DNA of 64,000 bases. Source: Cladocopium goreaui (lineage: Eukaryota > Sar > Dinophyceae > Suessiales > Symbiodiniaceae). The DNA is taken from NCBI GenBank assembly GCA_947184155.2, contig CAMXCT020000324.1, positions 629,501 through 693,500 of the forward strand, given 5' to 3'. The notes below the pieces were generated by a model, which had not been told where the DNA came from, searched no databases, and saw only the letters and a list, made by a program, of their open reading frames with translations. Position 1 is the first letter of the stretch; every line of letters starts with the position of its first letter. The position numbers and the translations under genes are program-made. Below, in pieces: positions 1 to 64,000 of this stretch.

Positions 1-152
1 GCCATGTGAGGTACGGCCGATGGTTCTTCCAGTTCAGCGATACGCAGGCAATCGCAGGCATGCCAATACATGTCCCATGAAACGTCTGGTGACGCCTGGT
101 GACGCCTGGTGACGCCTGCTGACTTCGAGCCATGCCACCGTGGACCTGTTTA
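1..152. repeat. Left end of duplicated segment, copy A
   Basis: This stretch matches 5319-5470 almost base for base, including a short 10-bp tandem repeat (cgcctggtga, about three units here and four at 5389-5440). It is therefore the left part of duplication copy A. The match stops exactly at gacctgttt. In copy B the next bases continue into the block that in copy A resumes only at 1836. Confidence 0.85.
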
Positions 153-214
153 TATAAGGAGGGCTAATTATTTTAGGATTTTTTTTTGATCAGGTTTAGG
201 AATTATTTTTGGAT

Positions 215-530
215 TCCTGCTTCTCTGCTTTTCCTGCTTTTCCTGCTTCTCTGCTTTTCTGTTTTTTTGCTTTTCTGCTTCTCCTGCTTCTCTGCTTTTC
301 TGCTTTTTTGCTTTTCTGCTTCTCCTGCTTCTCTGCTTCTCTGCTTTTTTGCTTTTCTGTTTTTCCTGTTTCTTTGCTTCTCTGCTTTTCCTGCTTTTCC
401 TGCTTTTCCTGCTTCTCTGCTTTTCTGCTGTTCCTGCTTCTTTGCCTTTCTGCTGTTTTGCTTTTGTGCGTTTCCTGTTTCTTTGCTTCTCTGCTTTTTT
501 GCTTCTCTTCTGTTTTTTGCTTTGCCTGCT
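215..530. repeat. Pyrimidine-rich tandem repeat (TGCTTTTCTGCTTCTC type)
   Basis: Irregular repetition of tgctttt, tgcttctc and tttcc units makes one strand almost pure C/T apart from the G of each tgc. Both strands stay open for more than 100 codons and give Phe/Leu/Cys-rich or Lys/Glu/Arg-rich conceptual products that carry no domain. Such tracts can form triplex-like DNA, but nothing in the sequence shows a role. Confidence 0.85.
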
Positions 531-784
531 TTAAATACTTGATTTTCATGTAAGATGCATTTTGCACAGTATTTACATCCCTGAGTATCACATGACCAAC
601 CTTCTCTTGAAAACTAGCAACGTAACATGTGAGAAGAGGTGCTTGCATTCTGCTTTGGGGGAGGCGCTGCGCCCTCCCCCCAACCCCCCCCTCCCGCTTT
701 TTTTTTAATTTAAACTTAAACCCAAGTTACATTAGTTGGTTTTTGCGAACTAACCTTCTCTGGAAAGCTGACAGGATTACATGT

Positions 785-1485
785 GATAGATAGATAGATA
801 GATGGATAGATACACAGATAGACAGATAGATAGATAGATAGATAGCTGATAGATAGCTTGGTAGATAGATAGCTAGATAGATAGATAGCCAGCTAGATAG
901 ATAGATAGCTAGAGAGATAGATAGCTAGATACCTCGATAGATAGATGGCTAGATAGATAGCTAGATAGATAGATGGCTAGATAGATAGCTAGATAGATAG
1001 ATAGATAGATAGCTAGCTAGATAGATAAAGAGGTAGCTAGATAGATAGCTAGATAGATAGATAGCTAAATAGATAGGTAGATAGTTAGCTAGATAGATAG
1101 ATAGCTAGATAGCTCGATAGCTAGATAGCTGGATAGACAGCTGGATGGCTAGATAGATAGATAGCTAGATAGATAGAAAGCTAGATAGCTACATAGCTAG
1201 ATAGATAGTTAGCTAGATAGCTCGATAGCTAGATAGCTGGATAGACAGCTGGATGGCTAGATAGATAGATAGCTAGATAGATAGAAAGCTAGATAGGCAG
1301 ATAGATAGCTAGATAGATAGTTAGCTAGGTAGCTAGATAGGTAGATAGATAGCTAGCAAGATAGCTAGCTAGATAGGTAGATAGATAGCTAGATAGATAG
1401 ATAGCTTGCTAGATAGATAGATAGCTTGCTAGATAGATAGCTAGCTAGATAGCTAGATAGCTAGCTAGGTGGATAGATAGCTAGC
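785..1485. repeat. GATA-type microsatellite array
   Basis: About 700 bp of tagatagatagc-type repeat with tagc, gctag and tggatag variants. The variants cluster into longer near-repeats; for example, blocks near 1080-1160 and 1200-1290 match each other. This shows that segments longer than the 4-bp unit have been copied. Confidence 0.95.
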
Positions 1486-1554
1486 GCCCTGCCTCAATCC
1501 CCCCCACCCGCTTTTTATCTAACCCCAAGCTTCCGCATTTCTAAATATTTGGGT

Positions 1555-1722
1555 GAACATGCTCACATATAGAACATCCCATGCAAAATGGAAGGTGAAC
1601 ATGCCAAAATGTGGCAAATACCATATAAAATGGAAGGTGAACATGCCCACATGTAGTAAATCCCATGCAAAATGGAAGGTGAACATGCCCAAATGTGGCA
1701 AATACCATGCAAAATGACAAAT
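1555..1722. repeat. 42-bp tandem repeat, four units in an ABAB order
   Basis: Four adjacent units of 42 bp share a core such as catgcaaaatggaaggtgaa. Units 1 and 3 carry cacatgtag-like centres, while units 2 and 4 carry aaatgtggc-like centres. The true period may therefore be 84 bp. The period is divisible by three, so several frames stay open; these are not taken as genes. Confidence 0.85.
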
Positions 1723-2781
1723 TCAAGTTCCAAACCGTTGCAAACACTAGGCAAATGGTACCAGCCAAGAAATCCAAAAAAAAATCCCAAACCTGTTCAA
1801 AAAAAAAATCCTAAAACTATTTCACACCCCTACAATGTGCAAGAACCTCACATAGCAGCTTGTGAAGGCTGTGGGACGGTCCTCATTCCTGAAGATGCGC
1901 CATGTTTTGAGAGTTTGATCAAGTGACAGGTGGGTTTGCCCGAGATTTGGAACTTTTTTGTCGATTGGATGAAGGTTCTTGCATCGCATTTGCCTGCGGT
2001 GAGCATTTGGTTGTGCACCACTTGGTTTCTTTATAATTGTATGTGTCTTTGTGCATCTTGTGCAAGTTTAGAAATGTCACCCACTGAGCAAAACTGCAAG
2101 ATGGATCACACTCGCTGACCAACTGGCTGGGTCTAGTGCGAAGATTCTCTGAACTTCGCCAGGCCAACTCACCTGACCAGCTCTTCTCATTCGCCCTGCG
2201 GGTGTAAAATGGTGAGAACTGAGCTGTGCAAAGAAATGTGCAGCTAGGAAGGGTATATGGAAGGGTTATGGTTGGTGCAAGATGGAGTCATCAATGCTTA
2301 GTCAACAGATTAGAAACTTCTAATATTCGTGAGATGCTTGACTTGTCACTTGTACCATGAAGTATCGCAAAGAGATGTTCAATAGGATGCCGAACTACAA
2401 TGAATTTGGCCCGTGACTTTGTCCTCGGAGTGCAAAGCTGGCAACGATGTGTCGCGCTCAGAGTTTGGAACGAATTTGATTTGAGATTTGTTTGGCAGAT
2501 GTGTGGAGCCTGCAGATTGCAACCATTCGGAGAAATACTGTAGCGGGCAGTGTATGTCTGTCACACCTCGATATTTCCATTGGCCGTCATTTGCAGACGA
2601 ATTGTTAGCAGAAACATGTGTCAGCATAGAACCCTGTAGGGTTCTTTCCTGTGGCTGTTTCTTGTTGAAACGCTGCTTTAAGTCAACTAGGTCAACCAGA
2701 TGCTCAGAGGTTACCAATCACAGAGTATGTGCCGGAGGCATTTTTACATTTTCAAGGAACGAGCGTTCCGGTGTCCAGGGA

Positions 2782-3872
2782 ATGTGCCGACAAACTGTAG
2801 GGTCTGTAGAGTCTGTAGAGATCGAGGAAGAGTTGTTGGAGTTCAAGTTGATCGAACGATTGACGTTCCTGGAATACCTTCCGGTGAAGGCAGGCGTTCG
2901 CAAGTCCTCCAGCAGCCCAGAGCTCACCGCTCTGGAGTTCGATCCTCGCTCGACAAGTACAGGACCTGCCCAGAAAGAAACCTGGGGCCGGCAGGCCAGT
3001 GTCAGCACCGATCGTTCCTCTGGTGCCACCTGGAATCGGCAGGTGAGTGCCACCACCGTTTGTTCCTCCAGTGCCACCTGGAGTCGACAGGAAAGTGCAG
3101 ACATCAGATGTTTGACATTCCACGACACTTTGGTCAGTGCTGCTTCCACGAAGTCTGACAACTCGGATCCCATCGCGACAGACTTCGCCGATCTTGCGAT
3201 TCCTGAGACTGGATCGAGCGGATCAGAGCTTGGTGCAGGTCAATGGTCAGTGGGATCAGCCCTGCATTCGCAGGGCGATTGCAAACCTTGTGCGTAGACC
3301 CTTCTCGCTTGATGACTTGCATGATGGACTGAAATGGACTGAAGTTGAGGGTTTTCCATTTGTGTGAGATTTCCAATGCTTTTCATGTTTTTTCTCCATG
3401 GTTACGGTGCCTTTGATATAAAATGATAAACATCTGTTTGGTCCGTATAGCTGTGATGCTTCAGGGTTGATCCAGCCCAACAAACTTGTGATGACATTTG
3501 AGATGCCCGAATGTGTTGATCTATGTCGATCTATTGTGGTCGCTACCCACTCGCCAGGTGGTTTTGGCGGCCGGGCGGCTGCACTCGAGGTGAATCATGT
3601 CACTGGATTTCCTGAAGTTTTTTTCCCGTTACGTTCCCTATTTTTCCCTTTAGTCAAGCCAACATTTCGGGAATCTGCTGGGAAAGATGGGAAAGGGGTT
3701 GTGTGTGTGTGTGTCTTTTTTCAATGATTTTTTACTATTTCTTTTGGGCCCTCTTCTGCAAATCCAAGGTCAGCATTGTCACTTGTGTCCTCGAGGTGCC
3801 TTGCAGAAGAGGAAGCGGCAGAATCGCGAGTTGCTGAAGGCATTGCGCAAAAGCATGGTGGCAACTCCGTGA
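2782..3872 (+). CDS. CCCH/CHLCP zinc-finger family protein, copy A (three exons)
   Basis: Three exons are joined as 2782-3293, 3558-3598 and 3769-3872. Both introns are GT-AG (264 and 170 bp) and keep the frame. The first exon carries an acidic N-terminal motif (LLEFKLIERLTFLEYLP) followed by a Ser-rich patch (RKSSSSPEL) and a 16-residue tandem repeat. The zinc finger is split by both introns: CKPC in exon 1, WFWRPGGCTRGES in exon 2, CQHCHLCP in exon 3, giving C-x8-C-x5-C-x3-H spacing. A basic tail (KRKRQNRELLKALRK) ends the protein. From family knowledge, this CCCH plus CHLCP pattern is common in dinoflagellate proteomes and suggests RNA binding, but the function is unproven. The start is chosen at the ATG nearest the conserved motif; the frame is open upstream to 2488, so a longer N-terminus is possible. 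Confidence 0.72.
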
Positions 3873-4311
3873 AGTTTGGGTACTGAAAATGAGGGACCCT
3901 CAAATTTCGAAAGGCCCTGTGGCCACTCCACTCCATAGCCTTCTGATCGTGCGGCTTGAGCGAAGGTGATCCCTGCTGCACGACTTTGTACGCCAAAACA
4001 CCATGTTTCACGTTGTTGCGCGTAAGCACATGCATGTTTCATGATGATATGTGTTTGGGTGACACTGCTCAACTGCACGGTCAAGGCTTGGCAGTGACAC
4101 GTACAGGTCTTCCAGCACGGACTCGGGACGCACAACTAGTTTGCGTGGCAGAATTGTGCGACATCTTGCGATCCGCTGGACAGACAACTCTTGCGAACTT
4201 AACTGGTCTAGATGCAAGATCATGCATGGAATTGTGTATAAGGATCCTTTGGGATGGCTCACGTTTGAACCATCAAAGTAGATCAAAATAGTGAATGTCT
4301 GAGCGCATATG

Positions 4312-4735
4312 ATTTTATCTTACATGTGAGTAGGTTGGTTGGGAAGGATTCTCATGGATTTTCATGTGATGTGAAAAGATTTGTAGGACGGCTAGTTGAC
4401 TTTGCCAATTTTGGCTCAAGTCAACTAGCCTGTCCCTATTGCCTTTTTGACATCCCACCCTCCTTTCCCTGATCCCCTCTGCGGGGTGATGGGAGGGGGG
4501 GCTTCGTTGGGTTTCCAGCCCCCCTGTTTCACTTCGTTAGATTGGTTGGCTTTGGTTGGTGTCTAAAGGTTTCCCTTTGAACCTATCTATCTCAAGAGTG
4601 TAAGGGTGATCTGTGATATCAAACCTCTTGTTTAAACCCATTGTTATTTTAACATTTACAGCGGTGCAGCTGGAGAGAATCTATCCATAGAGCGGTGAAA
4701 AGAAAGTGAGACTATCCAGGGGTCCTCCCAGTCTT
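4312..4735. other. Segment present only in duplication copy A
   Basis: Copy B passes directly from gcatatg to ttttgaac at the equivalent point. The segment contains a perfect 10-bp hairpin at 4391-4429 whose loop holds a spliced-leader-like sequence, then a G/C-rich stretch (4480-4530). No open frame in it is convincing. It may be an insertion in A or a deletion in B; the window cannot decide which. Confidence 0.7.
4391..4429 (+). other. Perfect hairpin with spliced-leader-like loop
   Basis: The arms gctagttgac and gtcaactagc are exact reverse complements. The loop contains gccaattttggctcaag, which matches the 3' part of the dinoflagellate spliced leader (known to end in GCCATTTTGGCTCAAG) with one extra A. 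It may be a relic of a reverse-transcribed, trans-spliced mRNA or a chance match. Confidence 0.5.
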
Positions 4736-5063
4736 TTTTGAACTGTCTCTTGGACAGACACAGTAATTCAAAATTCGTTGCCACCTGTGACAACCCTTGG
4801 TGAGGCAGCGGGGTTGTCCATTGTATAGTCAGCGACACCGTGCCCAAGGTTGGAGGACTGCAGCCTCTCTACTCTGCCTCCATTTTTGGTGGTAAAAAGT
4901 GTGGCAACGCCTTGCTGTGGGGTGATTGAGATGGTACAAATTGGTAGGAAAAACGCATACACAGAGAGAGAGAGAGAGTAGTGATCGCATCAGCTTGTGG
5001 GGTTCCTGGGCCTGACTGCTGAGGCCCCATGTATTGGCCAGTGGGTAGCTTGGCGCTCACATG

Positions 5064-5318
5064 GAAGGAAAGCCATGGTCAGCAGTTCTATGTCGCAGTT
5101 GGGTACTCCCAAGCATCAAGAAACCAATGAGTCAAGGAGTTAAGACAGTTAAGAAGTTGCAGTACTTCATAGTATGCTGGAGTATGGACCAAAAGTGAGC
5201 CATTGCGCCCATGCCATACCCATGCGGCCAGGCCTTCATAGCTGCCAATGGAATTCCAATCAGCCGTGGGGTGACCCAGTGACCATGCTGTAGCTTTGCC
5301 GCTTGATTCAGCCGGTTG
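5064..5318. other. Spacer between duplication copies
   Basis: This unique sequence separates the right end of copy A from the left end of copy B. Open frames here are short and show no domain. Its last part must correspond to DNA left of position 1 in copy A, which lies outside the window. Confidence 0.5.
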
Positions 5319-8221
5319 CCATGTGAGGTACGGCCGATGGTTCTTCGAGTTGAGCGATACGCAGGCATGCCAATACATGTCCCATGAAACGCCTGGTGAC
5401 GCCTGGTGACGCCTGGTGACGCCTGGTGACGCCTGCTGACTTCGAGCCATGCCACCGTGGACCTGTTTGATGTGCAAGAACCTCACATAGCAGCTTGTGA
5501 AGGCTGTGAGACGGTCCTCATCCCTGAAGATGCGCCATGTTTTGAGAGTTTGATCAAGTGACAGGTGGGCTTGCCCGAGATTTGGAACTTTTTTGTCGAT
5601 TGGATGAAGGTTCTTGCATCGCATTTGCCTGCGGTGAGCATTAGGTTGTGCACCACTTGGTTTCTTTATAATTGTATGTGTCTTTGTGCATCTTGTGCAA
5701 GTTTAGACATGTCACCCACTGAGCAAAACTGCAAGATGGATCACACTCGCTGACCAACTGGCTGGGTCTAGTGCGAAGATTCTCTGAACTTCGCCAGGCC
5801 AACTCACCTGACCAGCTCTTCTCATTCGCCCTGCGGGTGTAAAATGGTGAGAACTGAGCTGTGCAAAGAAATGTGCAGCTAGGAAGGGTATATGGAAGGG
5901 TTATGGTTGGTGCAAGATGGAGTCATCAATGCTTAGTCAACAGATTAGAAACTTCTAATATTCGTGAGATGCTTGACTTGTCACTTGTACCATGAAGTAT
6001 CGCAAAGAGATGTTCAATAGGATGCCGAACTACAATGAATTTGGCCCGTGACTTTGTCCTCGGAGTGCAAAGCTGGCAACGATGTGTCGCGCTCAGAGTT
6101 TGGAACGAATTTGATTTGAGATTTGTTTGGCAGATGTGTGGGGCCTGCAGATTGCAACCATTCGGAGAAATACTGTGGCGGGCAGTGTATGTCTGTCACA
6201 CCTCGATATTTCCATTGGCCGTCATTTGCAGACGAATTGTTAGCAGAAACATGTGTCAGCATAGAACCCTGTAGGGTTCTTTCCTGTGGCTGTTTCTTGT
6301 TGAAACGCTGCTTTAAGTCAACTAGGTCAACCAGATGCTCAGAGGTTACCAATCACAGAGTATGTGCCGGAGGCATTTTTACATTTTCAAGGAACGAGCG
6401 TTCCGGTGTCCAGGGAATGTGCCGACAAACTGTAGGGTCTGTAGAGTCTGTAGAGATCGAGGAAGAGTTGTTGGAGTTCAAGTTGATCGAACGATTGACG
6501 TTCCTGGAATACCTTCCGGTGAAGGCAGGCGTTCGCAAGTCCTCCAGCAGCCCAGAGCTCACCGCTCTGGAGTTCGATCCTCACTCGACAAGTACAAGAC
6601 CTGCCCAGAAAGAAACCTGGGGCCGGCAGGTGAGTGCCACCACCGTTTGTTCCTCCAGTGCCACCTGGAGTCGACAGGAAAGTGCAGACATCAGATGTTT
6701 GACATTCCACGACACTTTGGTCAATGCTGCTTCCGCGAAGTCTGACAACTCGGATCCCATCGCGACAGACTTCGCCGATCTTGCGATTCCTGAGACTGGA
6801 TCGAGCGGATCAGAGCTTGGTGCAGGTCAATGGTCAGTGGGATCAGCCCTGCATTCGCAGGGCGATTGCAAACCTTGTGCGTAGACCCTTCTCGCTTGAT
6901 GACTTGCATGATGGACTGAAATGGACTGAGGTTGAGGGTTTTCCATTTGTGTGAGATTTCCAATGCTTTTCATGTTTTTTCTCCATGGTTACGGTGCCTT
7001 TGATATAAAATGATAAACATCTGTTTGGTCCGTATAGCTGTGATGCTTCAGGGTTGATCCAGCGCCGTCCAACAAACTTGTGATGACATTTGAGATGCCC
7101 GAATGTGTTGATCTATGTCGATCTATTGTGGTCGCTACCCACTCGCCAGGTGGTTTTGGCGGCCGGGCGGTTGCACTCGAGGTGAATCATGTCACTGGAT
7201 TTCCTGAAGTTTTTTTCCCGTTACGTTCCCTATTTTTCCCGTTAGTCAAGCCAACATTTCGGGAATCTACTGGGAAAGGGGCTGTGATTTTGTTTAATGT
7301 TTTTTTACATTTTTTTACTGTTTCTTTTGGGCCCTCTTCTGCAAATCCAAGGTCAGCATTGTCACTTGTGTCCTCGAGGTGCCTTGCAGAAGAGGAAGCG
7401 GCAGAATCGCCAGTTGCTGAAGGCATTGCGCAAAAGCACGGTGGCAACTCCGTGAAGTTTGGGTACTGAAAATGAGGGACCCTCAAATTTCGAAAGGCCC
7501 TGTGGCCACTCCACTCCATAGCCTTCTGATCGTGCAGCTTGAGCGAAGGTGATCCTTGCTGCACGACTTTGTACGCCAAAACATCATGTTTCACGTTGTT
7601 GCACGTAAGCACATGAATGTTTCATGATGATATGTGTTTGGGTGACACTGCTCAACTGCACGGTCAAGGCTTGGCAGTGACACGTACAGGTCTTCCAGCA
7701 CGGACTCGGGACGCACAACTAGTTTGCGTGGCAGAATTGTGCGACATCTTGCTACTGTTCTCCGCTGGACAGACAACTCTTGCGAACTTAACTGGTCTAG
7801 ATGCAAGATTATGCATGGAATTGTAGAATTGTATATAAGCATCCTTTGGGATGGCTCACGTTTGAACCATCAAAATAGATCAAAATAGTGAATGTCCGAG
7901 AGCATATGTTTTGAACCGTCTCTTGGACAGACACAGTAATTCAAAATTCGTTGCCACCTGTGACAACCCTTGGTGAGGCAGCGGGGTTGTCCATTGTATA
8001 GTCAGCGACACCGTGCCCAAAGTTGGAGGACTGCAGCCTCTCTACTCTGCCTCTATTTTTGGTGGTAAAAAGTGTGGCAACGCCTTGCTGTGGGGTGATT
8101 GAGATGGTACAAATTGGTAGGAAAAACGAGAGAGAGAGAGTAAGAGTAGTGACCGCATGCGGGGCTCCTGGGCCTGGCTGCTGAGGCCCCATGTGGTGGC
8201 CAGTGGCTGGCTTGGCGCTCA
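5319..8221. repeat. Duplication copy B
   Basis: Positions 5319-5470 match 1-152 and 5471-8221 match 1836-5063, with no low-complexity insertion between them. Copy B is thus the uninterrupted version of the unit. Similarity to copy A ends at cttggcgctca near 8221. Confidence 0.92.
6417..7455 (+). CDS. CCCH/CHLCP zinc-finger family protein, copy B (three exons)
   Basis: Same gene as copy A with exons 6417-6880, 7150-7190 and 7352-7455. The introns are GT-AG (269 and 161 bp) at identical positions. The protein has the LLEFKLIERLTFLEYLP motif, the RKSSSSPEL patch, the split finger (CKPC, WFWRPGGCTRGES, CQHCHLCP) and the basic tail. It lacks one 16-residue unit (48 bp) of the Trp-containing tandem repeat seen in copy A. 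The few substitutions (for example Glu to Gln in the tail) leave all cysteines and the finger histidine intact, so both copies look functional. The start is uncertain for the same reason as in copy A. Confidence 0.72.
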
Positions 8222-8711
8222 AATTGTGGCCTGGATGAGCCTTTTTTACGCATCATGTAATTAACCATGGGACCATGGGGCAGGCAATTACCGACAAACA
8301 ACCCCAATAGCAAAGGGAACATTGAATCAAACATACTGAAATCTGCCGCAAGATGCAAGAGTGTACTGTACCAGTGAAATGAAGGAACGTGACGTGATGG
8401 AATTATATAGGTTATATATGGTTATATCATATCAGTTCTATCTTTTCAGTGAAAATTTGACAAAACAAGACACAACACAACAACATTCAACAAAGTCCGC
8501 TCAACCACTGCTCCACCAGCGCCGCAGAGCACAGCACCAAGGCATGGAGACACCACCGGAAACCATTGACGATCGAAAACCATGCATCACCATTTCATGA
8601 TGCATCCCATGAACTGCAAACTAGTAATTAGTTGTGGGGATACATATGGGATATGAAATAACCACTGGAAGTTTGGAAGTCTATATATAATTACTTCCAT
8701 TTTACGGAGAT
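8222..8711. other. Unique spacer, nothing recognised
   Basis: A/T-rich unique sequence after duplication copy B. I see no exon, RNA gene or clear repeat in it. Confidence 0.4.
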
Positions 8712-9141
8712 TTGAAAGTCACAGCAGTGATTGTCACTGCAATGATTGTCACAGGAATGATTGTTACAGCAATGGTTATAACAGAAATGACTGTCAGAGC
8801 AATGGCTTTTACAGCAATGGCTGTCACAGCAATGGTTGTCACAGCAATGATTGTCACGGCAATGATTGTCACGGCAATGATTGTCACATCAATGATTGTC
8901 ACAGCAATAATGGTCTCAGCCTCAGCAATGATTGTCTCCGCAATGGTTGTCACAGCAATGATTGTCTCTGCAATGGTTGTCACAGGAATGATTGTCACGG
9001 CAATGGTTGTCACAGCAATAGAGCACAGAAACAATTGTCACAGCAATGGTTGTCACAGCAATGACTGTCACAGCAATGATTGTCACGGCAATGATTGTCA
9101 TAGCATTGATGGTCACAAAAATGATTGTCACAGCAATGATT
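8712..9141. repeat. 15-bp minisatellite (gtcacagcaatgatt), about 28 units
   Basis: The unit repeats with substitutions (cacggcaatg, cacaggaatg, tctcagcaatg) over 430 bp. Because 15 is divisible by three, the + strand frame reads as Val-Thr-Ala-Met-Ile repeats and the - strand frame as an Ile/Thr/Val repeat. No flanking exon supports coding use. A small register break lies near 8930 and another near 9020. Confidence 0.92.
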
Positions 9142-9264
9142 AAGCTGAGATGATCTGAGAGTGAGCTGGGAGTGAGCCGAGATGAGATCAGATCAGTTCC
9201 TGAAACAGTGTGTCCACACTGAGGGGTTCTTACGGTAGGAGCTAAAGGGCCGGGTTTACAAGCT

Positions 9265-9470
9265 GCGAAGAGCTAAGACGAGCTGAGAAGAGGAGAGAAG
9301 ACGTGAGATGAGATATGATGCGATGAGATGAGATGAGGTGAAAAAAGTTGAGAAGAACGACATGAGATGAGTGAGATGAGATTGGATAAGATTAGGTGAG
9401 ATGAGATCAGAGGAAATGACATGAAATGAGCAGAGATGACAGAGATGAGAGGTGAAAAGAGATGTCACAG
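9265..9470. repeat. Purine-rich gagatgagat repeat
   Basis: Irregular gagatgagatg/agaagagg repeats make the + strand nearly pure purine. The reverse frame is open and Ser/Leu/His-rich, which is a composition effect. Confidence 0.85.
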
Positions 9471-10797
9471 GAATGAGATGTCAACAGATTTTTGCTGCAA
9501 AGCAAAGCACAGAAAGTTCTACAGTGGCTGTAAAGATAGTCTTGGCCGCAACTATAAAGGAACACTTTCTCTGCGACAACATACTTGTATGTAATGTACA
9601 TGTCCAGTCCATTCTAGCTGAACCACACAGAAAGAACATGATTGTAAAATTGATTCATCACGAACATGCACCACCACCTACCCAAGAATCAAAGTTGGTT
9701 CCAGACGGATGCTCATATGATTTTACACATGTGTAAGTCGGTATATAGTATGCGCCTATGTACAGCCTATATTTGTTTCAAAGTAGGACTTGCATGTAAC
9801 TACATGTTTCGTAAAAAGAGAGTGCAAACATACCTTGCTACGCTGCTACCCGCTTGCTTCGCTTCGTTCAGGTCCATGAAGGCCTGGGCTGCAACTTGGA
9901 CACAAGGCTTTTGGGAGTTGGGGCTACCGCCAGAGGCAGCACTGCTTGGATTGCCAAACCCTGAAGTGTTCCGGAGACCCCTGGTTTGAAACACCAGGGT
10001 CACCAGAATCCAAGAGGTAGAAGCATCAGAAGTGTGATTTAGTATATTTAGTCATGATATGTCATGGGTCTTCAGCTGAGCCATGTCAATTCCGCAAGTT
10101 TTTTGCCTCGTGGCAGTTCCCTCACGAAGATGACTCACATAATCTGACGATTTACACAGGTTGAACTCGTCAGCGAAGTCGAAAGTCTCTCAGCCAACTG
10201 CCATTCTTTGGTTTACGGTTTGCATCCGAGTTCTCATTACTTGTTGCACTTAAATCACTTCAGGCCCAACATCACCCCTTCACTGAATCCTGCGAACCTC
10301 GTCGAAAGGCGCAGGCGCCCGAACTATTCGTAGCATGGAGAGATTGAAATGAGTCACATGTAGTCACCCTTTCAGGAGCCTCGATGGGAACACTAGCCCC
10401 ATGGCTTCCTGTGTGCCTTGTGTGAAGACAGCAGAGGTGGAAGTTTCTTGGAACGGTGGTCAAGACAAGGGCTGTCTCACATCGCGCGGTGGACTTTGTA
10501 GAGCCTCATATGGACCAAGAACAAAGATGAAAAAAGTGATTCTCGCTTGAATAGTGCAGGGAAAGAATGGGCAATTATATTGGGCATAATATAGTGGATG
10601 GTTAAAAGTGGTATAGATAGTTGATAATAGTTGCGGAGGAGGCCGGAGTTTTGTTGTTTCATAGCCTGAGTCAACTAGGGAGCTGCGTGGAAAGTGCCAA
10701 CGAACTCACAAAGACTTGGCTCAAGACAGCTGCCACAGACACCAGCTGGACAGCATGCGGGAGCACGCCAGAGCATCTCAGACCCGAGGCAACCCAT
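9471..10797. other. Mostly unassigned; short coding-like tract near 9870-9990
   Basis: A frame at about 9870-9990 (WELGLPPEAALLGLPNPEVF) reads like an exon, and it follows a cag acceptor at about 9870, but no neighbouring exon can be joined to it. A small inverted repeat (accctggt/accagggt type) lies near 9980-10001. The rest shows no recognisable feature. Confidence 0.25.
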
Positions 10798-10887
10798 TCT
10801 GATCCTAAGTGTCCTAAGTGTCCCAAGTGTCCTAAGTGCCCTAAGTGTCCTAAGAATCCTAAGTGTCCCAAGTGTCCTAAGTGTCTT
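10798..10887. repeat. 9-bp tandem repeat (tcctaagtg), about ten units
   Basis: Tandem tcctaagtg/tcccaagtg units read Lys-Cys-Pro on the + strand and Gly-His-Leu on the - strand. The frame entering it from 10620 is open, so a tiny coding use cannot be excluded, but no exon structure supports it. Confidence 0.85.
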
Positions 10888-11204
10888 TGACATCAACGTT
10901 CCGTGCCTTCTTCAAGTTTAGGTTTGAAAAATGAAAACTGCCACAAGTTGCAACAGTCGCCTTAGAAGAGCGGAAGAGCCTTAGCTTTAGCATTTTAGCA
11001 GAGCTCCGTCTCAGATCCTCTCCACGGCCTGCAGCCCTTCCCTCTTAAGATCTCATGGTGCGGGTTGTCAGGGGTGGCTTGTTGCCAGGCTCACTCAGGT
11101 CCAATTTGTTTCTCTTTTTGTTTGTCCGTCCAATTTTGCCCAGCTTCCGAACTCTTCATCTTTTTGGTCATTTGGGTTTATGTGATGCGTATCCCGCGCC
11201 GCAG

Positions 11205-11323
11205 TTGAGCGACGACTCTGACGAAGAGTCAGAGGAAATTGTCGTCTCTCCATACAAGGACCAATTTTGGGTGCAGACATGTCACGAAAGCTGGCTTCTG
11301 CCAGCTGAAGTCCCTGTTGCTTC
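11205..11323 (+). CDS. Candidate exon of an unidentified protein
   Basis: An acceptor (ccgcag) precedes a frame beginning LSDDSDEESEEIVVSPYKDQ and continuing FWVQTCHESWLLPAEVPVAS. It ends at a good donor (gtaagg at 11324). The acidic serine-rich start followed by a hydrophobic, Trp-containing stretch is coding-like and unlike the surrounding DNA. No partner exon was identified with confidence. A possible partner is the LCGARYTLPAQEETEKHEAL frame at about 11699-11772. Confidence 0.4.
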
Positions 11324-12171
11324 AGTAAGGTATTGGGGGGATGGAATCTCCAATCGCATGAAACTTCCCGCTTAACTTAGTCCCCATCCCCCCCTGGCTG
11401 GTTCACAAGCAGTTTGGCCGTGGCTCAATCCCCCCTGGGACACCTTCGGCATGTCGTCACCGGTAGCATCATTGTGTTTTCATGCCAAGCTCGCTGCCAA
11501 GCTAGCTTTCGTCGCTTACCCCGGGGCCTCAAGATGAGATTGCGGGGGAAATATGGGGAAATGAAGGATTGAAAAAAATGGGTGCTTTCCGAGACTGAAT
11601 TTATATAAGCAATATATATCAGCTTCGAATTTGAAGGTCAGACATGTGAATGAAGTTGCCAAGCGGTCTCCTGAAACGTTGCGTTTATCATGGGACATTA
11701 TGCGGAGCCCGGTACACGCTCCCCGCGCAGGAGGAGACTGAGAAGCATGAGGCTTTGGGCGAGGCCACAGGGAGAAAATGCAATGCCTATCAATGCCTTT
11801 AGTTGCAGGGAAGGCACCAAATGTTTCGGAGTTTGTCATGGCCATCAGAGGGTGCCTTTTCCTCCTTTAAACATGTCCGGCAGAACAAATGAAGCAGGGG
11901 CACTATGGGGCATGGATGCAGGACGATAGTGAGAAGGTGAATGAGAATGAGTCCACTGCAGCGGCCTTTCCATTTGGCCTTGTTGCTGTTTGTTGCTGTT
12001 TGGATGCGGTTCTTTATGGAGGGTCTCATCAGCTCCACTGGACACATCGATTGACATAGATGCACATAGTCTAACAAAGCGTGCCAGTGTAACTTTTTCT
12101 TCGACGGGCACGATCTAAGCAGGAAAGTGTGGAAAAACCGGGGGGAGCTGGGACAACCGGACAGGATCTGA

Positions 12172-12214
12172 CAGGACACCATTGGACACCATTGGACACC
12201 ATTGGACACTGGAC
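12172..12214. repeat. 11-bp tandem repeat (gacaccattgg)
   Basis: About four units of gacaccattgg, the last one truncated, lie in an otherwise unassigned 11.3-12.7 kb stretch. A second short array of tctatataaatcg (13 bp, about four units) lies at 12569-12619. Neither sits in a supported exon. Confidence 0.8.
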
Positions 12215-12701
12215 ACCCTGATACCCCAGGCACAACAGAGCGAAGGCCTGGCGCGTGAGTCGCCTGGGAAGTTGGATTCCTGGTGTATCCTGCAGCCATG
12301 TGTCGTTAGTCACCAGTTTTTCTTGTGTTGTGTTGGTTTGGCAAGTGATATGTGATTTTTCTTTTGGAAAAAAACTGTAACTTGTATGTAGTTGTTATAT
12401 GTTGTTATTATATAGTTAGTATTATGTCATGTTGTTTAATAGTTTACTTCATATGGAAGTACAGCACCTGTTTCCAGGGGAAAATGAGACAGCGGTCTAC
12501 ATTGAGTCTACATTCTAGATTTAATTGTCGTATGAATTGGTGTGTAAGCGAGTGGTAAAATCCTCTCAAATCGTCTATATAAATCGTCTATATAAATCGT
12601 CTATATAAATCTATATAATGTTTCTGCATGTTTGGCCGTAGCCAATCAAGACCCAAGACAGGGCCAGGACCACGGCTCAGCGAAACTCAGAGTGAAGCCC
12701 A

Positions 12702-14328
12702 ATGTTCCACGCCGCAGAATTTGAAGAGGAGATCCTCGAGTTTCAATTGGAAGAGCGGTTCACCTTCTTGGAATACCTACCAACTGGACCAGTGAAGACC
12801 ATCCAAAAGAGCACCAGCGCACCTGAACTTCTATGCTTTGAGGCGGCAACTTCAGAGATGCAGGTGTCAGATGCACAATTTGCTGATGAGGAGTGCAGCT
12901 CGGTCGCATCGTCATGCATCGCCTATACCCTGATTTTACTGGGAGTAATGTAATTTAAGTTTTTTTAAAAAAATTAATGGAGCATATGATTGAGACTTGA
13001 GAGGATCGAGAGGATCCAGGGGCAAATGTTGCCTAAGACACGAAAGGCAGTTAGTGGTGGCTAAATGTGACAAAGATCAAACAGGACCTGACTATGATGG
13101 CCATGATACATCGCGAAATCATGGGTACTACTACTGGCCGTGTTACAAGCAACGATCTGAATGTCTGTGGGGATTTGCGTGAGTGTGACAGACGCGTGTT
13201 TCTACAGCAAAGATCGGCAAAGGCACAACCACAATGACGCGTTTTACAATCATGCACATCCATCTCGACCTCTTCTCATTATCATCATCAGCATCATCAG
13301 AAGGACAATCATAGCATCACTCCTCCTCCTCCTCCTCCTCCTCCTCCTCCTTGCTGATGAGGGTATTAGGGCGCAGAAGCTGTCACTGTGTGGGGTCATT
13401 GTCCACGACTGATTTGGGCCCTTCTCCATGTAGCGTAGCCCGCCTTAAACAAAGAAGTCACGGGTTGCCATTTGAGGATCATCTCAACATATCTCAACCA
13501 ATATCACGAAGACTTTCCAAGGCAAGGAGTCCAGCGAATGTGTCATTGCGCGGCGGAGTTTGGCGACTTTGAGCACATGTAGCAGCTTGAACTTTAGCGG
13601 GGACTCCACCAACTCAGGGCTGTCTGAGTCAGGGCAGGTGGAGGATGGTGGAGGGCTGGAAGATGCTGAACTATTCTGAAAGATGTTAAAAGATGTTCAC
13701 AGATTTCTACATGAAAGAATCAGTTTCCAACAAGTTTCCACACACAACTCCGAGTTTTCCAAGAGTAAGTTGTAGCAGATCTTGTTGCGCAGGTGCTCAC
13801 AGACTTTGCCCTGCATGATCTCGACCTCCCGGATCAATGCAGTGGATCAGATCCAGAAGTTCCAGTGGGAAAATGGTCACTGGGAGCATGCCTTCATAGC
13901 CAAGGCCAATGTAAGCCTTGCGCTTGGTTTTGGCGCCCTGGGAGCTGCACCCGAGGTGAGGCATGTCACTTGGATTTGCTGATCATTTTTTACACATGAA
14001 TACGCATGGAATTTTATGGTTCAATTGGATTCAATTGCTCAATCCTGCAGTCAGGGAATGTACATGAATCTACTGTTATTTTACCAACATGTTCATGTAT
14101 TGCTCATGTGTTTCCATTCTTTCATGGGGATGGGCCTTCTACAATCCAAGAATCCAAGGTCAGCATTGTCACCTGTGTCCTCCGGGTGCCCTGCAGAAGA
14201 GGAAACGCCGGAATCGCGAGTTGGTGAAGGCGCTGCGGCAGGGCGTACCCAGCTGCCAGATGGATCCAGTGGATCCCTCAACCGTGGGATCCATGCCTCT
14301 ACCAGTGGTGTTCCTTGCGTGGCCATGA
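12702..14328 (+). CDS. CCCH/CHLCP zinc-finger family protein, diverged copy C (three exons)
   Basis: Exon 1 starts at an ATG (12702) followed within ten codons by the family motif (ILEFQLEERFTFLEYLP) and an STSAPEL patch. It ends at 12902 (donor gtcgca) or at 12863 (donor gtgtca); both are phase 0. Exon 2 is 13793-13964 and exon 3 is 14159-14328, with a firm GT-AG intron of 194 bp between them. The joined finger reads CKPC, AWFWRPGSCTRGEA, CQHCHLCP with C-x8-C-x5-C-x3-H spacing and is followed by KRKRRNRELVKALR. Unlike copies A and B, the finger has no intron between CKPC and WFW, and a long intron (about 0.9 kb, with a tcc microsatellite at 13317-13351) separates the N-terminal motif from the finger. 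The role is probably RNA binding, by family resemblance only. Confidence 0.72.
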
Positions 14329-15180
14329 CATCACTGGGGATCCAAACCTGCAACGATGAAATCCGGAATGACTGATGATATCTGATGATCAATATTGAGG
14401 AATATTGATCAACATTGCTTAGATCCTGAATTAATGGCTCCTCCATGCGTTTTAAAGCATGCTGGAGGCGTGCAGGCTAATCCACTTTGCACAGGAGTAG
14501 CTTTGCCTCCAATTAAGGGCTTCGCAGCACCGAATCAACAAATGCATTGCTTGTTTGGAGTGGTGACAAAGATATTACACGGAGCACCAGGGAGCTTTCA
14601 AGACTTTCCTTTCTGCATAGCGCGATGCTGCTCAACTGCATAGCCAGCACCAAGCTTTTGTTTGTACAGGTCTTCAAGCACAGCCAGGCCAGAAGCACGA
14701 CTTTTGCGCTGCGAAATTGTGCCAGGTGCCTGTGCTTCGCTTGAAAGACATATGCCCGAATCCACACAGAGTGAGAACTATGGATTCAAGGGCCAAAGTC
14801 CTTTCCTTTTTTTATTTTTCAAGCCAATCCAAAGGAATGCACCCTGCACTTTGGCAGCTTGGCACTCACAGGGCAGACCTTGTTGTAGAACACAAGGGGC
14901 ACCCAAGGCGAAACCGCATAGGAACACCTGCCAGAACAGGTTGGCTCCCGCTTGGAACCCAGCCCCGCTTTGGCAACGTTAGCTCGGAGTAGCAATGATG
15001 CCATTGCGCATTGTAAAGTGCCGGACCTGAAAGGCAGCGTGCTCATGGACAGCCATCCGTCCACTGGCAAAAAAGGGGTGTGGTGCCAGCGCTTCTGTTT
15101 GAGTTGCTGCTGTGACTGTTTCTAATTTTCTAGTTTTCGCAAGGGTCCCCGGGCATTTTATTTGTCCACCCACCTATCTA
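14329..15180. other. 3' flank with relic similarity to copies A and B
   Basis: 14627-14720 (gctcaactgca, acaggtcttcaagcaca, gaaattgtgcca) aligns with 4065-4165 downstream of the copy A gene at roughly 70% by eye. A cttggcactca near 14860 matches the cttggcgctca that ends the A/B unit. The ancestral unit that gave rise to copy C therefore included its 3' flank. No exon is proven. Confidence 0.5.
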
Positions 15181-15900
15181 CCTTGCTCGCTACCTACCCA
15201 CTTAGCTGGCTCTCTATTTAGTTTGTTTTTCTCTATCTATCTAATCTATTTTATAATCCAATCTATATAATCTAATCTTATCTCATTTCATTTATTTTAT
15301 CATATCTTGTCATATGATGTCCATTTTATCTATCTTATCAATCTTTTCTATCTGAACTTTCTGATTAATCTGATCAATGTCTATCTTATCAATCTTGTTT
15401 ATCTCATCTATTTGAACTATCTGATACATGATCTATCGTAGCTATCTTATCTATCTTATCAATCGTATCTATCTGATCAGATCTATCCCATCCATCTATT
15501 TGGTCTATCTGGTCTATCTGGTCTATCTGGCATCTATCTTATTTGCTATGGTATCAGTCTTATCAATCCTATCCACCTTATCTTTCTTATTTAAGGTATC
15601 GAAATCTATCTAGTCTATCTTAACAACCTAATCAATCTAATCATGTCTAATCAATCTAACCTAAACTAATCTGATATGATATAACCGAATCTAATCTAAT
15701 TCACATTCATCTAACCTAAAAATATCTAACCCCCTGCTATTCTAAGCTAATCTAAGCTAATCCTGACCTAACTGAACCCAGTCTAATCTAATCTAATTCT
15801 AATCTGTCTTAATCTGTCTTAACTCATATTATCTCGTCTTGTCTTGTCTTGTCTTGTCTTCTCTTCTCTTCTCTTCTCTTCTCTTCTCTTATCCTATCTA
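15181..15900. repeat. Pyrimidine/AT tandem repeats (tctatct, aatctaatct, tcttgtcttg)
   Basis: About 700 bp of drifting short repeats: ctatcttat near 15200-15560, ctaatctaa near 15630-15800, then a clean 5-bp array (tcttg, then tcttc) at 15836-15888. No gene is visible. Confidence 0.85.
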
Positions 15901-16935
15901 TGTATCTATCAATTTATCTATGTGTCGTGTTATGTCGTGTTTGTCTGTCTGCCTGTCTTTTTGTTTGCGTTTGAGTAGTATACGTTGATGTTTCTTCTTC
16001 CTTCTCAAGACTTGTTCATTTGGTCGTTCATTCATTGGTGCATGTTTTCACTTGTTCATTTTGCTTGTTCATATTTGAAGCGTATGCGCGTGCATAGGTT
16101 TCAAGTTTGGCAGGAATCAACCACTCAGGTCACTCAGGCTGTCAGGCCTTCAGTCCCATTGGTCACAGGTCTGACTCGTGATTGCAGTGGTGCCACAGTT
16201 TCCAGCGCATTGCCCAGCTGAGGTCGTTGGCCCCTCGTGCAGAGAAGGCACTGGACTCTGGTCCCAGATGGGTGAGACAGCAGCTATTCGGGTGCATGAT
16301 GGCATACTTTTGGATTCGTATTGTCATGTTTCATGTATTTTCTTTAATGCGGCATGCAAGACACCCCAAGACAATTGTTTCCTGGGCAACCTGTGAGTTG
16401 CACCTTTCCATGAATCAATTCACTGTTCAGGTGGTTTCTCGAATAGCTCGCCTGTGGCGGCAGCACATGGAAGATACGGAGCGACGTGGAAGGGAGACCC
16501 AGTGACAGAAGGCTAAAAGACCAGGAAGGCCAAAATGCCAGACAAACCAGAAAGAGAGAGAGAGAGAGTCATGGTAATTACAAAAAAAACATAAAAAGAA
16601 AAACTCAATTCTGATGTCAATTCATTAGAGATGTTTAAATCCTGTATGAATTATTCATTCACACCTGGAGTCATGTGTGCTGCACTTTTGACATTGCAAG
16701 GGCCCACGGTCAAAAGGAATTTCCGAAATGGTCTTGCTCCTCGGTTCGCAGACGCGGCTCAAAGAAGGCCGTCTTTTCAATCTCCTACAACCATGCACAA
16801 ACAGAAACAAAAGGCATGTAGCAAGTTGCAAGAGAGCAGGCAAAGCAAAGAGGGAAAGCGAGGCGCAGTCTCCTTGAACTTCAAAGCAGTTTTCGCCCGG
16901 GTTTTGCGTGGCACCCGGCCTCGCCCGGCCACCCC
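15901..16935. other. Upstream of F-box/kelch gene; one weak exon candidate
   Basis: A tract at 16429-16503 (VVSRIARLWRQHMEDTERRG) follows a cag and ends at a TGA, so it could be a terminal exon of a gene whose other exons I cannot find. A ga microsatellite lies at 16553-16569. The 16680-16935 stretch is G/C-rich and would suit a 5' untranslated region for the gene starting at 16936. Confidence 0.25.
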
Positions 16936-19900
16936 ATGATGATCACAGGCGCCAGTGGAGCACTGCCTCTAGAGATTCTGCAGCCAGTCTTGGAGTCTCT
17001 GGGATCTTCCTTGGCCAGTGCTATACCTTGCTGTCGCAGCATCGCCTCAGCAGCAGAACAAGGCTCGTCCAGTTCAGGATCAGAGTTGAATAGCAGGATT
17101 TTTCGACTATTACGCTGTGACTACAATGCATATTACATTATGTTATATTACAATATGTATATATATATATTTATTTGTTTATTTACAATGATAGTTAAAT
17201 TAACATTGTTTATTGACATGCGCCTCTAGATTTGAGAACCGTTGCAAATCCGAACAAGCAGACGGCGCTGCTGTGGGTGATCTGTGGGTGTCTGTGTTGT
17301 CAGGTGACGCTGCTGCTTTCAGACCGATGACGTTGTGCAAATCAACTCCAAGTCCTGGAGATGGCACTGACATCCAGCATGAGCTCCTCGAGATCCCAAG
17401 TCTCTGAGTGGAACAGCTAAATGTCAGTATAATTATACATAATATTGGCATATCTTGGCATAATAATGATTAATAATGCGTACTACAAAAAAAAGACTCA
17501 GTTCAGAATGCAAGCGTCGGGTCCTATGGAATCTATGGACGCTTTGAAGAGTTCCAACCTTTTTCAGAATGGTTTTGCAATTCCCCAGGCTCAGCCGCTG
17601 TGGAAACGTGGCCCGAATGCGACGACCAGACTTGAGCTGGAGAGAGATAGCCCAGGTGAGGTGTGCTGTTGATGTTCATCATTTTTACCTGGCTGGTACG
17701 ACATATGCATCATATGCTTAATTATGCTTATATAATGTGATAATAATTATTTATTTACATATATATATATATTTATTTATTTACATATATATATATGTAT
17801 GTATATAGTTCCGCATTCATTTCATGAGGCGATGGTCCATGGTGACCAGGGCGCTTGGAAGCCTGTGCCTTTGACGGGGGCAGTTCCATCGCATCGCCAG
17901 TCCCTGGCTCTGTGTGGTGCACCGGGACGGATCCCTGGCGCATCGTCAGGTCATGGGGTGCCGCATGGGTTTCCATCAATGGGGTTCTTGAATATAAATC
18001 AATGGTTATATAATGGGTTATAATGGGTTATATTGGGATCAATATCCCCATTAAAAGTGATTGAGTATATTGAGTGGTTGAAAGAGATGGTGTAATTGAA
18101 ACACCAAACAAGAGTGATCGAAGGTGAATGGTTGGGTGGCCACATGATTGGCTGAGTGAGCGAGTGATCCGCTGATTGAGCAAGTTGCCTGATGTCCGGG
18201 TCCCAGTATTGCATTGTAGGAAGCTGTGCCCACAAAGTCTTGAAGCAACATGAAGCAACTGTGGGATCAGGTAACATCAGGAATGCATAGCGTCAGGACT
18301 AACTTGAAATGTAAGAAGCACAGCATAGCACAGCTATGCGGCAGCTCTTCCAATTCTACAAGCACCATGAAGCACCCAAAGATCCTGTGCACGACTATCC
18401 CAGAGGCCGCAAACGCTGTCGCAGCCTTGAGGTTGGTTGGAAACATAGTTTTGTCCATATGCATTCTTTTGGTTCGTTATGTGAGGCGCACCATGGCGCA
18501 CCCTTGTGCCAATAATTAGAATCCGGTAGCTGGCACACGCTTTGTTTCTGCATGACAAAAACCCTTTAACTTCAAAAGCCAGCACGCAGCACGCTCATTG
18601 CTTCCCCAGCTTCTACATAAATAGCTGAGTGAAGCTGCTACAGCAGGTTTAGTTCACGTAAGCCGCTTTTGTTCGTATATATATATATATTGTTTCAGCG
18701 CAGCTTGGCTCAGAGTTGTTCCGATTTTTTTTGTGGAATAGTTTTGACCATTTTCCCAGACTTGCATTGGAGGGCTTCAATTTTGGGCCCACACAGTATT
18801 CAAGCCGCACAGTATTTCAGCCCAGTGATACTATGGGTTTGTCCAGTATAGCGGTATACCAATGGTAGAGCATGGTACAGCCCTATGTTGATTGTTTGTT
18901 TTGTCAATGAACATTGCCCATGAAATGAAACCCACGAAGGAGGATGTGTCTGACAGGATATCTTCAATCAGTTCCCTGGTGTCACATGATTTAACCTTAT
19001 TTTAGCTGGTCCATCCGAGGAGCGAGAAAGTGGTACTCTACGGCGGCAACACGTCCCGACGAGTGGCTGGCAATTGGCAGCTGGGCATTTTCAAAGATAC
19101 TCACAACGTTGAAGTGTTTGATGGAACTAGCATGGATAGGTTGACCGTGCTTGATCGGATCAAGCACACACACACATATATATATATATATAATATCCTG
19201 GTTGCAATTTCCTCTACAGAATCGAGGGGGCTGACACCCCCAAAACCTTCGATTCTGTAGAGCCAGCCTGCACCCCTACTTTGCTGCAAAATCAAGGACC
19301 ATGGGCTGGTAAACACCCAAAAATCACCCATTTTGGGCTGCACCCCTGTCCGGTCCTGATTCTGTAGTGGGGTCCCATGAAGGGTTTTCAAAATCTTATG
19401 CTTTGGGAAGGAGATTGATTTTGTAGAAAAAGGCTGGTGACCTCCTAAGGCCTTTGATTTTGTAGCAAAAGCATGCTCCTGGGTGTCATATCTTCAGATC
19501 TTGATTCTGTAGTGGTGAGAGATGGTGAGAGGGAAGGACCTTGATTCTGTAAAGGCTAGTTCCCCTGAAACCCCTGTTGCCCAACATGTATGGGTTTTTG
19601 ATTTTGTAGAGGGAGGTTAGATGTGAAAAATGCCGGTTGGTCTTCAATACCAGGGGTAGCCTTTGCAGTAGGAAAGGTTTATGTGGCAGGCTACCGTGGC
19701 CTTTACAAAATCATACACCAAGGTGTCACCCTCTACAAAATCAAACTCCAAGGGGGAACCAAAGATTGGCCTCTACAAAATCAAGGTTCTATTTTATGAG
19801 CTCCAGGGTCCTGGGTTTCTGGAATTTTGACGATGCCCCCGGCATTCCTGAGATTTTTGCTCTAAGAATCTTTAAGGGCCTACTTATCATGAGAAAACCC

Positions 19901-20523
19901 TCAAAAGTTTTTATATACTGTAGGATTTCAGAAGGATTTTTGCTTGAGATCTTAGAGCCTGATTTTGTAGAGCAGATGTAGGGGGCCCACTTGTGAAAAG
20001 GTGAGACTTTGATTTTGTAGAGCGACCTATCTGAAGAAAACCTAGCCAGTTTGATTTTGTAGAGAACATATGAGAAAAAGGTGGCAAAATCAAAAAGCAG
20101 GCACTTGGGAGGGGCTTGTAGCTACAAAATGAAAGGCAGGCACTTGGGACTTTGGATGGGGCTTGTAAAACTTGTAACACATTCATACTACAAAATCAAA
20201 GACCAACAAAAAATATCTACAGAATCGACTCCAAAAAACATATCTACAGAACCAACCTGGACGTTTGAGCTCAAAAAGTGATGATTTTTGATGCCTTCAA
20301 ATGTGAGGTTCTTGATTTTGTAGCACGTATGAATCTGCCTTGTCAGAATTTTCTACTGTGGAAGGTTCTTGATTTTGTCGAATGAACGATCCTACTCTGG
20401 AGAGCAGAGATTGATTTAGTAATGAATTTTTAGGTACCTGACCTTGGTTGGGGGTCTCTACAGAATCGAGGGATCCAGCACCCCCCTATTTGCAAGGGGG
20501 ATCACATATATATATATATACAC

Positions 20524-20554
<31 letters not shown>

Positions 20555-20581
20555 GTTATACATATATATATATGTATATAC

Positions 20582-20616
<35 letters not shown>

Positions 20617-23390
20617 TGCATATATATATATATTCACAGTTATACATATATATATAGTTACATATATATATATATATACATCATATCTTTTTTTTGCGAT
20701 GTTTCCCCATGGTCAGGCAGCCATCCCGAGCTCTTTGTATTGCTGACTTGCCTTCAGCAAGTGGTGCTGCCCCTTGGTGAGCGCATTCCTTTCACAGAAA
20801 GCATTCCGAGAACATAATGAACAGGCACAGCGAGAAGGAGAGATGGGACAGAAGGTGCAAAAATGAGACAATCAGCAGCAGATCTCAGTGTTTTCCCTCA
20901 CATGGAGGGGCGTCTTGTGACCTACGAGGGCACATGAGGGCCAGATGAGTGTTGGTGTAGACTATATACCTAGCCAGAACATGCCGGAACCATCCGGAAC
21001 CATTTTCTGCTCACACTCATCACGTAGAAATAGGCCCACATGGGCCACATGGGTCAAGGTTAACTTCACCTCATTGGACAACATCAATGGGCAGCCATGG
21101 CCAAGCGCAAGATGGGGAGCAACATTGACACAGACAACTGCTGGAGCATTGCTTTGGGGCGGGTGGAGCCGTGCCTATCCTGCAAAGTGACAGTGGGTAG
21201 CAGGTGACCGAGGTGTGGACTGGGATGTTGTCAACGGATGTCAACGGATGTCAACGGATGTCAACGGGAGTTGGGTCACGAGGTTCGGATTGCAAAGCTT
21301 GCAGCTGGAAGAAACGCCCATTTTGCCAGTATCCATCCGCGTCCATGTTCGCATCCCTGATTTTGTACATTTTGTGCTTTTGGTCTGGGGCCTGGATTCG
21401 GACACATCCTTTGTCCCTAGCATCCAAGCCTGCCAAGGAGAAAACAATGCAAATGCCTGGATACTGCAGTTTCGCGAGTCATGCCCTGACTGGAAGCAGT
21501 TGCCTGTGGTGGAGGGTCCATCGCCCACAGCATTTCATACCGCAACAGGCTGGATGCCAAAGCCCTCGTTGAAACCGACCTAATTTGCCCCACAAATGCG
21601 GGGCAGGGCAGGGCAGGGCTCCTTAATCGAGCCTTTGCCATATCTCGAGGAGTCAACTAGTATAGAGAGAGAGAACGAGAGAATCAAGGAGCAATTCTTC
21701 AATGAGGCCAGGAAAAGAGGGAGCTTTTTCGGGTGTTTTAGGTGGCAGACATATGCCTAATGAAGCGGCATGATCCTGAGAGATTCTGAGAGCCAACCCG
21801 GTCGAGTCCCAGTCTAGAAGCGTGTGCTAAAAAAACCGTTCAGTCATTGAAAACAGCAAACGAAGTGCCGCAATTTTGATCAATTTTGGCCCTGCAGGCT
21901 TGCCTGATGGAAAGCGTGTGGCTGTCGTGGGCGGGCTTGGAGATGGCAGTTCACATGATGGAGTGTCTTGAGTCTTGAGCGATCACAAAGGGAGAAAATG
22001 TGGGTAGATGATGGTAAATGTAAACTTTCAATGATTCCTGTAATGCTCTTCCAGCACTGATAAGCAGTGATTTTTTCTTGGCCATGACGTTCACTCACGT
22101 ACTTGTATCTAACGTTTGGAGTAGTATAGACGGGTTTGCACGGCACAAAGGTACCGACTCCTTGGACAAAGCTCTTCCTTGTTGTATGGTTCTAGCACGA
22201 TAGGCGTCCCACTGGTGGCCCCGCAAAATGTTGCTTCACTAACAGCGGTTTTCTTGCATTGTCCCAACCAAGAGATATCTCAGTCGGCAGACAGTAGGAA
22301 TATATGTGCATATATATATATATACATATAGATAGATTAGATTAGATTAGATTAGATTAGATTATATAGATTGGATCAGATCAGATCAGATTAGATTAGA
22401 TTAGATTATTTAGATTAGATTATATTATATTAGATTAGATATGATTAGATATGATTAGATTAGATTAGATTAGATTAGATAGGTAGATAGATAGAATGAA
22501 TATGTATGAAGGTGATTGAATATGTGCACCCACAGGTGTCGTGGTCCAAGACTGGGATGCCTTGAGGTTTGGGCCTTTCAGTCTGACACCGGAGGATGGC
22601 AGAAGCTCTGCGAGGGCGGTCCTGCACCAGCAGGTCACGTCGCTGCGGTGGATCACGACTCCCAGCGCTTGCTGCTTTGCTTCAGCGTCAACCGATCTCC
22701 GCCAGGAACCTAGGGACGTCCACAGACCATTTGGACCATTTTTGGACATGGTGACATGACAAAAGAAATATCATGAATCATCAGATGGTTGATCCAGCTA
22801 CTGTCACACATTGTCACACTGCTTTGCTGGTGAAACTGCGTGCTTAGCTCAAAGCTGGCAAACATGATGGCCTGCCGCCAAGGGACTCGCTGAATGGGGA
22901 TAGCTTCCTTGAGACCATGAATGTTCTGGACTTGCGCACGGGCCGATGGGACAACCCATGGAAGGATAGGGAGCAAGTTTGCAAGCCTGGCGCCCGTCGG
23001 AATCCAGCAGGTGTGACTCTTGGCCGTCACTTCATCATCTCCGGTGGTTACAGTGAAGAACAGTTTGCCACCCTCGGCGACACGTGGGCCTTTGACATGA
23101 GAAGGGGTACCTTGCCTTCTACTAGGCCAAATGTTTGTGGTTTTATGATGTATCAGTTTCACATAGTTTCATGCTTTTTTTTGATCTTCCAAGTTCTTTG
23201 CAACATTTTGGCACCATTCTCATTCGTTTCCGATTTTTTGTGCTGCACATCGCCTGAGGCACCTGGAAACTGATCGACTACAAAGGTGCACCACAAGTAG
23301 AAGGCCACAAAGCCATTGCCAGTGGTTTGGACATCTTCACCTTCGGTGGGCACAAGTTGCTGGGGAGGTTCGAGGGACAAGACGTGGCAG
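16936..23390 (+). CDS. F-box-like and kelch-repeat protein, about a dozen exons
   Basis: The first exon (from ATG 16936) has an F-box-like helix pattern, [16 protein letters not shown] then [14 protein letters not shown]. Exons that follow by content are 17230-17407, about 17550-17660, 17815-17970, 18338-18430 ([15 protein letters not shown]), 19006-19139 (KVVLYGG then NVEVFDG), 21058-21188 ([19 protein letters not shown]), 21430-21560 ([20 protein letters not shown]), 21898-21960 ([14 protein letters not shown]), 22539-22711 ([14 protein letters not shown]), 22860-23105 ([21 protein letters not shown]) and 23252-23350 ([18 protein letters not shown]). The recurring GG doublets, the W spaced after them and the P-x-x-R/GH motifs are kelch beta-propeller blades. 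F-box-kelch proteins usually select substrates for SCF ubiquitin ligases. Most borders are approximate; 19006-19139 is firm. Confidence 0.6.
19212..20472. repeat. Dispersed two-orientation TTGATTTTGTAGAG motif block
   Basis: About two dozen copies of ttgattttgtagag or its complement ctctacaaaatcaa (with ttgattctgtag variants) are spaced irregularly at 20-180 bp. Forward examples lie at 19453, 19541, 19597, 20008, 20050 and 20311; reverse examples at 19701, 19731, 19771, 20187 and 20215. The block begins and ends with the same ctctacagaatcgaggg followed by a CACCCCC tract. The text between motifs is not repeated. It sits in the kelch intron that starts at 19140. Confidence 0.85.
20502..20684. 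repeat. (AT)n/(catata)n microsatellite
   Basis: Alternating catatatata blocks, directly after the TTGATTTTGTAG block and in the same intron. The open frames (Tyr/Ile repeats) are artefacts. Confidence 0.95.
21228..21270. repeat. 11-bp tandem repeat (gtcaacggat)
   Basis: Four units of tgtcaacggatg type lie between two kelch exons, thus probably within an intron. Confidence 0.8.
22310..22495. repeat. gatta/agatt tandem repeat in kelch intron
   Basis: Tandem gatta, gatca and gatat 5-bp units run just upstream of the exon at 22539. No coding signal. Confidence 0.9.
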
Positions 23391-24275
23391 TGCACAAGTT
23401 GCTAGGCCATGCTAGGCCTCTTTTAGGCCTGTTGTTGTCTTGTAGTGAATCGGGCATGTTTCTTTCAACATATTTGACCTTAGTCTTCTCAGTCTTCTTA
23501 TTTGCTGCTAGTTGGGGGGTCCAGTTGAAGATACGGGAACTCTTCAAGTCTTTGTTTGCATGATTGCAGTGCTTGTTTCTTGTTTCTGTGTTCTTGTTGC
23601 TAATCTCATGAGTCATGAGCCCACAACCAGAAACATCATGGATCTTGGCCTAACACTCAAAGGCTGGAGATTGGCCAGAAGAAGGCAGCATCGGATTTGG
23701 CGTTGTCAACCAGCGATAGCGATGACATACTCGACGTGAGGTCCTTCCTGGACTAGTCATGCGTGGCTGTCCGAGCTGATGATCATCAAACTGGGTGTGA
23801 AGAGAAAGAGAGAAAGAGAGAGAGAGAGAGGGAGTTGTCTTGAAGATTGTTGGATTTTGGAGTGGTGTTGTCACATCAATCCTAGCCCAAGTGAAACTCT
23901 CGGTGTTGAACAGCGAGCATTAGCCATGGTGAGTCTCTAAATTTGGAGACATGCAGCTGTGTAGCTTTGTAGCACATGGTGTGAGCGCCTCCTGCCAAGC
24001 AAAGACTTGGGCAAAAGTCCCTTAGAAAATAAAGGTTCCGACAGGTTCGATATCTTTAGGGGTCATTTGGTACTCGTATGTGGCACTTGGGATGCCAAGT
24101 GCAGCTGAGGTGAACAGAGAGACCTCGCCAGCCACCCAGAAATAGTGTGATGATGCTATATGGATTATATGGCATTGATTTGAATTCAAATCATTGATGT
24201 ATTGATTTGAATTTAGCATCATTTGGCCCACCTGGAGTTCATGGGCGTTTTTTTTTCTCCCTCATTTACCCCAAG

Positions 24276-24994
24276 CTGGGTGCCTTTGCTCAAAAAACGA
24301 GAGTTGGCTGTCACGGCCGCCCAGAACGATCGCCTGGCCATGTCGGCGGAATATCGATCATGGGTGGCAGCCTTAATCATGCCACATGCCCATCCACTGC
24401 TGGAATTCCTCTACCAATCACATCGCTGGGCGCAGATGGACAGCCCTTTTAGGGGTGGCTATGGATGGCCATTGGCACATGACATAACATAACCAATACA
24501 TCACCAATACATAACCAATACATGAAACACGAGAAGCACTCTGTACTGAGGTCACCGGGGTGGACCTGAAGTTGGGGCACCAAGGATCAACTCCAAAGAA
24601 TCCTTGGCGATTGATTTGGGATATCTTGAGATATTCACTTGGTATCACTTGGTAATATGTGGTCTGTTGATTCGTTACCTTCTCCTCAGTCTGCTGGTAT
24701 TTGGTTGTTGAGGTCTGGTGAGGCATGGCATCAACGCTGTTGTTTGCGTTGGAATCTAGCCATATTTGAGCCGTCTCGGAGGATGTTGCCATCCAATGTC
24801 CGGAACCTTCATCAGTCCATTGACGCACAGTTTAAAAGAATTTATCACCTTGCCTTGGAGGCACTGCCCAGCTTCACGGATGTTTGGGTTGAGCTGGAGC
24901 TGAATAAGCCTTCCACTCAGGAAAAACATATCCTGGCATCATCTGGCATTCGATGGAAAACCATGGAAAAGTTGCTTAAAGCCGCTGTAAACTA
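24276..24994 (+). CDS. Two exon candidates after the kelch exons
   Basis: The first tract (24276 to about 24452) reads VPLLKKRELAVTAAQNDRLA then MPHAHPLLEFLYQSHRWAQM and follows a ccaag acceptor. The second (about 24760-24994) reads NVRNLHQSIDAQFKRIYHLA then LEALPSFTDVWVELELNKP and ends at TAA. Both are amphipathic and helical in look. They may be the C-terminal part of the kelch gene or a separate gene. I do not recognise a domain. Confidence 0.4.
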
Positions 24995-25119
24995 AGGGGT
25001 CACAAACAAAAGACACAGGGTGAAGTTGGTGGTACCGCGGTACCAGTATGAAGCACCTGCAACACATTCTGGAAGTGCATAAGATGTTAAGACACTAACT
25101 TGTTAACTGGGATCTTGGT

Positions 25120-25800
25120 ATGTCCCGCACGCATTGAGGCGTCCGAGTACTCCAAAAGGACAGTCGCCCAGCCCTGCATCCCTGAAGAGTTGACGCCATC
25201 AAAGCTCGCTGGTGCTGAGTTGAAGTCACAGAGGGTTGAATTGCGGACATCATGTAGTCATGATGTCTACTTGGCTTTGGAGTGGGCACAGTGCTGGGTG
25301 CTTATGTTGCAGATGATCCAACGGATCGCACTTCAGGTTTACATAAACGTATGTTATTGTATGTTGGGACGTTTGGATGGCGGGCCGCTGTCAGCCATTG
25401 CAACTAGGAGAGGGAGAATGGCAACAAACCCAGTCCCAAGAGTGGTTGGCATCTCAACTTGTTTCCGTCTTGATGGACTATGGAGGGCTTGGGTGGCTTT
25501 CCATTACCTTGCTGATTGTCAAAGGTTTTGCTGCCCCTGCCCGCCACTGGGGCTTCGACAAAAAATTACCCGCCATATGACCTACACACACACACACACG
25601 CACATGTATATAATTAATTATAATTATAGTGAATTATATATTAATATATTTATTTGTTTATTTATTTATTTATACGATTTACTTTGCGCCGCTAAGGGAA
25701 CAACCGGAAAAAAGGGAAGACTGGGGACCACGACGAAGGTGGCAAAGCAGGCAGCCAGGAATTTTCGAGTTTTGCTGAACTGGCTCAGGCTAGATTGACA
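25120..25800 (+). CDS. Unidentified coding tracts, one with a membrane-like helix
   Basis: Three coding-like tracts are visible: 25125-25336 (RIEASEYSKRTVAQPCIPEE, then a Cys/Trp/Leu-rich end before a cag^gt donor), 25404-25565 (EWLASQLVSVLMDYGGLGWL then SITLLIVKGFAAPARHWGF, hydrophobic) and 25688-25797 (either of two frames). Their order and strand fit one gene, but I cannot name it or fix the joins. Confidence 0.35.
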
Positions 25801-26302
25801 TAACTTTGAGATAAGATAATCCAGTTGGTTCAGTGGTGTTCCTGGTATTTCCTGGTGGGTCTTGCAACACCTTTTTGGCTGAGTCTTTGTAGTCAATAAG
25901 TTTGGTTGTTCGGACTTCATGGTTTTCCCCATCGTCGGTCCTTATAGCTCACAACAGCCTGGAAGGTGGCACAATACGCGGCAGGCACGGCTGGATGGGT
26001 TTCTAGTTGATCCAATCAGAAAACTATAATAGAAAAGTGCTGAGCCCTAGGGTTTGATTGTTGTCCAGGAATTCTCGCGAGAGTTTACTCCTACGTTGGG
26101 AGGATCTTCTTGCATTCAACCAATAGTTTGCAACCGCTTGGTTGCACGTTCCTCCGTAGATCCTTTCAAGTTTCCAGCTGTAGAAGAGGAATGAAACAGC
26201 TAATTAATTAGGCCTTCAACAGTCACCCGACATCCTTTGAGAAGCCCTGGCAAAAAAAAACACCCGGCATCACCTGGCAAATCTCAGGGAGAAAGCTGGA
26301 AA

Positions 26303-27250
26303 GATGGTGAGCACAAGGCGTACTGCAAGAATCCGATCCGGTGACATTGTTGAAGATTTATTGTGCAATATTTTGCGATTCAGCCTGGCTCCATTGGCTG
26401 ACCATAGCGCATAGCAACGCGTGCAACGCAGGAGGCCCGCATCATTCTGGCGCCTGCAGCCGGCAGACCTGTTTTGAAAGAGGTCAGTCGGGCTGGTCTC
26501 GCGTCGCCACCTCAGAGGTTTTCCAAATGGGTATGGATCAATACCTATTAATTAATACCATTTTTAGGGGGATGAACATCCATTTACCAGCTATTTTGAT
26601 GTTCACCAGGGGGACAGGGTTTTGACACACTTCCAAATGACACCGTTTGTGGTTTGATGATTTTGATGCGAGTCACGATAGTCACCGATAGTCACTGCTC
26701 ATTGACAGATGCGTGGCCTCGGGTGGCAATGGCACCATATGGCACCTGGGAGCCAGTACTTGCCTCACCACGAGGCTGAAACCTGCGCCGACCGCAGACC
26801 CATTGGCTGACTTTGCAGCAGAGGCCTGGGCTGCGCGTTACAGCATGGAAGTGAAACTTGGTGACAAATTGATCAGACATGCTGTTCACTTTTACTGCTG
26901 ACGTCAGCCATGGAGGTAGGGCCAGATATTAAGAGATCAAGCGGCCAGTTTTTCAAATCAAACGGCGTTTGTTTTGCCACTGCCTCATCGCAGGGGAGCG
27001 TCACCTACCTCAGAGAGAGGGACGCAGTTGTCCACGACGGAAGGCTATTTGCTGAGGGCTTCTGTAAGGGGCCAGAAGGCTCACGTCAAAAGTTTCCACA
27101 CAAGCCCATGTCGATGTCTGAGTGCAGTGGAGTCTCTGTCCGCCAACACCCCATGTCAAGCTGACCCTGGCTGAACGCACCATGTTATTTCAGTGCTGCC
27201 GGGCGCAAGGATTTGTCAAGATGCCTGAAACACCTCCGCAATTCAACGCC
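26303..27250 (+). other. Ambiguous coding tracts before the PX gene
   Basis: Tracts near 26303 (MVSTRRTARIRSGDIVEDLL), 26720-26900 (PLADFAAEAWAARYSMEVKL) and 26970-27250 (VTYLRERDAVVHDGRLFAEG, HVKLTLAERTMLFQCCRAQG) look coding. Two frames compete in each, so no gene model is offered. They may be N-terminal exons of the PX gene that follows. Confidence 0.3.
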
Positions 27251-27840
27251 TGGGTATGCCTGGGTCATCCTGGGTCCTTGATGGTCCTTGTTTCCAATGA
27301 GAAATGCTCCCATCACCGTCCATCACCCGTCACATGGCCTAAGAAATTGGGGCCATTGCCAGGCACCATCGACATGATCGGCCTGTGAGCCCTGATCGCT
27401 TGGACCTTGACTCTGCCACATCATGTCACTGATGAGATACTGATGGATTCAGACAGCCCTGAAGTTAATAGGGTGAACCACCTAGCTGTTCCTAGCTGCC
27501 AAACCTATTGACATCAGCGGTTTCTGAGGGAAAGGGATATCAGTGTTGTCACTTTATTATGGACACCTGGATAATTACACCTGTTCCTTTGAGCCCATGC
27601 GCCATCCTGGAGGACCGTAGACCATGAGCAGTTGGCACCTTAAGTATCCTAAGTAATAGAAAGATATGGGAAGATATTGTTGCCAAACTGTTGCAAATCT
27701 CCGCAGGCTTTGCAGGCCCATAGCTTCCATTCCTGGACATGCCTAGATAGTGAAGGCCTGGAGAGAATGGCATTCCGTGCCGATGTCATAGGGCATCTTG
27801 GCTCCAGTCCTGCCAGTACTCAGCGGCCATCAGTTGCATT

Positions 27841-27888
27841 CCATTACATTCCAGATCATTCCAGATCGTTCCATTCCAGATCGTTGGA
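27841..27888. repeat. Short tandem repeat (ccattccagatcgtt)
   Basis: Three to four imperfect units of cattccagatc lie just upstream of the first PX exon. Confidence 0.7.
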
Positions 27889-27898
27889 TGTTAAAGCA

Positions 27899-30055
27899 GG
27901 TCCCTGACTGTGCTGACTCGTCCCAAACGGCCGAGGTTTGATCACGACTCCCTGTTGGGCCCCGTCTTGTTTCAAATTCGCATCTCCTCGGAGACAAGGG
28001 TTCACTTCACATGGCATCGCTTCAACGCGTTCAAACACTTGGCAGAGTATCTGCGACATCACTTCCCAGAGCTTCCAAGTTTGCAGCCTGCAGGCTGTGC
28101 ATATATTGGGGATGCTATGGAATGCCATGGAATGCCATGAGTGTGATAGGTTGAGAGAAAATGACTCAAGGAAATGATGCGGACGCCTGACCAAAAATAT
28201 CAAAAATGTGTTCACCCGGTTGCGTCCCACAGATGATGATGACAATGGACCATGGATTGAAATGGAGAAACATGGTAAATAAATAAATATAAATATATAT
28301 ATATGTGTAAAGGTAAAGGTACTCAGACTATCCTGAACTCAGATTCTTGTGGGATGTCCAGGGAACTAAGCCCCGCGCCACTACGATCCCCTCGGTGTTG
28401 CCGGACATCGATGAAAATCGGTGCAGGCCATGTGTGGGAGAGAGCTGTGCGGGTGGTGAACTACTCGGCTTTCCTCAAGGAGCGGCAGCAAACCTTGACC
28501 GCCTTCCTGTATGCAGCGCTGACGATGGATCCAAAAGTGGAGGACCGGGATGAACTTAGTCTGGAGCTTTGCAATAGATGTTCAGTTGTTTTGCTCATGA
28601 TCTGGCCATGGAAGCTTTGTGGATGATGCACATGCAAATGCAAATGAACATGATCATGATCATGATCATGATCATGATGATCCCGGCGGAAGGGAAACCG
28701 CGCGAGCGTTTTGATTGGTTGCTTCCAGGAGAGTCACAATCACCTGTAATTTACAATATAAAATGCTCTTCCGCTCAGTTTGGATAACTGAATTTGGGTT
28801 AAAAAAAGTGGATGCAAAACTCATTGATTTTTAACAAATCCAGGTAAACATCATGTGCATCAGACGTAGTAAACGATCCCAGAGATCTCAGCAGCGTAGC
28901 AACATGTCACGTAGTAAACGATCCCAGAGATCTCAGCAGCGTAGCAACATGTAACGTAGTAAAAGATCCCAGAGATCTCAGCAGCGTAGCAACCTGTAAC
29001 GTAGTAAAAGATCCCAGAGACCTCAGCAGCGTAGCAACATGTCACGTAGTAAGAAAGTCCCAAGGATCTCAGCAGCGTAGCAACATGTAACGTAGGAAAC
29101 TATCTCAGAGATACCAGCAGCGTAGCAACATGTAACGTAGTAAAGGATCCCAGAGATCTTAGCAACATCGCAATATATCCTGTACGAAGTACGAGGAACG
29201 TTAACATGCCCCCCCTCCCCACCCCACCCCAACCCCAACCCACACTAACACGGCAATATATCCTGTACGAAGTACGAGGAACGTTAACATGCCCCCCCAC
29301 CCCACCCCACCCCGACCCCAACCCACACTAGAGATCTCAGCAGCGTAGCAACACGTAACGTAGTAAAAGATCCCAGAGATCTTAGCAACATGGCAATATA
29401 TCATGTACGAAGTACAAGGAACGTTAACATGCCCCCCCACCCCACCCCACCCCACCCCAACCCCAAGACAAAGAGCAATACTCAAAAAAGAAGCAAAACG
29501 CACGTACGGTTTTCCTGCCGTAGGCATGATGATGATGATGATGATGATGATGGTGATGGTGATGGTGATGGTGATGGTGGTGGTGATGATGATGATGATG
29601 ATGATGATGCTGATGCTGATGCTGATGCTGATGCTGCTGATGCTGATGCCGATGCCGGTAATCAGTCTTCCAAGTCTTGCAACCCCGTCCCCTTCTCTTT
29701 AACATCTTTAACGTGGTTTACATGTGGGATATACTTTGCCCAAGGGTTGGAGATGGATGGAGTGCAAGCAGAGTTGCTGTGCTTTTGCGAGGATGTTCTT
29801 CTCAGAGAGTTTTTGAACATTCCCCGGGAGCCCGACTTGACGAGGAAAGGCCCATTTGGCGCTTGGAACATGTTGGCATGACCTAGGAGACCTGCCATAT
29901 CCTGCTAGCCTGAGATGGCGATCTGGTTGGCTGTGATCATGTCTGATCTCTATTCAAACTGCCCAGGACAGCCACGGAGGAGATCCGCACAGAGGCCATC
30001 TCAGGGCGCCCGCGGAAGTGCTCCAGTGCTGACCCCCGGCTGCACATGGCTCGAT
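27899..30055 (+). CDS. PX-domain protein (phosphoinositide binding), partial gene
   Basis: The exon from about 27899 to 28087 begins SLTVLTRPKRPRFDHDS and continues with GPVLFQIRISSETRVHFTWH, RFNAFKHLAEYL and RHHFPELPSL. This is the first half of a PX domain, where the Arg-x-Phe in the third strand contacts phosphoinositide. A short acidic exon (28234-28271, GPWIEMEKH) and an exon near 28362-28570 (AFLKERQQTLTAFLYAAL) supply the C-terminal helices, and 29740-29875 (CEDVLLREFLNIPREPDL) ends the domain. A further tract at 29968-30050 (TATEEIRTEAISGRPRKCSS) follows. PX proteins are recruited to endosomal membranes. Two frames compete at 28370-28450, and the joins there are not settled. A large satellite sits in the intron before the last PX exon. 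Confidence 0.55.
28864..29165. repeat. 45-bp satellite (acgtagtaaacgatcccaga unit), about 6.7 copies
   Basis: Unit starts are spaced exactly 45 bp (28864, 28909 and so on). The unit contains gatcccagagatctcagc and gcgtagcaacatgtaacg. Copies differ by one to six bases, with cctcagcagc and taccagcagc variants. The - strand frame stays open as a Tyr/Ala/Glu repeat because 45 is divisible by three. It lies inside a PX gene intron. Confidence 0.92.
29166..29465. repeat. Composite repeat: satellite piece plus C-rich tract
   Basis: Three copies of a roughly 90-bp block with ggcaatatatcctgtacgaa, then gtacgaggaacgttaacatg, then a CCCCACCCCACCCC tract. A remnant of the 45-bp unit is interposed between the second and third copies (about 29330-29390). 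The C-rich strand could form quadruplex or i-motif structures. Confidence 0.85.
29526..29658. repeat. (gat)n, (ggt) and (gct) trinucleotide repeat
   Basis: A continuous trinucleotide array drifts from atg to gtg to atgctg. The Asp/Ala and His frames are open but lie between satellite DNA and the last PX exon, so they are probably intronic. Confidence 0.92.
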
Positions 30056-30059
30056 GTGG

Positions 30060-30870
30060 CTGGATTAGAGTAGTTGATAAATGTTGATAACTCATGAGCA
30101 ATTCATGCTAGGCAGTATATATTCATGGTAATTCCAACCAGCATCCACAAACATTCCTCCAACATCTGACAATTCCATACAATTCCATCCAATTCCACCA
30201 ACATGCTCCAACAAGCGATTCTGTTCATTTTTGTCACGGCGAAAGTGCAGTAGTCATGTAAGTCACCAGTCGAGAGCAAAGTACCATTGAGTCCAGGCAT
30301 GACCGTCGGCAGTTTTCCATGCGCAATATCGCAAGATGGAAACATATTTTTTCTGAGTTCCCTTGATGTTGCTGCAGTTGCCTCAGGACAAATTCGTTGA
30401 ATCACATCGAGATAGACAGAGATTTTCCACTGGAGGTTGGATGGGAGGTGATGCAGCGCCTCAAGTCATGGAGCAGTAATGGTCATGCTGAGGGATGTTG
30501 CAGACACAAGTAGTGATGGCAATGAAAGCTGCAAGATTCCAGACCTGTTTTGTGGGAGCCTTGTTAGAGCCGAACACAAGATGCAAGAATGAATGCTCTC
30601 ATCGTGTTGGGCCAAGTTCAACTCCTTTCTTGTCACTATATATTTTCACTATTGACTTGATGCAAACATGCAACTCATTGCAACTCTCACTTTCGAAGGA
30701 GATTTTCGGATCGACAGTGAGCTTGACTTTGACTCAAGTGACTTGTTTTGCAAGGCCGTGATATGACGGGCGTCCTACACTCACACTTGGACCTAAAGGA
30801 GGAACAACACGCACAAACTATCTATATAGAATCTAGACTTTGTCATGACGTGAGTTCCTGAGGCCCCCGC
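30060..30870. other. No supported gene
   Basis: Unique A/T-rich sequence between the last PX-linked tract and the first tract linked to the TBC exons. It holds short open frames only, on both strands. It may be an intron if the PX and TBC exons belong to one gene. Confidence 0.35.
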
Positions 30871-30873
30871 TGC

Positions 30874-33722
30874 CAGCGCTGCTTGTCCATGCCGGTGGTG
30901 ATCCCAGGAAAAGAGAAGGACTTTCCACAGCGAAGTGCGGAAGTGTACATCTCGGACGTCCCAAGGGTCAGCATTGCTGACTAGACAATCCGCATGGATC
31001 CACAAACGTTCAGCCCCCTTCCCTCCTCTGTCTCTCTCCTCTTCATCCTCATCCCCTCCTCCTGCTCCTCGTCCTCCTTCTGTTATTCATGAATCACAAG
31101 GCGCAATGATCATGATTCATGATATATTATGATATATTCATCGGCTTCATGATGTTCATTCTGTGCAAAATAATCATACGCGTTACGCTCATCATAACTC
31201 AAAATTTTAAAGTTTACAGTTTACAATGCCCATGGCATTCATTTGAATCATTTCATTTGATGTCATGACATGTTGCTTGCTTTGCTTTGCTTTGTTTTTT
31301 AGTTTTGTGCCATTCAATTTACTGTAAGCTAATTTGATTTCATGTAATTATAGTATATAGTGTCATTTCATGTCATCGTCAGCGTCATCGTCATCGTCAT
31401 CGTCCTCCTCATCATCATCATCTTCTTCATCATCATCATCATCCCTGGTTGTTGCGTGTACTAATAGTTTCAATGATCTCAGTCTGTCAGGAGGCCGAAA
31501 GGCTGTCGGAGACGGAGAGTGTGAGGTTCAATGACTGCGCGGTCAGTGGACTTAGTTTTCCTGCATTCAGCATCCACTGAAAATGCGAAGGCCTGTCAGA
31601 AGGTTCAACTTTCAAGATTTTCTAGTTGCACGAACGGCATTGAGGCTGCTTCATATCCAAGCCTTCTTGAAACTTCAACCAGATCGCACTGTATCAGAAG
31701 CAAGCCAAGGTCGTCATAGCTAGAGACGTTGCCCGTGTATTTCCATCGCATGCCCGGATCCAGCAAGTGCGACTCGAGATTGCTGAAGTTTTGCGCAGCT
31801 ATGCTCGGCAGGCCGGTTTCAGTCACTTTATTTCATTATTCCGAAAGCCACAGTCCATCACAGTCCCAAGATATCAAGAATTAGGGCGGAGAACAAGTGA
31901 GGAGCAAACCTAGAGCAAGGAGCTGAGGAACAGCGATTAATTCCTTAGCGATCTTAGGGAAGGCGATAGAAAGGAGATTATCTGGCGAGATTGCCTAGTC
32001 GTGATCGCACATATGTTTGCCCGCCGTCTCTGCATCAGGATCCAGACCTGGGCTATACCCAAGGCATGTGCTTCGCAGCTGGGGTGGTGTGTTTGGGGCC
32101 TGGTGATCTAGAGGAAAAACAGCAGCGTTTCTGCAAGCTGATGGGCGATTTACGTCCCTTGGCCGATGTTGATCGGCTATTCTGTGGCAGCACAGTGGAC
32201 ACTTCCATGGTGGCCATTGGCAGCCCCAGTGGTAGCATTGGTAGCCGGATTTAGCTGGCAAATCTCGGCGGTGCTCTGAACATCTCTGAGCCACTTGAGG
32301 CGATTTGTGGTTGCCGGGCTTTCCTTTCGTTCAGCAGGGAGTGCCTGCGCTGGAGTCGATGCTGGCAGCCAAAGATCCAGAGCTCTTGCACCACCTCTAC
32401 CACACAGTGAAACTGGATCCTCGGGCTGCGAATGCTTGGAAGATGATGGCTGAAACCAGTAGGTTCAGTGGATAAACCCACTCAACATCACTCAACCAGA
32501 ATGACTTCTTTAGACTTTGCTGAAGCCTGCTAGGGTTGCAAACCAGCACCCAGAGATAGAGAGAGAGGGAGGAATCCAAACACTGTTATCATGCCTAAAC
32601 TCTATCGACAAGCTTCATGTTCCGTCATTTGTTTGAGGACTTGGACATGGTGGTTCCTGGTGCATGGCTATCTATGTTCGGCAAATGGCTTCCCGTGACT
32701 CGGCTGGAAGCGGCGTGTGGTCCGGGTGTTCTCCCCAGCCTCCGACCTGAAGCGGATTCTGATGGATTCTGGTTGAGGTCGATGTCCTTGTGGAGCTGGT
32801 GCCCTTTCTTCAAGAGCAAGGCCTTGCTGGTTTTGTGCCATAGCTGCCTATAGCTGTGATGGAGGATAGTTTTGAATACTTTGAGGGAATTATTTGCGTA
32901 CTATTTTTGAATATGTGTGCATTGCGCAAATATGCGCAAGTAAACGTGTTCATGTATATGTATGCATATGTACATCCATATTTGTATGTTGATTTTCTAT
33001 GATTTTATGTCATGGCCAGGATGTGTATATATATATATACATATGCGTGTGTATAAATATATGGTGTATCTATATATATATATATAATATTTAAAAAAAA
33101 AAAAACAACATGCGCGTATGCAGAAACCACCCCAGACGGGCGAGTTGTTGCCTTTTGACCTCCAAGACATCTTGTTTTTTCTTTGGTTCAAGATTCGACC
33201 TGCAGAATCACCTCAACCCTGCCTCAACCAATTTCATGAAAATGGAAACTGCAGAGATCTGCAGAGGGTTTGAAAAGACGTGGTGTGGTCGAACCAACTT
33301 TGAGGCAGGGCAGTTTGTCAGATCCTTGCATCCAGCGGTTTGTCTAGTAAGTCTAGTATGTTTTTATAGGAGGCCACCTTCACTGCTTTCGCTTTGAGAC
33401 TTAGGTGGTGGTCACATTTTTGGTGTTGCTGGCTCATCGCAGCAAGCTATTGGATTCTTGTTGGCAGTTCATGGCCATTTGAAAGTCCTCATGGACGTAT
33501 GTTTCCCACACCACCAGCATCCACCAGTGGCCCTCTCCATGGCATACCACCTCCCCAAATTTGGCCGAAACCCAGGCAGCACGAAGTCTCGAGGAAGTGT
33601 TGCCATGCATCAATGGTTTGTCCAATGAGCCTGCTCCTGAAAAACTCCTCCATATTTGTGAGGTATCGATGTCACAGCTTCGGGCTGGCAGAGATTCGAT
33701 GTCTTGGATTGCAGCAATGTAG
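30874..33722 (+). CDS. TBC (Rab GTPase-activating) domain protein, multi-exon
   Basis: The core exon 31683-31811 reads IALYQKQAKVVIARDVARVF then RLEIAEVLRSYARQ. It is joined in phase 0 by a GC-AG intron (31812-32038) to DPDLGYTQGMCFAAGVVCL. The catalytic arginine of the I-x-x-D-x-x-R motif (IARDVAR) and the glutamine of the Y-x-Q-G motif (YTQG) are both present, so the dual-finger GAP mechanism should work. Later exons give FPFVQQGVPALESMLAAKDP (about 32310-32459) and FEDLDMVVPGAWLSMFGKWL (about 32617-32690). C-terminal tracts are 33124-33270 (TGELLPFDLQDILFFLWFKI) and about 33570-33722 (LEEVLPCINGLSNEPAPEKL, stop TAG). An N-terminal tract at about 30874-30985 is tentative. TBC proteins switch off Rab GTPases in membrane traffic. 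The PX exons just upstream may belong to the same gene. Confidence 0.65.
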
Positions 33723-33857
33723 GCGTACTTGTAGGTCATTCTCCCATTTTGACATGTGCACGGTTCAAACATGTTGAAACAGTACCGCAGTATCACTGGT
33801 ATTCTGATTCAATGACATGGGTTTTCGATGATTTTCAACTATTTAATGCCGGAATCG

Positions 33858-35163
33858 ACAGGTCTGATAGGATTGTGAGGTTTTCGCCACAGCTACGTCC
33901 CAAAGGGACTGAGGTCGGAATGTGGTGGGAAACTTCCAGTAATTCGCATCCCCTTTTGCGCCCGTGGGACTCGCATTGTAAGAAAGCTGGCAGGTGACAT
34001 GATGACAAGTGATCCCACAGGTCATAGGGTCTGAGGTGCAGTTGCTGTACAGTGCACTCAGGGCTCCTGATTAGTAGTGAAACGGTGAAACGCCAAGCTT
34101 GAAGGCCTCCCCAGCAGAACGGGGGCACGCACAGGGCGAAGGCACTATCCAAAAAAGTTCCAAAAACATAGGCCAGCCTTGGTTTCTCATTGGTTTTTCT
34201 CCATTGGTCAATGCATCTCTAGATAATCCTGGATATCTGTTTGACAATGTTTGACACATTTTGATACCAGGTCATGCAACACAGTTCTTCAGCTGTCGAC
34301 ATACTCCCAACATCTCCCAACCACATCAGGGTCAGTGGATTTGGGCAGCTGCTTGAGGCCCTCCTCGTCACAAGGCACATTTGGCACCTGCAAACAGTTA
34401 CTACTATGATCAATTTCAGAGCAAGGGGCCCCAGAGGTTGGAGATGGTCGGACAGCCAGACCAGTGGCCTGGCAGTTATCGCCAGCAAGGTCAACATGCC
34501 CTGTCTCGAAAGAAATCCGAAAAACACGAACATTGATGTACAAAATGTACAAAATGCATTATTAATAAATTAGACCTTGGCCGATTTGTTGATAGCTTTT
34601 GGTTTCGGTCAGACACCACATGGAGTGCGACGTGCCCAACACAAGTTTGGCATGTCCATGTTTCCACGAAAATGCAGAAACAGACCCCACTGCAGTCACT
34701 TCCACGCAGGCTCCTAGCCAAATGGCTTTTGCCTCTAGGAGTAGCATTTGGGATCATTTGATATCATTTGGGCATTTGGGGATAGCACATGATATCGCTC
34801 CGGTGGTCAAAAGCAGACCCAAGCACAACAGTGTCCTGCAGGTCTGCGAATCTTTGATGATTGCCTCCAGGCAGCGAGAGCACCTAATCCCTTCTTGGCA
34901 CGCCACGCACGATTTTTACATATCTGTACTACATGATTTTGCTAGTTCGTAAGGTACTATTTACTTCAGATGGAGATAGATATACGTCGGGGATCAGGTT
35001 TGCCCTTATTGAACCTTACTATATATATATATTCTTATATTGGTGGCCGCTGCACCTCTGTGAGGACATGTGCAATAGAGGATTGAAGACAGATCTTCCT
35101 ATCCGCGCATCAGTGACTTGTCTTCGAGGTCTTTGCGATTCAACCTGGAATCCTTGGTTGTAG
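33858..35163 (+). CDS. Unidentified exon candidates
   Basis: Tracts with coding character and plausible borders: 33862-33994 (IVRFSPQLRPKGTEVGMWWE, donor gtgaca), about 34272-34400 (SSAVDILPTSPNHIRVSGFG then QLLEALLVTRHIWHLQ), about 34820-34920 (VLQVCESLMIASRQREHL) and about 35080-35160. They could be further exons of the TBC gene or of the gene after it. No domain is recognised. Confidence 0.35.
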
Positions 35164-36060
35164 AGGTAATCTCCAGCTTTCACATATTTGCACATCATGT
35201 TGATCATATTTCGCATTCTGAGAATTTCTGACCTAGGATCGCCCATAGTTTCTGGGTGATAGTTTCTGGGTGAAGTTTCCTGTGGACCACAGGTGCTATT
35301 TGAATCTGTTTGAATCATGATCTTCCTTTGAGCCTTGAGATGAACAGCTCAGGTGTTCTTGGATGAAATGTATCAGAGGTGCTGCAGTCCAGCAGGGTCG
35401 TTGAGGTAGAGCGTATACTGTGTAGGGCTGTATAGGGTAAATTTTCCAATCACCATACTTACTTCTTTATCGGTCTTGATCCTCTTTTGTAGTGCTTTAG
35501 TTGTTTGGAGAAGAGCTCTTGAAATTGTATGAGATTGTGGGGTTGTTTTTGTTTTGATTACAGGGGGTGGACAGCATCAACGTGACATGGCAGGGACAGT
35601 CACTTTCGGATGTGTGATACGCAGCTTGGCTTTGCAAGACTGCTGTGTAGGACCACTTGGTAGGTCCTCAGGCCAAGACATATGTCAACACTATGTCAAT
35701 ATATGTCAATACTTTTTTGGGGAATCGTCCCTTGTAATTGATCAGGGGTCGACACGATTCAATTCAAGCCCACCTGTTGTGATAAACTCCAAGCATTTAG
35801 GACAGCTGTCAAGACTGTTGCTCTGCATTCGTGAGAACGTTTAAACGTGGGCCTTTGGACTTTGGACTTTTATTCATCTTGAAACTGTGACTTTGAAACA
35901 TGAACTGTGGCTGCTGTTTAGTTTTTCTTGCCTTTCAGACGTTCAAACAAGTTGCGGGCTTTTAGAAGTGCCGTTCTGGGTTGACTTCACAACTTGAGGC
36001 CTTTCAGAGACTTTTCAGAACTCCTTGACGTTGGAAGCTTGAGGATTTCCATCGTGTGAA
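35164..36060. other. No supported gene
   Basis: A/T-rich unique sequence with short open frames only. A repeated atgtcaatatatgtcaatac lies near 35692-35712. Nothing else is recognised. Confidence 0.35.
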
Positions 36061-36065
36061 AAATA

Positions 36066-39000
36066 GGATGACACCACTACGATGATTCGGATGTGGATGC
36101 TATGGTGATGAAGAACCGGGCAACGCTGTCATGGCTGGGTATAGGTGAACGTGCCCATGCCCATCTTGAGGCAGCAGAGAAGGAAGGATTGGTAAAGGCA
36201 ACCCTGGCGCAGAGTGACAGGGTTAGTTCCATCGATTCGGTCGGATTGTGCAGGTCTACCATGGTCAACCATTGATGGTGAGATATGGCCAGATATGGCC
36301 AGATATGGTGAGCTGGGCCAGGTCAACAGAAGCGGCTCACAAGAGTACATTTCGAAGGCCCAGGTCTCAGAAAGATGTGATCGGCACGAATGTTCCGCTC
36401 CAAAAATGGGAATGAGGAACGGAGGAACGTTTGTGTGTTTTCCCCAGCTAAGACACGGGGGGTGTTCCTAGCCGTTGTGACTCCACACTGTTTGGAAGGT
36501 GTTTCCAGAACGTTCAAAAACAGATGAGCTTGTTGAGTGGCCGAACGCCTTGAGCCTGCCTTTTTCGGAGACATGTGTGCCATTGGCTCATGGCCTTCAA
36601 ACGCCATAATTACTTTTACATATTAATGATTATTAATGTATATAGATATATATACACACACGTACATTTCATATATGTCTATAATTACAAGTGTTGGTCG
36701 CACCGACGGTACTTGACTGCCCGCTCCATTCCGTCCAGCCCTTTTGGCTGCATTCGTTTACAAACTTGGCCCAACAGAATTTACATACCCAGAGCCTGAT
36801 GGGAGACCCCAAACCCGACAGGAAGATGATGATTATGTAATGCACCACAATCATAGCATATCATAGCACTTGTTGCAAAATACCTGGTACAGGTGGTCTC
36901 GGTTCGCCATATGCCCATCTCCATAAGCATCTACCAAGTTCCTGCCATCAGAAAAGTGCTTGTTGACACTTCCTCACACTGATTGCAGCCTGAAATGTTG
37001 TGAAGAATAGGATGTTACAGTAATATACAGTAATCATCATTAGTCACCTCCTTGTTGAATGTGAATCAATCTTAAATCATGTTTATATAATCATCAGCAA
37101 TCAGCCATGAAGCCCTCGCCTAAAGGTCTACTGTTCCATGTTTGCACCATGGCCTGGTAGCTCGATGAGGTGGAAAATCATGCTGGTTTCGGCATCACCG
37201 GCGGTTTCCAATGCCAACTCTGCCAAAGCACAGAATGACTAGGAAATACTGAGAAGATCTGAGAAGTGTCAAAACCTACTCCAGTAGGTGGTGCTGTTTT
37301 TTGATAAATTCTTTGATTCAAATGTAGATACATAGTATGTCTATGTGCGGGGGCATGCGGGGGCATGCGGGGGCATATGTTGTGTGGAGCAAGAAAGCGA
37401 TCCACAGAACAATCACTTACAACTCAAATGTCATGGTTGACTATGGTTGGATACTTCATGATACTTCGATTACTACATTGGTCCCACCTTCCAGCCGCAA
37501 ATTCTGAAACACCCTCCTAACTCTGTCAGGTCCGATGCCCGGTGGGCCAAATCCAGTGGAGCAACTGGCATCATTAGCTGCTCACGAGGCGCCTGTGAAA
37601 CTTCATCGGCCAATGCTGGCATGTTGAGCCCCTTCACCTCACAGGACCTTCGCCGTCTCATTGGTTCCAGTGCTGCAGATGAATTACTCCAAGCGGTACA
37701 AGACCTTGGTGGCGCGGCTGAATCAGAAGTCTCTTGAGTGATGCTGCAGAATGTCAGCCGCAGCATGTAGAATGTCAGATTCATCTGGCACAAGAAACGA
37801 CGATGCTTGCTGCTTGCTTTCACAGACTTCCTTTGATGCTCATTTAGCCATCTATGAGCGCCAGGCCAATCCCCTGACCTCACAGAAGCTGCATACTCCC
37901 TGGTGAAACAGACCATCACACTGGCTGTGGGCGATGCCACTGGGACTTGTCATCCCATGTCCGCCTTATCCGTATTTGAGTTTATACGAACCTATGATAG
38001 TCTATGTAAAGTCTAATGAAAATCTATTATGTGAATTCATGTCAATTATTTCTGGACGCAGGGCCTCACAGCGTTTCACACATCGCCACTTCGTCACAGC
38101 CAATCCACCAAGGCGGCTGTGTGCCGGATCGACCTACCTGAGATCTACTGGGACTTAGAATACATCATGATACAGGCCCCCCTTGGGGTCGAGAACCTCA
38201 CCTTTGCCCAGTCTCGGGCCAGGAAGCGTACTCCAATGATTTCAAACATCGATCCATGTTGATCCATTGTTCAGTGAGCCATGTTGATCCATAGCATATC
38301 GAACATGGCAGAGAATTCTTTCATGGTGCAAAGCCTGGAGGCTGCAGCCGCTGCTATTGCCTGCGTGGCTGACGGGATTCAAAGAAATCCTTCTGAATGG
38401 CACAGCGCTCTAGAGGAGCATCTAATGACATCTATCTATCTATTTATCGATCTATCTATCTTTCTTTCTATCTATTTCTATCTCTATCTATATCTCTATC
38501 TTTATCTACATCCACACACTAGACAAGAATGGATCATTATATGATCCGGCAGGAACTGAATCCTGAAACATGCAGATTAGATACGAAACAATGAAATTGA
38601 CGATGCATCCTACGAATAATAGAAGTACTTCAGCATGGTCATCGGGTCCAGAATCGACATCAAAAAGAATAAATAAACCAGCAATAATATCATCGGCGAT
38701 GTCTCGGCGAAGATTAGCCAATAAATAACTGTCGGCGACGATGTTGTCGGCGATCATGTAAACAAGATGTTACAAAAATGCTTTCTACGTTCTTGCTCTG
38801 AGGAGGGTTCTGATGCAGCTGAACTAAGCGTAAGTGACCAAAATTGATTTCAGATTGCGACAACAGTGCAACAACAGGACAGCTTGTTCAACAGTTCAAC
38901 CTGAGTTCTGCAGGTACACATCAGGACGTCTCCCGATGCATCACCAGAGAATGTGGGCGTCTTCGTTGGCAGTGATCCCACAGACTCTGTCACTGCCCCC

Positions 39001-42000
39001 TGCAAATGTGAGAAGATTAGAACAAAAGAAGTTTTACATCTGTTCAGATGTTACACAATATATATATATATATACACATATATATATATACATATATATA
39101 TATATACATCATGAATTAGGCAGCACGCACAAGGTTGATGGATTGACCTGACAGAGCCTGGGCTTGAATCTAGGGTGAGCCTTGCAAAGCAGCACTTCAA
39201 GATATTTTAAAATTGCATCTCTCAAAAACTGCTAGGACTTGAGTTCAAGACTGGACCTTTGCGCTGCTCACATCTTCCTTCGGCTTTGCCACGTCGGGCA
39301 AGAGGATCAGCTGGCAGGAGCTGATAGCCGCATGCTGCGGGCGTTTCAAGCCTTGAATTCTGGCTGCAGGGGACGTTTTTGAATGGCTTGCTCGGTGTGT
39401 TTCGCAAACAAAATGACTCGCAATCTTTCGCCAATCTTTCGCCATTTCATGATGTCAGGCCTGAGCCTAAGAGAACCAGGAATCACCAGGAACAGGGACA
39501 TTACTGAAATCCTTCCCTCTGCTATTCCAGCATTTTCATGCAGGGTTGTCTTCTGGTTGTGGAAGGATGGAACTAGTAGACTGTTATTTTCTGTCAACTT
39601 AGGTGTTCATGGATTTTAGCAATGCTGAGCCGGACCGTCGGGCAGAAACAGTTGGAACATCCTTCAGTCCTTTCTGACTGGACTGGTGGAGATTTGTTGT
39701 GGGCACTTGCCACCCGGCTGGTTTTATCTTTGTCCAGAAATTTCCGGAGTTGCATATGAGGACTCGAAAGACGCCCCAGTCTTTTGGATTTTGTTCAATT
39801 TTGAGCTAGTCTAATTGTAAGAAATTGGCCAAGCGTAATCCCGCCCTACTTTTCCGTACTGCCCGTGCAACCCAGACAAGACTACACCTATTTGTGGCAT
39901 CAACCAATCCAACTGATAGGTTTTTGGTATCGGTGAGTAGGCTACGGAGTTACACAGCTAAGGTCTTGGCCAAGGGAATCTTATCCATCGATGATGACGG
40001 ATGGTCCACAGATGATGTGGCTTTACCACAGGAGTTACTTGGCGTTTGCACTTTGCCAACAATGGGATGCCTCAGGACTGTCGCGGTTTGGGCACAGCTA
40101 TAGGATATCCGAAAATGGACTGTCGGATTGGAAAGATATATTGTCAGTTTCACCAGACATGCCCCCAAAAAGACACAGTTGAAAGGCCAGCATCACCTGT
40201 TCTGACCTGATCACCTATGCGCTAAGTAGCTAGTTGAAGTTGGAAGGGCTGGGTTCAGCATGGTTCAGCAGCTGGAGCCCTGAGTCTTTGTTTCTACTGC
40301 AGGGAAACCGAAGGAGGCTTCCAAAGCTCCTTGCTTTGTTTGAGGCTCCCTCAGCTGCAACGAGCCATTTTGAACGCAGTGCTGCAGCAACTTAGATCCT
40401 GTTGGTGCTGAATGGTGGTGCTGGAAGCGTTTACCATTTTTCTATTTACAATACTTTTAGGTGGCTATCAGCATTATTGTGATTTGGAGTAGTCCACTGC
40501 TTCTACTGGAGCAGGTTCCTTGAGCTGGTGATGCCGGCAGTATGCAGTCGGTTGAACAAGGAAGCATCTAATTCCAGCAAACAAAGAGGGGCAGTCCCGC
40601 ACGGCTTGGCCCATGTCTGAGGCTAGTGACCCCATCTGCGGCCTTTTGGGATGAGGCCAGGGCCGAAAGCTCATGCCATGTCCCAAACATCCGAACCAAG
40701 TTGTCCACAGCTTCCAGGAGTCTGATGGTGCTGTCCCTTTGGAACAGCGAAACGCTGAGCTGGTCCGTCACAGGGATGGTTTAGCTGAAGCTGCCGTGGC
40801 ATGACCCTTGGATGCAAAGCCCCCCTACTTCGTAGTCCAGAAACCGGAATCTTGAGAAACAAAGGGATTGTATGTCATGGATTGTCATGGTGTGTCTATC
40901 TGTGAAATTCATTTAGCATGGATAGTTGATATTTTGTATGGAGGGCCCATTTTGAGGTACCCCCATTTTTGGAACCACCAGGTAGGCTATGCTAGACTTG
41001 CCATCTACTGAATCTATTGAATCACCAGAAACTACTGAACAATTAGCCATGGCATGGTTGCATCATATGTCACTTCAAGCGCCACTATGACCATCACCTT
41101 CCTGGATGTGAGCAGAGGCCAGATACAGCCCACCTTGGTACGAGCAACAGGTCGCTTCATGCAAGAAACTTGCCAGCAAATCAGCTGAAGTTTCGACCTT
41201 TTCGTTTGAAAAAAGCAGGTTCTGGCAGGGCAGTGACCGAGGAAGACCCCAACCTGCTGCTGCATCTTGTCACTTTCTTGACTTGTTTGCATCATCCAGC
41301 TCCGCACTTGCAAGTGAAGCACGTCGAGGCGGGGAAGAACAGCTGTGGAGGTGTTCGCTAGAAAAGCAAAACATGTGAAAACAACCTGGTGAGATGTGAA
41401 GAAAGGAGTCATAGCGGCATTTGGTTCGAGCAGTCATAAAACTGTCATCATGCAACTACGCAACACTTTCAGCTATAAGACTGGGGGGTACTTTCAACAG
41501 CTCCACCTGGAATCCACCCTAGTTCTGAGTTTGATGATGTTGGGTGCATCTGGGTGCATCATCCGCATCACCTTTCTGGATGTCGCTGCAGGTTTATGGC
41601 CTTGCTCATGCTGACACTTCCGCTTCACTGACGCAAAGCTTGCAAGATTTTGACTTGCAGTTGTGGTGCTTCTCTCGGCTTGCACAATGGAAAGTTGGGA
41701 GTCCAAAAGGATCAAAAGTCATGTTACAGTAGTGAAGAGATCTTGGTGAGGCAATCATTTCGCAGTGTTTTTCGTTATAGCTATAGGATGCTATAGGACC
41801 CGATCCAATGGACTTGCAGCTGCCATTCTTATTGCCGCATCGGCAAAGCCTATGAAAACTGAGGTGTCTATTGGCCAATGCTCCTGCTTTGCTTCCAGTG
41901 CCGTTGCACTTTCTGAGGGCTGCAGCTGATCTTGCATTCTTCTCTCCTCCTCCCAGGCCTTGGCGCACAGTGTGGACAGTTGAAGTGGCTTAACATGGCT

Positions 42001-42416
42001 TAACCATGCCGAATCAAATCCTTGAGTTTTCGTAGCACTTTCGAAGCACTTCTTACCCCAGTCCAAAGCTTTGCAAAACGTTGCAGGCAAGTCTTGTCCG
42101 GCTTTATCAGCACAACCTTGGCAACGGTCCCGCCAGGGCACCACCGAATGCTGGCAGCTCTTAGTGTCCCTTGCACTTGACAAAGTTGTGATTTGTTTGT
42201 TGAGGAGCTCGTGCTCATTGGGGATGGACCCTGTACATACCCCTTTTTGGATCGTTTGAACAGCGGGACATGGTGCTGTTTGCCAGGTAATTGCTGCCAA
42301 TGCCCAAGTCACCCCGAGCGAAACTCCACTGGAAGCTGCTCTAGCCAATCTGGAAGAGGCTTGTATCGCTGGGCCTCCTAAGAGACCTGGGAGATTAAAA
42401 ATGATGAAAGAGTTTT
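36066..42416 (+). CDS. Large multi-exon gene for an unidentified, mostly helical protein
   Basis: Coding tracts in one direction: 36066-36222 (GERAHAHLEAAEKEGLVKAT, donor gttagt), 36488-36610 (FPERSKTDELVEWPNALSLP), about 36715-36830, 37485-37739 (MLSPFTSQDLRRLIGSSAAD), about 37872-38010 (LTEAAYSLVKQTITLAVGDA), about 38075-38255 (VCRIDLPEIYWDLEYIMIQA), about 38300-38427 (MVQSLEAAAAAIACVADGIQ), 38914-39007, 39238-39390 (LDLCAAHIFLRLCHVGQEDQ), about 39625-39765 (GGDLLWALATRLVLSLSRNF), about 39940-40025, about 40300-40400, 40573-40785, about 41130-41390, about 41594-41718, about 41805-41930, about 42030-42180 and about 42270-42400 (ETPLEAALANLEEACIAG). The helical, alanine- and leucine-rich character suggests a solenoid scaffold. 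It may continue into the U-box exons downstream. Joins are not resolved and no family is assigned. Confidence 0.4.
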
Positions 42417-43218
42417 AGAGCAGCTGGCATTCCACAGGCCTTGGTTCCAGAACAGATCCTCAGGTTCAGCGATTGCCACAGGTCGACCGTGAAGCCGTGG
42501 CAAGACATTGGCATCTTTGGCGTGGACCGGTGAACTGCGAGAACCATGCAAGCCCTGCGTGGGCTGCTCTATTCGGAGATGATCCTTGTCACAAATATAT
42601 ATTATTTGGATTTTTTGGTATTGGAGAATCACCCGACAATTTGCTTAGAGTATTGCTGCAAAGACATAAAAGTTCAATCAAATGCATATATATATTGTAA
42701 ATCAAATCAAGTCGTTCATTCTTGCCTGTTAAAAGATCCATTTTTTCTTGGTCAACAGCCATTGTCAGCTTGGAATTGGTGATCCAAGGAAATGACCCCT
42801 GTTGTACGCAGCAAAGTTCAGGCCTGGAAGCAGTCGCTGATTGGATGGGTAACAGATCACCATATATCACCATCCATTTGCATCCATTTGTTGTGATCGG
42901 TCATGGATATCATGGATCGCTGGCTGTTTGCTGGCTGTCTCATTTATTCACCCCGAATGTCGACATATGTCGACTGGATTTGCAGGCCGAACCTGGGCCA
43001 CAACCTGCTGGCTTATCCGATACTTGGCATGAAAGATCCATTGGCAACTTCTTCAAGTTGCACGTAAGGCCACAAGGCCATTGCACGTAAGGCCACAAGG
43101 GACTCCTCTCTGACTATTTACATGTTGAAAGAATAGTTACTGTATATAATGGCCAAATAGTTGGGTTTGGATTGGAGATTCCATAGCCCAGAATAGCGAG
43201 AGAGAGAGAGAGAGAGCA
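42417..43218. other. Competing coding-like frames; no firm exon
   Basis: 42417-42590 is open in all three forward frames. 42976-43063 (PNLGHNLLAYPILGMKDPLA or the EPGPQPAGLSDTW frame) follows a tgcag acceptor. A repeated kaggccacaagg-type element occurs twice near 43066-43098, and a ga microsatellite lies at 43198-43216. Confidence 0.3.
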
Positions 43219-44420
43219 ATGGCCAATCCCATGTCGGTTGCTCAGGACCTCATTTTCCATGCGCCAGATCAATTTCGTTGCGCTCTTGATGGCCAACTCA
43301 TGATGGATCCCGTGCGCACTCCACAGGCTTGGCTACAAGGCTCATGCATGACACGTACAGTACCAGAGGCACCAGGACTTCAATATGGCTAGATAAATGA
43401 TTATAAATGTATAGCAGGTGTTGGCGGCATGAAGGAAACCCGTTAGGCTACTGCCGGAACGTCTCTCTTGTGGAAGGACGGCATCCAATCATGGACAGCG
43501 CCGGTACTGTTTTGTGCAACTTTGCTCGAACACACACACACACACAGACACACATAGATAACACAAATTGGAACTCCCAAAAGTCTCTTCCCTTGTCAGC
43601 TTCATCATAGTAATCAGATGTCATCAGCCTCCTTGCAGGGGTTGGTCTTTGAACGATCACGTCTTGTACAACTTCTCGCTGGAGCTGAGGGGAAATGCCC
43701 TTGCACTGGTGAGGCGGGGTACTACTCAGAAGGGCTTCGCAGTCGATCTATGGTGGGTACTTCATAATCACGACCTGTGGATCACTCACTCGTTTTTGAT
43801 GGACATTTTGAATATAGAAGGCTGATGTAGGCTGATGATTGCAAACCTGAAGTGTATTGTGGCTGTTTGTTGCTGTTTGTTGCAGTGTTGGTGTGGACCA
43901 TTGTGGACTCAGTAGATACCAGTAGCATTCAAGCTCAAAAGAACATGGCGGGTGGTCGCAAAGCACCAATGAATCGATCCCAGCGCAGCGCTGCTGCAAC
44001 TTGGAGGCATTAAACCGATATTTGGTTTAAAGCCAATACGCATAGGATCCATGTATGCTATATATGGTAACATTTACCATCAATATACCCCAAATGCTAG
44101 CATATATACCATACATGGATCCTATGGGATACATTCCAAGTATATTTCAATATCGTTAAATCGTTTTATAGGTTTTAAGATATGATATGTTAAGTATCTT
44201 TAAGTGCTGTTCCAAGTGCATGCTATCCATTGCTATCCTCATGAAGGGGACTGGGACGCACCTGCCAACTGGTTCCAGCCGCTTCCAGCCCGTTGAGATT
44301 GAGGCAAAGGCTGCGGTTGCACCGGCGGCCACAGTGCCGCGCGAGGAGGCCCTGGAGCGGCTACAGGAGGCCTTCAACGTGTTGCGGCAGACGAAGCAAG
44401 GCCAAGGTGCCTGGAATTGA
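43219..44420 (+). CDS. U-box domain protein (E3 ubiquitin ligase type)
   Basis: Exon 43219-43326 reads MANPMSVAQDLIFHAPDQFR then CALDGQLMMDPVRTPQ. A GC-AG intron of 312 bp leads in phase 0 to exon 43639-43708, GLVFERSRLVQLLAGAEGKC then PCTG. The joined sequence has the U-box fold: F-R-C start, L-M-x-D-P-V, G-x-x-F-E-R and a C-P-x-T-G end. The domain normally recruits an E2 for ubiquitin transfer without zinc ligands. A last exon (about 44289-44420, EEALERLQEAFNVLRQTKQG, TGA stop) adds a helix. The ATG at 43219 would suit a short, stand-alone protein. Equally, these may be the final exons of the helical gene upstream, which would resemble large U-box ligases. Confidence 0.6.
44041..44126. repeat. 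Inverted repeat (about 26-bp arms) in U-box gene intron
   Basis: The left arm cataggatccatgtatgct (continuing atatatgg) is mirrored by ccatacatggatcctatg on the right, with a few mismatches near the loop. The loop contains a further small palindrome, ggtaacatttacc. The size and structure resemble a short hairpin element, but no target-site duplication is evident. Confidence 0.7.
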
Positions 44421-44819
44421 CTGCCCATGGGACCACAATGGGACCACAATGGGAACAGAATGGGATCACCGGTTTTTGGCAATTTGTACAGGATATCATA
44501 GGATAATCATAGATATAATTAGGATACTGTAAATATCGCATCTTTGATATTCTTAGTGGGGGGTCAAGGATAAGCTATCCCGTTGCATGATCTGATATGG
44601 CGGGATGGGTTCCGAAGTTGAGGATCCCAAAACACACTCTCGGGTTGTTGAGCGGTTTTCTTGACTCATACCACTTTTGTGTGTTTTTATCGATGCACGA
44701 GTAAGTCAATCGCTCAAGAATCCGTCGCCTTTTTTCGGTCCAAGCACCAACTGGATCGCCTTTGACGTTCATTCGCCCGCCTTCATCCGCTTTCATCCAC
44801 TTCCGTTCTCTGTCTCATC
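44421..44819. other. Intergenic region upstream of the WHEP-like gene
   Basis: Falls between a TGA and the next gene's ATG. The last 60 bases (cgcccgccttcatccgcttt onward) are pyrimidine-rich, as expected for a trans-splice acceptor region and 5' leader, though the acceptor itself is not fixed. The open reverse frame here lacks coding character. Confidence 0.4.
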
Positions 44820-46369
44820 ATGGCCGAAATCCGCGGAACCACCGGCATGCTGAGTCAGGCCGAGCAAGGCTTGAAGCTCTTCGAAGCTCAGGCGGGCCAT
44901 CTCAACCTAGCAGATGATGATGGGATGTTGATATTTTCATTTTTCCATATGGAACTTGACAATCTCCAACCATTTGGCAAGGGTCAGGGTTGCCACTTTA
45001 TCCCACCAAAGCAGCCGTGTGAATTGCACAACGTCGGCCCAAGGCTGGCACTGCAGCGGAGTATGACAAGGCGGAGGCTGAGAAGTATAAGGCCAGGGCG
45101 GCCAGGGAACATTTCGTCTGCAGATGTGATCCAAGACTTAGCTGTTTAGACTTGTTTGGGAACAATTTTGGGAATAACGTTTCCACTAGGGAGATGCTTC
45201 CCGTGTATGGGACATTGTGAGGCTGACGGATCCAGGTGTTGGCATGGTGTGTTTGGAATGTTTTGGGGAGCTGGATGGAGCTGGCTCTTCAACGATGCAG
45301 GCCGTGATCGAGGCAAAGATCGTGACCTTGGAGAATGAAGCTGCCTTGCTGACTGGGAAGGACAACAAGAAGGAGCGCGCTGCCAAGGGCAAGGAGGTGG
45401 CTGAACTGAAGGCTGGGCAACAATATGTGGATGCCTGCAAGATCGTGAAGGGTTTGGAACCGAAGTTTGGATACTTCGTGACCAAAGAAGCCGTGTTGCC
45501 GGATGCTCCAGTTTCCAAGCCAGAAGAAGACGAAACGAAGGTGGTGAGTAGCAAGAAGGAGACCAAGAAGGAGACCAAGAAGGAAAGTGCTGGCCTCAGC
45601 CCTGCGGAGACAAAGGAGTTGGAGAGCCTGAAGCAACAAATCATCGAGCGAAAGGCCATCCTTAAGGAGCAAGGCATGAGCGGCGGACAGCAAAACAAGG
45701 ACGAAGAGATCGTGAAGATGGTGGCTCGTATGAATGAGTTGAAGGAGAAGCAGGAACCAGGCAGCACCAAGAAGGAGAAGGACGGAAAAAAGGACCGGCA
45801 GCCCAGCAGTTTGCTGCAAGCAGGAAGTTTATGTTCCAGCTTGACTTGCCATAGCCTGCTTAAAGCTTCATGATTTGCACACTCATTCCGAATCATTCCC
45901 AGTGACATTTTGTGATTCAATTTGGTTTTCTTTTTCTCCAGTAGTTGAGCAGAAGCTCCAGATTCTCTTGGGTGCCTGGCCGCCTGGCGCTCAGGACAAG
46001 AAGACCCCGCTTAGCGCAGAGGAGCAGAAGGACTTTGCCCAGCTGCAGAATGATATCGAACTGTACAAGGCCAAGTTGCGGAATGAGTTTGGCTACAGCA
46101 ACAAGGACATCAAGGCTCAGTGGGCTGGCACTTGGGATGGATGGGACAGTGTAGACCCTCTCTGTACCCATTTGTCAGGTAGTATCAGGTAATATCAGGT
46201 AGTAAGCCTCTATGTTTGCTATGTTTGCAGGATCTTAAAGCCAGTTGTGTTCCCTTTGCATCGGTTGGGTGACACCACGTTGGGCGAGGCGGATCCAGAT
46301 TTGAAGGACATGCAAGGCGGCTTTCCAAAAGCGGAGCTGAGGGCTGATGCATTGTGCGGGCGAGCGTGA
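44820..46369 (+). CDS. WHEP-like helical repeat protein
   Basis: Exons: 44820-44891 (MAEIRGTTGMLSQAEQGLKL start), 45044 to about 45106 (TAAEYDKAEAEKYKARAAR), 45190 to about 45815, 45944-46114 and 46289-46369 (TGA). Introns 44892-45043 and 46115-46288 are phase-0 GC-AG and firm. The long exon contains LSPAETKELESLKQQIIERK then GMSGGQQNKDEEIVKMVARM; the next contains LSAEEQKDFAQLQNDIELYK then NEFGYSNKDIK. These are two related copies of a helix-turn-helix unit like WHEP domains, which in aminoacyl-tRNA synthetases bind RNA or partners. A Lys/Glu-rich, low-complexity linker separates them. I recall similar repeats in dinoflagellate proteins but cannot name the parent protein. The start ATG is well placed after a pyrimidine-rich leader. 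Confidence 0.6.
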
Positions 46370-46861
46370 CGGGATGGTTGTAACATGTTGTGAAAATGTG
46401 GCTTGCTGTAGGCACATTTGCACGTGTGCAAGACTTTTTTGAAAATTGTCGGCATGATGTGTCACTTTTCATTGGATCTCAAGTCCGTTGGAGCGCGGCC
46501 TGCATATTTCAACATTTCTCAAGTAGTGAAGGTGCAGCTATCCTTGCCATATGTGTGATGGATGTCAGCTCTTTCGGTTCCATCTTTGAAACATTTAATG
46601 GCGTCATTAGTATTCACTAGTTAGTTCCCATGATGCCCAAGAAAAGTGGGCCTTATTTCCTCAGGTCACTGCAAGTGTGGCCTACCCAAGTAATCACGCT
46701 CACTATTCAGACGCAAAAAGGACCCTGCGTACAGGACACTGTGCTGCAGAACTGTGGATCATGAGTGGTAAATCAGATGTGATCAGATGGTGATTTTGCA
46801 ATTGGCCCATCCCATCCCATTTGATCCCACCCACCTTCCGGCCTTCCGAAGAACCTTCCAG
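46370..46861. other. Gap between WHEP-like gene and first visible PDS5 exon
   Basis: The open forward frame at 46390-46620 lacks the helical coding character of its neighbours. The region may hold the PDS5 promoter and an unseen first exon, since PDS5 proteins usually have more residues before the first motif seen at 46862. Confidence 0.35.
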
Positions 46862-49800
46862 ATGCCAGGGAGTGGCCTGGAGGATTGCGCACGAGCAATG
46901 GGTGCTGATGCCTTGATGCGCCACCCAGCAGCAGATGTGCGTTGCTGGGCAGCCAAGTGTCTTGCAGAGGTCTTGCGCATCTTCGTGCCATCTCCACCCC
47001 TTGAGAAAGAGAGGTGCATTGGGTAGCCACAAGACTGTCGAATAGCAACAGCGTGTCAATAGAGAGAGATAGCCGACATACTTGTAGCACATAGTTTGAG
47101 AATGTTTGAGAGATGGAACATGGATCACACTTCGGGAGACTTGGAGGGCAACAAAATCTGGCATTCATTATCATTAAGCAACACATGACAGCACATGACA
47201 TGGTAACATTATGGCAAGCATTATTTTTGCATGTTGGGATCTTGTTGGATCTTGTTGGATCTTGATGGATCTTGATGGATCTTGGGCAGGATGCAACCAA
47301 TCCTAGAGCTCTTCTTGGAACAGTTGGCCTTGTTGAAGGACCCCAGTGGCCCCAGTTACACGGACGCCTTCGGCCTCTTGGAGCGTCTCACCGAGATTCG
47401 GGGCTTCATGTTGGTCTTCGATTGCCCAGAGCCGGAGAACATCATTGTGTCGTTGGTGAGCACCTGTGTGTCAGCTGCCCGGCCTGGGAAGAATCAGGCC
47501 GAGACCTACAACCAGCTGGAGAACCTTATGGCACCATTGCTGACCAACATTCTTGGAGAGGCACCCCGTGCATCCCCGTGCAAAGTTTGAAGCGCAAATG
47601 GCTCAAGATCAATGAGACTCAAAATGATGGATTGTTCAGCTGTGGAAGGTACATTGTGCCCGCAAGAGACAATAAATGCGCAAGAGATTTCCAACACTAT
47701 CCAATGACTCGTGAAGATCAGAATAATTTGGCATGGATCCCAGATTGAATTCTCATGAATCTCCTATGTTCTCCCCATACATGTCATGAGATGTGGTGAC
47801 CATGGACCAGGCAGATGAGATCCCGAAGAAGGCCCTGGCAGAGCTACTGGAAGAACTCATCATCGATCAGAAGAGAGCAGCCCAAAATGCCACAGGTTTG
47901 GTGCGAAGAGTTCTGGCTGGTTTGGCCAGCAAGAGTGCGGCAGCTCCCATCAATGACTATGTGAACAAGGCACTTTTTGCGGATGATGAGCAGAAAGGAG
48001 CCAAACAGGTGCAGGCACTGGGATACAACATGGCCCAAGACCGCCTGGAGGGATTGTTGTACGCCACCTATGAGCTGTACTCCATTCATCCCTCCTTGGT
48101 GGCACGAGTGTTGCCAAACTTGCAAGCAGATTTGCAAAACGCCAATCCAGACAGGAGACGAGCCACCACTGCTGTCATTGGTCAAATCTTGGCTCACTGT
48201 CACTCGCATTTGTCTAGTCTTGTTCTGTCGCTTCATAGCTTAAGTATCTCGAGTTTTTTGCTTTTTAGCCAGAGTTTTGTTTCTCCATTTCCTTCCCCCT
48301 CAGCACTCCTAAGCACCTTGAACGCTATTGAATGCTGTTCTTGCATGGTTTTTAAACGATGAGCATCCCAGGCCATCAGCAGGCTATCGACTCCATGACA
48401 TTGGCTACGTCCAATGCTGCCCTGGTGGATCGCTTCCGAGAACGCCTGGGCGATGCGGATGACGGAGTGCGCATGACCGCCTTGGAGGGAACCGGTGCCA
48501 TCATGCAGTCGGCCATACAAGGCAGGCAAATTGATGGGCTGCGAAAAAATATGCTGAGTAAATGAAGGGAATCGGGTGGGACTTGGGATGAATATGATGA
48601 ATGAATCATTGATATGGATATCCTTAGAAAATGTGCCCCCGCGACTCTTTCACCAGCAGGGCCAGCATGAATCTTGGTCGTTTTTGAAGCAGGGACGCTT
48701 CGACCATCTTTTTCAGGCAGAAACCAACTGGGGGATGGGGGACCAGGGTCTTGCAGGCGAAGTTGCAGACCTGCGTCCCACTGTGGTTGCTGCTGAATCC
48801 TTGAGGGAGCGCCTGGCAGATCGATGCCTTGACCCCAATGATGCCATCCGATTGCGGGCCGTGGAGATTATCACCGAGGTGGCACTGGAATCTGAAGCTC
48901 AACCGAAGACTAGTGGAATTTCGACGAGTTTCTGAGGGCTTCTGGTGTGTGGTGAGTTGTTGGCCGCAAGCGTAAGATAAACAAGACGCCAGCAGTATAT
49001 AAGTCAATATAAGTCATATAGTTTGTTGGGCGAGGGCCAAAGTTCGGAGACGGCTGGCTTGAAGTTTTGCGGGGATTGTTGTTTTTTCTTTTGCGTGGCT
49101 AGCCCATGATCGGCTAAGGAAGCTGGTTTGACCTTTACTTTGCCCATCCTTCCAGATGCTTGTCGCCGCATCCTGGACAAGAAACCCCGGGTGCGCGAAG
49201 CCTGCGCTGAAGCCTCAGCACATCTCTATGCGACGCATGCCCTCTGGCGGTGGACTGAGGGTCGATTCCAGGAAGCTCAAAAGCTCAATTGGATTCCTCA
49301 GTTGCTATGTGAGGTGCCAGTCTAGAGGGCTGTGGTGGGTTTTGAATTGTTTGGAGATGTTTTGGGGAATGTGGGCAGTTGAAGGGTGTTGCGTGGAGTT
49401 TGGCGGGTGATGGATGGTGGATCTCCTACTCAATCAGTAAACTATAGTAAACTGCGACACAGTAGAACATGTGGTAAAACATGGGGTAAAACTGCTAGAC
49501 CGGTGCCCAGCAGTCTGCAGCAAAAATTGCCAGTACTCAGCTGGTGTTGGCATCCGCCAGGCCTACGCCGCATTTTGCAGCTCGCGCTTGGGCTATGTGG
49601 CTCAATTGGAGGAGCACATCGAGCAGCACATCTTGGGCTGTGGAGCTGGTCTTTCAGATGGTCAACGGGCATTGGCCATGCTGGGATTCTACACTTCAGC
49701 TGCCCAAGGCCAGAATGTTGTATGTGTCTTACAGCTAAACACTGTAGTTAAACATTGCCAAAACAGGAGATAATTAGACATGTCATACATGGTCATACAT

Positions 49801-52800
49801 GGTCATACTATGGAGGGGCCATGCTAGAACTAATTTTCTTCCAGTCCCCAAAAAAGGAGGTGAAGCTGCTGCACACGGCCTCTCCGTGGTCTTCTCCAAG
49901 AAGCGAGACTGCCACAAGTTGCTCTGGCAGTTCATTCAGCTGAGAATCGCCAAGGGCGCCCCATTGGCAGCAGAGGATGCTGGATCCATGGCCTTGGTAC
50001 CACACAATGAGGAACAGCCACAGGCGGGACACCATGGACACCTCAGTTGTGAGGTCTCCTTTAGATGCTGCCTGGGATGGGACTGCAGGGTTGCGGTGTT
50101 CCAAGGAGCCAAAGAAGATCACGGCCGATTGTTTAGCATAGCAATCGATACTATGATTATGCGGCTTTACAATTGGTTAATTACGGTGTTTGTATCATCT
50201 TTCACGCATTGAATGTTGTGCGCTTGCATGCATGCAGTGCGACCTTTCTCGGCTCCATATCGTTTTCGGATGTTTTCGGTAGATTTGCATAGATTTGCAT
50301 CATTGTATTATTGCGTCATATTGCGTCATTGTCACCCCACGCATCACATTGTCATCTCCCAACGGTCCAAGGTGGAGATCTTGGAGCGGTTGGGGCGCTT
50401 GAGCCCCAGCATGGACGACAAGTACAGCCGCCCAGAGGCCGTGGCTGCGCACCTTCGCGCCTTTGACGCAGTTCGAGACAAGGCGCTGTGGAAGCAGCTG
50501 GAGAAGCTGCTGGACCCATTGGTGCAGGCACGGTGATGAGACAATGATGACATTGGGATAATTATGATATATTATGTCATCATTATATATTATATTATGA
50601 TTAACCCAATTATAATAATGATAGTTGGGATAATTGGGTTGGATCCAGGATGTTTCTGGACCCTGGGAAAGAAATTCAGAATTGGGGGAACCTGTTACTG
50701 CACATGGAATATCGCATTTATGTATTATATGATGCACATGGCGATTAGCAAGGGTGTACAGTAATTAATCAAATGGACAATGGCTTCAGCAGTTTGCACC
50801 AAAATAAGAAGTGTCAACATATTCAGGGGTTCTGCTGATGAGTGATAAGCGAGGCCCAATTGTGTGGATTCTCAGCTGTATTACAGCCATAGAGCTTGTT
50901 CTGAGCAGTTGGTTGTAGTAGTTGTTACAACGTGATGGTGCAAGCTATTGTAAGCTTGTGCGTAGTCAAGGCTGCAACCATCACCGCAAAAATTGCAGGA
51001 CGATTCAATGAATTTGGGTACAGTAGGTAAGTGTTTTCTTCTCTTCAGGAAGGGCGAGCCATGTAGTCACCTGGCCATTGATCGCCGCAGGAGAACACCA
51101 GCCAACTGGGCGACTCCTTACAGGAGCTGGACCGCTTATTGCGAGTCCATCGTTTGAGTGAGCTGGCCCCATTGGTGCGAAGGGCCCTGCTTTCCACCTG
51201 GCTCCTCCCAGATCAGGTGGCCCAACTTTTAGATATTTGGAAGGGCGGAACCATTGAGGTGTTAGATGAAGCCCCATGTTCTGAGCTGGTGGCCGCAGCA
51301 AGGACCACCATTTCAAGTTTGTCCAAAACATTTCCAGGTGCATTTATGCCGTTTGCAGGGGAACTGGCCAAACAATTGCCAGACTCTTCAGCAGAAGATG
51401 CAAAAGTCATTCTTCAGACCCTGGCTGCAATTGCCAAACGAGTCCTTCAGAAGCCTGTGGACGAGAACTCCTTGCAATTGAGTACAGAAGGGCTCTCCCA
51501 GATGCTCTTGGATGCTCTCGCGGTGGCCGGAGATTCTCAAAGCAGGGCTTCCATGAGCAGAAAGGTGGCCAAGATCTTGCTACTTCTTCCTTCAGCTGAG
51601 AGGTCCACGGTGTGTATGGACCTTCTGAGGTGGGCGGAGGAGAACGTGTCAGGTGACGTCGCGGCAGATGAAGCCTCGGCCAATGCAGCTGCTATGGCCT
51701 TGCAGTTGGCAGCTGCCCTGCTGGAGTGGAGCAAGCGTCACTTGGAGGACTTCCCTCAGCTGGAGCCCCAAAACTGGTTGAAGGATGCCAAAAAGGTCCT
51801 GGCCACCCCCAACAGTCAACGCGATGATCGGAGGTCGGATGTCCAGTGTGCCGCTGCAGATTTGCTGGCGGTGACTGGGTCAGCTGATGATGTGACCGAT
51901 GTGCTCCTTGCTCCATCCGCTGTTTCGGAGTCCCTGGCCTTGACCAATTCTGCAGGCAATCGGTGTTTGGGTGGCTGGCGTATGGTGAGTTTCGACACGG
52001 AACCATCTAAAGTTTGGAACGAATTTGATTCCCTCACTATACATCAACCACCATCCCCTACTTCTCAAAGCTTCTCTATCAATATCTATCAATCCTACTT
52101 AGCCATATTTAGCCTGCTTTTGACGGTATATGGATGGTCTATGGATCTTGTTTTCCCGGAACTTCACCCTGCCAGGTGAAGATGGTGCGTGGGCATGGTT
52201 TGATCCGTTACCCGTTCACGCGTGCTGCGCTTCCCTGCGCGCACTTCGCCTTGGCTGCGTGCAGCTTTCCACTAAGCTCTTAGTCACTTAGCCGATGCTA
52301 TCAGATGTTTCCCAATGCGAATGCGAATGATGTATCTCAGAACTACTGACCCTGGAAAATGGATGGTTCAATGACAATATGGTTCAATCTTAAGAATTAA
52401 GAATCACATTTAATGGACCCAACAATGCCCCAAGTTTAAGCCACGGCCAGATCACTAGAGCTGTCAGACATGGAAGCAGCAAATTCATGCATTCATTGCA
52501 ATTTTGCAAGATTTGCAAGGTCATAGGCGGTGTCAAGTGTCGAGGCACCGTATATAATCTTTAGTCATTGGAAAACCTGCAGTATATGACTGGCTATTGA
52601 TCTCAAATCCTTCATCCTCATTGTAGCGCTTCTTGCTTGTGATTCTCTGAGATTTCTTTCTTAACAAATTGGATGCATTTTGTTTCATGATTTTGATGTA
52701 TTTTGATGTATTTTCCCATATTTTCCCAACGCTTCCCAACTTTTTGGCGCCTATCATTGATCATCATTGTATTTTGCTCACCACTGCTTGATCTGCTTGG

Positions 52801-55800
52801 TCTGGCTGAGGCCAACTTGGCTGGACGTTTTGCGGCCTCCATGGCCTGTGATCGTCCGACCATCGATGCCGAGAATCTGTTGGAGTCTTTGCTCACCATG
52901 AAGAGATCATCCATTGCATCACAACTGAAGCCCGCTGAACGCAACTTGGCAACAACATAGAGCTGATCATTATAACTTGAGATCATCTTCAGATCCACAA
53001 TGATCATCAATGATCGGTATCAGATCAATGACGATATTTATAATGCCTGTGATGCTATTTGTGCCGCGTTCCACAATGAAGGTTTCCTCTTCTCAACCTT
53101 CATTGAAACAGGGCCTGCTGCGTTGAAGCAGGTCGTGCTGACTAGTGACTAGTGACTTTGACCCTAAAGTACCAATGAGATATAATGAGATCTAATTAGA
53201 CTAATTTGTTTCCGTCATTACCAGACGTAAGACACAAATTCTTTGAGCAAAGGGTTGCACTCACAATCTGAGGCCTTCGCGTCTGCACTGCTTTGCCCAC
53301 CGTTTTTGCGCTGGCACCCTTGAAGAAACATCGGGACACTGCGCAACGGATGTTGCAGGGCTCATTGAAAGCAGCATGGCAAGGTGCGGTGGTTGAGTGA
53401 TGATCAGGACGACCACAGCCAAGATTAGGATATAGACCTCATGGAGTTTGATTTACAGGATCCAAGCCATGGCACCCCGTCAAAAGGCAATCCCTGAAGA
53501 TTTTGCAAAGGTCATGGCAGTTTAGAAATGCCTCATTTCTGGTGGCATTCCGCGCTTGCGCATATGAGCAATTTTGTACATGCATTAGCCCTGAACACTG
53601 ACACTGCTCCCCAAATACACCTTTAGAATCAATCAGATTTGGATCATGTGCTTGGCCCGCAAAGTCCTTTGCAAGCTGACCGCTGGTCATTCTCACATAT
53701 CTCACATCAGGCTCCCAACTGGAGCTGTTGGATTTCGCGGTCGCTTGCTTTGTACATTTCCTTTCCAGGCAGGGAGCTAGGACTTATACCTTTTGTCTTG
53801 CTGATATGTCCGAAGTATTGGCCGTACAGTGCCAATCACTTGACCATAGGCTTTCTCGGACCCCACACTACGCAAAGCAAGTTCCAACAGTTGCTTGAGT
53901 ATTGACCTGTGTGTGACTGTTGACAATTGGAGGCTCATCTGAACAGCCTGTTTCCACATGCATGGCATTATCAGTCCGCCATGGAAGGGTGCGATTTGTA
54001 GGGTAGGATGCGACTCCGCAATTGCATCAATTGTAGGCTGGATATCTTCAAGAAGGAGGTCTCCGCCAAGGTTTCAGCCTTCCCTGAGAGTAGCAAGGTG
54101 GGCAGTGGGTAGCCTAGCAGCTTGGGTGCCCCTTTGAATCTCCATGCCAAGTCAGTGGGGTCATTGAAGAATAAAGATGGTTATGAACACGTGATCTTCA
54201 TCATCTCCGTTATCTTCGTTATCGTCGTTATCGTCGTTATCTTCGTTATCTTCATATTCGTCATCATGTTTATCCTCATCATTATATTCATTTTCATCAT
54301 CTTCATCATCTTCATCATATTCATCATCTTCATCATCATCATCATCATCATCACCATGATGATGCTTCTGGAACATTCCACTCCTTGGCACTCTCTGTAT
54401 TTGCTGGGCTGCTGGACCCTTTCAGAATCCAAAGGTGTTTTGGCCACACGGGCCCAGAGTGCACTGAGTGTACAAATTAGAACAGGTCGCGGCTTTTTTC
54501 TGCGAAGCGCTCCTACGATGTGACGCGCCGCACAGCGCGGAGCTTTTGGGTGTTGCACTGCGAGTGTGCGATCGGGTGCGTTACTTCGTGGATAGAGAGG
54601 ACCTTTCAAATGAACGAACCTGTATAGAAGATCATAGAAGGGTAAGAGGAGACGGATCATGATGCATCGTAGGCATGATTTCATTCCGCACTGGTCGTAT
54701 CCTGGTTGCTCTTTTGGGCATCGCAACCTGCAGAGGATCCCAGTTCCGATGCAGTGCACCGTGCCGGCAGCGTCCTGCGCTACGTGGCAGAGAAGCGCTG
54801 TCCGGAGCTGGGCCTACAAGGTGCAATGACCGATGGATCCACTCGTGAGGTATGGACCATTTGGTATGATAGATGCCGAATCATTCAACGATAAATCTGG
54901 TAGTTAAATTATTATAGTTAAAGGATGTTAAAGGACTTTAGATGATTTTAGCATCATAGTCCTAGTGATTTAACATGATCCCAGGGTGTACAGGTCATAA
55001 GATTGCTGCTTATTGAGCTCCAAAATTGCTTATTCCACGGCCTATTTCAGTAGTAAATTGATTGACGTGTGTGGCTATGTGAGCCCAAGGATGGCCAAAC
55101 TGAAAGTCACTGAAAGTGTTGGGAAAGGGCTCCGAACCCCCAACAAAATAGCTTTGTTGTGGCCTAACGGGTTGTTGTAGTGCAGACAGGCTCTATGGTC
55201 CTATCACCACATTCACTTGCATGTTCGACTGGATCTATGTATCCCCTAGACGTTGGATTGGAGTTTTCTTCTTGGCTCCAGTCTCATGGTTGCATCTCCA
55301 ATCCAACCCTGGACTCAATCAAAGGTGCTGCACTTTTGCACGGAGCAGCTCCTGGGTGAAGAAATGCTTGCCTGATTAGCCTTGCCCGTTGGTTTTTTGA
55401 AAATCTCTCTCTCTCTCTCAGCCACACGACCAGCCACGGGACTTCTGAGTCATCAACATGCACAGTAGTGAAACTCCATGAATCTCCTACAGCTGTCTAT
55501 GCGACGTGAGAGTGATTGGCAAGGGGTGTGGATGCGTTCAGGTCCATTTTGACACCGCCTGCCAAATCCAATCCACTTTTTGTTTCTTGTTTGTTCAACG
55601 GGACAGTGCTTGGGGATGGACTGGCCGCAACCCAGGCGCGAGGCAGCATGCCAGCACAGCTGTTTGCCATACGCCAACCTACAGGAGCTGCACCTGCGCT
55701 CCCTGATGCTACCATGCAGGAGCTGCAGCCGGCGATGAAAGATATGAAAGGCTGAACAGGTCTAACCAAGTCACATTTGAGATGGAAATCAATAGAGGGC

Positions 55801-56682
55801 ATGTGGATGCATGTGGCCAGTGCCTGTTCGACCAGTTAGAGCCAACAGTTAGAGCCATCATCGCGGTACGCAGGATGCGAGACTGCCCGAGAAGGTTCTC
55901 AAGGATGCAAGCGTGGAACCCCACAAAGTCAAAGAGGCGTGAGATTGACAGAAACGCCGCACAGTTGGGTTTACTGCCCAAATCACTGGTGAACTGCATT
56001 AGTGGAGCGGCCTTGCCCTCAAACTGGAGGCAGATGGGACCAATCGGGCAGTTCAAGCTCACGCGGTCGCTCGGACATTGCCGTGATTCAAATGTTTGAA
56101 GATGTTGATCTCAGACTCCCAGCATCAGAGTGATGTAAACTGGACCTTTTATGGTAATTTAGACATGTTTAGACCCAGTTTGCCAGTTGGACGCCATGTT
56201 TCTCACCTTATTTGATCTTATTTGGTCTCTCTTTAGGCACAAGCATTGGCAACCCCTCAGCGCCGCCCCAGCTTCTTGAAGCGCCGGTCCGATGGAGAAT
56301 CTCCAGAGGTGCCATCTACAGGTGCCGGGGAATTCTCCGGGCATGGCACCACATGCGAATCAATCATGCGACATGGCAAGTAAATGATGTAAATGTCATG
56401 GGCACGGAAATCAGATTAAATAACATTAAATAACATACTATAAGCCGAGCCTAAACTTCCAGACTAACCCTTTTCAGACGACTGTCGGAAGGCCAATTAG
56501 GAACACAAAGGCCACAAACTTGGGGATTTGTTTTGTTTGCGGGCAGTTCAGGAATCATGCCAAGAACTGCCTCGACGTGTCCCGACACCCCACGGCAAGG
56601 CAGCAAGGGCAGCGTGACAGCTGCGGCTGCCGAGGTCGAGGCATCATTGCTGAAGAGGGCGAAGAAGCCAAAGACGGCCTAA
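46862..56682 (+). CDS. PDS5: PDS5-type cohesin regulator, about 19 exons
   Basis: HEAT-repeat cohesin-associated protein, recognisable from near the N-terminus to the tail. Firm exons: 46862-47013 (LMRHPAADVRCWAAKCLAEV then LRIFVPSPPL), 47290-47560, 47811-48198 (ADEIPKKALAELLEELIIDQ), 48372 onward (ALVDRFRERLGDADDGVRMT), 49156-49313 (RILDKKPRVREACAEASAHL), about 50359-50527, 51091-51984 and 52176 onward. Approximate exons: 48757-48904, 49534-49716, 49845-50010, 52790-52890, 53280-53390 (VFALAPLKKHRDTAQRMLQG), 54476-54625, 54715-54849, 55600-55750 (SMPAQLFAIRQPT), 55866-55935, about 56007-56070, 56238-56390 and 56552-56682. Introns at 47561-47810 and 50528-51090 are GC-AG; others are GT-AG. 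The tail ends in a basic KRAKKPKTA, which suits nuclear import. PDS5 binds the cohesin kleisin/SCC3 platform and controls cohesin loading and release. The initiating exon may be missing. Confidence 0.85.
52240..52760. other. PDS5 intron, A/T-rich
   Basis: Contains short near-repeats such as ttttgatgtattttgatgta and ttcccatattttcccaacgc near 52685-52735. No exon is seen. Confidence 0.45.
54196..54364. repeat. (atc)n/(gtt) trinucleotide repeat in PDS5 intron
   Basis: Repeats of tcgttatc, ttcatcatc and catcatcat run for about 170 bp. The strands read Ile/Val/Phe or Asp/Glu and are artefacts of the repeat. Confidence 0.92.
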
Positions 56683-57392
56683 GATGACACCTGGAATTGG
56701 GCCTTGTTCTGACTGTGCTGGCAGCAGCAAATGCGCAAATGCTGGACTTGCAATGTCCAGTCCTGAATGCATACAAGTGCGTACAACCGCTGCAAGTGCT
56801 GCAAATTGGGTAATTATATATATATATAAATTATATTGTCATCATGAACGAATGTCACGTGCCCCACCAGTTTCGCCTGCAAGGTGCAATTTGCACATCG
56901 TTTAATTACACGTCCTTACCATAGGTTCCCCGAGTTACCCAGCTATCTCGAGATGCTTCTCGTGTTCTGGCGCAGTGAGGCTGTTTCTGACAGGACAGCA
57001 TGTGGTGAATGGTCCCGTGCGTCGAATTGACCGGGACTTTTAAAGTATTTGAAAGATTTGAGACAGTCAGATAAGGCCCCGTAGGACCGATTTCACAAGT
57101 CTCAGCGGGATGGCCATGACTCGCCAATTATCAGAGTCGTGATGGCCAGTTTGTGCGGCTTGTGTTGGGGTGCGTTGGCTACAAAGCTGAGGGCGTGTTT
57201 TATAGCCAGCGTTTGAGACGTCGGCACTCCTTATGCTCCTCGAGTGCAGAAAAGGTGCTTTGCTGCTGCGGAGGGTTCCCAACCGCACATTTGCTCTTGC
57301 ACTCACTTCGACTATTTTCCACTATCTTTAACTGGTGCGCATGCTGAATCATGTGGATCCTTTGAATCCTTTGGGTCCTTGCGCATCCTTGC
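56683..57392. other. Intergenic region downstream of PDS5
   Basis: Begins at the PDS5 stop. Contains a short ta microsatellite (56815-56829) and no supported exon. The end of the stretch (57340-57392) has three near-copies of atcctttgggtccttgcgc, leading into the spliced-leader-like relic. Confidence 0.4.
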
Positions 57393-57410
57393 GCCAGGTT
57401 TGGCTCAAAG
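57393..57410 (+). other. Spliced-leader-like relic upstream of an ATG
   Basis: gccaggtttggctcaaag matches the 3' part of the dinoflagellate spliced leader (GCCATTTTGGCTCAAG) apart from two G insertions or substitutions and an extra A. It lies 38 bp upstream of the ATG at 57449, which is where relics are expected if a trans-spliced mRNA was reverse-transcribed and reinserted. Confidence 0.45.
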
Positions 57411-57448
57411 TTTTAGAAGCACACCAGCAGCTCCCCCATTCGCATACC

Positions 57449-57577
57449 ATGGGGTCTGGTGCATCATTCGCACAAGTTGAGCAGGCCAGCGTTGCTGACC
57501 TCCAAAAGGTTGTTGCCGACTTTACGCCCGAGGAACGTGAGAAAGTGAAGGCGCAACTCAGCGGGATTGCTATTTGA
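57449..57577 (+). CDS. Short MGSGAS-type N-terminal exon or 42-codon ORF
   Basis: Starts MGSGASFAQVEQ and continues SVADLQKVVADFTPEEREKV, ending at TGA 57575-57577. Met-Gly-x-x-x-Ser is a typical N-myristoylation start, and the acidic amphipathic helix that follows is a pattern I know from N-termini of dinoflagellate signalling and kinase-type proteins. It has coding character but is too short for a known domain, so it is probably the first exon of a larger gene. No donor is obvious before the stop. The protease exon at 61476, which also lacks its start, is the nearest downstream candidate partner, across 3.9 kb of repeats. Confidence 0.5.
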   Translation: MGSGASFAQVEQASVADLQKVVADFTPEEREKVKAQLSGIAI

Positions 57578-57607
57578 TCAAATTGGTGTAATTATGGTTA
57601 GGCACGC

Positions 57608-58515
57608 GCACACACACACACACACGCACACACTTACATTATGTATATATATATATATGCATGTATTATGATATTTCATATCATGCATTAAGGGCATCAT
57701 ACAATACATACAATATGTGCATGCATACATACGTACGTACGTACTGTACCTACCTACGTATTACGTCGATTACGCATTTACGTACGTACCTGCGTACTTA
57801 CGTACCTACGTACCTGCATGCATGCATGCATGCATGCATGCATGCATAGATACATAGATACATAGATACATAGATACATAGATACATAGATACATAGATA
57901 GATACATAGATACATAGATACATAGATACATAGATACATAGATAGATACATAGATAGATACATAGATAGATAGATAGATACATACATAGATAGATAGATA
58001 CATAGATAGATAGATAGATACATAGATACATAGATACATAGACACATAGATACATAGATACATACATAGATACATAGATACATACAATACATACATAGAT
58101 AGATAGATACATAGATAGATACATACATACATACATCCATACATCCATACATCCATACATCCATCCATACATACATACATACCTACATACCTGCATACCT
58201 ACCTACAGACAGACAACCAGCCAGCCAGGCAGGCAGACAGACAGACAGATAGACAGCTAGGCACGCAGGCAGACAGGCAGACAGACACGCACAGACAGGC
58301 ACAGACACGCACAGACATGCACAGACACGCACAGACACGCACAGACACGCACAGACACGCACAGACACGCACAGACATACATCCATACATCCATACATCT
58401 ATACATACATCCATACATCCATCCATCCATGCATGTATGCATACATACATACATCCATACATACATTCATATATTCATACGATCATACGATCATACAATT
58501 ACATACATACAGGTA
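57608..58515. repeat. 0.9-kb patchwork of simple repeats
   Basis: Successive blocks: (ca)n, (ta)n, (gtac)n at about 57728-57800, (gcat)n at 57818-57846, (acatagat)n to about 58120, (catacatc)n, (ccag/cagg), (acagacacgc)n at 58285-58378 and (catacatc)n again. Most units are 4 bp or multiples. All long reverse frames (Met-Tyr-Val-Cys and similar) are artefacts. Confidence 0.95.
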
Positions 58516-58784
58516 TGGAAGTGTTCACACAAGAAGACTGAAAGCTGTTGAAAATTCTGAATCGACGGTATTCACTCCACACCTCTCATCTGTCGATGTT
58601 TGCTTTTGCATGGATAGATTCAGAAACTTGCTGAAGGGTTCTTGAGACTTTCCGCATGGGAAGCACTTCAGAAGTGAACTGACATCCATGCACATCGAGC
58701 ACATGGGAACTTGATCTTATCCAATTGAAAGAGCCATGCGTGCGTGGATGGCTCAAGCATGAAAGGGGAGGTAGGATGTGACAA

Positions 58785-58930
58785 ATACAATACAAAGACA
58801 AATACAAAGACAAAGACAAATACAAGACCTACAATAACTACAATACCTGCAATACCTAAGATACCTAAAATACCTTTAATACCTACAATACCTGCAATAC
58901 CTACAAATACCTTCAATACCTACAATAATG
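58785..58930. repeat. (acaaatacaaag) then (aatacctac/aatacctgc) repeats
   Basis: First 6-bp acaaag/acaaat units, then 9-10 bp aatacctgc, aatacctaag and aatacctac units. No exon is supported. Confidence 0.88.
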
Positions 58931-59184
58931 TTTGCTGCTGATTTGTGTGACCGGCCTCCCCCCCCAAACAATTTGAGTATACTCTATAACTCGCACTTTT
59001 TTTGCCCCCCCTCAACATGTTTTGGTTAATCAACTTAAGTAAGGAGTTCAATTTACTTTCAATTTATTTCAATTTACGTTCAATTTATTTCAATTTATTT
59101 CTAATTTACTTTCAAGTGATTTCAATTTACTTTGGGTGCTGGTTTGTAATTAGTTGGGTGTTAATAAGAAATTTTGAGAATTCC
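58931..59184. other. A/T-rich lead-in to the 244-bp satellite
   Basis: C-tract at 58953-58965, then tttcaatttacttt-like repeats (59040-59130). Nothing is coding. Confidence 0.6.
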
Positions 59185-60765
59185 AAAGGAATGGAGTTAA
59201 GAAAGGGTTTTGTTTTTTTTTTCACTCCCAAAAGTTGGTGCTCACAATAGAGTACCATCCAGACAATTATATTATTGAGTAACTGAGCCACTCATGAGGT
59301 ACCCCCTTGAAAAATTGTCTGTGATGTTTTTTAATAAGGGTTTAATAAGGCATCTAATTATTTGGTAAACCTTGCATTTTAAAGCTTTAACACAAATATG
59401 GCTTTCTAAAGTAAAGGGACCAGCTTTACCCAAAGAAAGGTGGAGAAAGGGTTTTGGTTTTTTTTCACTCCCAAAAGTTGGTGCTCACAATAGAGTACCA
59501 TCCAGACAATTATATTATTGAGTAACTGAGCCACTCATGAGGTACCCCCTTGAAAAATTGTTTGGGTGTTGTTTTTCAATAAGGGTTTAATAAGGCATCT
59601 GATTATTTGGGAAACCTTGCATTTTAAAGCTTTAACACAAACATGGCTTTCTAAAGTAAAGGGACCAGCTTTACCCAAAGAAAGGTGGAGAAAGGGTTTT
59701 GATTTTTTTCACTCCCAAAAGTTGGTGCTCACAATAGAGTACCATCCAGACAATTATATTATTGAGTAACTGAGCCACTCATGAGGTACCCCCTTGAAAA
59801 ATTGTCTGAGTGCTGTTTTTTAATAAGGGTTTAATAAGGCATCTGATTATTTGGGAAACCTTGCATTTTAAAATTTTAACACAACTATGGCTTTCTAAAG
59901 TGAAAGGACCAGCTTTACCCAAAGAAAGGTGGAGAAAGGGTTTTGTTTTTTTTTTACTCCCAAAAGTTGGTGCTCACAATAGAGTACCATCCAAACAATT
60001 ATATTATTGAGTAACTGGGCCACTCATGAGGTACCCCTTTGAAAAATTGTCTGGATGCTGTTTTTTAATAAGGGTTTAATAAGGCATCTAATTATTTGGA
60101 AAACCTTGCATTTTAAAGCTTTAACACAACTATGGCTTTCTAAAGTGAAAGGGCCAGCTTTACCCAAAGAAAGGTGGAGAAAGGGTTTTGCTTTTTTTTC
60201 ACTCCAAAAAGTTGGTGCTCACAATAGAGTACCATCCAAACAATTATATTATTGAGTAACTGAGCCACTCATGAGGTATCCCCTTGAAAAATTGTCTAGG
60301 TACTGTTTTTTAATAAGGGTTTAATAAGGCATCTAATTATTTGGAAAACCTTGCATTTTAAGCTTTAGCATAAATATGGCTTTCTAAAGTAAAAGGACCA
60401 GCTTTACCCAAAGAAAGGTGGAGAAAGGTTTTTTTGTTCACTCCCAAAAGTTGGTGCTCACAATAGAGTACCATCCAAACAATTATATTATTGAGTAACT
60501 GAGCCACTCATGAGGTACCCCCTTGAAAAATTGTCTGGATGTTGTTTTTTAATAAGGGTTTAATAAGGCATCTAATTATTTGGGAAACCTTGCATTTTAA
60601 AGCTTTAACACAAATATAGCTTTCTAAAGTAAAGGCACCAGCTTTACCCAAAGAAAGGTGGAGAAAGGGTTTTGTTTTTTTTTTCACTCCCAAAAGTTGG
60701 TGCTCACAATAGAGTACAGAGTACCATCCAGACAATTATATTATTAAGTAACTGAGCCACTCATA
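59185..60765. repeat. 244-bp satellite, about 6.5 head-to-tail copies
   Basis: The landmark gtgctcacaatagagtacca recurs with spacing 243, 244, 245, 245, 239 and 246 bp (first near 59238, last near 60700). Each unit carries taataagggtttaataaggc, tttacccaaagaaaggtgga, a T-tract of variable length, and gagccactcatgaggtaccc. Copies are over 90% alike by eye. Most length change is in the T-tract; the last copy has a small duplication (gagtacagagtacc). A partial diverged copy (ctcacaatagggtaccatcc) lies at about 61098-61117. Open frames of 66-67 codons recur in some copies, but the period is not a multiple of three. Confidence 0.95.
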
Positions 60766-60774
60766 GGGCAATTA

Positions 60775-61060
60775 ATTAATGAAAAAGGAAGCAGTTTAAA
60801 AAAATAATATTTATATATATATATAGAGAAGGAAGCAATGAAAAAAATAAACCATAGAAAATAAAAATAAACATATTTAAAAAAAAAATATATATTTAAA
60901 AAATAAAATAATAATAAAAAGAATAAAATAAAAATAGATAAAATAAGAAAAAATAAAAATAATAATAAACATAATAAAGCAACACAGCATTTGGAAAAAA
61001 TAGAAAGTTTTAAAAAAAAAAAAAACATGGAAAAAAATCTGACAACAGAGGCTCCCCCCA
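60775..61060. repeat. A-rich/aaataaaaat low-complexity tract
   Basis: Nearly G/C-free runs of aaaataaaaat with poly-A stretches follow the satellite directly. The reverse Phe-rich frame is an artefact. Confidence 0.9.
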
Positions 61061-61136
61061 CAAATAGCATGATACTGAATTAGGAGCAAGAAATTTCTCA
61101 CAATAGGGTACCATCCTACTAATCGGGAGCAAACAT

Positions 61137-61345
61137 TACATACAATGCATACCATATACCATACCTACCATACATTCCATACATGCTATACATACGATAC
61201 ATACCATACATACAATGCATAAAATACATACAATACATACAATGCAACACAATACAAATGCAAATGCAAATGCAAATACAAATACAAATACAATACACTA
61301 CATTACATACATACATTTGCATGCATGCTGCTGCATGCATATATA
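61137..61345. repeat. (ataccatac)n and (aaatgc/aaatac)n repeats
   Basis: Tandem taccatac/acatacaatg units, then aaatgcaaatgcaaatac, then a (tg)n tract. No exon is seen before the acceptor at 61475. Confidence 0.9.
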
Positions 61346-61475
61346 TATGTGTGTGTGTGTGCGTGCGTATGTTGTAGTGGATCTAGGTTTTTGCCCAAGG
61401 ATTAATCAATTTCTTGGTACCTCGTCCTGCATTTTAGGGGTAGGTGCTTGAACTGTACGCCTCAGCTGGCTGCAG

Positions 61476-62756
61476 GCGGCTTTGGACCTGGTGCGCCCTC
61501 CAAAGAAGGGCAGAATCAGAGTCAAGTGCCAGGGCAAGACTTTTGCACCCTATGGTATCCGGACTGACCTTCCAGCTGAAGACCCCGCGGCGACCAAGGA
61601 CTTCACCCCCTACAAGAAAGATGGTTTGCCAGAAAAGGTTGACCTTCGCAAGTTCATGAGCCCAATCGAAGACCAATCTCAGACCAACAGCTGCTGTGCA
61701 AATGCTGTCGCGGGGGCATTTGAATACCTCAATCAGAAGCATGCTCAAGAAACTGGGGATGTCCCCGGTGACGTCTCCCGGCTGTTCATTTATTACGTTG
61801 GCCGCAAGAAAGATATGGAACAAGAGGCTGGCATCTTTGGCAAGAAGGCCGCAAAAGTTGCGCCCAAAGATGAGGGAATGAGCATCACTTCTGCCATCAG
61901 TGCCATGCAGGTCAGTGGCGCTTGTTTGGCTGCCTCATGGCCATATGATCTTGGGATGGTGAATGCAAGACCCACGGACGAATGCTTCAAAGAGGCCCAG
62001 AAGTACAGAGTCGTGCAGGCCCAGAAAGTCCCAATGGACCTTGACGCGATGCGTGGGTGCTTGGCAGAGGGCAATCCGATCATTTTTGGCCTCATGCTCA
62101 CCGACAGGTTCTTTCGTCCAGCACGTGGTGGCTTCATTTCAACTCCGGCCAAGAACGACCAAAGGGCAGCCTCGCATGGCTTACATGCAATGCTACTTGT
62201 GGGTTACAACGACCGCCAGCAGGTCTTCATTGTCCGAAATAGCTGGGGGGAACATTGGGGAGACAAGGGCTACTGCTATGTGGGCTATGACTATGTGGCA
62301 AACCCGGACTTCAATTTCTTGCAGCAGTATACCATCACTGGGCTGACTTCCACAGACTTCACACCAGATGGTGACGATGGTGAGGACTTTGACATCACCG
62401 ATGACAACACTGATGTGACTGTTGAAGAAGAGGAGCAACCCGAAGAACCCGATGCAGATGATGACTTTGACTTTTCTGAAAACTTCAAAGGAGACCAAGT
62501 CATACGGGCGCTCTTCATCGAGGGGAAGGGTGTCCTCCCCAAGCCCCAGTTTGAGTTGTGCCTGTCCCTCTATCACAGGAGCGAGGGAGGCAAGAATTTC
62601 GACTATTTGGCGGCCACCATGTGGGTGCATGATGACTCCAATTTTCCGCCTGAGAAAATCGAATGGACGCCGCAGGATTTCAATGAAGTTGCGACGAAGT
62701 TCTACAAGAAAAGTGATGCTGAGTTACATCCGAACTTGGCATTCTTGTTCAGTTGA
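61476..62756 (+). CDS. Papain-family (C1A) cysteine protease with acidic linker, one long exon
   Basis: Open from a ctgcag acceptor (exon from 61476) to TGA 62756, with no internal intron. Residues are counted from 61482. The oxyanion Gln is about 65 and the nucleophile Cys about 71 (PIEDQSQTNSCCANAVAGAF). The catalytic His is about 235 (SHGLHAMLLVGYND) and the Asn about 253 (IVRNSWGEHWGDKGYCYVGY), so the catalytic set is complete. The nucleophile motif N-S-C-C-A-N-A resembles the short bacterial-type/protist C1 enzymes without a long pro-region rather than classic G-S-C-W. An Asp/Glu-rich linker (about 293-330) leads to a further C-terminal domain of about 90 residues (WTPQDFNEVATKFYKK), which I do not recognise. 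No signal peptide is visible because the true N-terminal exon is not identified. The long uninterrupted exon is unlike neighbouring genes. Confidence 0.8.
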   Translation, partial: AALDLVRPPKKGRIRVKCQGKTFAPYGIRTDLPAEDPAATKDFTPYKKDGLPEKVDLRKFMSPIEDQSQTNSCCANAVAGAFEYLNQKHAQETGDVPGDVSRLFIYYVGRKKDMEQEAGIFGKKAAKVAPKDEGMSITSAISAMQVSGACLAASWPYDLGMVNARPTDECFKEAQKYRVVQAQKVPMDLDAMRGCLAEGNPIIFGLMLTDRFFRPARGGFISTPAKNDQRAASHGLHAMLLVGYNDRQQVFIVRNSWGEHWGDKGYCYVGYDYVANPDFNFLQQYTITGLTSTDFTPDGDDGEDFDITDDNTDVTVEEEEQPEEPDADDDFDFSENFKGDQVIRALFIEGKGVLPKPQFELCLSLYHRSEGGKNFDYLAATMWVHDDSNFPPEKIEWTPQDFNEVATKFYKKSDAELHPNLAFLFS

Positions 62757-62908
62757 TTCAAATCCAATTCGTGGTGAGCAAACATTTGCCAAAGGCAGGT
62801 TGGATCCGCGACATGTCTTACTGTATATGAGCTACGTTTATTAAGAATATGAAGGGGTTTATCTGCAGCTCAACCTGGATGTTGCTTTCGGTGTGGTTTT
62901 ACATGGCT
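62757..62908. other. Protease 3' flank
   Basis: Short unique sequence between the protease stop and the first GCGTAG motif. No signal is recognised. Confidence 0.4.
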
Positions 62909-63830
62909 GGCGTAGCAATTGCGTAGGATTGGCGTAGGCATTTTTAAAGGTTCCAAATATTTCTGGTTCGCGTAGGCGACAATTTTATTGTACGGTATTT
63001 CAATTGCTCGTACACGATCGACGTTGCAATCTCACGCTTTAAAACTGACCCACAATGTTATCCACAAAAGGTTCAAAGACACCAGGTTCATTCATGGATA
63101 GTCGTCTATACGAGCAAACCGTGGAACCCGCCCGGCAGAGCAGCTATACAAGGGCAGCGTAGCAGCTTAAACCGCTAGCTGTCCATGCCAACTGGAGTCT
63201 AGATGTTCTTCGCTTTCCACCTGCTTCTTGCTTGAGGCGAATGTTTCAGCAGATTTCTGCCAGGGGACCGCTGGAACAGGCGTAGGCTTCGCGTAGACTT
63301 CGCGTAGGCACCGCGTAGGCTCGGTGCTCAGACTATCTCAGACTGACCACCAGCCCACGTGCGAATGAGTCCATATTCAACGCATTGAATTGTCCAGAAC
63401 GGCCCTTTGGATCCCTTTGGCACGTTGAAACACCAAGCAAGCTGGTGACAGTCGAACACGTTGCTTGGCTTGACTCCAGCATAGTCAAAAGCTACTACTA
63501 GCTGAGCCTTCAGTGATCTGGGACCTGGGTGCCTGGGACCTGGGGTGCGCTTTGGGACCTGGGTGCGTGTGCTGCTGCAGGGAGCAGGGTGCGGTTTAGA
63601 GCCTGCTGGCTGGTGCCCCTGCAGGGTGCCGCATGGCATGCCACTGAGCAAAATGCTGATGGAACTATGGTCGCGTAAGCAAAAGTTAGCCGGGAGCGCG
63701 ACGGCGTAGGCAAACAAGTACGTTGTGGCATCGTTTTACACGGGCGATGGCCTTGCATAGGCACACACACACACACCCTCAAAGGTATGATCCGCGTAGG
63801 CGTATGCATTACGTAGACAGCGGCGTAGGC
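62909..63830. repeat. Dispersed GCGTAGGC motif array
   Basis: The 8-mer gcgtaggc occurs exactly at 62932, 62969, 63280, 63301, 63313, 63703, 63793 and 63823. Variants gcgtagca, gcgtagga, gcgtagac, gcgtaagc and acgtagac add about six more. All are in + orientation. The sequence between motifs is unique, so this is not a tandem repeat. Clusters lie at 62909-62940, 63280-63320 and 63790-63830. Confidence 0.85.
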
Positions 63831-64000
63831 AAAGCAGAAGTATAAGGGCCAGACAACCAAAAAAAAACACAGCTCATATGACCTTTCTTTTGGGGCTGGT
63901 GCCGTTGCTACCTCCATTGTGCAGCGATCCTGCCGGAGCGCATTCCGTAGATCACACCAGCCCCCGCCACATCTCACTGCACTTCGCCCAGCCCACATTG

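Follow-up and report, generated by a model that had tools for sequence, protein, structure and literature searches.

The two-orientation motif block in the window (the whole 64-kb stretch of Cladocopium goreaui DNA that was analysed) is very probably a non-autonomous cut-and-paste DNA transposon, lying in an apparent intron of a kelch-type gene and carrying its motifs as putative subterminal recognition sites. Alignment of its ends with those of other copies in the genome gave an element of 1308 bp, the window copy of a dispersed family referred to here as family A (Table 1). One of the readings offered in the original prediction, a mobile block with defined ends, was borne out, with both ends (19195 and 20502) placed a little outside the positions that had been proposed. 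The same prediction had the block bounded on both sides by the motif plus a C-rich tract; this direct repeat is real (CTCTACAGAATCGAGGG...CACCCCC, 83% over 30 nt), but the element extends 17 bp and 30 bp beyond the left and right limits drawn from it.

Table 1. Coordinates of the window copy of family A, its parts and its immediate surroundings, numbered as in the window.
Feature	Position	Strand	Evidence or description
Family A element (dispersed non-autonomous DNA transposon), window copy	19195..20502	+	Ends lined up with genome copies and inverted; other copies flanked by 8-bp duplications
5′ terminal sequence ATCCTGGTTGCAATTTCC	19195..19212	+	Found at 67 places in the genome with no more than one mismatch; reversed control, 1
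3′ terminal sequence, reads TATTTGCAAGGGGGAT on the + strand	20487..20502	-	Inverted partner of the 5′ end
First inverted motif pair, adjoins the 5′ end	19212..19262	.	CTCTACAGAATCGA ... TCGATTCTGTAGAG
Dispersed array of CTACAAAATCAA, 23 sites	19214..20469	.	Orientations + - + ------ +++ --- ++++ --- +
Last motif and C-rich tract	20456..20485	+	Direct repeat of 19212-19241
Unit tandemly multiplied ~70 bp apart in longer copies	20121..20203	+	Several BLAST matches per locus; spacing 70 in L252 and L253
(CA)n(TA)n microsatellite, 5′ flank of the window copy	19165..19194	.	
(TA)n microsatellite, 3′ flank of the window copy	20503..20684	.	
Exon-like kelch-type frame upstream of the element, limits approximate	19006..19140	+	By-eye frame reading

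The motif array and its setting

Matches to CTACAAAATCAA with two mismatches or fewer number 23 between 19193 and 20503, ten on the + strand and 13 on the - strand, whereas 50 shuffles of the same interval contained 0.24 on average and never more than three; the earlier description of about two dozen copies in both orientations was therefore accurate. When the whole window was searched for CTCTACAAAATCAA with up to three mismatches, 30 matches were found compared with a shuffle mean of 8.5 (largest value 16 in 100 shuffles), and 23 of these 30 loose matches lie in the block. A scan for two-orientation 10-mers in steps of 1300 bases gave 11 copies at the block and six at the next best place. 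The information content of the motif is limited to approximately 12-14 bases, with a weak preference beyond them.

The window copy appears to sit within a larger intron of a kelch-type gene, rather than itself constituting the intron. This placement is based on a weak match to the kelch profile PF24681 at 22848-23273 (E 4.3e-05, 23.4 bits, under the curated cut-off of 50) and on exon-like frames, judged by eye, that flank the element on both sides. An Rfam search returned nothing at the gathering threshold, an ARAGORN search found nothing, BLAST against phage and plasmid sequences gave no match, and the spliced-leader sequence had no match with four or fewer mismatches within the 64-kb window.

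Several other repeats were seen in the window. Two closely similar long open frames (DLFGRCV...) at 2485-3297 and 6120-6884, about 3.6 kb apart, look like a duplication in which the numbers of a 48-bp repeat differ; the second frame had no Pfam match. A 245-bp unit forms a tandem array of 6.4 copies with 93% matches at 59200-60764, and an array of a 45-bp unit followed by one of an 83-bp unit, which looks unrelated to the motif block, occupies 28864-29330.

Dispersed copies of family A

The original prediction had called for a genome-wide search for the motif. In the 1.166-Gb genome the exact motif occurs 145 times compared with nine times for a reversed control, which is above background, and many of the 100 motif places listed cluster at identical spacings. 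Twenty stretches were selected from the exact-motif places for comparison, and BLAST of the block region identified homologous copies in 15 of them. Matches started at 19191-19196 in six loci and stopped at 20502 in three; since most of the others overrun into AT-rich repeats of the query, the ends of the element were set by aligning terminal sequences. A DNA search with the block yielded 207 matches from the 40 candidate regions scored out of 77.

Copies of family A vary in length, the longest one read being 3841 bp. Eleven copies carry 15-49 motif sites each (two mismatches or fewer), against shuffle means of 0.22-0.88, and the longer copies gain additional sites through the tandem unit of approximately 70 bp and, in some cases, through repetition of the left part. 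At the other extreme, a 201-bp form (L276) has both family A ends and a poor duplication. The duplication at L247 differs from that at L252, although the two copies match at 99.5% of positions over 1979 bp; this points to recent independent insertion. Nine frames chosen from long copies (one each in L298 and L299, five in L264 and two in L252) had no Pfam family above the cut-off, the best match being NPR3 with E 0.096. With inverted ends, a duplication of fixed length, dispersed copies and no transposase in the nine frames checked, family A is a non-autonomous, MITE-like TIR DNA transposon family.

The motif was also sought in contigs of other genomes, where at least 118 stretches were found, a lower bound that gives no measure of frequency; 117 of the 118 listed have a single match. 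Two matches were present in L057 (5062-5155), where a tandem repeat of bacterial DNA, GCGGGGCAAGCCCCGCTCTACAGAATCAAGGG, includes the motif; this was taken as a chance occurrence. The motif-pair pattern matched at least 120 stretches of viral contigs.

Terminal repeats and target-site duplications

The ends of the element are inverted, such that ATCC-TGG-TTGCAATTT faces ATCC-CCC-TTGCAATTT; the left end reads ATCCTGGTTGCAATTTCC and the right end ...CCCCAAATTGCAAGGGGGAT. That other blocks might share the same ends was confirmed by the genome search for the 5′ end (Table 1). Flanking sequences were scored at the 32 copies in which both ends were read, comprising 26 of family A, five of family B and one of family D (the latter two families are described below). 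An exact 8-bp duplication was found at 21 of the 32 and a duplication with one base off at five, compared with six exact and 32 one-off cases when flanks of different copies were paired as a control (n = 992). Two copies (L263 and L291) were two bases off and four were poor, namely L276 (4/8 bases in agreement), L256 (2/8), L300 (1/8) and the window copy. Among the 21 exact duplications, position 3 is preferentially T and position 6 preferentially A (15/21 each).

The flanks of the window copy, TATATAAT and CACATATA, agree at four of eight bases, so that its ends are fixed by the other copies and a clean duplication is lacking at the window copy itself. The 3′ (TA)n microsatellite may have blurred its target duplication.

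The set of 32 was defined by excluding several further loci with matches. L286 and L288 are probable duplicates of L267 and L285, having the same duplication, and both are exact. L248-L251 and L257 did not show both ends. L274 has the 5′ end, and the matching duplication was not found there; L273 and L289 have the 5′ end alone. Four of the 67 places with the 5′ end, L272, L277, L278 and L301, with zero or one motif and no far end, were rejected as chance; L278 does have a repeat of 8 bp at +677, but no inverted end accompanies it. For L269/L271, in which the 5′ end reads ATCCGGGTTGC..., neither a duplication nor a far end was found across 10.6 kb. A site at 30127 of the window with two mismatches to the 5′ end was dismissed as a further end, as it sits in a short repeat.

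Families B and D and further motif clusters

Two other families have the same 5′ 18 bp as family A, with one base variable, together with an 8-bp duplication. Family B (L267, L268 and L284-L289) resembles family A chiefly in the first 27 bases (89%), the remaining matches being short and weak, and its right end reads CCCCAAATAC[CA]AAC[TC]CCGAT. The duplication was exact in all five separate insertions of family B with both ends read. Its dispersed motif is ACTACAAAA; in two copies CTACAAA was counted 11 and nine times, shuffles giving 0.2-0.3. Family D is represented by a single copy of 1038 bp (L275) with the duplication GGGCAAAT; here CTTACAAAA occurs 18 times with at most one mismatch, compared with a shuffle mean of 1.4 (maximum 7), mostly within a 66-bp tandem repeat. 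Like family A, families B and D have a dispersed motif similar to the sequence directly after the shared 5′ end; in L268 and L284 one base of the end-adjacent motif is altered. The combination of the same ends with a family-specific motif in families B and D fits a scenario in which proteins and motifs would diversify together.

Five additional loci (L258, L261, L262, L265 and L266), which were selected for holding the exact motif, cluster it at 6-13 sites (two mismatches or fewer) per 6.5-7 kb, counts that carry no shuffle comparison. At a threshold of 1e-8 BLAST matched none of them to the block, and none has a clear copy of the ends; look-alikes of the end with three mismatches lie at 5741 in L258 and 2591 in L265, the others being short. 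L258, L262, L265 and L266 are mutually related, and the five loci may represent further families. Because of these clusters, the motif cannot be regarded as confined to elements with the ends described here.

Origin of the motif array

Three other origins of the array were weighed against a transposon with recognition sites. The first is that the motif serves the host, in a regulatory or chromatin-binding array (an enhancer, matrix attachment or replication element) that a transposon later spread. Consistent with a host function, as well as with recognition sites of the element, nine of the ten copies aligned pairwise with the window copy were more alike at motif positions than over the remainder of the element, L252 being the exception (0.848 at motifs and 0.851 elsewhere); the sites compared were picked for matching in the window copy, a selection that favours higher motif likeness, and the ten copies include the near-identical L247, L252 and L253. 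The same core is also present in element families that are otherwise little alike. In families A, B and D, however, the motif variant tracks the variant adjacent to each family's own end, as would be expected of recognition by the element rather than by one fixed host factor, and a host array is accordingly regarded as quite improbable.

A decayed minisatellite, in which the motif would be the remnant of a tandem array with diverged spacers, is rated lower still, as very improbable. Local tandem duplication does exist inside the block, at spacings of 27 bp, 30 bp and approximately 40 bp, and longer copies multiply the unit of about 70 bp. A minisatellite nevertheless predicts neither shared inverted ends, nor 8-bp duplications, nor the recurrence of one array at dozens of loci; given the shared ends and duplications it is refuted as a full explanation, and tandem growth is secondary, inside the element. 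The original view that the block is not a tandem repeat was upheld, the sole tandem array found inside it by TRF being a 27-bp array of 2.4 copies in an element with mobile ends.

Least probable of all is nested insertion of very small elements that each left a motif at the end, a possibility that had been raised in the original prediction and for which the resemblance of the first 51 bp (19212-19262) to a tiny element with inverted ends and the existence of the 201-bp form can be cited, but against which the hand-read order of orientations (Table 1) lacks nested pairs, and motif order and spacing largely recur in other copies. Not only the order but also the orientation of the motifs is largely common to copies of family A. 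A T/C variant within the motif, shared by neighbouring sites, does exist as had been noticed; its attribution to copying within the block was not supported, since homologous sites in different copies mostly carry the same variant, which is thus mostly position-specific, and neighbours share it because the whole element was inherited.

Search for a partner transposase

A non-autonomous cut-and-paste transposon would depend on a transposase encoded elsewhere, and matches to two transposase families were inspected. The KDZ transposase profile PF18758 has 16 matches in the genome and none in any of 14 control genomes. In 10-kb stretches around five of the 16, meant as one per group with groups judged by score and open-frame length alone, no sequence matched the ends with fewer than 4-5 mismatches, and motif arrays were absent; one of these loci, L279, has one exact CTACAAAATC. 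The hAT profile PF05699 has 11 matches in the genome and likewise none in the 14 control genomes, and four of the 11 loci, 5 kb each, contained neither these ends nor the motif. Both kinds of transposase are thus present in the genome, and among the inspected loci (5/16 and 4/11, respectively) no transposase was linked to these ends and arrays.

Other repeated motifs were observed at two of the transposase loci. In L279 (G000:C5824:110300-120299) a second kind of dispersed motif, CCTTTTGTCAAGG, occupies 9-2301, with 14 occurrences of TTTTGTCAA at one mismatch or fewer, all in one orientation; these motifs lie upstream of, and extend into, a long frame preceding the KDZ transposase frame, and part of them may be protein-coding. 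In L307 (G000:C3846:222700-227699), which has a hAT dimerisation match, the 9-mer GTTTAAACA or its complement occurs 37 times, and this locus is perhaps another motif-array transposon.

Relationship to known transposons

Ac/Ds, Tag1 and Tol2 are elements of the hAT superfamily with subterminal repeats, and the usual hAT ends differ from the ATCC... ends of family A. The hAT elements make 8-bp target duplications (PMC4763223, excerpt), and a duplication of 8 bp, with the base preferences given above, is also found here. In the hAT element Herves a short subterminal motif, printed as CG/AATTCAT, is bound by the transposase (PMC3143072, excerpt), and in the Kat1 substrate a subterminal hexamer or its complement is repeated and is thought to raise transposase activity (PMC4763223, excerpt); family A similarly has a short motif inside its ends. 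It differs from hAT elements in that its arrays fill most of the element, with up to 49 sites at two mismatches or fewer. The block had been described as not an ordinary transposon; its inverted ends and the 8-bp duplications of its family make it a TIR transposon, and what stands of that description is the length of its motif arrays.

En/Spm, of the CACTA superfamily, has direct and inverted subterminal motifs that are bound by the helper TNPA and that diverge between families (PMC2613891, excerpt). The CACTA elements En/Spm and Tgmt* therefore resemble the present families in having direct and inverted subterminal motifs that are family-divergent. Membership of CACTA was ruled out, as Tgmt* has a 3-bp duplication and CACTA ends (PMC2613891, excerpt) whereas family A has an 8-bp duplication and ATCC ends. 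Zisupton makes 8-bp duplications (PMC12730594, excerpt), a feature that Zisupton and KDZ elements have in common with family A. Dinoflagellate introners, as characterized in excerpts of the literature, are likewise repeated elements in introns; the family A copy differs in appearing, from frames read by eye, inside a larger intron.

By analogy with hAT and CACTA elements, the motifs are most likely recognition sites, subterminal in position, for a trans-acting transposase or helper, a putative binding role being assigned to them because the subterminal motifs of those elements act in this way. An array of protein-binding sites, as suggested in the original prediction, is the favoured account of the motifs. 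In the mechanism proposed, a non-autonomous cut-and-paste element would have inserted into the apparent intron of the kelch-type gene, with its terminal repeats and subterminal motifs as cis sites. Another element would encode, and supply in trans, either a transposase or a DNA-binding helper that recognises CTCTACAAAATC, and the many sites in two orientations would load many protein molecules and aid pairing and excision.

A more far-reaching suggestion, offered tentatively and on balance unlikely, is that ATCC...TTGNAATTT ends, 8-bp NNTWWANN-like duplications and long arrays of motifs in both orientations together mark an undescribed superfamily of eukaryotic DNA transposons, in which the transposase would fall outside the known catalytic families and would co-evolve with family-specific arrays. 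In a limited set of literature on the motif sequence, Symbiodiniaceae DNA transposons and dinoflagellate MITEs or subterminal transposases, no such element was found.

What looked like a puzzling two-way block becomes a set of transposon families whose ends and duplications can be tested and whose motifs are candidate sites for protein binding. Recent movement is indicated by the copies that are 99.5% identical and carry different duplications, and three families with the same 5′ end and different motifs would provide a natural experiment on the diversification of recognition sites and transposases.
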